Of a stretch of 35,451 bases of DNA, positions 1 to 35,451 are shown piece after piece. Numbering within the stretch: position 1 is the first letter of the stretch; every line of letters starts with the position of its first letter. Both the position numbers and the translations under genes were made by a program. Source of the DNA: a virus; IMG/VR virus record IMGVR_UViG_3300034062_000402, positions 1 through 35,451 of that record; one strand, given 5' to 3'. The notes beneath the pieces are model-generated. The model had not been told where the DNA came from. It searched no databases and saw only the letters and a program-made list of their open reading frames with translations.

Positions 1-359
1 TTATTGCTCATACAAACCCCATTATTCTTGACTCTGCGGGGCGAGTGCCAGGGGGCGAGATTTGGCTTGATTATGCAAGCCTGTATAAATTTGTTGTTAA
101 AACATCTACGGATGTATTGATAGCAACTTACGACAATGTAGGTGGTAGTTTTAATGCTAGCGCAATAATTGCTAATTTCACGGGCAATGGTTCAACGGTT
201 GCGTTTACTTTGGCAAGCAGTCCTGCTAATGAAAATTCAACAAATGTTTACATTAATGGCGTGTATCAGCAAAAGAATACTTATTCTGTATCTACCACAA
301 CATTAACGTTTTCTCAAGCCCCACCAACAACGTCATCTATAGAAGTGTCATACGTATGA
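1..359 (+). CDS. Tail fibre/spike N-terminal module, 5'-truncated copy
   Basis: The open frame runs into the window start, so the first ~47 residues are missing. The second copy at 34151-34651 shows the full length should be 166 residues. Visible pieces include AHTNPIILDSAGRVPGGEIW and VVKTSTDVLIATYDNVGG, a pattern common at the N-termini of phage fibres and reminiscent of the P22 tailspike head-binding domain (resemblance judged by eye). The C-terminal half is a small beta-rich domain ending ISYV-like (IEVSYV). Its TGA overlaps the next ATG as ATGA, implying coupled translation with the lectin-like fibre. Its probable role is to anchor receptor-binding proteins to the virion. Against the second copy it has many base changes but essentially one amino-acid change (Q to E in SQAPP/SEAPP). 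Confidence 0.75.
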   Translation, partial: IAHTNPIILDSAGRVPGGEIWLDYASLYKFVVKTSTDVLIATYDNVGGSFNASAIIANFTGNGSTVAFTLASSPANENSTNVYINGVYQQKNTYSVSTTTLTFSQAPPTTSSIEVSYV

Positions 360-1627
360 TTACCCCATCATTTGCATTGACAGCTACCGAGCGTGTTTTG
401 CCAAACATGGCGTTGGATTTTACAACCGCTGCGCTTGACCCTAGAGTGACATTTACACGCTCTGGCAACACCGCAACTGTTACAAACTCTAGTGGATATG
501 TTGTTCCCATTAACGCAAACTTGCCAAGGTTTGATTTTGATCCAATTGCATTAACTTGCAAAGGTTTATTGATTGAAGAAAGCAGAACTAATAATTTGCT
601 TTATGGTTCTGATTTAACACAAGCAACATGGACAAAAAATAGTGCTACTGTTGCGGCAAATGCAGCAACAGGGCCTGATAATACAACTTCAGCTTCGTCA
701 TATATTCCTGATAATGGCGCAACTGTTGAATGTTTGTTGGCCTCTGCAATTATAATAACAGCGAATAAAGATTTTACAATTTCAGGATTTTTTAAAAAAA
801 TAGGCAACGCCGCTGGGGTAGCATTATATACAAGCCAAAGCAATAACGGGTTTCGTATTGGGCTCGATTTTTCAACCGGATTAATTTCTTATGCCCAACC
901 TATTGGAACCGGCACATTGCGTAATTATGGTGTGCAAGCCTATCCAAATGGATGGTATAGAATTTGGGCTTCTGGAAGATTGGGAGTTGGCGGTGTAAAC
1001 GGGCAATTTAGATTTATATTGGCCGATGCAAATGGCGCAAATATTGCTGGAAATGGTACAGATGGTATGTATTTTTATGGCGGCCAATTTGAAAATTCTA
1101 CTGTTGATATTTCATTTGTTACTAGTTACATCCCCACAGTCGCATCAACAGTCACCCGCAACGCTGACGTAGCAACGATGACAGGGACGAACTTTAGTGA
1201 TTGGTATAAACAGGCTGAAGGAACTGCGGTTGTATCAACTACAACAAAACAAATCACTAATGAATTTGATTATGCAAATTTTGCACAAACTGGTTCTGAT
1301 GACAATAGAGTTAGATTATATTGCAGCGTAGGTAGTGCTGTTAATGTTACTCAAATAACAGCCGCCACAACAAGTTATTTTGTTATTGCTGGTGCGCTTG
1401 TGTTGGGCGATATTATTGTTGCTACAGGTTATAAAGTATCAGATAGCAATATGACACAAAACAAAACAAACGGTGCTGATAACACAAGCGTTGTTGCACC
1501 TACAAGTATTGATAAATTGTTTATAGGATGCTTTGTTGATAATGTAAACGTCATAAATGGATGGGTAAAGAAAATACAATACTACCCATACAGATTGACA
1601 AATGCTCAATTAGCATCAATAACTTAA
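356..1627 (+). CDS. Lectin-like tail fibre protein (variant A)
   Basis: 423 residues. The N-terminal ~85 residues (MITPSFALTATERVLPN onward) and the C-terminal part from about residue 255 are shared with the gene starting at 34648. The middle (~170 residues, about 611-1117) is unrelated to that copy. The middle has a concanavalin/LamG-like look (DFTISGFFKK, NGWYRIWASGRL, FYGGQFEN) and runs into the motif SYIPT...VTRNADVATMTG, which is frequent in phage fibre and head-spike proteins with a glucanase/lectin fold. Its likely role is host-surface glycan binding. It overlaps the preceding module by four bases, and a spike gene follows. Fold assignment is from motif style only, without a search. 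Confidence 0.75.
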   Translation: MITPSFALTATERVLPNMALDFTTAALDPRVTFTRSGNTATVTNSSGYVVPINANLPRFDFDPIALTCKGLLIEESRTNNLLYGSDLTQATWTKNSATVAANAATGPDNTTSASSYIPDNGATVECLLASAIIITANKDFTISGFFKKIGNAAGVALYTSQSNNGFRIGLDFSTGLISYAQPIGTGTLRNYGVQAYPNGWYRIWASGRLGVGGVNGQFRFILADANGANIAGNGTDGMYFYGGQFENSTVDISFVTSYIPTVASTVTRNADVATMTGTNFSDWYKQAEGTAVVSTTTKQITNEFDYANFAQTGSDDNRVRLYCSVGSAVNVTQITAATTSYFVIAGALVLGDIIVATGYKVSDSNMTQNKTNGADNTSVVAPTSIDKLFIGCFVDNVNVINGWVKKIQYYPYRLTNAQLASIT

Positions 1628-1642
1628 TTAAGGAATAAAGCG

Positions 1643-3637
1643 ATGTCGCTTACCAAAGTAACTTATTCAATGATTGAAGGCACTCCCGCAAACGTGCTAG
1701 ATTTTGGTGCTGTAGGCGATGGCGTGACCGATGACACAAATGCAATTCAAGCCGCTATCAATTCTGGCGCAAAAAATATTTATTTACCAGCAGGTACTTA
1801 TAAAACATCGGCTACATTGCTTGTTTCTGGTTCTGGAATCACAATTTACGGTGATGGAATTGCAGGAACAATATTGTTGCCAAATTTAACGGTAACGGCT
1901 GGTATTACTATTGGCGGTGTTAATGTCGGTGACAGTTCTATCAATACCGTATGTAAAGATTTCACAGTATCAAGGGCGGCTGGAACGCCACCTTTAAATT
2001 GCGTGGGTATTTTGTGGACGAATTTTAATTACGGCACAGAAATAAACACACGTTGCACACGACATTACTACCCAAGAAAAATTACTTCTAACCAGTATCC
2101 ACCGTCTATTACAATTGGCTATCGTGGCTACAATCTCCAATCAGATAATGCCGTTCGATCCTACGCATTAATTGAACACGTTGCAGGTGTTTATTTTTCT
2201 TTTTCTGAGTTTGGTCGCAATGGCGGTGAATCTTATGATCCTTTGTATTGCATTGAAATAACTGGTGATGCAAACGATGTTAATTTTGAATCTTGTGGTT
2301 TTATTCCTAGAGGCCCGACTCCAAACAGTACAGAATCAGCGGTTGCATTTACAAATTATTTAAACACAACTGGTTACTTAAACTTTATAAACTGCAACAC
2401 AGAAAACTTAAAAAATGGTTTTGTTTCGGATGTAAATACCGTTTTATTAAATCAATTAAATGTAATCGGTGGACGATATGCGGTTTCTACAGCGGCAGTT
2501 GCTCTTAATGCCGCAACCGTTTTAAAAGCATCTGCTTTCATAGGCGGAAGTTTTAGTAATTTAATTTCTTTTACTAATCCAGTATGGTCAAAAATTAGTG
2601 ACTGTATAACAAACATAGTTACCATTACTGGCAATTCTGGGTCTGATTTAATATTTAACAACAATACAAACTTAGGTACTGTTGTATTTAATGGCACATG
2701 GGGTGAATTATCAATTGTTGGCAATACATGGTCTGATGCAGGGCCAACCGGAACGTTTGCGGGCGGCACAAACAGGCTTGACGATAAATTTATAAACTAC
2801 CGTAACGGTCAATTCGTTGTAACTAATACTGGCGATGGCACATTTGGCGGTCAATTAAAAGTAGGAAACTCTGGTGGCGTAGGACAGTTAGACGTCCTTT
2901 ATTCTGGCAATGCGTTTCCCACTCTAAATGTCAAAAATACAAATGCCGCACCAACTTTTGATGTATCGGAAATTTTAGTAAATGCCGCTGCGTCAAGTGC
3001 TTATATGTTTGCTGTTTATTACGCAAACGTAGCTAGTTCTGCTGATCCTAAATTTGCTTTCCGTGGCGATGGCAATGGGTTTCTTGATGGTTCATGGACA
3101 AGTCCTGCTGCTGACTATGCTGAATATTTTGAATGGGTTGACGGAAATCCTGCTGACGAAGATAGGCGAGGCTTTTCAGTTTCTCTTGTTGGCAACAAAA
3201 TAAAAAAAGCTGAAGATGGTGATGTAGTAATAGGTATTGTTTCTAGCACACCAACAATCGTAGGCGATTCAGCCTGGAACAATTGGAATGGCAAATATTT
3301 AAAAGATGATTTTGGTTCTTATGTAATGGAAGATTACGATGCTTATACATGGACTGAAATTGTTAATGGCAAAGAAATTGAGCAAGGTTGCGCTGCGGAT
3401 AACATTCCTAAAGGCGTAATAGTTCCTGATAATAAACAAACAATTGTTCGTCAACGTCAAAAATTAAACCCATTATTTGATGCGTCTTTAACCTACACAC
3501 CAAGAGAAGATAGAAAGGAATGGTCTGCTGTTGGGATGATGGGCAAATTAAAAATGGTAAAAGGTCATACAACTAATCCTAATTGGATAAAAATGCGTGA
3601 CATTTCTAGTTCTGTTGAAGAATGGTTAGTTAAATAA
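1643..3637 (+). CDS. Tail spike: pectate-lyase-like beta-helix with Peptidase_G2-type self-cleaving C-terminal chaperone
   Basis: 664 residues, preceded by AAGGA at good spacing. Residues ~15-75 carry the Pectate_lyase_3 signature (VLDFGAVGDGVTDDTNAIQA, then LPAGTYKTS and ITIYGDG), which starts right-handed beta-helix spikes that cleave or bind surface polysaccharide. The C-terminal ~190 residues match the Peptidase_G2 / phi29 gp12-type intramolecular chaperone. They have ADYAEYFEW at 490-498, then DGNPADEDRRGFSV, IGIVSSTPTIVGDSAWNNW and KYLKDDFG. In that family the C-terminal domain trimerises the helix and is then released by autocleavage near the (S/P)-A-A-D sequence, here residues 487-491. 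It follows two fibre genes and probably forms the enzymatic spike. The helix substrate cannot be read from sequence. Confidence 0.88.
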   Translation: MSLTKVTYSMIEGTPANVLDFGAVGDGVTDDTNAIQAAINSGAKNIYLPAGTYKTSATLLVSGSGITIYGDGIAGTILLPNLTVTAGITIGGVNVGDSSINTVCKDFTVSRAAGTPPLNCVGILWTNFNYGTEINTRCTRHYYPRKITSNQYPPSITIGYRGYNLQSDNAVRSYALIEHVAGVYFSFSEFGRNGGESYDPLYCIEITGDANDVNFESCGFIPRGPTPNSTESAVAFTNYLNTTGYLNFINCNTENLKNGFVSDVNTVLLNQLNVIGGRYAVSTAAVALNAATVLKASAFIGGSFSNLISFTNPVWSKISDCITNIVTITGNSGSDLIFNNNTNLGTVVFNGTWGELSIVGNTWSDAGPTGTFAGGTNRLDDKFINYRNGQFVVTNTGDGTFGGQLKVGNSGGVGQLDVLYSGNAFPTLNVKNTNAAPTFDVSEILVNAAASSAYMFAVYYANVASSADPKFAFRGDGNGFLDGSWTSPAADYAEYFEWVDGNPADEDRRGFSVSLVGNKIKKAEDGDVVIGIVSSTPTIVGDSAWNNWNGKYLKDDFGSYVMEDYDAYTWTEIVNGKEIEQGCAADNIPKGVIVPDNKQTIVRQRQKLNPLFDASLTYTPREDRKEWSAVGMMGKLKMVKGHTTNPNWIKMRDISSSVEEWLVK

Positions 3638-3639
3638 CC

Positions 3640-3930
3640 ATGAAACACCTTGAACATCCCGCATACGCTCTATTATTCATGGCCATCATTGGCTTGTTAA
3701 CTAACAATTGGTTAGCGGGGGCGATGTTGGGAGTTGGGTTCTTTTTAGGTCGTGAACACGCTCAGGCTGAATACCGTGTGATCCAAAAGTTCTATGAAGG
3801 CAAGCGAGCAAATATGCCTTGGTACGGTGGGTTTGAATCCCGTGGATGGGATTTAAAAAGCATATTTGACTTTGGATTACCAATCATTGTTACTACAATT
3901 GCTTTAATTATTATTAAATTTATAGGCTAA
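3640..3930 (+). CDS. Small membrane protein, two predicted helices
   Basis: 96 residues starting two bases after the spike stop. A hydrophobic segment at about residues 8-37 ([11 protein letters not shown]..., [13 protein letters not shown]) and another at about 77-95 ([19 protein letters not shown]) flank a charged, aromatic middle ([20 protein letters not shown]). The middle may face the cytoplasm. I do not recognise a named family. Similar two-helix proteins next to fibre genes are usually annotated as hypothetical, and a holin or superinfection-exclusion role is possible but unsupported. It sits between the spike and the gp4-like adaptor, within the late rightward unit. Confidence 0.75.
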
Positions 3931-3932
3931 AA

Positions 3933-4901
3933 ATGACTACGCCTTTAGACATTATCTCAAGATCACTAAAAGATATTGGCGCACTTGAATCGGGTGAAAC
4001 CCCGACAGCGGATGCAGCGCAAGACGCTTTTGAAATGCTTAATGATCTATTAGATCAATGGTCAAATGAAGGCATGATGGTCTACTATCAGACCGAAATT
4101 GTGTTTCCAGTGGTGTCTGGGCAGACTCAGTACACGATTGGCCCAGGCGGTCAGATTGGCGCAATCTTTACGGGTTCGATTTCAGGTACAACTTTGACTA
4201 TTAGTGCCATTGCGTCTGGTGCGATTGCTGTCGGGCAAACTTTAAGCGGCACAGGCATTACACCTGGCACGACAATTACGGGCTTTTTAACGGGCGCAGG
4301 TGGCAACGTTAACGAAGTTGGTACTTATACCGTCAGCCTATCGCAAACGGTGGCCAGCACCACGATAAACGCTTATTATCAACGTCCTACGGGAATTAAT
4401 TCTGCTTTTGTCAGGATCAATACAAACTCAAACGGTGTGCCAATTATTAACGGCGGGTTGGATTATCCTGTGGCTGTTTTAGGGATTGACCAGTACGAGA
4501 TGATTGGGTTGAAAACGCTGTCAGGCCCGTGGCCAAAGGCGATTTACTATCAGCCGACTGAACTGTTGGGTAACATTTTCGTCTGGCCAAATCCAAGTCA
4601 GGGTGAGCTGCATTTGTTCTGCGATACACAGTTTGCCAAGTTTATGACGCTGACCAACACGATTAACTTGCCGCCAGGCTTTAACATGGCGTTGCGTTGG
4701 TGTTTGGCTGAACGATTGATGCCGATGTACGGCAAAAGCAATCAAGTACAAATTGCAATGATTAACGGTTTGTCAGCGCAATCTAAAGCAACACTTAAGC
4801 GTACAAACATGAAACCAGCACCAGTTGCTCGCTATGATGATGTATTGCTTACAGGCAAAGCTAAGGATGCAGGTTGGATACTTTCAGGGGGTTTTAGATG
4901 A
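3933..4901 (+). CDS. P22 gp4-like head-tail adaptor (tail accessory factor) with an inserted beta module
   Basis: 322 residues. The N-terminus ([20 protein letters not shown], then [20 protein letters not shown]) fits the P22 gp4 / P22_Tail-4 family, which attaches below the portal and closes the head after packaging. P22 gp4 itself is about half this size. Much of the extra length is an insertion at residues ~78-146 (4164-4370), rich in G/T and ending [19 protein letters not shown] clear relative of this insertion lies in the fibre at 7283-8806. After it the family-like part resumes ([49 protein letters not shown]). The TGA overlaps the next ATG by four bases. The order adaptor then gp10-like protein matches P22. 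Confidence 0.88.
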
Positions 4902-5737
4902 CTACTACAACGTTTGTTGATGGCGTAACTGTCATTGAAGCAGATTGGTTAAATGATGCAAATAGTGTTATTTACAATGGCACATTTCAGACTAATAATG
5001 TGCAACTTGTTACCCCTACGCTTGGAACTCCAGTATCGGGAACTTTAACTAATTGCACAGGTTTGCCATTAACAACAGGCATAACAGGTACACTTCCTGT
5101 TGCAAATGGTGGTACAGGCATCACAAGTTTAGGAACAGGTGTAGCTACATTTTTAGGCACACCATCAAGTGCAAACTTGCGAGCTGCGTTGACAGATGAA
5201 ACTGGCACAGGATCGGCGGTGTTTGCTACCGCACCCACCATTGCATCACCAACATTGACAGCCCCAATATTAGGCACAGTTGCATCGGGCAATATCTCAG
5301 CTTGCACTAGCACTTCAATGGTATTAGTTACCCCAAATATAGGTGCGGCAACTGGTACTAGTTTAAATACTACTGGCAACCAAACCATTACTGGCGCAGG
5401 TAAACAAGGTTACGCTACAGGTTCAGGCGGTGCTGTTGTTCAATCAACTGACAAAACAACGGGTGTCACTTTAGATAAATCAAATGGTCAAATTACGATG
5501 AATGCTGCCAGTCTTTCGGCGGCAACAGTTGTTTCGTTTACGCTGACAAACAGCACAATTGAGGCTGGCGATATTATTGTAATGAACCATATCTCGGGCG
5601 GCACATTGGGGGCATATATATTTAATGCTTCAACGGCGGCTGGGTCTGCATCAATTAATGTAAGCAATTGGACTTCTGGCGCACTTGCTGAAGCGATTGT
5701 AATTCGCTTTGCTGTGATTAAAGTTGTCAGCGCATAA
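4898..5737 (+). CDS. Tail fibre-like protein
   Basis: 279 residues. It opens with [20 protein letters not shown], a start seen in many phage fibre-related proteins. Low-complexity T/G-rich beta repeats follow ([18 protein letters not shown], then [20 protein letters not shown]), which are typical of fibre shafts. The C-terminal ~80 residues form a separate small domain ([20 protein letters not shown] ... [19 protein letters not shown]) common at the ends of phage structural proteins. It is coupled to the gp4-like gene (ATGA) and sits between the gp4-like and gp10-like genes, a position empty in P22. Its likely role is a virion-surface fibre; which receptor it meets is unknown. Confidence 0.75.
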
Positions 5738-5747
5738 GGGGTTTTAA

Positions 5748-7283
5748 ATGCCTGATTTTGGTTTTGTTGGGGCAAGCTACGAAGCACCTAGTATCTATCA
5801 AGATGCTCAGGAATGTATTAACTTTTTCCCTGAAATTGACCCAGTAAAGCCTCCAGGCGAGCGAGGCGTGGTTGCCTTATATCCGACACCAGGCTTAATT
5901 CAATATGTACAGTTAGCAAACGCACCAGTTAGAGGAATGCGAGCGTTGTCTGGTGGGCAAATTTTAATTGCAGTCGCTGGTGCAAATGTATATTCAATCA
6001 ATACATCTTGGCAAGCAGCGTTAATCGGTACGCTCTCAACAAGTATTGGGTATGTATCCATTACCGACAACATTATGACGGGCGATGGGTTAACGGCTTA
6101 CATGGTAGACGGTGTGAATCGTTATACATGGGTTGCGGCAACAAATACCTTTGCAACATTACCCCAATCAGATGGTGCATGGCAAGGTGCTACGGTTTGT
6201 GATGTGATTGACGGTTATGTGGTTTATAACCAGCCAGGCACACAGAATTGGGCAAACACGGATTTAGATTCTCAATTGTCTACGGCGGCTTTGTACGGCA
6301 CAAAGAATGGTGCACCCGATCCCATTATTTCTTTATGGTGCGATCATCGTCAGGTTTATCTATTAGGCGAAAAAACAACTGAAATTTGGGTAGACGTTGG
6401 TGGCACAATTCCATCCATTACCACTTTTCCGTTTCAACGCATTAGCGGCACGATGATTCAGCATGGTATCGCTGCACCGTTTTCAGCAGCCCGTTTTGCT
6501 GAATCCATGATGTTTGTAGGTCGTGATGATCGAGGCACGGCTACCATTGGCATGATTAACGGATATGAATACGTTAGATTGTCTACCCATGCGGTAGAAA
6601 ATACAATCCAAGAAGTGTATGTAGGCAATGCAATTGCGTTCACACAGCAAATTCGTGGGCATGAAATGTATGTTGTTACGTTTCCCGACGCTGATTTGAC
6701 ATGGGTTTATGACTTTCAGACAAAGTTATGGCACAAGTGGCTATCGTGGGAAAACGGTGAATACCATCGTCATCGTGCAAATTGCGGCACTTTTTTTAAT
6801 GGTCACAATATTGTTGGCGATTATGAGAACGGATCAATTTACAATGTTGATTTAGACACTTATACAGACAACGGCAATACGATCCGTCGGCTTCGTCGCT
6901 GCCCACACTTAGTTTCTGACTTGCAACGGTTTTACTTCCATGAGTTACAAATTCAATTTCAGCCTGGCGTTGGTTTAGTTAACAATTTAAACCCCTATGC
7001 AGCAATTGCAGGAGTAGCAATAACTGGTGTAGCCATTGTTGGATCGGGGGCGGTTACTCCTGGCGTTGATCCTCAAGCAATGTTGCGTTGGTCTAACGAC
7101 GGTGGTTCTACTTATTCAAACGAACATTGGACAAGTATTGGTCAAATTGGCGCATACAAGAATCGTGCAATGTGGCGCAGACTTGGTTATGCACGGGATC
7201 GAATCTTTGAAGTTGTAGTGACTGATCCGGTCAAAGCCGTAATTGTAAGTGCTAATTTAAAAGCCTCGGTTGGTGACAACTAA
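5748..7283 (+). CDS. P22 gp10-like packaged-DNA stabilisation / tail hub protein
   Basis: 511 residues. The N-terminus ([40 protein letters not shown]) and the repeated beta-propeller-like segments ([47 protein letters not shown]) match the Phage_stabilise family of P22 gp10. That protein binds gp4 and completes the tail hub, keeping DNA in the head. Length is close to that of P22 gp10 (~470) with a modest addition near residues 410-440 that is Val/Ile/Gly-rich ([19 protein letters not shown]). The stop overlaps the next start as TAATG. Gene order adaptor, hub, fibre follows P22 4-10-26. Confidence 0.9.
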
Positions 7284-8806
7284 TGGCTAACCTTATCTTC
7301 CCTCAAAGTCCATTTCTTGATCCAAATGGAAGGCCAGCCCGTGAGTGGATTCAATGGTTACAAAACCCTGACGTTAATACAATTACGGCGGTAACTTTTA
7401 ACGTTGATAATGTTATTTTAACTTTGCCGCTAGAAGTAATTTATGGTGGTACGGGATTAACGGCAATACCTACAAACGGTCAATTATTGATTGGTAACGG
7501 TACGGGTTACACACTTAACACATTAACGGCTGGCACTGGCTTAACAATTACTAATGCCGCTGGATCAATTACCCCAAGGATTACTAACACGGGTGTAGCG
7601 GCTGGGGCTTATGGTTCTGCATCGTCTGTTACGACTTTAACTGTAAACGCTCAAGGTCAATTGACGGTTGCGGGATCGGTAGCTATTGCAATTGCGGCCT
7701 CCCAGATTACTAGCGGCACAATTGCCTCGGCTCTTATTTCAGGATCGTATACAGGGATTACAGGCGTTGGAACGCTGACTGTTGGCACATGGAACGCTAC
7801 CGCAATCGGCGCAGTTTATGGTGGCACTGGGCAAACAAGTTACGCTATTGGCGATTTATTGTTTGCCAACACCACAACAACATTGTCAAAATTAGCAGAC
7901 GTTGTGACAGGCAATGCGTTAATTTCAGGCGGTGTTGGTGTTGCGCCTAGCTACGGCAAAATAGGATTGACCACTCATGTATCAGGCGTTTTGCCAGAAA
8001 CTAATGGTGGCACTAATCAATCTACTTACGCTGTAGGCGATATTCTGTATGCGTCTGCTGCAAACACTTTATCTAAGTTACCCAAACCGACAGCTAGTTC
8101 ATATTTAGCAATGACTTCGGCAGGTGTGCCTAGTTGGAAGAATCCAAAATACGGTACGTTTTACAATACGACTGATGAAGAAGTTGGAATTATCAATACT
8201 CCATACCCATTAGCTTTAGATACAACAGATTTAAGCAATGGCGTGACGGTTGCAACGACTGCTGCGGTGGTGACGGGCAGCATTGCGCTATTTGTATTGA
8301 CTGTCACAGCGGTCACAAGCGGCACACTGTCGATTGGACAAGTAATTAGCGGAACTGGTGTTACAGCGGGTACTCGCATTGTTGCGTTTGTTTCTGGCTC
8401 TGGTGGGGTGGGAACGTATACCGTTGATAAATCACAAACGGTATTAAGTACAACAATATCCGCAACCAAATCTACTCGCATTACTGTAGCTGCTGACGGT
8501 GTATATAACTTTCAGTTTTCAGCACAACTTGATAAAACAAGTTCGTCTGCAAAAGATGTATGGATTTGGGCAAGAATTGATGATGTTGATGTACCTGACT
8601 CGGCAGGCAAAATAACTTTATCCGGTTCAAACGCTGCAACCATAACTTCATGGAATTACGTTTACAACCTTTCGGCAAATAGTTATTTTGAGTTGATGTG
8701 GGCGGCTGAAGATACAGATTGCATCATGCCATCAACCCCAGCTTCATCTTTTGTGCCTAGTATCCCTGCGTTAATTATGACGGTAACGGACAATATCAGC
8801 GTATGA
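7283..8806 (+). CDS. Tail fibre-like protein in the tail-needle (gene 26) position
   Basis: 507 residues. Residues 1-30 ([29 protein letters not shown]) look like a virion-attachment segment. Shaft-like repeats follow ([60 protein letters not shown]), then an inserted beta module at residues ~332-394 (8276-8466) homologous to the one in the gp4-like adaptor. A C-terminal globular domain ends it ([46 protein letters not shown]), resembling trimeric C1q/TNF-like fibre tips. It occupies the P22 gene 26 slot but does not look like a coiled-coil needle, so it may plug or decorate the tail tip. Confidence 0.75.
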
Positions 8807-9168
8807 GCGCATTACACATGATCTACAAATCTGTAGAAAATAGATTGCCATTTGGATTTGATGAGTTTAGTGAAGCGGTAGAGGATTGGGAAATAATCCC
8901 TGTAGTGCAGCGGGGCAAGTTGTTTGGCGGGGTAATGGTCAAAGGCAATGAAATTCATGTTGGATTTGCTGAAAAACCTACGGCAAGTATTCGGGGCAAT
9001 ATTAAGGCGGTATTAAAACCACTGTTTGAAAAGCATGGTTTTGTGGTTACAGCGGTAAAAAAAGACAATATTAACGGGTTAAATTTTTGCAAACGGCTTG
9101 GATTTGTTGAATCTGGGCAAGATAGCGATAAAATCTTATTGAAGTGTGACGGGAGTCATTATGTTTAA
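8803..9168 (+). CDS. GNAT-like protein in the P22 gene 14 position
   Basis: 121 residues. The C-terminal half ([20 protein letters not shown], then [15 protein letters not shown]) has the shape of the last strands of a GNAT acetyltransferase, where N-x-x-x-L-x-F-C-x-x-L-G-F is a familiar pattern. The N-terminal acetyl-CoA loop (Q/RxxGxG/A) is not evident, so activity is uncertain. It lies between the needle-position fibre and the first ejection protein, exactly where P22 has gene 14. P22 gp14 relatives are grouped, as I recall, in a DUF2824-type family resembling GNATs. A head-assembly or ejection role rather than metabolism is my inference. It is coupled to its upstream neighbour (ATGA). Confidence 0.65.
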
Positions 9169-10474
9169 AGTTTATCTCAGCCGAAAACAAACACGGGCAA
9201 TGTCAATTGACCATCCTATCGGTGATCCGACAGGTGGTGCAGCATACCGTGAAATGCGTGATCCAACGACTGCAATTGCAGCCTCGGCGGGTGCAAACTT
9301 GCTTGGCTCTGTGATCGGTGGCGAAGCATCAAAATCTGCGGCTGGCAAACAATCCAAAGCAGCGTTACAAGCGGCTGAAGCACAACAGCGTATTGCGTCG
9401 CAGCAAATTGGTGAAATGCAGCGTATGCGAGCGCAGCAGATTATTGAACTGCAAAACGCTCAAACTGATGCCGTTAATCGTGGTCAACAGGATCGAGCTG
9501 CTGCGATTCAGCAACTTGTCGATCAGCGTACCGACGCATTGGCTAGGATTTATGGCTCAAAAGACGCTGCTTTAAACGTTATCAATGCTCAACGTTCGGA
9601 TGCTTTAAGTACAGTTGGCGAACAACGTGGCGAATCGTTGCAAACGTTTCAGCCTTATATGCAGGTTGGCCAACAGGGTGTTGGTGCGATCAGTCAGCAA
9701 CTTCCGTATTTCCAACAGACATTTGGGCCTGAACAATTCAAGGCAAACCTTGACCCAGGCTATGAGTTTATGAAGCAACAAGGTCTTGGCGCAATTCGTC
9801 AAGGCATGAACGTAGGAGGTGGGGGTTCTAACATTGATCGAGCTGCAACAAAGTTTGCAGAGGATTATGCTAATACAGGCTATCAAAACGCATTTAATCG
9901 GTTTACTGGTCAACAACAGAACATTTACAACCGATTGGCAGGGATTGCAGGAATTGGACAAGCCGCCACGGGTACTGCGGCACAGACAGGATTAGGCTAC
10001 GGTCAACTTGGCGCACAAACAGGTTTAGGTTATGGTCAATTAGGCGCACAGACAGGTTTAGGTTACGAATCCCTTGGGGCGCAAACGGGTCTTGGGTATG
10101 GTCAAGCAATGGCTAATACAGGTCTTGGTTACGATCAAATGATAGGTAATCAGCAACTTGGTTATGGTCAATCAATGGCTCAATTTAATCAAGGCGTAGG
10201 CGCAAACATTGCTAACTTGGCCACTGGCGGCGGTGCTGCACAAGCGCAAGGCATTACAGGATCAGCCCAAGCAAGTGCCGCGGGCGATGTTGGGCAAGCC
10301 AATATCTACGGTGGTGCTATTGGAAACCTTGGTAATCTTGGTATGCAATATTCTTACTTGCAATCACCTGCAATTCAAAAGGCATTAGGATTGGGTTCTT
10401 ATGCGCCACAAACAGGCGGCATAAGCGGCGCAGACCTTACGTCTGGAATTGATTTTGCTTACAGACCTGCATAA
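9161..10474 (+). CDS. DNA ejection protein, P22 gp7-position, with 11-residue repeats
   Basis: I chose ATG 9161 because GGGAG ends five bases before it; an in-frame GTG at 9146 lacks this. About 437 residues. Residues ~30-60 are a small-residue hydrophobic stretch (AIAASAGANLLGSVIGG) that could insert in membrane. An Ala/Gln-rich helical region follows (IASQQIGEMQRMRAQQIIEL), then LDPGYEFMKQQGLGAIRQGM and six 11-residue repeats around LGYGQ (residues 274-339). PGYEF plus a glycine-rich tail is common in phage ejection proteins of this type. Synteny (first of three large genes after the gp14-position gene) supports a gp7-like role in forming the DNA conduit across the envelope. Confidence 0.75.
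   Translation: MFKVYLSRKQTRAMSIDHPIGDPTGGAAYREMRDPTTAIAASAGANLLGSVIGGEASKSAAGKQSKAALQAAEAQQRIASQQIGEMQRMRAQQIIELQNAQTDAVNRGQQDRAAAIQQLVDQRTDALARIYGSKDAALNVINAQRSDALSTVGEQRGESLQTFQPYMQVGQQGVGAISQQLPYFQQTFGPEQFKANLDPGYEFMKQQGLGAIRQGMNVGGGGSNIDRAATKFAEDYANTGYQNAFNRFTGQQQNIYNRLAGIAGIGQAATGTAAQTGLGYGQLGAQTGLGYGQLGAQTGLGYESLGAQTGLGYGQAMANTGLGYDQMIGNQQLGYGQSMAQFNQGVGANIANLATGGGAAQAQGITGSAQASAAGDVGQANIYGGAIGNLGNLGMQYSYLQSPAIQKALGLGSYAPQTGGISGADLTSGIDFAYRPA
9980..10177 (+). repeat. Tandem 33-base repeat, six units, within the first ejection protein
   Basis: Six in-frame 33-base units encode AQTGLGYGQLG (twice), AQTGLGYESLG, AQTGLGYGQAM, ANTGLGYDQMI and GNQQLGYGQSM. The first units are nearly identical in protein but already differ at wobble positions. 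The array decays toward its 3' end. Keeping LGY while other residues drift suggests a selected repeating structure, perhaps a beta-solenoid or flexible linker, rather than a recent slippage product. Confidence 0.85.
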
Positions 10475-10483
10475 AGGATAATC

Positions 10484-12145
10484 ATGGCTGATAACACCAT
10501 TGCGTTGCAAGCAAGACCAATGCCGCAAACCAATATTCTTACCCCAATTACAGACGTAATGAATTTGGGTCGTGCGGCTGTCGGTTTACAGCGTGAAACC
10601 GAAACCTTGCCATCTCAAATTGAAATGGCTAAGGGACTTGCATCACAAGCAACTACAGGCGCAGAAAGCTCTATATTTAAACTAAATACTGAGCAATCAC
10701 AATTAGCGTTAAACATTGCGGGCGGTCTTGCAAACGATGATTCGATCATTAACGCAGGTAAGAATCCTAAAGCTGCAATGGATACGATTCTGCAAGCTAA
10801 AACACGGATGCTCGCTCAAGGTGTGCCAGCGCACATTGTAGAAGCGAACACAGCACCATTAATTACAAGTTTAGTGTCTAACCCTGGCGGGTTCTTGCAG
10901 ACGCTTAAAAACGTCATTCAAGGTGGTCTTGGCGCAACAGGTCAGCAAGCATTGCAAACCCCAGAGCTTACCGAAGCTGGCGGCGCACCTGCAACATTCC
11001 AACGAGGCACGGGTGCATTACGCACTACGCCTATCATGCCAGCCGCACCTACCGCACCAGTTGCACCGCCCCAAGGCGAAGCACAAGGCGCACCAACTGC
11101 ACCAGCCGCACCAGGTGGCGATATGTATGCTAAAGGTCAGCCCACAGGCAAGCCTGGCACATTCTTTGGTGAAAACGGTCAGATTGTTGACGCAAGAGGC
11201 AATGTTGTCTTTGATGCTGCGGTGCGTGATTCGTCCGGTGCTGTGGTTGACTTCAAGGCGATGCCACCGGAATTTGAACCTGGTGTAAAGCCAGTTGATA
11301 GAACGGTTGGCACAGTAGCGCAGCCTTTCCCTGTGCAGCCTCCGGTTGGTCAACAAGGCGCACCAATTGCACCACAAGCAGGCGTGACTGCGGATCAAAT
11401 GGCACAGCCTGCGGGGGGATCGCCAGGCTTTAAGTTGTCGTATCCAGTTCGTAAGGCGGGCGAAGCTGCACAACGCTTACCTGCTGAAATTGCAGACGAA
11501 AACGCTGGCAATATGTACCGCAATTCGTTGATTAAGAATCAAGGCAACTTGGTTACTAACCGTCGAAACCTTGAAGAAGTAATTTCCGAAGCCGACAAAG
11601 TTGAAAAGAATCTCAGCATTTTAGGGATGAAAGTTGATAATGCTGGATTTTTGGGCGCAGGGGCAAGAAAACTCAACGAATTCTTTGGTACTGAAACAGG
11701 CATTACGCTTAAACAATTGAACAAAGACTTGGCTAACGTTGCCATTTCTAACATTCAAGCGGCTGGTGGCTCAATGGATACTGTTGCAGGTCAGCAATTA
11801 ACTCGCATGGCTAACGGTGACGAAACGTATCCACCAGTTATTTTGAAGGATATTGCCCGTCGTGCAATGTCTGATATGACTAACTTGGATATGCAAGCCC
11901 GTGGCGCACAGGAATTTGCCCGTAAGTTTGGCACTGCTAACCTAAACGATTACCGTCAGCAATGGTCTAAAAATGCTGACTCAAGATTGTTTGAATTGGT
12001 TAATATTGAAAACAGTTCGATGAGTGCAGAACAACGTCAGGCAGCACGGTCAAAGTTGTTCCAGAACATGAACGATAAGCAAAAAGCGGAAATGGCTCAG
12101 AAACTGCGTAACTTGCAAAAGTTATCCACAACCGGACAACTATAA
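10484..12145 (+). CDS. Second ejection/internal virion protein (P22 gp20-position)
   Basis: 553 residues. No clear family by sequence. The N-terminal third is helical (LGRAAVGLQRETETLPSQIE). Residues ~165-310 are Pro/Ala/Gln-rich and repetitive (MPAAPTAPVAPPQGEAQG, APTAPAAPGG, PQAGVTADQMAQPAGG), a flexible linker. The C-terminal ~220 residues are helical and charged (NQGNLVTNRRNLEEVISEAD ... KLFQNMNDKQKAEMAQKLR). Such helical plus Pro/Ala-linker architecture suits proteins that unfold to leave through a narrow tail. The role is inferred from being the middle of three large genes after the gp10/14 block, as in P22 7-20-16. The stop overlaps the next start as TAATG. Confidence 0.65.
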   Translation: MADNTIALQARPMPQTNILTPITDVMNLGRAAVGLQRETETLPSQIEMAKGLASQATTGAESSIFKLNTEQSQLALNIAGGLANDDSIINAGKNPKAAMDTILQAKTRMLAQGVPAHIVEANTAPLITSLVSNPGGFLQTLKNVIQGGLGATGQQALQTPELTEAGGAPATFQRGTGALRTTPIMPAAPTAPVAPPQGEAQGAPTAPAAPGGDMYAKGQPTGKPGTFFGENGQIVDARGNVVFDAAVRDSSGAVVDFKAMPPEFEPGVKPVDRTVGTVAQPFPVQPPVGQQGAPIAPQAGVTADQMAQPAGGSPGFKLSYPVRKAGEAAQRLPAEIADENAGNMYRNSLIKNQGNLVTNRRNLEEVISEADKVEKNLSILGMKVDNAGFLGAGARKLNEFFGTETGITLKQLNKDLANVAISNIQAAGGSMDTVAGQQLTRMANGDETYPPVILKDIARRAMSDMTNLDMQARGAQEFARKFGTANLNDYRQQWSKNADSRLFELVNIENSSMSAEQRQAARSKLFQNMNDKQKAEMAQKLRNLQKLSTTGQL

Positions 12146-14424
12146 TGGAATTTCAGAGCGCAATAGATTTTTTGTCAGGAACAAAAAAGCCAAAAGTCGA
12201 AGGCGGCTTTGATTCTGCATTACAGTTTTTGGAAGGATTGTCTGCGCCACCTGTTGCACCATTAACGCCACAACAAGCACAATCACAGTTTGCCCAAATT
12301 CCCTATCAAGCGGGAAGTGCGCCACCAGTTCAAGCCCCACAAGCACCGCAAGGTAATGTTGTACAACGGGCGATTGCACCTGCTGCGTCATTCCTAGATG
12401 TAACCTTGGGCGGTGTTGCACCTGGCATCATTGCGCCTGTTACTTACGCAGGATCACGGGCGTTTGGTGCGACTCCTGAGCAAGCTACACAATCATCACA
12501 AGCGGCTGCTGCGCCATTTGTAGACCCGTTTGGCAAGGCATTAGGCGTGTCTGAATTGCCACAATACAAAGGCGAAGCAACCCGTCAGATCATGGATTTC
12601 GTCGGTGCGAACATGGGCAAAGGTGCTGCATGGATTTCGCAGCAAACCGGACTTCCTGCGGCTGACATTGAAAACATGATGCAAACCTTAACGGCTGGCG
12701 GTGGTGTAGCGGCAAGTCGAGCATTGGCAGGTCGCATGGGTGTTAGCCCAGCGGTTAGTCAGGTTCAGGATCAATTTAAACAAGCCCAAGCTGCTAGAGG
12801 TCGAGTTGAACCAGTAATGACTCCCGAAATGGCGGGGGCGGTTACGCCTGAAACGGTAGCGGCTGTAACTCCTGAAGTTGCGCCTGTTGTTACGCCTGAA
12901 GGCCAATTAGTAGTGTCGAAAGCACCAGGCATTGAGGTTTCGTACATAAAGCAAACGCCAGACGTTCCTAAAGACACGCCATTTATCACAAGCCCGTTGC
13001 AAGATAATATTGCACCGACTTCAACGACAACGCCCCGTCCGACAATTGACAACCCTTTTGTCGAGCCGATGTACGCTAAAACAGGCAAATTGCCTGTTGA
13101 AGAACAGTTATATCGGGTTGAAACAATTAAAGAATTAGGTGTGCCAACAATTCGTGAAGGAACTCGAACTGGTGACGGGTTTCAGACTGCAAACGAATAC
13201 GTTACGGCAAAAACTAGCGGCCCGAATAAAGACCTATTCAATCAACAGATTGCTACCGAACAACAAGCGTTGCGAAACTATGCAAACGGCATTGTTGAAA
13301 AGACGGGCGGCAGTGTTGGATTGGATGAGAACGCTTTATACAATCGTGGACAATCTATTGCACAACCATTTGATGCGTTTAAGAATCTGCTAACAGAGCA
13401 AATGCGTAATGCTTATGGCGCAGCTAAAGAAGTTGCAGCCGATGCACCAGCGGTTCAACCTGAAACATTCCAAAAGTTTTTGAATACAAACTCAAACTTT
13501 GTGGTAAATGACAGCTTTAAATCTTTGCGAAACGGTATCAAGTCGCATTTGACAGAGCAGGGATTAGTTAACAAAGATGGCAGCATTAAGCCAATGACTG
13601 TTGACCAATCCGAAATGCTCAGACAATACATTAACTCGAACTGGAATCGTGACCGCTCTGGGATCATTCACAAGCTCACAGACTCCATTGATAACGATGT
13701 TACAAAAGTAGCTGGCACAGACGTATACGAAGCAGCCCGTGGTATTCGTACCAAGATGGCAAACCTATTGGAAGACCCAGTTGGTGTGTCTAAGATCATG
13801 GATTACGATCCAAAGACCCCTATCAATCGTTCTACGGCTTTCCCTGACATTCCGAAAGCTGTTGAAAAGATGACACCAGATCAACAAGCACATTTGATTA
13901 AAGTGCTGCAAGATATGCCGCCTGAGTTACAGCCGCAAGCTCAAAAAGCTATTGCTGAAATCAAATCACAGTTTGCAAACCGTATTTCTGAAATCGGTGG
14001 CAAGGGTGAGTTTTGGAACGCACCAGCGGTTAGTAAGTATTTGAAAGACAACAACCGATCCTTGCGTATCCTAACTGGCGATCCAGAGATGGCAAGAGCG
14101 TTGACTGTTTTAAATGACGGTGGACATTTCCTAAGAATGGATAACGGCTATAAAGGTGCTGCAATCCAGTTTAAGAATATGTACGACAATCCATTGATTA
14201 GCGGCACAGCTCAGGCGTTAGGCGGTGCTATTGGTGGCGGCATTGGATACGGTATAGGCGGCGGTGGCCCACTAGGGGCTACCCTTGCGCCATTTGGTGC
14301 GGCCTATGGTCGAGGCGTTGCGGCGGGTAAAGTAGAACGGGCAGCGGCTCGCAGTGCAGCTCGGAAAGGTCAAGAAAGTTTGCAACCGATTCAAGACGTT
14401 TTGAAACGATTAGAGAGAAAGTAA
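12145..14424 (+). CDS. Third ejection/internal virion protein (P22 gp16-position)
   Basis: 759 residues. It starts MEFQSAIDFLSGTKKPKVEG. The N-terminal ~250 residues are Pro/Gln/Ala-rich and include four VTPE repeats at residues ~226-253. The middle is helical and charged with W/N-rich patches (EMLRQYINSNWNRDRSGIIH). Residues ~690-730 are a glycine-zipper-like segment (ALGGAIGGGIGYGIGGGGPL), a possible membrane-inserting element. The tail is basic (KVERAAARSAARKG). Synteny makes it the counterpart of P22 gp16, which enters the host envelope with the DNA. I see no peptidoglycan-hydrolase motif. Function rests on position and composition. Confidence 0.65.
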   Translation: MEFQSAIDFLSGTKKPKVEGGFDSALQFLEGLSAPPVAPLTPQQAQSQFAQIPYQAGSAPPVQAPQAPQGNVVQRAIAPAASFLDVTLGGVAPGIIAPVTYAGSRAFGATPEQATQSSQAAAAPFVDPFGKALGVSELPQYKGEATRQIMDFVGANMGKGAAWISQQTGLPAADIENMMQTLTAGGGVAASRALAGRMGVSPAVSQVQDQFKQAQAARGRVEPVMTPEMAGAVTPETVAAVTPEVAPVVTPEGQLVVSKAPGIEVSYIKQTPDVPKDTPFITSPLQDNIAPTSTTTPRPTIDNPFVEPMYAKTGKLPVEEQLYRVETIKELGVPTIREGTRTGDGFQTANEYVTAKTSGPNKDLFNQQIATEQQALRNYANGIVEKTGGSVGLDENALYNRGQSIAQPFDAFKNLLTEQMRNAYGAAKEVAADAPAVQPETFQKFLNTNSNFVVNDSFKSLRNGIKSHLTEQGLVNKDGSIKPMTVDQSEMLRQYINSNWNRDRSGIIHKLTDSIDNDVTKVAGTDVYEAARGIRTKMANLLEDPVGVSKIMDYDPKTPINRSTAFPDIPKAVEKMTPDQQAHLIKVLQDMPPELQPQAQKAIAEIKSQFANRISEIGGKGEFWNAPAVSKYLKDNNRSLRILTGDPEMARALTVLNDGGHFLRMDNGYKGAAIQFKNMYDNPLISGTAQALGGAIGGGIGYGIGGGGPLGATLAPFGAAYGRGVAAGKVERAAARSAARKGQESLQPIQDVLKRLERK

Positions 14425-14649
14425 ATGGATTCACAAATGCTTTTTAATATTGCAATCGGTTTAGCTTCATTTTTTGGCGGCTGGGTGTTAAACAACATAA
14501 CTAAAGCAATTGATCGTCTTGACAATGATGTGCGTAAAATGCCAATGATTTACATTAGCAAAGAAGAATATCATCGTGATATTGATGACATTAAAATTAT
14601 GCTTAGCAAGATTTTTGACAAACTTGACAACAAGGTAGACAAATCATAG
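14425..14649 (+). CDS. Small single-helix membrane protein with charged C-terminal coil
   Basis: 74 residues beginning directly after the preceding stop. Residues ~5-24 (MLFNIAIGLASFFGGWVLNN) are a membrane helix. The rest is a charged helix (AIDRLDNDVRKM, YISKEEYHRDIDDIKIMLSK, IFDKLDNKVDKS). This one-helix plus coiled-coil layout is widespread just ahead of phage holin/endolysin genes and is usually unnamed. A spanin-like or holin-accessory role is plausible from the neighbours but is not shown by any motif. Confidence 0.75.
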   Translation: MDSQMLFNIAIGLASFFGGWVLNNITKAIDRLDNDVRKMPMIYISKEEYHRDIDDIKIMLSKIFDKLDNKVDKS

Positions 14650-14768
14650 ACCCGCTAACCATCCTCGCAGCACTTGGCCCTCTTGCCGTTGATCTTGGCA
14701 AAAGCCTGATTGGTCGATTTATCCAGACTGACGTATATAAACCCGTCAATATCGGTGAGTACGTTCAA

Positions 14769-15011
14769 ATGCGTGGCATTGATCTTGAAATGTTTAAGGC
14801 AATGAATAGCGTTGGGGGCGCAGGAACGACTTACCCTTGGGTAGAGGCAATCGTTCGGCTAATGCGCCCAGGCGTGGCGGCGGTGGTGCTTGGCACATGG
14901 TCATTTATGATGATGACAGGTCAAGACAGCGCAGCAGTTAACAACTTTGCTTCTGCTGTTGGATTCTACTTATTCGGTGATCGGACTTTGTTTTACGCAC
15001 AAAAGAAATGA
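14769..15011 (+). CDS. Holin-like membrane protein; probably starts upstream at a non-ATG codon near 14643
   Basis: From ATG 14769 the protein is 80 residues (MRGIDLEMFKAMNSVGG, then TTYPWVEAIVRLMRPGVAAV and SAVGFYLFGDRTLF) with two hydrophobic segments. This resembles the three-helix phage/GTA holin family. The same frame stays open through the preceding 126 bases and reads DPLTILAALGPLAVDLGKSL then GRFIQTDVYKPVNIGEYVQ, which looks like the expected N-terminus of such proteins. No ATG, GTG or TTG lies there at the right place, only ATC 14643 and ATA 14646, 7 to 10 bases after AAGG. ATG 14769 has its own GGTGAG nine bases upstream. Either the gene uses a rare start, makes two forms, or is frameshifted from its neighbour. 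The endolysin start overlaps its stop. Confidence 0.72.
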   Translation: MRGIDLEMFKAMNSVGGAGTTYPWVEAIVRLMRPGVAAVVLGTWSFMMMTGQDSAAVNNFASAVGFYLFGDRTLFYAQKK

Positions 15012-15619
15012 TTACAAAAAGTTTGTTGGTTGATTCAAAGACCTGTTCTGAGGACATGGCTGACAAATGGATTGACGCATTAAATCAAGTTTGCGAAAAA
15101 TACGAGATAAATACCGCATTGAGAATTGCAGGGTTTTTAAGCCAATGCGGTCACGAATCAGGTGGTTTTAGATACACCGTTGAAAACTTTAACTACAGCG
15201 CAGCTCGGTTGTTAATGGTTTTTCCTCATTACTTCAATGCGGATTCCGCTAAAAATTATGAGTACAAACCAGAAAAGATTGCAAACAGGGTCTACGCAAA
15301 CCGAATGGGCAACGAAGATGAAGCCAGTGGGGATGGTTGGCAGTACCGTGGTCGAGGACTCATCCAGCTTACTGGCAAAGATAGTTACGCAGCTTTTTCG
15401 ATGGCTGCTGACAATAACTCGCTAGTCGAGCCTGACTTGCTTGAGCAGCCTGAGTTGGCTGCAATGTCTGCTGGGTGGTACTGGTCTACTAGAAAAATAA
15501 ATAGCCTAGCAGACGCTCAAGATGTGCTTGGAATGACTAAGCGTATTAATGGCGGCACTAACGGGTTAGATGACCGCCAAATGAGATACTCACGGTTAAT
15601 TGAATACTATTCAAAATAA
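15008..15619 (+). CDS. Endolysin, glycoside hydrolase family 19 type
   Basis: 203 residues. Motifs GFLSQCGHESGGF (residues 42-54, putative catalytic acid E50) and DGWQYRGRGLIQLTGKDSYA fit the family 19 chitinase-like lysozymes used as phage endolysins. E59 in VENFNYSA is a candidate second catalytic residue. There is no signal peptide, so it needs the upstream holin-like protein to reach peptidoglycan. Length is normal for a single-domain enzyme. Its ATG overlaps the holin stop (ATGA), and a strong terminator follows, closing the rightward late unit. Confidence 0.92.
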   Translation: MITKSLLVDSKTCSEDMADKWIDALNQVCEKYEINTALRIAGFLSQCGHESGGFRYTVENFNYSAARLLMVFPHYFNADSAKNYEYKPEKIANRVYANRMGNEDEASGDGWQYRGRGLIQLTGKDSYAAFSMAADNNSLVEPDLLEQPELAAMSAGWYWSTRKINSLADAQDVLGMTKRINGGTNGLDDRQMRYSRLIEYYSK

Positions 15620-15644
15620 AACCCCAATTAAGGGGCTTTTGTTT
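15618..15644. terminator. Bidirectional intrinsic terminator between convergent units
   Basis: The sequence AAAACCCC-AATTAA-GGGGC-TTTT forms a short GC stem (15622-15625 with 15632-15635) flanked by A-rich and T-rich arms. It can therefore work on both strands. It lies between the endolysin stop (15619) and the stop of the leftward Cys-rich peptide gene (15643). Confidence 0.75.
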
Positions 15645-15792
15645 AGAAGCAATTAGTCGTGCAATTATTTCCATAACAACACGTTGTACAAGTAACCATA
15701 CGTCCACCTGAAAACGTGGTGTTGGTAACACACGCTGCGTATGCTGCACTGGCTGACAACGCTAAAACAACTGCAACAATGTATTTTTTCAT
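15643..15792 (-). CDS. Secreted cysteine-rich peptide, 49 residues
   Basis: It starts MKKYIVAVVLALSASAAYAA, a textbook signal peptide with a likely AYA-A cleavage. The predicted mature peptide of ~29 residues has six cysteines (C21, C35, C38, C39, C44, C48) in CVTN...VTCTTCCYGNNC. Such density suggests disulfides in the periplasm. AAGGAAG lies five bases before the ATG, and the start overlaps the upstream stop as ATGA. It is the last gene of the leftward small-gene unit, ending at the shared terminator. I recognise no family. Superinfection exclusion or envelope modification is possible but unsupported. Confidence 0.7.
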   Translation of the reverse strand: MKKYIVAVVLALSASAAYAACVTNTTFSGGRMVTCTTCCYGNNCTTNCF

Positions 15793-15941
15793 TTTGCTTC
15801 CTTTAAGGTGCTGGGTGGAATAAAGCCAAATCGTTTAAAAGTTTCAGCGACATTGGTAGACGCTGAGTGAACATACTTCCAATTTGGGTTATCAATCAAC
15901 GGGCATGGCAACTTAGGTTGCTCTGTTAATTCGTAAGTCAT
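15789..15941 (-). CDS. Small hypothetical protein, 50 residues
   Basis: It starts MTYELTEQPKLPCPLIDNPN and continues WKYVHSASTNVAETFKRFGF, ending IPPSTLKEAK. It is preceded by AAAGGA six bases from the ATG, and both ends overlap neighbours by four bases (ATGA). Tiny soluble proteins with a LPCPL.DNPN..W..S..T.V...F.RFG pattern look familiar from other phage genomes but carry no known function. Coupled overlaps and a good ribosome site are the main evidence that it is real. Confidence 0.7.
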   Translation of the reverse strand: MTYELTEQPKLPCPLIDNPNWKYVHSASTNVAETFKRFGFIPPSTLKEAK

Positions 15942-16138
15942 TTTTTATCCTTTATTAAATAGTATCGAGCAAAGCGCACTTCACCATCATCTATCATCCA
16001 AGTCACAATGTTGTGGCCTCTTTGCTTTAGTTTAAACACAATGTCGGCAAGCCGTGTCGCATGGTAAAGCGTGATGGCCTCCCAAGAAGTAATAGGTTTC
16101 TTTTTAAGGTGCGCTAATACTTTGTCAGTTTTAGTCAT
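15938..16138 (-). CDS. Winged helix-turn-helix protein
   Basis: 66 residues. KVLAHLKKKPITSWEAITLY followed by ATRLADIVFKLKQRGHNIVT is a winged-helix pattern (a first helix, ITSWEAITLY as helix two, TRLADIVFKLKQRG as recognition helix). VRFARYYLIKD forms the wing strand. It resembles the HTH_39 type found in many phages. It probably binds DNA and may act as a local regulator of early genes; its target is unknown. It sits in the middle of five overlapping leftward genes. Confidence 0.8.
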   Translation of the reverse strand: MTKTDKVLAHLKKKPITSWEAITLYHATRLADIVFKLKQRGHNIVTWMIDDGEVRFARYYLIKDKK

Positions 16139-16257
16139 TTTGTAATCCAGTACATAAGTGGAAGAAAACCGAATACAGCAAACAACACGATTGAGCCAAG
16201 CACATAACCCTCAATCGGTATGCGCTGATCTTCAGGTTTGTATTTTAAATATTTCAC
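16135..16257 (-). CDS. Single-helix membrane peptide, 40 residues, GTG start
   Basis: The frame begins GTG (overlapping the upstream stop as GTGA) and reads MKYLKYKPEDQRIPIEGY, then VLGSIVLFAVFGFLPLMYW and ITK. One membrane helix follows a charged N-terminus of about 18 residues. Its stop overlaps the next ATG. Overlap at both ends and clean topology support a real gene. Function is unknown; small inner-membrane peptides in early phage units often affect superinfection or host processes, but nothing specific is visible here. Confidence 0.68.
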   Translation of the reverse strand: MKYLKYKPEDQRIPIEGYVLGSIVLFAVFGFLPLMYWITK

Positions 16258-16496
16258 GGAAGCCACCCCTCAATTTCATCTTCAAGTTCACAAACTAGTT
16301 CTTTGTATTTTGGATCGTGTCTGTTACGCACAAGAATCATCACGATGTTGTGGAGTGCGTCACCAGAGGCGATGCGTTTGTACCAACTCAACCAATCAAG
16401 CCCGTCTTTATCGATGCCGTGAAACTGGATTACATTCATTACGTCATTAGCGTCTTGAATGTTTAGATTAAAACGCTCATCATCGTATTCGCTCAT
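16254..16496 (-). CDS. Small acidic hypothetical protein, first gene of the leftward unit
   Basis: 80 residues, acidic (MSEYDDERFNLNIQDANDVM ... VCELEDEIEGWLP). No family recognised. DWLSWYKRIASGDALHNIVM looks helical. The ribosome site is AGGTGCAT just before the ATG, a variant of the AGGTGCAAAA motif used by several leftward genes here. It is the first gene downstream of the operator-bearing promoter at 16540-16568, so it should be among the earliest leftward products. Confidence 0.75.
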   Translation of the reverse strand: MSEYDDERFNLNIQDANDVMNVIQFHGIDKDGLDWLSWYKRIASGDALHNIVMILVRNRHDPKYKELVCELEDEIEGWLP

Positions 16497-16539
16497 TTAT
16501 GCACCTGTATGTAGTTAATGGCGTTGTTGCCATGTACAA

Positions 16540-16568
16540 ATATTAAGCTGTCTTAACAATACAATCAA
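16540..16568 (-). promoter_or_regulatory. Leftward promoter PL1 with operator copy 1
   Basis: On the minus strand: -35 TTGATT (16568-16563), 17-base spacer, -10 TAATAT (16545-16540). The 16-base operator GTTAAGACAGCTTAAT (16557-16542) covers the spacer end and -10; its core is the inverted repeat TTAAG-N4-CTTAA. It should drive the five small genes 16496 to 15643. The identical layout at two other promoters makes this unlikely to be chance. Confidence 0.8.
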
Positions 16569-16578
16569 GCAATATTAC

Positions 16579-16600
16579 TAGGTGTTTTCCCTAAGTGTTG
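16579..16600 (-). promoter_or_regulatory. Upstream box shared with the rightward promoter
   Basis: Read on the minus strand it begins CAACACTTAGGGAAAACACC and ends TA. It matches 19474-19494 with one substitution and one inserted base. It ends 10 bases before the -35 of PL1, against 21 bases at the rightward promoter. The 11-base difference is close to one helical turn, as for an activator site on the same DNA face. Confidence 0.6.
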
Positions 16601-16669
16601 TATTTTTGTTGGGGGTGCGGGTACTCGCCGAACTAGGAGTGGAGGGACACTAGCTTTCCCCGCAATTCA

Positions 16670-17404
16670 TTATAGGTTGTTTTTACGTTTATAAAACGCT
16701 AGTAAATATTGAAAACAATCCCATGCAGAGGCTAAATCTTCTTCTGAATGTTCGATCAATTTTACATCACCATCAGCAGTAAAGAACACATTGGCGCACC
16801 TAGCGGTTGGTTTGCCAAGACCAACACGGTAAGCAGCCAGTTGCATGATCTGCTCGTGGTACGGCACAACTTTGTCGAGCTTGTCTTTGCTTTTAAAGTC
16901 GATCACTATGTTTTCAGCAATCAAATCAACTTTGCCACCGAACCCCTCATAGGCAAACGAGCGTTCTGCTTCCCATTGTTGATCCTGCCCAAAATGAATT
17001 TGAATTGCAGCATCTACTTGGTCAACGTAACGAGGATAATCGTCACGCTCGCCACGATAAAACCGTTCTAACACGCCATGCATTTGTGTACCACGATCCA
17101 TAGCGTCACGGCCTGTAGACTTAGAATCGGATATAACCCGTTCTAGCCAATTCTCCTCAGTTTCGCCAGCAATGCGTGGCAAGGTCAGCGCAGCCAGTAA
17201 GACTTGTTGCTGCAACCAAGTGTTTAGACCAGGCTTGGCAACCAATCCCAACACCGTAGTTACCGATGGCACAAGGTTGCGTTCCCGTGCGTCACGAACC
17301 GTTGTATTGCGTTCTTTGCCGTTTTTACCAATGATTCGGTAAGCTGGTGAACCGTCTGCTGCATACCAATGCCCAGACTCTGAATCAACTGTTTTGATAA
17401 TCAT
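16670..17404 (-). CDS. PD-(D/E)XK exonuclease, RecB/Cas4-like
   Basis: 244 residues. The nuclease core is GGKVDLIAENIVIDFKSK, with D160, D169 and K171 as the D...(D/E)xK residues. H109 in RGTQMHGVLERF and the downstream QLAAY (188-192), the QxxxY motif of RecB-family nucleases, support it. It most likely resects DNA ends to give the single strand used by the Erf-type annealing protein and SSB encoded in the same leftward unit, completing a phage recombination set. It overlaps the upstream small gene by 20 bases and is the last gene before PL1. Confidence 0.87.
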   Translation of the reverse strand: MIIKTVDSESGHWYAADGSPAYRIIGKNGKERNTTVRDARERNLVPSVTTVLGLVAKPGLNTWLQQQVLLAALTLPRIAGETEENWLERVISDSKSTGRDAMDRGTQMHGVLERFYRGERDDYPRYVDQVDAAIQIHFGQDQQWEAERSFAYEGFGGKVDLIAENIVIDFKSKDKLDKVVPYHEQIMQLAAYRVGLGKPTARCANVFFTADGDVKLIEHSEEDLASAWDCFQYLLAFYKRKNNL

Positions 17405-17597
17405 ATTCCCTCGCTCTCATCATTGCGTCAGCCATCTCATAAGACCATTTAGCTACATTTGATGGGTGATCGGTTAAATCGTTGGAAGCCAAAAAACCAA
17501 CCATTGCATGATTTGCAAAATAATCTCGCAATGTCATACCATGCGCCATTGAATCATCAACAATCCATGTCGGAAACGCTGGTGGACTCATTTTCAT
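17385..17597 (-). CDS. Small hypothetical protein of the recombination unit
   Basis: 70 residues: MKMSPPAFPTWIVDDSMAHG then MTLRDYFANHAMVGFL and VAKWSYEMADAMMRAREYDY. The GMTLRDYFA...A(...)YEMADAMM.AR pattern is very common in small proteins beside phage exonuclease and annealing genes, always without assigned function. The ribosome site is AGGTGCAAAA, ending directly at the ATG. It overlaps both neighbours. It may be an accessory of the recombination enzymes, but that is context only. Confidence 0.78.
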   Translation of the reverse strand: MKMSPPAFPTWIVDDSMAHGMTLRDYFANHAMVGFLASNDLTDHPSNVAKWSYEMADAMMRAREYDYQNS

Positions 17598-17737
17598 TTT
17601 TGCACCTGTTTAGCTAATGTTTTAAGCATCTCGATTGCATCCTGTAGGTCTTGCATGGCTCTAGCGTCTAAGACCATGCCTTCATACCACTGTTGAAGCC
17701 GCCAAGAAATCAAAATTGCTTCCTCAGTTTTGTTCAT
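17594..17737 (-). CDS. Small helical protein between SSB and exonuclease units, 47 residues
   Basis: MNKTEEAILISWRLQQWYEG, then MVLDARAMQDLQDAIEMLKT and LAKQVQK. All-helical and charged, with no recognised family. Its ATG shares one base with the SSB stop (TGATG) and its own TGA overlaps the next ATG, so it is translated in a chain. The final codons AAACAGGTGCAAAAATGA also supply the ribosome site of the next gene. Confidence 0.7.
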   Translation of the reverse strand: MNKTEEAILISWRLQQWYEGMVLDARAMQDLQDAIEMLKTLAKQVQK

Positions 17738-18147
17738 CAAAATGGCACATCATCTTCAAGGTCAGCGATATTGCCCTCTTTGATCTGGCGATAAGCGTCA
17801 GGTTTTTTAGTTGCTGGCGATTCCTCTGACTTGCCACCGAGCATTTGCATCTGGTCTGCAACGACTTCGGTAGAGAATTGCTCTACACCGTCCTTGTTTT
17901 GCCATTTTCGTGTAACCATACGCCCAGCGATGTACACCTGCGAACCCTTGCGGAGATAGTCACCACAAACGCCAGCAAGTTTGCCAAACGCAACAATGCG
18001 AATCCACTCGACTGATTCTTTTTCTTTGGACTTCCATCCACAGGCAATTGAAAAGTTTGCAATGGCCTCACCAGAGGCGGCAAAGCGCACTTCTGGATCA
18101 CGCCCAAGCCTGCCAATGAATTCACAGCGATTAAGGTCATTTGCCAT
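17737..18147 (-). CDS. ssb: Single-stranded DNA-binding protein
   Basis: 136 residues. The OB-fold is clear: NRCEFIGRLGRDPEVRFAAS, then ANFSIACGWKSKEKESVEWI, VAFGKLAGVCGDYLRKGSQV and YIAGRMVTRKWQNKDG. A variable linker leads to the acidic tip LEDDVPF, which in bacterial SSBs docks partner enzymes. It protects and presents single strands for the Erf-type annealing protein encoded just upstream; the genes share one base. Length is slightly short of cellular SSB (~170), typical of phage versions. Confidence 0.95.
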   Translation of the reverse strand: MANDLNRCEFIGRLGRDPEVRFAASGEAIANFSIACGWKSKEKESVEWIRIVAFGKLAGVCGDYLRKGSQVYIAGRMVTRKWQNKDGVEQFSTEVVADQMQMLGGKSEESPATKKPDAYRQIKEGNIADLEDDVPF

Positions 18148-18716
18148 TATTTTGCACCTTTTGCAGTTAATTGAACTTTGATTCCATCGTACATAGCTTT
18201 CAACACTTCTTTTTGCGAATCAGGCGCAGACTTGTACCATTTGGCAAAACACGCCTTTAAAGCCTCTAAATCGGTCTGTGCCGCCATTTCGTCCACTGCG
18301 TAGTCCATGTCTATCGTGACCGAAACTGGAGGCTTAGGCGGCGTTTTTACAGCGGCTTCACCATCATCGTCAGCCGAGGCAATACCAAGCGCAGATTGGA
18401 GGCTATAACGTTTTGCGTAACTCAATGCGCTACCGAAGCCCTGTGCGTCTTGCTTGCTCGCAGGAATAAACAGCGTACCGCACGACATTTCTTGACCAGA
18501 TTCGTGAATTAGTACTGTTTCAACTGCTACACCACCATCAGCGGTATGCAGCTTTTGCACAAACGCAAGACCGTTGCCAGATAGCGCAGGTCGCACAGCG
18601 TCAATGACTGATGCCAGACTGGAGTATGCAGATTTAAAATGGGGGTTTTTAGAGTCTTTTGCTGCGTGGTTCATAGCAGCCTGGGCTTTAACTAATGACT
18701 TAGCTAGTTCGTTCAT
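18147..18716 (-). CDS. erf: Erf-family single-strand annealing recombinase
   Basis: 189 residues. KSLVKAQAAMNHAAKDSKNP followed by HFKSAYSSLASVIDAVRPAL and GSALSYAKRYSLQSALGIAS are the hallmarks of the ERF superfamily, as in P22 Erf. It anneals complementary single strands and in P22 circularises terminally redundant DNA. The C-terminal ~60 residues are a variable, helical extension. First gene of the leftward recombination unit, downstream of PL2; its ATG follows AGGTGCAAAA. Its presence fits headful packaging with redundant ends, although that is inference. Confidence 0.92.
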   Translation of the reverse strand: MNELAKSLVKAQAAMNHAAKDSKNPHFKSAYSSLASVIDAVRPALSGNGLAFVQKLHTADGGVAVETVLIHESGQEMSCGTLFIPASKQDAQGFGSALSYAKRYSLQSALGIASADDDGEAAVKTPPKPPVSVTIDMDYAVDEMAAQTDLEALKACFAKWYKSAPDSQKEVLKAMYDGIKVQLTAKGAK

Positions 18717-18760
18717 TTTTGCACCTATATGTGATTACTGAGCAATTTGTCAGTGATTAG

Positions 18761-18789
18761 ATATTAAGCCATCTTAACGAATAGTGCAA
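18761..18789 (-). promoter_or_regulatory. Leftward promoter PL2 with operator copy 2
   Basis: On the minus strand: -35 TTGCAC (18789-18784), 17-base spacer, -10 TAATAT (18766-18761). Operator GTTAAGATGGCTTAAT occupies 18778-18763. It should drive erf, ssb, the two small genes and the exonuclease. Unlike PL1 and PR it has no visible copy of the CAACACT...CACCTA box upstream. Confidence 0.8.
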
Positions 18790-18838
18790 GTGGAAAACTT
18801 AATAACAAAAAAATAGTTGAGTTTCTTTGACAATAAAT

Positions 18839-18854
18839 GTTAAGATGGCTACAT
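18839..18854 (+). promoter_or_regulatory. Operator copy 3 at the regulator start codon
   Basis: GTTAAGATGGCTACAT matches the 16-base operator at 14 of 16 positions, with the second half-site imperfect. Its last two bases are the first two of the regulator ATG at 18853, so binding would block both transcription and access to the gene. TTGAGT (18817-18822) with TAAGAT (18841-18846) at 18-base spacing, or TTGACA at 18827, are candidate promoter elements. A weaker site at the regulator's own gene suits autoregulation. Confidence 0.65.
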
Positions 18855-19086
18855 GGAAAACATAGAAATCATACAAATTTTAGGCGGTACGACAAAGGTT
18901 GCCAGGCTATGCGGCGTGAGTGTGCCAGCCGTGAGTCAGTGGAAAGCTAACGGTATCCCTGTAGACAAGCTAGTTTTCATGGCTGGAGAGCTAGAGCGTC
19001 TATCCGATGGCAAGTGGACTAGACAAGACAACATTAACAATTGGAAAATTATTTGGCCTGAGTTGCGTAAAAAACGAAAATCGTAG
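18853..19086 (+). CDS. Cro/YdaS-like helix-turn-helix regulator
   Basis: 77 residues. ILGGTTKVARLCGVSVPAVS followed by QWKANGIPVDKL is a helix-turn-helix of the Cro/YdaS type (KVARLCGV as helix two, VPAVSQWKANG as recognition helix). The tail NNWKIIWPELRKK is typical of small phage Cro-like proteins. It lacks the C-terminal dimer/peptidase domain of CI repressors. It is the only obvious candidate to bind the four palindromic operators around it. It is transcribed rightward, divergent from the erf unit. No partner repressor was found, so a classic lysogeny switch is not evident. Confidence 0.85.
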   Translation: MENIEIIQILGGTTKVARLCGVSVPAVSQWKANGIPVDKLVFMAGELERLSDGKWTRQDNINNWKIIWPELRKKRKS

Positions 19087-19091
19087 ATAAT
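19063..19091 (+). promoter_or_regulatory. Candidate promoter for the structured RNA
   Basis: TTGCGT (19063-19068), 17 bases, GATAAT (19086-19091). The -10 fits well and the -35 only in its first three bases. It lies inside the 3' end of the regulator gene and would start transcription near 19098, just before the first hairpin of the RNA. Confidence 0.4.
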
Positions 19092-19097
19092 TGATCT

Positions 19098-19217
19098 GTA
19101 TTGTCGGAAATGGAACGCCGATAAGATAAGACCGTTTTATTCAATGTCCCGCCCCGAAAGGGGTTCAGCCTTAAAAAAGCTGCGTTCCAGAGGGGCATTG
19201 ACTAAAACGGTTTTTTT
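19098..19217 (+). ncRNA. Candidate structured phage RNA ending in an intrinsic terminator
   Basis: Hairpin 1: TTGTCGG (19101-19107) with CCGATAA (19118-19124). Long stem: ACCGTTTTA (19131-19139) with TAAAACGGT (19203-19211), a 2x2 internal loop, then CAATGTCCC (19142-19150) with GGGGCATTG (19192-19200). Inside this closing stem are CCCC-GAAA-GGGG (19152-19163, a GNRA-capped hairpin) and CAGC/GCTG (19166-19169 with 19179-19182). A run of T with one A follows. The loop of hairpin 1 contains TGGAACGC (with 19118), complementary to GCGTTCCA at 19182-19189 and able to form a pseudoknot. It may be an independent small RNA or an elaborate terminator of the regulator transcript. I cannot match it to a known RNA family by eye. 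Confidence 0.55.
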
Positions 19218-19473
19218 ATTTTTCCCGTACTCCATACGATAACAAGCACCTAGATGGGTGGCGTGGAACGGAACATAGGCTAGTCAACACCCGACTGCAA
19301 GCCTCGCTGACTTAACTGGGTACAGCACAAGACTAGAGTACATCGGTGGGACAAGACTCTAGCTCGATTGAACATTAACTCCGTGTAGGACTGGTATCTT
19401 AAAGATATGGGTCAGGTAGGAAAGCAGTAGGAAACTACAGGCTATCCACCCTTGGGAAAGTTATGTCTAAAAG
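19218..19473. other. Gene-free stretch between the RNA candidate and the rightward promoter
   Basis: No credible coding frame. Contents: a second copy of TGGAACG (19264-19270); a stem of CTAGAGT (19333-19339) with ACTCTAG (19356-19362) and a 16-base loop; a small palindrome TATCTTAAAGATA near 19397; and scattered GGGAAAG. This density of pairing suggests either more structured RNA or an origin region, but there are no clear iterons and no AT-rich unwinding block apart from the promoter itself. Confidence 0.4.
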
Positions 19474-19494
19474 CAACACTAGGGAAAGCACCTA
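19474..19494 (+). promoter_or_regulatory. Upstream box, rightward copy
   Basis: It begins CAACACTAGGGAAAGCACCT and is nearly identical to 16600-16579 read on the minus strand. It ends 21 bases before the -35 of PR. The two boxes are therefore in the same orientation relative to their promoters, on opposite strands of the genome. Confidence 0.6.
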
Positions 19495-19515
19495 TAAAAA
19501 TAAATGGTTTATTGC

Positions 19516-19544
19516 TTGCATTGATTGTTAAGGTAGCTTAATAT
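19516..19544 (+). promoter_or_regulatory. Rightward early promoter PR with operator copy 4
   Basis: -35 TTGCAT (19516-19521), 17 bases, -10 TAATAT (19539-19544). Operator GTTAAGGTAGCTTAAT occupies 19527-19542, again across the spacer end and -10. The bases just upstream (TATTGCTTG, ATTG, ATTGTTAAG) are shared with PL1, so the promoter regions look duplicated in inverted orientation. The first gene downstream starts at 19582 after GGAG. Confidence 0.8.
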
Positions 19545-19581
19545 TCATACATCAACTACCCAAGCAGACCGGAGAAACAAC

Positions 19582-19806
19582 ATGAACGCACAGCAAATCG
19601 ACAAAATGTTAGACGCAAGAGAAAACCGCCGTATAGCAGCAGAAAACAAATATTTTGATCGTATTGATGCTAGAGAAGAACAAGCAGAACAAATGATTGG
19701 TGAATTGGTTAGCGGTAAGTTTTATGTGTACCCAGTTGGCGGCAAATATCGTGAAGGCACACGCAGCGATTTAATAGCTTTTTTGATTCGCAACGATTAC
19801 GCATAA
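19582..19806 (+). CDS. Small early protein, first gene under PR
   Basis: 74 residues. The N-terminal part is a charged helix (MNAQQIDKMLDARENRRIAA, ENKYFDRIDAREEQAEQMIG). The C-terminal part reads ELVSGKFYVYPVGGKYREGT and SDLIAFLIRNDYA. No family recognised. GGAG lies eight bases before the ATG, and PR is about 40 bases upstream, so it is probably the most immediate rightward product. A GC hairpin follows its stop. Confidence 0.75.
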   Translation: MNAQQIDKMLDARENRRIAAENKYFDRIDAREEQAEQMIGELVSGKFYVYPVGGKYREGTRSDLIAFLIRNDYA

Positions 19807-19811
19807 AAAAT

Positions 19812-19825
19812 GGGGCGAAAGCCCC
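19812..19825 (+). other. GNRA-capped intercistronic hairpin
   Basis: GGGGC-GAAA-GCCCC sits six bases after the stop of the first early gene. There is no T-run after it, so it is unlikely to terminate efficiently. It may protect the upstream mRNA end or adjust readthrough within the early unit. Similar hairpins occur at 19152-19163 and 32691-32708. Confidence 0.6.
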
Positions 19826-19841
19826 TACCAAGGATAAACAA

Positions 19842-20216
19842 ATGAGCTTTGATGAGTTCTGGTCTAAGTACCCTCGCAAAGTGGCTAAAAAGACCGCCAT
19901 GCAAGCGTTTGCCAAGTTACCTACAGTTGAGCAGGAATTGGCTGTTGATGCGTTAGACACGCATTTAGACTATTGGAAACTGAAAGAAACGGAATTCGAT
20001 TTTATTCCGCACCCCGCTACTTGGTTGAATCAAGGTAGATACTTTGACGAACTCGAGCTGACACCAAAAGCAATCAAAAAACCTGCATTGCCTTGGTACT
20101 CTACAGAACAAATGACAATGGACAAAGCTCGTGAATTAGCGATGAATCCCCGTCCTGGCGAGGACATGGGACAGTTTAGGGCTAGGATTGCACAGAAAAT
20201 AGCGGAAGCAATATGA
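19842..20216 (+). CDS. Replication-initiator-associated-like protein (short)
   Basis: 124 residues. MSFDEFWSKYPRKVAKKTAM, then QAFAKLP and DFIPHPATWLNQGRYFDELE, matches a segment (F-W-x-x-Y-P-R-K...PHPATWLNQGRW) found at the C-terminal ends of phage replication initiators and helicase-loader-like proteins. The DNA-binding N-terminal domain of those proteins is absent, so this may be a stand-alone module recruiting host replication enzymes. As the only replication-like gene seen, it could be the phage's link to host DnaB or DnaA; that is inference. Its TGA overlaps the next ATG. Confidence 0.65.
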   Translation: MSFDEFWSKYPRKVAKKTAMQAFAKLPTVEQELAVDALDTHLDYWKLKETEFDFIPHPATWLNQGRYFDELELTPKAIKKPALPWYSTEQMTMDKARELAMNPRPGEDMGQFRARIAQKIAEAI

Positions 20217-20410
20217 AAAAAATAGAAAAATTGAGCAAGTTTGACAGGCCACCGTTAAAGATTGTTGCGCCCCCAATGCGGAAGGGCAGCATGAACTTTA
20301 TGAAGTACCCAACAAGAATGGCAAATACACTTTTTTACACGGACGGGACACATGAAAAGGTTGATGAGTTGGTTAGGATTGAAAAAGAAAGTACAAGAAC
20401 CGATTTGTGA
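20213..20410 (+). CDS. Small basic hypothetical protein
   Basis: 65 residues, Lys/Arg-rich N-terminus (MKKIEKLSKFDRPPLKIVAP, PMRKGSMNFMKYPTRMAN) followed by LFYTDGTHEKVDELVRIEKE. Start coupled to the preceding stop (ATGA). No family recognised. Its last 59 bases overlap, in another frame, a zinc-ribbon gene that starts at 20352. Either both are real with a long overlap or this frame is shorter in use than it appears. Confidence 0.55.
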   Translation: MKKIEKLSKFDRPPLKIVAPPMRKGSMNFMKYPTRMANTLFYTDGTHEKVDELVRIEKESTRTDL

Positions 20411-20489
20411 TTGTTGTGGGCAAGTTACGACAAACCTAATTGATGGACTATGCGAGTGGTGCAGCAAATTCTATAGGGCGCACAAATGA
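20352..20489 (+). CDS. Small zinc-ribbon protein, 45 residues
   Basis: MKRLMSWLGLKKKVQEPICD then CCGQVTTNLIDGLCEWCSKF and YRAHK. C19-x2-C22 and C34-x2-C37 form a zinc-ribbon arrangement. The N-terminus is basic, suggesting nucleic-acid contact. Its TGA overlaps the next ATG at 20486 (ATGA). It overlaps the preceding frame by 59 bases and has only a weak ribosome site (GGGAC). The four ordered cysteines and coupled end are the main reasons to accept it. Confidence 0.6.
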   Translation: MKRLMSWLGLKKKVQEPICDCCGQVTTNLIDGLCEWCSKFYRAHK

Positions 20490-20707
20490 GAGATTTACGA
20501 GATTACACACAATTGCTCAGAGTATTGGACAACGGCTACCTATTGACGCATCAAGAAATGGCTCAAATTGCTGACATTATTCGAGCGTTGAAAGAGGACG
20601 CAGACCGTTACCGCTGGTTGAACCAAGCCACGCATCAACTGTTCATGGTGAGCGACAAACAGTTAAACGAACAGGTGGATCGTGCGATGAACGGTGGGCG
20701 AGAATGA
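20486..20707 (+). CDS. Small hypothetical early protein
   Basis: 73 residues: MRDLRDYTQLLRVLDNGYLL, HQEMAQIADIIRALKEDADR and YRWLNQATHQLFMVSDKQLN. The DADRYRWLN motif recurs in many small phage proteins without known function. Mostly helical. Start and stop both overlap neighbours by four bases. Confidence 0.72.
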   Translation: MRDLRDYTQLLRVLDNGYLLTHQEMAQIADIIRALKEDADRYRWLNQATHQLFMVSDKQLNEQVDRAMNGGRE

Positions 20708-21336
20708 GCTATATCGTTGCATCATTACCGCCAGTCAAATGCTTTGTGCGGCGTGAGTTTTTGTATAACTTTGAAAAAGGTCACGGCGAATACGAACTTG
20801 CAATCTGGGTAAGTCTAAAAGCGTTGCGTGGGCAAGTGTTCCGTATTGAGTCGTTGCTACCCGCCTACGGTGCGTTGTACGACAAGCTACCAATACACGC
20901 CTATGTCTGGCATACAAACACGCCTGAATCATTGCCTATTGACACGCTACAGCTTTGGGATTGCATGGGCTATAAGTTTACAGTCATTGAAAAGATTGGG
21001 CTGCGTAACCTTGGGGTCAAGTTTCTAGGCAAAGACAAGCAATGGCATTTTGGCAATTACCTGTTCACCGTAGATTTTTGCGCTGACAATATGGACGTAG
21101 ATACTGGATTCACGGAACAAGCTGAAGAACACAAGAGCTTCAACTTTATTAAGTTAGAAAACGGGCAATTTGCGATACAGCCAAATAACCGTTGCTTATG
21201 GTATGACCAGTCGCTAATTCCTGTTGAAACAAGATTTCCTGATTTTCAAGCAGCAAAAACAATTTGGACAGTAGACGGAACACGCAAATGGTCAGTTGGG
21301 GATGATTGGTTTTACAACGTCGAGGAACGAAAATGA
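20704..21336 (+). CDS. Conserved phage protein of unknown function, 210 residues
   Basis: MSYIVASLPPVKCFVRREFL, then NFEKGHGEYELAIWVSLKAL, YGALYDKLPIHAYVW, LQLWDCMGYKFTVIEK and WHFGNYLFTVDFC. The sequence pattern (LPPVKCFVR.E.LY...GHGE...WVS.K, then YGALYDKLPI) looks like a protein family I associate with environmental phages, never with a function. It is beta-rich and aromatic. In this genome it is the longest unassigned protein of the PR unit and is coupled at both ends (ATGA), so it is probably made early. Confidence 0.75.
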   Translation: MSYIVASLPPVKCFVRREFLYNFEKGHGEYELAIWVSLKALRGQVFRIESLLPAYGALYDKLPIHAYVWHTNTPESLPIDTLQLWDCMGYKFTVIEKIGLRNLGVKFLGKDKQWHFGNYLFTVDFCADNMDVDTGFTEQAEEHKSFNFIKLENGQFAIQPNNRCLWYDQSLIPVETRFPDFQAAKTIWTVDGTRKWSVGDDWFYNVEERK

Positions 21337-21548
21337 ACAGAGATGATGATGACACCCAGATGTATGTTGCACAGCGTCAATGGGTCGGGTTAACAAACAA
21401 TGAAGTTAATGAAATAAGAGAAAATATATTTAAAGAATATGAAAAAGCACTTTTAATTACTAGAGATGTAAACGAGCAAAACGATTACAACGCATGGAAT
21501 TTTTATAAACAAATAGAAGCAAAATTAAAGGAACGCAACGGTGGATAA
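21333..21548 (+). CDS. Small acidic hypothetical protein
   Basis: 71 residues from ATG 21333, which overlaps the preceding TGA and has GAGGAAC before it; an in-frame ATG at 21306 lies inside the upstream gene and is less likely. Sequence MNRDDDDTQMYVAQRQWVGL then NEVNEIRENIFKEYEKALLI and YNAWNFYKQIEAKLKERNGG. Helical; the middle resembles small phage proteins with a W.GLT..E...I pattern. Function unknown. Confidence 0.72.
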   Translation: MNRDDDDTQMYVAQRQWVGLTNNEVNEIRENIFKEYEKALLITRDVNEQNDYNAWNFYKQIEAKLKERNGG

Positions 21549-21735
21549 CCAACCAGACTTATTTACGCTAGTTGAAGCGCAGTCTCTAAACAACGAGATT
21601 CAAAGATTAAAAAACTTAAACCATTTGTTAATAACTTTGGCGCAAGAACTTGGCGCAGCTAACGATATAGCAGAATGGGACGATGCGTGGAACAAGTTAG
21701 CCAAAGTTATTATTGCAGAGAAAAACAATGGCTGA
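21541..21735 (+). CDS. Small helical protein, GTG start
   Basis: 64 residues from GTG 21541, preceded by AAAGGAACG. Reads MDNQPDLFTLVEAQSLNNEI then QRLKNLNHLLITLAQELGAA and EWDDAWNKLAKVIIAEKNNG. An amphipathic coiled coil is likely. Overlaps both neighbours by eight bases. No recognised family. Confidence 0.68.
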   Translation: MDNQPDLFTLVEAQSLNNEIQRLKNLNHLLITLAQELGAANDIAEWDDAWNKLAKVIIAEKNNG

Positions 21736-22057
21736 CTTTGACCCTCACGATGCTATTAACTACATTTACACCACAGCACCGTTATACGGACAAGCTAAAG
21801 GTAAGGTTGCAGAGCTTGAGGCGTATAAATCTAGTCTGAAGTCAATTATGATGAAGAAGTCTGGCGAACTAGCTATTGGGGCGCAAGAGCGAGAAGCCTA
21901 CGCAAGCGATGAATACCAAAACCTATGCAAAGCCATTGGGGAGGCCACAGAAGCAGCTGAAACGCTTAAATGGCGGCTAGAATCGGCAAAGATGCGTTTC
22001 GAGGCATTTCGCACAGAGCAAGCAAGCAATCGACAAATAGAAAGGTTGACCAAATGA
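21728..22057 (+). CDS. Helical protein, 109 residues, unknown function
   Basis: I take ATG 21728 (MADFDPHDAINYIYTTAPLY), preceded by AGAG; an in-frame TTG at 21713 is less likely. Continues GQAKGKVAELEAYKSSLKSI then MMKKSGELAIGAQEREAYAS, EYQNLCKAIGEATEAAETLK and WRLESAKMRFEAFRTEQASN. It is a helical hairpin with a conserved-looking YAS.EY...L turn. Proteins of this look are common in phage early regions next to resolvase genes, with no assigned role. The TGA overlaps the next ATG. Confidence 0.75.
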   Translation: MADFDPHDAINYIYTTAPLYGQAKGKVAELEAYKSSLKSIMMKKSGELAIGAQEREAYASDEYQNLCKAIGEATEAAETLKWRLESAKMRFEAFRTEQASNRQIERLTK

Positions 22058-22230
22058 CCGACTACAGCGAATCGTTAATTAAGTTAATGGCGTTAGTCAA
22101 AATTTACCGTCAGCTAGTCTTAAAAGCTGAATTTGACCAAGCCGCTGACGTTGCCGTTGAAATGCAGCTTTTAACCAATGAGCTACAGCAATGGAGTGAA
22201 GATCAATGTACAGAAACCCCAAACTCTTAG
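22054..22230 (+). CDS. Small helical hypothetical protein, 58 residues
   Basis: ATG 22054 overlaps the previous stop (ATGA). Sequence MTDYSESLIKLMALVKIYRQ then LVLKAEFDQAADVAVEMQLL and TNELQQWSEDQCTETPNS. Two helices with a tetratricopeptide-like length. Its last 25 bases overlap the YbcO-like gene that follows. The same frame is open further upstream to 21970, but the coupled ATG is preferred. Confidence 0.65.
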   Translation: MTDYSESLIKLMALVKIYRQLVLKAEFDQAADVAVEMQLLTNELQQWSEDQCTETPNS

Positions 22231-22490
22231 TAGCTTGTCGAGAACTTCCGTGCCAACTTTGCAATACTGAGGACGGTACGGTGGTTGCAGCCCATTCAAA
22301 CCAGTTGCTCGATGGGAAGGGGAAAGGCATAAAAGCGTCGGATTACCGCATTGCAGCGTTATGTTTCAGTTGCCACATGGATTTAGACCAGGGCAATAAG
22401 CTGACCAAAGACCAGCGCAGGGAATTTTGGGAAATGGCGCATCGCAAGACAATTGGCGAGCTGTTTGAACGTGGATTGGTTAAATGCTAG
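22206..22490 (+). CDS. YbcO/DUF1364-like HNH-type putative nuclease
   Basis: 94 residues. MYRNPKLLVACRELPCQLCN followed by VVAAHSNQLLDGKGKGIKAS, DYRIAALCFSCHMDLDQG matches the DUF1364 (YbcO) family of lambdoid and other phages. C16, C19, C53 and C56 can bind a structural zinc, and H30 in AHSN is the likely HNH catalytic histidine. The family is found beside RusA and NinG recombination genes, as here, where RusA follows directly with a 7-base overlap. It probably acts on DNA junctions or ends in phage recombination. Confidence 0.85.
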   Translation: MYRNPKLLVACRELPCQLCNTEDGTVVAAHSNQLLDGKGKGIKASDYRIAALCFSCHMDLDQGNKLTKDQRREFWEMAHRKTIGELFERGLVKC

Positions 22491-22858
22491 TTACCATGCA
22501 GTTGCCCCTACCGCCGAGCATGAACACCTATTGGCGAAACTTTAGGGGGCGCACGATCCTATCCAAAGGTGGACGGGATTACAAAATAGCGGTGCAAGAA
22601 TACGTTACTGAAAACAATATTCCGAAACTTGGCAAAGAAAGATTAGCGGCAATCATTAAGATATACCCACGGGACAAACGAGCTATTGACCTTGATAACC
22701 GTATTAAGGCGGTCTTAGACGCTTTACAAGATGCGGGAGTCTTTGAGGATGATGGACAATTTGACGAAATTACTATTGTTCGGGGAGTGATTAAATCTGG
22801 TGGTGGGTGTAATATAATAATTAGTACACTTAACGAGGCGCAAGATGGAAAAAGCTAA
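22484..22858 (+). CDS. rusA: RusA-family Holliday junction resolvase
   Basis: 124 residues. LPLPPSMNTYWRNFRGRTIL and then RAIDLDNRIKAVLDALQDAG and VFEDDGQFDE are the RusA signature. D69, D71, K75 and D90 align, one position earlier, with the residues essential in E. coli RusA (D70, D72, K76, D91). It cuts four-way junctions, here presumably those made by Erf-dependent recombination, and can clear DNA for packaging. Start ATG 22484 overlaps the upstream stop; a second in-frame ATG lies at 22496. The gene overlaps its downstream neighbour by 14 bases. Confidence 0.93.
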   Translation: MLVTMQLPLPPSMNTYWRNFRGRTILSKGGRDYKIAVQEYVTENNIPKLGKERLAAIIKIYPRDKRAIDLDNRIKAVLDALQDAGVFEDDGQFDEITIVRGVIKSGGGCNIIISTLNEAQDGKS

Positions 22859-23225
22859 AGAGCTAGAAAACGCATCACGATTGTTGATGGTTTTGTTGCA
22901 CTCGGCAACAATTGCTCATGTTTTGCATTGGAAAACGACTAGCTACTCAGTCCACAAGGCACTTGGCAAGTATTACGCACAAATCCCTGATTTAGTTGAT
23001 ACTCTTGCGGAAAGTTTATTTGGCAAGTATTCTACGATTACGGATTTTGAAGATCATTTTATGATGGAGTATTCTCCATTACAGTACATGACTGAAATAC
23101 AAGATTACGTTGTAAGTCAGCGTAAGATTATTGCCCAAGATTCAGAGATTCAAAATGCTGTCGATTCAATTATGGATTTGCTGAATACAACGGTGTATAA
23201 ACTCCGTCAATTTAGTGAAGAATAA
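22845..23225 (+). CDS. Ferritin/Dps-like helical protein (DUF5856-like)
   Basis: 126 residues. RLLMVLLHSATIAHVLHWKT followed by SYSVHKALGKYYAQIPDLVD and TLAESLFGKYSTITDFEDHF resembles the Dps/ferritin-like four-helix family seen in large marine phages (DUF5856, from memory). H29 and the HK..L..YY.....L.D..AE pattern recall the Dps ferroxidase layout, although all metal ligands cannot be confirmed by eye. Possible roles are iron or oxidative protection of phage DNA or a virion component. Preceded by GAGG; overlaps rusA by 14 bases. Confidence 0.7.
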   Translation: MEKAKELENASRLLMVLLHSATIAHVLHWKTTSYSVHKALGKYYAQIPDLVDTLAESLFGKYSTITDFEDHFMMEYSPLQYMTEIQDYVVSQRKIIAQDSEIQNAVDSIMDLLNTTVYKLRQFSEE

Positions 23226-23246
23226 ATTAATTTAAAAGGAAATATT

Positions 23247-23864
23247 ATGCCTAACAGTAAAGCAATTGGTGTCGCATACTCTGACCCACAACTAGATTCA
23301 TACCAAGTTGGTAGCTCTAACGATCCGATTGCCATTACATCGGCAAGTATTCTGAACGGCTCTTACGCAACGACTTCAGCCGCTTCTGGTGATACCCGTC
23401 TTAACTATAGCCGTTTAGCTTTCACATCAACTGGCTCTGGCGAAACTAGCCGTGTGTTTTCCACAGTGACTGGTGTTGGCGCAGCGGCTGGTGGCACTAT
23501 TAACGGCGAACACGTTAGTATGTCAGTCAATGGCTCAGGCACAATCAGCGGTGCGGGTAACGCACTTCGTGCAACCATTGGCGGTACATCGACGAATCCA
23601 GGCGGCACTTTGGCAGCAATTCAAGCTGACTCAAACTTTGCAAGCGGTGGCACTTGGTCAAACACTTCATTTATCCGTTTCACAAACAGCGGAACTGGAA
23701 CTGTAGCGTATCTCGCCAATGTACCGACAACTGGTAGCGGTCTATTAATGGCCCCGCACACTACGCAAGTAATGACCGATTCAATTCGGATCATTATGGC
23801 AGACGGATCGGTTCGTTACATTATGTGCACAACATCTGCCGCTAACCGTACTGGCGGCGCATAA
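23247..23864 (+). CDS. Putative virion structural protein, 205 residues
   Basis: Starts MPNSKAIGVAYSDPQLDSYQ after AAAAGGAA, a strong ribosome site. The rest is rich in Ser, Thr, Gly and Ala (SRVFSTVTGVGAAAGGTING, SFIRFTNSGTGTVAYLANVP), with ADGSVRYIMCTTS near the end. This composition is that of phage beta-structured surface proteins. The MPN(S/T)KAIGVAYSDP start looks familiar from environmental phages with unknown function. Its position upstream of the packaging genes, away from other structural genes, is odd. Structural role is inferred from composition only. Confidence 0.65.
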   Translation: MPNSKAIGVAYSDPQLDSYQVGSSNDPIAITSASILNGSYATTSAASGDTRLNYSRLAFTSTGSGETSRVFSTVTGVGAAAGGTINGEHVSMSVNGSGTISGAGNALRATIGGTSTNPGGTLAAIQADSNFASGGTWSNTSFIRFTNSGTGTVAYLANVPTTGSGLLMAPHTTQVMTDSIRIIMADGSVRYIMCTTSAANRTGGA

Positions 23865-24020
23865 GTGCAAATTAGTAAAGAGTTTTTGTTATCTGAAATC
23901 TCTGACTTAGAATCTGAATCACAAAAGGCGCAAACCTTTTTGATTCAGGCTCAAGCTACTATTTCAGCATATAAGATGCTGATAGATAAGTTAGAAGAAC
24001 CAGAAGAAACTAAAGAATAA
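23865..24020 (+). CDS. Small coiled-coil protein, 51 residues, GTG start
   Basis: GTG 23865 directly follows the upstream stop. Sequence MQISKEFLLSEISDLESESQ then KAQTFLIQAQATISAYKMLI and DKLEEPEETKE. Amphipathic helix with an acidic tail, no recognised family. The pattern is frequent in small phage proteins between structural-like genes. The absence of a gap before it suggests coupled translation. Confidence 0.6.
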   Translation: MQISKEFLLSEISDLESESQKAQTFLIQAQATISAYKMLIDKLEEPEETKE

Positions 24021-24045
24021 GCATAATTAACACGATTGAGGGATC

Positions 24046-24312
24046 ATGAATTTACGGCCATTGAGGGATCGGATTGTTATTGAACCGATTGAGCGAGTAA
24101 AGAGTGAAGTCATCCAAGTTGTAATGACTGAAAGAGACAACATGGGTATTGTTGTCGCTGCTGGCCCAGAGGCTCAGAAGCACTTGAAGGAAGGCGAATT
24201 TATCCGCTACGGAACAATGGGTAATGACGAATACTTAAAGTATCAAGAATATTTTGTAGACAACAAACGCTATCTAATCATGTCGTGGAAAGATGTTTGT
24301 TTTGTTCAGTAA
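24046..24312 (+). CDS. GroES-like co-chaperonin
   Basis: 88 residues. NLRPLRDRIVIEPIERVKSE matches the Cpn10 start (PL.DRV.v), followed by a mobile-loop-like segment (VIQVVMTERDNMGIVVAAGP), then KEGEFIRYGTMGNDEYLKY and YLIMSWKDVCFV, equivalent to the GroES end (Y.i..e.DIlav). It is a little shorter than bacterial GroES (~97). Phage versions such as T4 gp31 pair with host GroEL to fold the coat protein; that role is likely here given the P22-type coat gene, but GroEL binding is not proved by sequence. Confidence 0.85.
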   Translation: MNLRPLRDRIVIEPIERVKSEVIQVVMTERDNMGIVVAAGPEAQKHLKEGEFIRYGTMGNDEYLKYQEYFVDNKRYLIMSWKDVCFVQ

Positions 24313-24321
24313 AAGGCAAAA

Positions 24322-24414
24322 ATGCACAAGAAACCTGAACCCAAAAAGAAAGAGCAAAGCGGCAAGATGCCGTTAGCTGCTCTTATCATTGCTTTCAAGC
24401 GGAAAAAGAAATAA
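24322..24414 (+). CDS. Very small basic peptide, 30 residues
   Basis: MHKKPEPKKKEQSGKMPLAA then LIIAFKRKKK. Lys-rich at both ends around a short hydrophobic core. AAAAGG precedes the ATG, and its TAA overlaps the ATG of the next gene (TAATG), which is the main support. Function unknown; it might bind nucleic acid or membrane. Confidence 0.5.
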   Translation: MHKKPEPKKKEQSGKMPLAALIIAFKRKKK

Positions 24415-24671
24415 TGGCTAAGTCCGTATCCCTGTCGGTCAAGCGTGGCGAAAAATTGCCAGTAAGCAAAGGCGCAGGGTTGACAGAGAAAGGTCGTGCC
24501 AAATACAACGCAGCAACGGGTAGCAACTTAAAAGCCCCAGCACCGAAGCCCAAGACGGAAGCCGATAAGGGTCGCAAAGCATCATTTTGCGCCAGAATGG
24601 GCGGCGTTGTAGCTCAAGCCAAAGGGCCAGCGGAACGAGCGAAAGCAGCACTTAAAAGGTGGAAATGCTAA
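24414..24671 (+). CDS. Basic phage protein, DUF6321-like
   Basis: 85 residues. SVSLSVKRGEKLPVSKGAGL then TEKGRAKYNAATGSNLKAPA and SFCARMGGVVAQAK with final ALKRWKC. This matches a conserved phage family (DUF6321, from memory) with the pattern KGAGLT.KGR.KYN..TGSNLK and SFCARM. It is strongly basic, suggesting DNA or RNA binding. Paired with the next small basic gene by a one-base stop/start overlap. Its role is unknown; it lies in the block between early genes and packaging genes. Confidence 0.8.
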   Translation: MAKSVSLSVKRGEKLPVSKGAGLTEKGRAKYNAATGSNLKAPAPKPKTEADKGRKASFCARMGGVVAQAKGPAERAKAALKRWKC

Positions 24672-24817
24672 TGAAAACTGGTTTATACGCAAACATTCAT
24701 GCAAAGCGTGAACGCATCGAGAAAGGTAGCAAAGAAAAGATGCGTAAGCCTGGCACAGAAGGCGCACCAACAGCTAAAGCATTTAAATTAGCGGCTAAGA
24801 CTGCTAAAAAAAGGTAA
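24671..24817 (+). CDS. Small basic conserved protein, 48 residues
   Basis: MKTGLYANIHAKRERIEKGS then KEKMRKPGTEGAPTAKAFKL and AAKTAKKR. The GLYANI.AKR.RI..GS.EKMR.PG..GAPT...F..AA.TAK pattern is shared by tiny proteins in many phage genomes, often next to DUF6321-like genes as here. TAATG coupling to the upstream gene. Highly basic; function unknown. Confidence 0.75.
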   Translation: MKTGLYANIHAKRERIEKGSKEKMRKPGTEGAPTAKAFKLAAKTAKKR

Positions 24818-24820
24818 ATA

Positions 24821-26488
24821 ATGCCACGGGCAGCAGATATGCTCGGTTATCGGACAGGCTCACAATTCGGGGCTGGACAAACCGTTGACCGATCAATACC
24901 GATGGCTACACCTACGGGTGAATTCATCCCAACACCGCCTACAGCAAGCCAAGAAGCATGGCAAGGCGCACTATCTAACCCTAGCGTTGCAAACATCCTG
25001 TACGGTGCTGGTGAGGCCACAGCGTCCCTATTAAGCTCACCATTGCCGTATGTAGCAGGAATGGTTGGCTACGGATACGGTGCATTGACGGGCAAAGACC
25101 CAAGAGAAACAGGCGCACAGTTTCAGCAAGCAATTACGCTTGAGCCAAAAACAGCACTAGGACAATACTACACAGAGCAAGTGGGTGACAAATTAAGCGC
25201 ATTGCCACCAGTGATAAGCGGTATCCCGACACCAAGAATAGGCGCAGGTGCAACACGCTATGCAGGGCAGCAGTACGGTATGCCAATGCTAGAGAAAAGC
25301 CTGACAATGTACGAGCAAGGCAAATTAACGCCAGGCTTTACGCCAATTTCTGAAATATTTATTGGCGAAAAGGCAAAAGGTTGGAATCCTGAGCTAAACG
25401 CTAAAGCTATTGAAATGGAAAAGGCGGGTGCTACGCCAAGAGAAATTTGGTCGCAAACAATGAATTGGAAAGGGCCAGAAGGTCTTTGGCGGCAAGAGAT
25501 AGACGATAGCGGCGCATCATTTGCGGCTAAAAAAATACAGGATATGCCAAAGTACACCGATACGATAAAAACGCATGAAGCATTAACACATCCTAAATTG
25601 TACGAAAATTATCCAGGCGTTCAGTATTATGAATTAGGGTATGAACCGACTCCTGGCGTTGCAGGTAGTTTTAATCCAAAAGAACAAAAGTTTACTGTTG
25701 GCGGCGGGTCAACATTAACAAACCCTGAAGCAATAAAATCAACTTTGTTGCATGAAATTCAACACGCAATTCAATCAAAAGAAGATTTTTCTAGGGGTGG
25801 AAATCCTGAAGCATTGCCAACAATCGTACACGAATTACGAAAACAAGATTTAAGCCCATTGGAAGAAGGCGCAAGCAATTGGAAATTTGCAGCTAATAAT
25901 CTTGGTCGTTCTTCCAGTAATTTGTATATGCACAAGCTAGACAAGTTAAGTCAATCTGAAAACATTAGACCAAGACAAATAACAGGGTTGGCTGATTTTT
26001 ATGAATACAGCAATCAAATCAGATCAGAATACGGGCCAATGCCCAAACGAGCTGGCCCTGAGCGTGATTCATGGATGAGAAACGCTGCGAATTACATAAA
26101 AGAAAAGAATATTGAGAAAAAGCCATATTTAGCTAATTACGAAAATACAGACCCTAAAAAACAGCAATCCATATATCGGAGTGCTTCAAGGGTAATGGAT
26201 AAGTTTGCCCCAGACGCTTTTAAATACCGTGAAACAGTCGCAAAATACAAAACATTGGCTGAGTTAACTCCAATTGAGCAATATATGCGGTCTGGTGGCG
26301 AAGCCGAATCAAGGGCTACACAAGCAAGAATGAACTTAGATATGGAACAACGTAGGGCAACATTTCCAGAAGAATCTTATGATCGTCCAACACAAGACTT
26401 AATTTTATTTAATAAACAAAAGTTGTCGGGAAGATTTGGAAATGATGTTTCGCAACCAACAGACATATTTTCTATACTGTACAAATAA
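24821..26488 (+). CDS. Large protein with HExxH metallopeptidase-like domain (LPD-type)
   Basis: 555 residues. N-terminal ~120 residues resemble virion-internal proteins (ANILYGAGEATASLLSSPLP, GYGYGALTGKDPRETGAQFQ). Residues ~185-250 (ELNAKAIEMEKAGATPREIW, GPEGLWRQEIDDSGA) and ~260-330 look like large-polyvalent-protein-associated (LPD) domains. TLLHEIQHAIQ contains HEIQH at 311-315, a zincin zinc-binding and catalytic motif. The C-terminus is charged and helical. In phages and mobile elements such LPD proteins are often delivered into host cells. The protease target is unknown; activity is inferred from the motif. Starts ATG 24821, three bases after the preceding stop. Confidence 0.72.
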   Translation: MPRAADMLGYRTGSQFGAGQTVDRSIPMATPTGEFIPTPPTASQEAWQGALSNPSVANILYGAGEATASLLSSPLPYVAGMVGYGYGALTGKDPRETGAQFQQAITLEPKTALGQYYTEQVGDKLSALPPVISGIPTPRIGAGATRYAGQQYGMPMLEKSLTMYEQGKLTPGFTPISEIFIGEKAKGWNPELNAKAIEMEKAGATPREIWSQTMNWKGPEGLWRQEIDDSGASFAAKKIQDMPKYTDTIKTHEALTHPKLYENYPGVQYYELGYEPTPGVAGSFNPKEQKFTVGGGSTLTNPEAIKSTLLHEIQHAIQSKEDFSRGGNPEALPTIVHELRKQDLSPLEEGASNWKFAANNLGRSSSNLYMHKLDKLSQSENIRPRQITGLADFYEYSNQIRSEYGPMPKRAGPERDSWMRNAANYIKEKNIEKKPYLANYENTDPKKQQSIYRSASRVMDKFAPDAFKYRETVAKYKTLAELTPIEQYMRSGGEAESRATQARMNLDMEQRRATFPEESYDRPTQDLILFNKQKLSGRFGNDVSQPTDIFSILYK

Positions 26489-26685
26489 TGACTCCAAACG
26501 TCTATCTACCCTACCCAATCCCACAGAACGTCAATGAGTTATATCAGAATGTGTTAACATTGCTTAAGCAGCCTGGTGTTCCTGACAGCCTGTTAAACGA
26601 ATATAACGCTGTGATCGATAATCCCGAAACACAAGACGATATTGACCAAGAAGAAGCTAACTCCGATTCAATGGCTAACGAATGA
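26488..26685 (+). CDS. Small acidic protein upstream of terminase
   Basis: 65 residues: MTPNVYLPYPIPQNVNELYQ, then NVLTLLKQPGVPDSLLNEYN and ETQDDIDQEEANSDSMANE. Acidic C-terminus. TAATG overlap with the upstream gene and ATGA overlap with the small terminase. No family recognised; possibly a packaging accessory by position. Confidence 0.7.
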   Translation: MTPNVYLPYPIPQNVNELYQNVLTLLKQPGVPDSLLNEYNAVIDNPETQDDIDQEEANSDSMANE

Positions 26686-27101
26686 GCAACCCAGTAGGTA
26701 GACCAAGCAAGTATGATCCCGCCTTTTGTGAGCGGGTGATTGAGCTTGGGAAACTAGGTAAGAGCGTTGAGCAAATAGCCTGTGAATTGAATGTCGGCAC
26801 ACGCACAATGTACGAATGGCGTGACGTTCATGTCGAATTTTCGCACGCCTTGGAAGTGGCTAAGGAATTTGAGCAGAACTGGTGGGAAACTATTGCCCAA
26901 ACTCACATGATTGAGGAACAAGGCGCAGCCAAGCTAAACGCTTCTATTTGGTCTAGATCAATGGCGGCACGATTCCCAAAAAAGTACAGAGAATCGGTTA
27001 AGCAAGAAGTTACAGGCGCAGATGGCGCACCATTGCTCGCTGGTATCCAAGTATCTTTCGTAAAGCCAAATGACACTAGCTCAAGCAATAGCGAAGGCTG
27101 A
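26682..27101 (+). CDS. Terminase small subunit
   Basis: 139 residues. NPVGRPSKYDPAFCERVIEL, then GKSVEQIACELNVGTRTMYE and WRDVHVEFSHALEVAKEFEQ is the helix-turn-helix and coiled-coil layout of small terminases that start with a GRPSKY motif. The helical core (WWETIAQTHMIEEQGAAKLN) should form the ring. It recognises the packaging site and hands DNA to the large subunit, whose gene starts inside its last 32 bases. Position directly before the large subunit supports the call. Confidence 0.88.
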   Translation: MSNPVGRPSKYDPAFCERVIELGKLGKSVEQIACELNVGTRTMYEWRDVHVEFSHALEVAKEFEQNWWETIAQTHMIEEQGAAKLNASIWSRSMAARFPKKYRESVKQEVTGADGAPLLAGIQVSFVKPNDTSSSNSEG

Positions 27102-28347
27102 GTTTCCTGAGAAACTGAGTTGTTTATTTGATCCCCCACACTCCCGCTATCGAGTCTTATTCGGTGGTCGAGGCGGTGCAAAGTCTTGGGGAGTGGCTAG
27201 AGCGTTATTGATCCTAGCGGCTAAAGACAAGCTCAGAGTGCTATGCGCTCGTGAATACCAGACTTCAATCAAAGATTCGGTGCATAAGCTGCTATCGGAT
27301 CAGATCAGCGAGCTTGGCTTAGACGGGTTCTACGAGATTACCCAGGCATCAATTCGGGGAAAAAACGGCTCAGAGTTCTTTTTTGTCGGGCTAAAGAACA
27401 ATATATCGAACGTCAAATCCTTTGAGGGTGTTGATATTTGCTGGGTTGAGGAAGCCCAGACGGTATCGAAATCGAGCTGGAACGTGCTGATCCCGACAAT
27501 CCGTAAAGAAAAGTCAGAGATTTGGGTAACATTTAACCCAGAGCTAGAAACAGACGATACCTTTCAACGGTTCGTGGCCCATCCACCCAAAGATTGCGTG
27601 ATCGAAAAGATTAATTGGTCTGATAACCCTTGGTTTCCTGAAACGCTCAGGATGGAAAAGGATGATCTAAAAGAACGGGACATAGAGGCATACAACACGG
27701 TCTGGGAAGGCGTTTGCCGACAGACGGTAGACGGTGCGGTATTTGCTAGAGAGATGCAAGCGGCTGATCTTGAGGGCAGGATTATGCGGGTAGCTTATGA
27801 CCCTGCGAAACCCGTCCATGCGGTATTTGACTTAGGTTGGGCAGACGCAACGGCAATATGGTTCATCCAGTTTATCGGTATGGAAATCCATTTAATCCGA
27901 TATATTGAAGATAATCAGCGAACGATCAGCCATTATCTATCTGTGATGCAAACCTACGGATATGTGTACGACACGCTCTGGTTGCCGCACGACGCACAGA
28001 ATAAAACCCTAGCGTCCAATGGTCGCAGCATTGAGGAAATTGTCAGAGCTGCGGGTTATAAAGTACAAATTACCGCAAAAGTGCCTGTTTCTGATAGCAT
28101 TAACGCAGCGAGAACGATATTCCCCAAGTGTTATTTTGATCGTGAAGAATGTGCAGAAGGGCTACAATGTTTAAGACATTATCGTTATGATGTAGACCCA
28201 GACACTAAAATGTTTAGTAAAAGCCCATTGCACGATCATTATTCGCATGGTGCTGACGCATTTAGATATATTGGTTTAGTGGTTAATGAACCACGCAAGA
28301 TTAAGAAACAGACAACGTATCAATTACCTGCGAGTTGGATGGGATGA
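27070..28347 (+). CDS. Terminase large subunit (PBSX/Terminase_3-like)
   Basis: 425 residues. Walker A GGRGGAKS (32-39), Walker B VDICWVEEAQ (121-130, catalytic E127 or E128), coupling segment IWVTFNPE (151-158), and nuclease acids D254 (AVFDLGWADATA), D308 (WLPHDAQNK) and D396 (HGADAFRY) make a complete ATPase-nuclease. It pumps DNA into the prohead through the portal encoded next and cuts the concatemer. Starts within the small-subunit gene. Its TGA overlaps the portal ATG. Length is normal for the PBSX group. Confidence 0.95.
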   Translation: MTLAQAIAKAEFPEKLSCLFDPPHSRYRVLFGGRGGAKSWGVARALLILAAKDKLRVLCAREYQTSIKDSVHKLLSDQISELGLDGFYEITQASIRGKNGSEFFFVGLKNNISNVKSFEGVDICWVEEAQTVSKSSWNVLIPTIRKEKSEIWVTFNPELETDDTFQRFVAHPPKDCVIEKINWSDNPWFPETLRMEKDDLKERDIEAYNTVWEGVCRQTVDGAVFAREMQAADLEGRIMRVAYDPAKPVHAVFDLGWADATAIWFIQFIGMEIHLIRYIEDNQRTISHYLSVMQTYGYVYDTLWLPHDAQNKTLASNGRSIEEIVRAAGYKVQITAKVPVSDSINAARTIFPKCYFDREECAEGLQCLRHYRYDVDPDTKMFSKSPLHDHYSHGADAFRYIGLVVNEPRKIKKQTTYQLPASWMG

Positions 28348-30461
28348 TGGAAAACGAAAACGATCCACGAATTGCTGATGCAATGAAGTTTCTGCGCCTT
28401 TCGAACGATGCTGATACGTCAAACCGTAGCGAAGCACTTGAAGATTTGAAGTTTGCCGCTGGCGATCAATGGCCAACCGAGATTCAGAACAGTCGCAACC
28501 TTGAAGCCCGTCCATGCCTGACAATCAACAAGATTGATCCGTATATACGACAGGTTACAAACCAACAACGCCAGGCTAGACCCCGCATCAAAGTGCATGG
28601 GATGAATACTAGCTCAGACGAGAAACTAGCAGAAATCCTAACTGGCGTGATCCGTCACATTGAGGTTAACTCAGACGCAGATCAGGCTTACGACACAGCA
28701 TTTGATTATTCTGTGCGTATGGGCTGGGGTTATTTCCGAGTTGTAACTGACTATATTCGTGACGATTCGTTTGACCAAGAGATTTATATTCGTCCGATTG
28801 ATAACCCGTTCACGGTTTATTTTGATCCAAATTCGATATTGCCTGACGGTTCGGATGCCGAGCGTTGTCTAATTACGACGGTATTAGAAAAGAAAGTCTT
28901 TCAGGATATGTACCCAGACGCTGATCTTGGTAGCTTTACCTATCGTGGAACTGGTGACGATTCAGCCGAATGGATTATGAAAGATGATATTCGGATTGCC
29001 GAATACTTCTATACCGAGCGTAAAGCGGTCAAGTTAGTCCAGTTAAGCGATGGCACAGCGGTCTTTGAGGATGAGTTGCCAGCCGAGGAAATCCTGCGAA
29101 TGGCGGGAATTACACGGGTTGGCGAACGTGAGTCCATGCGTAAGCAGATCAAGTGGTGCAAGTTGACCGCTATGGAAGTGCTTGAAGAACGCACATGGCC
29201 TGGCAAGTACATTCCTATTGTGCCCGTCTACGGTCAACAGCTTGTCATTGAGTCCAAGCGTAAAAAGTACGGTTTAGTACGCAACGCTAAAGACCCACAA
29301 CGGATGCTGAACTTCTGGCAAACATCCATCACCGAGTCCGTAGCACTAGCACCTAAAGCGAAGTGGTTACTAGCAGAAGGTCAGGATGAAGGCCATGAAC
29401 TAGAGTGGGCATCGGCTAACATTAAGTCTACGCCTGTGTTGCGATACAAGCAGAAAGACATTGAAGGTCAACCTGCACCAGCACCAGTACGTTTGCAACC
29501 TGAGCCACCACCAGCGGGAATTCTTGCTGCGAGTGCGTCGATCAACAATGATTTGCAAGCTGTATTAGGTATTTTTGACCCGAATCAAATGCCAACTGGC
29601 AATATGTCAGGCAAAGCTATTAACGGTCAGCAACAGCAAATGGATTTGACTAACTTCCATTACTTTGACAATTTAACCCGCTCGATCCGGTTTGCAGGAA
29701 AGATTCTGCTTGATTTGATCCCAAAGATTTACGATCACGAACGAGTAATGCGAATCATTGGCTACGATAATCAGCCCGAACTGGTTGTTTTGAATCAGCG
29801 CACCGTTGATGCGGCTGGAGTCACTAAGATTCTGAACGATGTGACGGTTGGCGAATATGACGTTGTGATGGAGACTGGCCCAGGCTATAACTCCAAGCGT
29901 CAGGAAGCTGTGGCCAACATGATGCCATTGTTGTCGGCAAGTCCAGAACTGATGAAGATTGCAGGTGATCTAGTCTTTAGAAATATGGACTTCCCTGGTG
30001 CGGATGTGATTGCGGATCGGTTGGCAGCGTCTAACCCATTGGCTAACATTGATGAAAAGTCAGATATTCCACCACAAGCGCAAATGCAACTAGCTCAATC
30101 TAAGCAAATGATCGAGCAAATGCAGCAGCAAATGCAACAAATGGAAATGATGCTTAAGAGTCGTGCTGATGTTGTTGCATTGCAGCAAGACGGTGAAACC
30201 AAGCGTAAGTTAATGGATGTGACTTCACGGGCGCATAATACTGAAACGATTAACGAAGCTAAAGTTAATCAAAATATTATGAATTCAATGGTTTCGCAGA
30301 ATAAAGCTGAACTCGATGCAATGACCAAGTTAATGCTTGCTCGCATGGATACTAACCAGTTACAGGCTGAGATTGCAAAGCGTGACGCTGAAACACAACA
30401 AATGTACGCATTTTCTGAGGGTGAAGTTCATACAGAAACTAGCCCATTCATTCAGCGTTGA
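28344..30461 (+). CDS. Portal protein, P22 gp1-like
   Basis: 705 residues from ATG 28344, which overlaps the terminase stop; an in-frame TTG at 28335 is less likely. DLKFAAGDQWPTEIQNSRNL, RPCLTINKIDPYIRQVTNQQ and RQARPRIKVH are typical of P22-type portals, as is GWGYFRVVTDYI. IDNPFTVYFDPNS and SGKAINGQQQQMDLTNFHYF add support. The C-terminal ~130 residues are Gln/Met-rich coiled coil (KQMIEQMQQQMQQMEMMLKS), like the portal barrel of P22. It forms the dodecameric DNA gate at one head vertex. Length is close to P22 gp1 (725). Confidence 0.93.
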   Translation: MMENENDPRIADAMKFLRLSNDADTSNRSEALEDLKFAAGDQWPTEIQNSRNLEARPCLTINKIDPYIRQVTNQQRQARPRIKVHGMNTSSDEKLAEILTGVIRHIEVNSDADQAYDTAFDYSVRMGWGYFRVVTDYIRDDSFDQEIYIRPIDNPFTVYFDPNSILPDGSDAERCLITTVLEKKVFQDMYPDADLGSFTYRGTGDDSAEWIMKDDIRIAEYFYTERKAVKLVQLSDGTAVFEDELPAEEILRMAGITRVGERESMRKQIKWCKLTAMEVLEERTWPGKYIPIVPVYGQQLVIESKRKKYGLVRNAKDPQRMLNFWQTSITESVALAPKAKWLLAEGQDEGHELEWASANIKSTPVLRYKQKDIEGQPAPAPVRLQPEPPPAGILAASASINNDLQAVLGIFDPNQMPTGNMSGKAINGQQQQMDLTNFHYFDNLTRSIRFAGKILLDLIPKIYDHERVMRIIGYDNQPELVVLNQRTVDAAGVTKILNDVTVGEYDVVMETGPGYNSKRQEAVANMMPLLSASPELMKIAGDLVFRNMDFPGADVIADRLAASNPLANIDEKSDIPPQAQMQLAQSKQMIEQMQQQMQQMEMMLKSRADVVALQQDGETKRKLMDVTSRAHNTETINEAKVNQNIMNSMVSQNKAELDAMTKLMLARMDTNQLQAEIAKRDAETQQMYAFSEGEVHTETSPFIQR

Positions 30462-30485
30462 CATTTAATATATTTGGATTATTAT
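30458..30485 (+). promoter_or_regulatory. Candidate promoter ahead of scaffold and coat genes
   Basis: TTGACA (30458-30463), 16 bases, TATTAT (30480-30485): a consensus -35 and a 5/6 -10, although the spacer is one base short. It overlaps the portal stop and lies ~50 bases before the scaffold ATG, so it could raise coat and scaffold dosage. A small hairpin (CCAGTT 30497-30502 with AACTGG 30509-30514) lies in the leader. Confidence 0.5.
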
Positions 30486-30534
30486 GAGCATACTTACCAG
30501 TTAGTTAAAACTGGGTCAATTCTTGGATAAAACC

Positions 30535-31410
30535 ATGTCAGATAGTCGTGAAGCAGGAACAGTTGTAACTAGTGAAAATATTGCAGAGTTTACGGCACAG
30601 AAATTAGGTTTAGCTGACCGTGCAGATACTGAGGCTGATGATTCAGAGCCAGATCAAGCACCGGAACAGAGTGAACCGAAGTCCGAGGACGAAGCTAAAA
30701 CAGGTAAACAAAGTCCTAAACTTGAAAGGCGGTTTTCTGAGATTACCAAGCAACGTGAACAAGCTCGTGAAGAAGCGAAGCGTGAACGTGAAGCTAGAGA
30801 ATCTTTAGAAGCAAAGGTAGCGGAACTCGAAAGACGCACTCAGCCACAACAAAGGGTTGAATCGTTAGACGAAGAACCAAAACCTGAGCAATTCAACGAT
30901 GCTTTTGAATATGCAAGAGCGTTAGCTGAATACTCTGCTGAACAGGCGTTAAAGAATCGTGATCGAGTAGAGCTTGAAAAGAAGTATCAAGCCGAGCATG
31001 ACAAACTAATTGAAGTTTGGAATGACCGACTAGAGGCTACTAAGAAAGAGCTACCGGATTATGCGGATATGATTGAGTCATCCGATGTAATGGTTTCTGA
31101 CCAAGTACGGGATGCTTTATTAGAAAGTGATGCAGGGCCAAGAATCCTGTACCACCTTGCCGAGAATCCTGATTACGCTGAAAAGCTGTCGAAGATGACA
31201 GTTATTAGCGCATTGCGAGAGATTGGGAAGTTGGAAGCTAAGTTTGAAAAAACTGAAACTAAACCTGTTGTGCGGTCTAAAGCACCAGCACCGATTAACC
31301 CTCTTAGGGCTACGGGCGGTTCGATGGATACCACAATCGGAAGCGATGGTGAGTTTCACGGAACGTATAGCCAATGGCGTGAAGCCAGAAAAGCGGGGAA
31401 GATTAGGTGA
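30535..31410 (+). CDS. Scaffolding protein
   Basis: 291 residues from ATG 30535 (GGAT eight bases upstream; an in-frame TTG at 30523 is less likely). Acidic, Glu/Lys-rich helical protein: TEADDSEPDQAPEQSEPKSE, then RRFSEITKQREQAREEAKRE and REARESLEAKVAELERR. ILYHLAENPDYAEKLSKM is a motif common in phage scaffold proteins. It directs coat assembly into proheads and leaves before maturation. Synteny portal-scaffold-coat is that of P22 (1-8-5), and length matches P22 gp8 (303). Confidence 0.88.
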   Translation: MSDSREAGTVVTSENIAEFTAQKLGLADRADTEADDSEPDQAPEQSEPKSEDEAKTGKQSPKLERRFSEITKQREQAREEAKREREARESLEAKVAELERRTQPQQRVESLDEEPKPEQFNDAFEYARALAEYSAEQALKNRDRVELEKKYQAEHDKLIEVWNDRLEATKKELPDYADMIESSDVMVSDQVRDALLESDAGPRILYHLAENPDYAEKLSKMTVISALREIGKLEAKFEKTETKPVVRSKAPAPINPLRATGGSMDTTIGSDGEFHGTYSQWREARKAGKIR

Positions 31411-31445
31411 TGGAAAAATCTAATTTTTGATTAAAGGAAATTATT

Positions 31446-32684
31446 ATGAGTAATACTCTACTCACCATCAGCAAGATCACCAATGAAGCATTGATGGTCT
31501 TGGAAAACGAATTGACTTTTACTGGTCAAGTCGAGCGCAAGTACGATGACCAATTTGCTGTTGTCGGCGCAAAAATCGGTAACACTGTTAACGTCCGTAA
31601 GCCTGGTCGCTTCATCGGTACGACTGGCCCAGCTCTGAACGTTGAAGATTTCAACGAAACTTCTGTGCCTGTTACCCTGTCGACTCAGTTCCACGTTGAT
31701 ACACAGTTCACCACTCAAGACTTGGCATTGAGCCTCGATTCGTTTTCGGATCGTGTTCTCAAACCCGCTATTGCAGCGATTGCCAACAAGGTCGATGCTG
31801 ACGGTCTAACAATGGCTAAAAACGCTACTGCTAACACCGTTGGTTCTGCTGGCACAACCCCAAGCGCATTGCTTACCTTTTTGACTGCACAGGCTTTTCT
31901 GGACAGCGAAGGCGCACCCCGTGACGGTAAGCGTTCTTGCATTATTGAACCATTCACTTCAGCTTCGATTGTTGACTCGCTCAAGGGCTTGTTTGTTCCA
32001 TCGAACGTGATTGCCGATCAGTACAAGAAAGGCATGATGGGTCGTGACTCAGGCGGCATGAACTGGTACATGGATCAGAACGTTGTCAATCAAACGTATG
32101 GCAACTTTGCTGGTACTGCTGTTGTTGCTACCACGACTGCTACAGGTTTCCTGACTAGCGGCTGGGCATCAACTTCAACGATCAGCTTGACCTCAACTGG
32201 TGCTGTTAGCTTGAACGTTGGCGATACCATTCAGATTGCTGGCGTGTTTGCTGTTAACCCACAGAACCGTGCTGCTTACGGTACTAACAAACTGCGTTCG
32301 TTTGTTGTTACTCAAGCTGCTTCGGGTACTGGTGCAACGTTTAGCGTAGTGGTTTCTCCTGCTGTTATTACTGGCGGTCAATTCCAAAACGTTTCGATCC
32401 CAACCACTTCGGCAACTGCTGCTGTGACTTTCTTTAACAAGACTGGTACGGTTTCGCCACAAAACATCGTGATGCACAAAAATGCGTTCACTTTGGCTTG
32501 TGCTGACCTTGAGTTGCCAGACGGTGTGCATTTCGCAGGTCGTGCTTCTGATAAAGAGCTTGGCTTGTCGATTCGTGTGGTTCGTCAATACACCATCAAC
32601 AACGATTCGATCCCGACTCGTTTAGATGTGCTGTACGGCTGGGCCCCGCTGTATCCCGAACTGGCTTGCCGAGTCGCAGCCTAA
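31446..32684 (+). CDS. Major capsid protein, P22 gp5-like
   Basis: 412 residues. LLTISKITNEALMVLENELT, GAKIGNTVNVRKPGRF, VDTQFTTQDLALSLDSFSDR and LKPAIAAIANKVD are characteristic of the P22 coat family. Residues ~220-330 (TTATGFLTSGWASTSTISLT, VGDTIQIAGVFAVNPQNR) correspond to the inserted beta-barrel I-domain of P22 coat. Length is close to P22 gp5 (430). Strong ribosome site AAAGGAAA seven bases before the ATG suggests high expression. Followed by a GC hairpin. Confidence 0.93.
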   Translation: MSNTLLTISKITNEALMVLENELTFTGQVERKYDDQFAVVGAKIGNTVNVRKPGRFIGTTGPALNVEDFNETSVPVTLSTQFHVDTQFTTQDLALSLDSFSDRVLKPAIAAIANKVDADGLTMAKNATANTVGSAGTTPSALLTFLTAQAFLDSEGAPRDGKRSCIIEPFTSASIVDSLKGLFVPSNVIADQYKKGMMGRDSGGMNWYMDQNVVNQTYGNFAGTAVVATTTATGFLTSGWASTSTISLTSTGAVSLNVGDTIQIAGVFAVNPQNRAAYGTNKLRSFVVTQAASGTGATFSVVVSPAVITGGQFQNVSIPTTSATAAVTFFNKTGTVSPQNIVMHKNAFTLACADLELPDGVHFAGRASDKELGLSIRVVRQYTINNDSIPTRLDVLYGWAPLYPELACRVAA

Positions 32685-32690
32685 TTTAGT

Positions 32691-32708
32691 GGGGGGTGAA
32701 AGCCCCCC
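32691..32708 (+). terminator. GNRA-capped hairpin after the coat gene
   Basis: GGGGGGT-GAAA-GCCCCCC is a seven-pair stem (one G-U) seven bases after the coat stop. The following sequence GTTAATTAAAA is not a T-run, so it is a weak terminator at best; it may protect the 3' end of coat mRNA or tune dosage between coat and the next gene. Confidence 0.55.
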
Positions 32709-32734
32709 GTTAATTAAAATCAAAGGAAATTATC

Positions 32735-33154
32735 ATGTCGAATCCAGGCCCAGCAGTAACCATTAGCTCGCACCCACAGGTTGCGGGTACTAACCAAGCA
32801 ATTCGTTTGCTTGCATCGTTTGAAAGCGTAAATGTCAACGCTCTTGGCGATACCGTTTTGCAAATCATTAACACCACTAGCTACAGCGTTTCTAACGTTA
32901 TCGTGACTAACGCAAGCATCAGCCTGTCAACGGCTGAAGCAGGACTGTTTACAGCCCCTGCTGCGGGCGGTACAGCGATTGTTGCAAACGCAGCATTGTC
33001 GGCTTGTAGCTCTGCATCGGTTGTGTCACAACGCAGCGTTGCAAGCACAGCAGCTCAAGCAGGGCAAAAACTCTACTTCAATGTAGCGGTTGCCCAAGGT
33101 GCTGCGGCAACTTGCGATGTGTTTGTTTATGGCTACGATTTGACGTTTAATTGA
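32735..33154 (+). CDS. Putative head decoration protein
   Basis: 139 residues after AAAGGAAA. MSNPGPAVTISSHPQVAGTN then QAIRLLASFESVNVNALGDT and YSVSNVIVTNASISLSTAEA: a Ser/Ala/Val-rich beta protein, with a repetitive AVAQGAAATCDVFVYGYDL end. Comparable proteins occur directly after coat genes and often decorate capsids. There is no recognised family, so the role is inferred from position and composition. It is bounded by a coat-side hairpin and a strong downstream terminator, so its expression may be separated from the fibre genes. Confidence 0.65.
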   Translation: MSNPGPAVTISSHPQVAGTNQAIRLLASFESVNVNALGDTVLQIINTTSYSVSNVIVTNASISLSTAEAGLFTAPAAGGTAIVANAALSACSSASVVSQRSVASTAAQAGQKLYFNVAVAQGAAATCDVFVYGYDLTFN

Positions 33155-33171
33155 TTAGTCAAAGCGTGAAG

Positions 33172-33203
33172 AAAGCCACTCGGTAAAATGGGTGGCTTTT
33201 TTT
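33172..33203 (+). terminator. Intrinsic terminator after the decoration gene
   Basis: AAAGCCAC (33172-33179) pairs with GTGGCTTT (33192-33199) around a ~12-base loop, followed by a run of seven T (33197-33203). This is a classic Rho-independent terminator within the head/tail block; it would lower transcription of downstream fibre genes relative to coat unless read through. Confidence 0.8.
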
Positions 33204-33220
33204 CTTAAAAAAGGATTATC

Positions 33221-33553
33221 ATGGCTTACAACAGTCCATTTTCACCATTTGGGCCAACAGTTCTAGTTGGAACATCATCGGTGCAAGTTTCGTCATCCAA
33301 TAACGATCAGCCAACAAGCTATCGGGTAAAAAATATGTTGAGTACGACTCAATATTTTTCGTGGAAACCGCCACAACCAAACAATGCAGTCCAAAGCATC
33401 ACTGTGACTGCACCGACAGCGGGTAATCCGTCGGCTAATACTATTGGGATGTTGCCGTATTCAGTTGAAATCTTTGGCGGCTTGCCAGGCAACGCATGGT
33501 TTGAAGCGGATGCTGCGGGTGCGTTTGAGGTCACTCCAGGGGAAGGGCTATGA
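33221..33553 (+). CDS. Small virion-associated hypothetical protein
   Basis: 110 residues after AAAAGGA. MAYNSPFSPFGPTVLVGTSS then VQVSSSNNDQPTSYRVKNML and YFSWKPPQPNNAVQSITVTA. A beta-sandwich-like protein rich in Ser, Pro and Asn, ending AAGAFEVTPGEGL. Similar small proteins lie between coat and tail genes in podoviruses and are often called structural without detail. ATGA overlap with the next gene. Confidence 0.65.
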   Translation: MAYNSPFSPFGPTVLVGTSSVQVSSSNNDQPTSYRVKNMLSTTQYFSWKPPQPNNAVQSITVTAPTAGNPSANTIGMLPYSVEIFGGLPGNAWFEADAAGAFEVTPGEGL

Positions 33554-34149
33554 GTTTGCGAGCCGTTGCATCATCATTTCAATCGGTCAATTATCAGGGT
33601 ACTTGGGACGCATCAACCAATGATCCTACATTGACTTCAAGCGTTGGAACAAAAGGGCATTATTACGTTGTTTCCGTTGCTGGATCAACAAACCTAAACG
33701 GCATCACTAATTGGGGTGTCGGCGATTGGGCGGTATTCAACGGTTCGGTATGGCAACGTGTTGAAGGTGGTGCTGACGGTAACTTTGTTAACCTTTCAGT
33801 CACCGGAACTAGCACATTGACTGACGTAGCTGCTGCGGATTACACATTGTTACCTGCGGGAATTATCACCGAAGCTACAACGGCTCGCACATTATCTGCT
33901 TCCGACAACGGTAGAGTAATTTACTGCACTAGCGGATCAGCAACGACTATCACTTGCGCTGCGGGTCTTGGTGCGGGATTTAGCGTAACGATTATCCAAG
34001 GCGGTGCGGGTAAAGTGACTGTAGCTGCTGGTGGTCAAACTCTTGTGTCGTATTCGAGCTTGTTTAGCACGATGGGACAATATGCTGTTATTTCTGCTGT
34101 TTGCCCTGTTGCTAATACTTTCTTGCTTGCTGGAAATTTGGGAGTTTAA
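33550..34149 (+). CDS. Tail fibre-associated structural protein
   Basis: 199 residues. MSLRAVASSFQSVNYQGTWD then ASTNDPTLTSSVGTKGHYYV, VSVAGSTNLNGITNWGVGDW and AVFNGSVWQRVEGG is a module found in many phage fibres. The C-terminal half (TARTLSASDNGRVIYCTSG ... GGQTLVSYSSLFSTMGQYAV) is a separate beta domain shared with phage-tail tip proteins. One base separates it from the next gene. Likely part of the receptor-binding apparatus. Confidence 0.75.
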   Translation: MSLRAVASSFQSVNYQGTWDASTNDPTLTSSVGTKGHYYVVSVAGSTNLNGITNWGVGDWAVFNGSVWQRVEGGADGNFVNLSVTGTSTLTDVAAADYTLLPAGIITEATTARTLSASDNGRVIYCTSGSATTITCAAGLGAGFSVTIIQGGAGKVTVAAGGQTLVSYSSLFSTMGQYAVISAVCPVANTFLLAGNLGV

Positions 34150-34150
34150 G

Positions 34151-34651
34151 ATGACGGTCACTTTGTCCATTTTTGCAGGTGTTGGCGCACAACTATTTGA
34201 CAATAATGGTATCCCGTTGGCGGGTGGTAAGTTGTTTACTTACGCAGCGGGAACAACAACGCCTCTTGCGTCTTACACATCCTCAACGGGTCTTATTGCT
34301 CATACAAACCCCATTATTCTTGACTCTGCGGGGCGAGTGCCAGGGGGCGAGATTTGGCTTGATTATGCAAGCCTGTATAAATTTGTTGTTAAAACATCTA
34401 CAGATGTATTGATAGCGACTTACGACAATGTAGGTGGTAGTTTTAATGCTAGTGCGATAATTGCTAATTTTACTGGCAATGGTTCAACGGTTGCTTTTAC
34501 TTTGGCAAGCAGTCCAGCTAATGAAAATTCAACAAATGTTTATATAAATGGTGTGTATCAACAGAAAAATACTTATTCTGTATCTACCACGACATTAACT
34601 TTTTCTGAAGCCCCACCAACAACTTCATCTATAGAAGTTTCATACGTATGA
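34151..34651 (+). CDS. Tail fibre/spike N-terminal module, complete copy
   Basis: 166 residues from ATG 34151, preceded by GGAG. MTVTLSIFAGVGAQLFDNNG then IPLAGGKLFTYAAGTTTPLA and AHTNPIILDSAGRVPGGEIW is an N-terminal fibre module common in short-tailed phages and comparable by eye to the P22 tailspike head-binding domain. From residue 48 on it is the same protein as 1-359 with about one amino-acid change. The TGA overlaps the following fibre ATG (ATGA). It probably supplies the virion-anchoring subunit for the exchangeable fibre. Confidence 0.82.
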   Translation: MTVTLSIFAGVGAQLFDNNGIPLAGGKLFTYAAGTTTPLASYTSSTGLIAHTNPIILDSAGRVPGGEIWLDYASLYKFVVKTSTDVLIATYDNVGGSFNASAIIANFTGNGSTVAFTLASSPANENSTNVYINGVYQQKNTYSVSTTTLTFSEAPPTTSSIEVSYV

Positions 34652-35451
34652 TTACCCCATCATTTGCGTTGACAGCTACCGAGCGTGTCTTGCCAAACAT
34701 GGCGTTAGACTTTACAACTGCTGCGCTTGACCCTAGAGTGACATTTACACGCTCTGGCAATACGGCAACAGTTACAAATTCAAGCGGTGTAATTGCTGCG
34801 ATCAATGCTGATTTGCCACGATTTGACTTTAACCCTACAACTTTGGTTTGTAATGGGCTGTTAATTGAAGAAGCTAGAACAAACTTGCTGCTAAACAGTT
34901 TGATTAACGGTACAAGTCTAACTACTCAATTGGTTACAACAACTGCCGTTGCTCATACTTTAAGTTTTTATGGTACGGGTACGATTGTATTGACCGGAAC
35001 ATCTTCTGCAACTGTTGTTGGTACGGGGGCATATCCATCCCGTAGGACACTAACATTTACGCCTACAGCGGGAGTTTTAACTTTAACTGTAACGGGTACT
35101 GTTCAATATGCACAATTAGAAGTCGGCGGATTTGCAACTAGTTTTATTCCGACTGCTGCAACGGCGGTCACCCGCAATGCTGATGTAGCGACAATGACGG
35201 GGACTAACTTTAGTAGCTGGTATAACCAAGCTCAAGGAACAGTTGCTGTATCAACTACAACAAAACAAATTACTAAAGAATTTGATTATGCAAATTTTGC
35301 ACAAACTGGTTCTAATGACAATAGAGTTAGATTATATTGCGCCGTAGGTGGTGCTGTTAACGCTACTCAAATAACAGCCGCCACAACAAGTTATTTTGTT
35401 ATTGCTGGTGCGCTTGTGTTGGGCGATATTATTGTTGCTACAGGTTATAAA
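34293..35451 (+). repeat. Near-duplicate of the window start (1-1435) with a replaced middle
   Basis: 34293-34651 aligns without gaps to 1-359; the first 109 bases are identical. Homology continues to about 34890 (about 605 in the other copy), is lost across ~34895-35136 (against ~611-1117), and resumes to the end; 35364-35451 is identical to 1348-1435. Both window edges lie in exactly repeated sequence, as expected where an assembly stopped at a repeat. Confidence 0.85.
34648..35451 (+). CDS. Lectin-like tail fibre protein (variant B), 3'-truncated by window end
   Basis: Open to the last base (268 codons). It begins MITPSFALTATERVLPNMAL, matching 356 onward through about residue 82 (LLIEEARTNLL). 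The middle ~80 residues (SLINGTSLTTQLVTTTAVAH, LTFTPTAGVLTLTVTGTVQY, AQLEVGGFATSFIPT) have no relation to the ~170-residue middle of the first copy. From VTRNADVATMTG on the two agree again, and the last 88 bases are identical to 1348-1435. It is a glycan-binding fibre with a swapped receptor-facing domain. Confidence 0.8.
   Translation, partial: MITPSFALTATERVLPNMALDFTTAALDPRVTFTRSGNTATVTNSSGVIAAINADLPRFDFNPTTLVCNGLLIEEARTNLLLNSLINGTSLTTQLVTTTAVAHTLSFYGTGTIVLTGTSSATVVGTGAYPSRRTLTFTPTAGVLTLTVTGTVQYAQLEVGGFATSFIPTAATAVTRNADVATMTGTNFSSWYNQAQGTVAVSTTTKQITKEFDYANFAQTGSNDNRVRLYCAVGGAVNATQITAATTSYFVIAGALVLGDIIVATGYK

Follow-up and report, generated by a model that had tools for sequence, protein, structure and literature searches.

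The window analysed here, a stretch of 35,451 nucleotides of viral DNA (IMG/VR record IMGVR_UViG_3300034062_000402), raises the question of what is encoded between a small regulator gene and the early genes, at positions 19098-19217, where a branched RNA with a possible pseudoknot had been proposed from the letters of the sequence (the original prediction). Energy folding of this element, 120 bases on the + strand and referred to here as RNA A, gave a minimum free energy (MFE) of -47.4 kcal/mol compared with -27.9 +/- 3.5 for dinucleotide shuffles (z -5.5); none of 200 shuffles folded as well, and the MFE fold was also the centroid fold. The parts that had been proposed, namely two 9-pair stems, a 2x2 loop, a GNRA hairpin, a second hairpin and a T-run, were all recovered, with the fold as drawn in the MFE structure.

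All of the following features lie on the + strand. Hairpin P1 (19101-19124) has 7 bp, TTGTCGG (19101-19107) with CCGATAA (19118-19124), and its loop, AAATGGAACG, contains the 5′ pseudoknot strand TGGAACG (19111-19117). P2 (19131-19211) surrounds the inner hairpins and is composed of a first 9-bp stem (ACCGTTTTA, 19131-19139, with TAAAACGGT, 19203-19211), a 2x2 loop (TT, 19140-19141, facing AC, 19201-19202) and a second 9-bp stem containing one G-U pair (CAATGTCCC, 19142-19150, with GGGGCATTG, 19192-19200). Inside it are P3, CCCC-GAAA-GGGG (19152-19163), and P4, CAGC-CTTAAAAAA-GCTG (19166-19182), followed by the 3′ pseudoknot strand CGTTCCA (19183-19189), which is complementary to TGGAACG and stays single-stranded in energy folding. 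The element ends in seven Ts (19211-19217) and has the form of an intrinsic terminator, a stem and then a T-run, with an 18-bp two-part stem and a non-canonical long branched loop; a scan for simple terminators misses it because this loop is too long.

Relatives were collected by comparing the 77-aa product of the upstream regulator gene with viral contigs, by DNA similarity to phage records, by a hairpin plus T-run pattern and by way of the DUF1376 replication protein, and these searches yielded more than 200 loci (given L-numbers). Several of them (L002, L004, L005, L015 and L016) had the same architecture in the same slot with quite different letters, and a descriptor script that required a long stem with a T-run at its end, preceded by a hairpin with loop bases able to pair within that stem, recovered many further members. 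Blast against phages and plasmids returned almost no matches besides MW202520.1 and MW202674.1. We distinguish two forms, for which we coined the names type I and type II. Type I, to which the window belongs together with L001, L004, L016, L022, L039, L041, L042, L047, L049, L052, L060, L066, L100, L104, L110, L117 and L122, has P1, a two-block P2, one or two inner hairpins, the partner strand of the P1 loop directly before the 3′ half of P2, and the T-run. Type II (for example L005/L124, L015, L018, L025, L032 and L152) runs in the order P1, linker, P2, hairpin P3, partner strand of the P1 loop, hairpin P4, 3′ half of P2 and T-run; its P1-loop partner strand stands between two hairpins, and the loop of P3 pairs back to the linker in a second pseudoknot. 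Both forms occur together on one contig, L104, at 101-210 (-) and 685-804 (-), about 475 nt apart. When 399 genomes of one order were searched with strict filters, type II was found at one prophage-like locus and type I at none; the genome that gave this sole whole-genome match shares its order with a betaproteobacterial metagenome-assembled genome (MAG).

The relatives bear directly on whether the fold is conserved. For type II, 14 diverse members were aligned with MAFFT without regard to structure (A3); in this alignment 95.3% of 555 cells were paired, both pseudoknots included, and 30 of 41 pairs had changed on both sides. When the partner strand was slid by 1-3 columns, pairing fell to 45% or less, and the covariation score, 0.58, was at most 0.11 in the slid versions. 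For type I, 87.3% of cells were paired in A7, an alignment of 16 members fitted to the nested structure, with the pseudoknot lying outside that structure; P2 showed both-sided changes in 15 of 19 pairs, P4 covaried, and P3 differed or was missing in other members of type I, while P1 and the T-run were retained. The type I pseudoknot was instead read by hand in 13 alleles, all of them distinct, each of which pairs with its own partner: on average 6.7 of 7 pairs formed with the allele's own partner strand compared with 3.4 with those of others (7 of 7 for the window allele), and none of 100000 permutations was as good. The otherwise nearly identical RNAs of L110 and L117 differ by GA/AG on one pseudoknot strand and TC/CT on the other, which amounts to two compensated pairs. 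Pseudoknots found with the descriptor are partly circular evidence, and members recovered with models that lack pseudoknot terms were taken as independent checks; seven such members (L039, L041, L047, L052, L100, L133 and L213) retain the pseudoknot.

The covariance model R3, from whose training set the window and its near copies were excluded, found 19098-19217 with an E-value of 6.9e-9 and 45.6 bits, the next match scoring 15 bits, and also matched type II members weakly; model R2 scored RNA A at 91.7 bits on the + strand and 34.5 bits on the - strand. The window RNA thus has the feature that defines the family, a P1 loop pseudoknotted into the terminator stem with covariation. Compensatory base changes were found in all helices including both pseudoknots, so that the proposed pairing between the upstream hairpin loop and the junction strand is real, and the view that this is a structured RNA exceeding what a terminator needs is borne out by covariation in many relatives and by the held-out model. 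Conservation of loop sequence is to be read with more care. The loop of P4 belonged to the search pattern, so its conservation is partly a matter of selection. A hairpin loop reading CCTTAAAAAAGG, considered as a conserved protein site, was rejected as an artefact of selection, because it had itself been specified in the search and is lacking in a number of members found through their protein, such as L128, L147, L152 and L158.

Since dozens of other phages preserve the knotted shape despite free sequence change, we conclude that RNA A represents a phage RNA family that is new, widespread and, judged from its pattern of change, very probably functional. In broad terms it belongs to a known kind, the structured leader or small RNAs; its pseudoknot architecture is unusual, and its association with replication initiators is striking. 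An elaborate but ordinary terminator of the regulator gene, with the remaining structure fortuitous, would fit the position of RNA A after that gene and its final T-run; it is nevertheless very improbable, given that covarying pseudoknots are not needed for termination and that the same RNA stands after unrelated genes in other phages.

Comparison with Rfam gave no family match to RNA A at the gathering score, and none at E <= 10 for the window and L005; matches to snoRNA and miRNA families were dismissed as chance, tRNA and tmRNA explanations were rejected, and no description of the family was found in the literature searched. Membership of the C4 antisense RNAs, which had been suggested from the position, is not supported. 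Neither the C4 covariance model nor any other Rfam family overlaps RNA A, whether at the gathering score or with E <= 10, and C4-like complementary targets elsewhere in the window were at chance level only. The recurrence of TGGAACG at 19264, to which attention had been drawn, does exist as a copy; it is absent from L049, which has the same pseudoknot, and from L110 and L117, and since it is not conserved in relatives it most likely reflects chance.

Upstream of RNA A lies the gene for the 77-aa helix-turn-helix regulator (18853-19086, +; phrog_35 transcriptional repressor, E 8e-11), whose stop codon overlaps the first base of a predicted -10 box, GATAAT (19086-19091, +). A predicted -35 box, TTGCGT (19063-19068, +), precedes it with a 17-nt spacer, and the same box and spacing occur in L004, L124 and L126. 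From these elements the transcript would start at about 19098, and this arrangement suggests that RNA A may have its own promoter instead of being processed, in the manner of C4, out of a longer transcript. A -10-like hexamer stands 4-8 nt 5′ of P1 in nearly all family members, mostly 17 nt from a -35-like hexamer, and L041 and L108 have near-consensus promoters (TTGACA-18-TATAAT in both); in a shuffle test the median p was 0.035 over 58 sites, and the window alone scored modestly, with p 0.065. The -10 box being fixed before P1 in nearly all members, each of them resembles a small RNA gene. The palindrome TTAAGNTNGCTTAA, with 0-2 mismatches, occurs at 16543, 18764, 18840 and 19528, near the divergent and early promoter regions, and is probably the operator of the 77-aa regulator; it is absent from the promoter of RNA A. 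In addition, 16532-16600 (-) is a repeat of the early promoter region.

Immediately after a type I RNA A comes a second structured non-coding stretch, RNA B. In the window this occupies 19222-19460 (+), shows both-sided changes in 18 pairs and adjoins an ATG at its 3′ end; it is conserved in L016, L060, L110 and L117, and its 5′ domain appears to be swapped between phages. An H-type pseudoknot was also seen in it by eye. Several sequence families, unrelated to one another, occur in the RNA B slot. In L004 (2057-2182) and L066 (3352-3477) it is filled, directly 3′ of RNA A, by Betaproteobacteria-1 RNA (RF02932), which is a different RNA and does not occupy the RNA A slot, and the slot gave no Rfam match in L022, L039, L041, L042, L049 and L052. 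In L045 and L119 a type II RNA is followed by a Betaproteobacteria-1-like RNA B, as type I is in L004, and the two forms therefore share one slot. L066 also has two tRNA genes just 5′ of its RNA A (3689-3838, -).

The genes further downstream indicate what such an RNA might control. Among 32 type II loci found by the pattern, and thus not chosen by their neighbours, about 20 have a replication initiator as the first open reading frame (ORF) downstream, and in about 7 others it comes second, behind an HNH, GIY-YIG or small ORF. The N-terminal families of these initiators, tested on examples and otherwise read from sequence, are non-homologous (DUF1376, Lin1244_N, phrog_26426, 16167, 2509, 10469 and 5810). 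In type II the RNA ends 10-16 nt 5′ of the start codon; the T-run is followed directly by the ribosome-binding site and this by the ATG, and the space between terminator and gene is too short for another promoter. RNA A is missing at about 60 of 77 DUF1376 loci, and a T-run just before the DUF1376 start codon was present at 17 of 17 loci with the RNA and at 6 of 60 without it. A recurring TGCCGATGTTTCTTT-like stretch was seen about 40 nt 5′ of DUF1376 genes lacking RNA A in L134, L139, L141 and L144. The type I RNA of the window is not adjacent to an initiator: RNA B and a 74-aa ORF intervene, and the second gene after RNA A and RNA B encodes a replication-initiation-like protein (19842-20216, +; phrog_270, E 8e-17). 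In L042 and L039 the type I RNA stands after an initiator-like gene. Other neighbours include an HNH or GIY-YIG endonuclease gene beside the RNA, usually between it and the initiator, in L018, L025, L075, L104 and L123, and, in the window, a match to phrog_3704 at 20704-21336, annotated as ferredoxin in the moron category (E 4.5e-75).

These neighbours weigh on two further explanations. The order promoter, structured RNA, terminator and gene is also that of RCd22/abiF (PMC12373285), in which sense RNA A could be the RNA antitoxin of a type III toxin-antitoxin or AbiF-like pair, with the terminator standing between it and the gene for the protein; the diversity of the downstream genes, which are unrelated replication initiators or homing endonucleases with no single cognate toxin, largely refutes this, and it is hardly tenable. 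A cognate toxin or Abi gene was not found 3′ of the RNA, where replication initiators and HNH or GIY-YIG genes were found instead, nor was a repeated RNA unit seen. It is rather improbable that RNA A is a free-standing small RNA acting in trans on host RNAs or proteins, with the initiators nearby merely because an early operon starts there. A predicted promoter and terminator of its own, a 5′ hairpin near the predicted start and a 3′ terminator that would confer stability, and varied genomic contexts would suit such a gene, but the tight 10-16 nt spacing to unrelated initiator families would be unexpected for it, and conserved unpaired bases are few.

Pairs of closely related loci showed how the RNA varies. 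L042 and L047 have flanks that are 97% and 99% identical around RNAs that are 69% identical; L133 and L015 are 98% identical upstream and 65% in the RNA, L044 and L128 are 100% and 79%, respectively, and L129 and L128 have flanks of 85% and 99% and an RNA of 79%. Between L004 (type I) and L119 (type II) the flanks are 81% and 95% identical and the RNA 54%, a replacement of type I by type II. Identity in the alignments breaks off near where the transcript is predicted to start, with a second break at the T-run. On this comparison the RNA is replaced as a cassette within near-identical flanks; recombination of the whole RNA, or rapid compensated change, would explain the contrast, and the neighbouring homing endonucleases may provide a neutral mechanism for the exchange.

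Such exchange, seen in L042/L047, L004/L119 and L133/L015, can also be read as the mark of an allele-specific RNA of immunity or incompatibility that acts in trans, the P1 loop or its partner strand pairing with a related phage's leader as it is transcribed and forcing termination before the replication genes, like P4 CI RNA or plasmid RNAI. The differing pseudoknot pairs of all 13 type I alleles, the type II P1 loops, which in A3 mostly read TTGG or TTGA and so have a YUNR-like start, the position 5′ of initiators and the lack of the regulator palindrome at the RNA's promoter are in keeping with this. Folding alone, however, also explains the complementary pairing, the targets in the window were not beyond chance, and neutral recombination can give cassette exchange, so that we regard this mode of action as possible but unlikely. 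If it were true, and the notion of a swappable module that governs initiators and recognises its own kind in trans through its loop and partner strand is a speculative one, RNA A would set superinfection immunity or incompatibility groups among phages independently of the protein repressor.

We favour, with a probability of roughly 0.5, the reading that RNA A is at once a phage small RNA gene and the leader of an early or replication transcription unit; an action as leader RNA before early genes is plausible from its position. Transcription would begin just 5′ of P1, the P1 loop would knot into the strand inside P2, P2 would close, and the polymerase would halt at the T-run. The product would be a short stable RNA, and downstream genes would be fed only by readthrough or antitermination; for that reason we propose that the RNA caps or times expression of the replication initiator. 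Fold, pseudoknot, family, position and cassette exchange are computed properties of RNA A. Promoter use, termination, accumulation and the effect on replication genes are what we infer from them. As to a riboswitch or attenuator, energy folding of the window element gave one dominant fold, and no antiterminator alternative to P2 was found in the window fold; regulated readthrough is therefore an assumption of this leader model. Two interchangeable pseudoknot topologies without an Rfam match, fixed just before non-homologous initiators, suggest that leader RNAs may gate replication in many environmental phages, and the cassette-like exchange between near-identical phages offers a concrete case in which immunity or incompatibility determined by RNA could be tested.

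Among known systems, the antisense RNAs C4 of phages P1 and P7 and CI of phage P4 are small structured phage leader RNAs that halt early transcription. RNA A differs from them in having no Rfam match and no conserved second complementary target. For IsrK of the Gifsy-1 prophage, a single promoter is the source of both a short RNA that ends at a terminator and a readthrough mRNA; the short form turns on translation of this mRNA in trans and thereby indirectly activates an antiterminator (PMC4825925). RNA A resembles IsrK in being encoded by a phage and in the proposed pair of short RNA and readthrough, with no family relation seen between them. To our knowledge, IsrK has no pseudoknot of the RNA A kind. 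The RCd22/AbiF leader of phage phi027 has a SigA promoter, an RNA of about 130 nt and an intrinsic terminator, and its gene is reached only by readthrough (PMC12373285); RCd22, however, is a repeat-bearing antitoxin-like RNA with one cognate protein, whereas the RNA A family is associated with many unrelated replication initiators. Finally, RNAI of I-complex plasmids exerts a loop-determined control of the rep leader in which one loop base can change compatibility (PMC10724649). RNAI and RNA A are alike in being RNAs in front of a replication initiator, but RNAI is an antisense RNA that inhibits translation, whereas RNA A lies on the same strand as the genes it precedes and carries a terminator.
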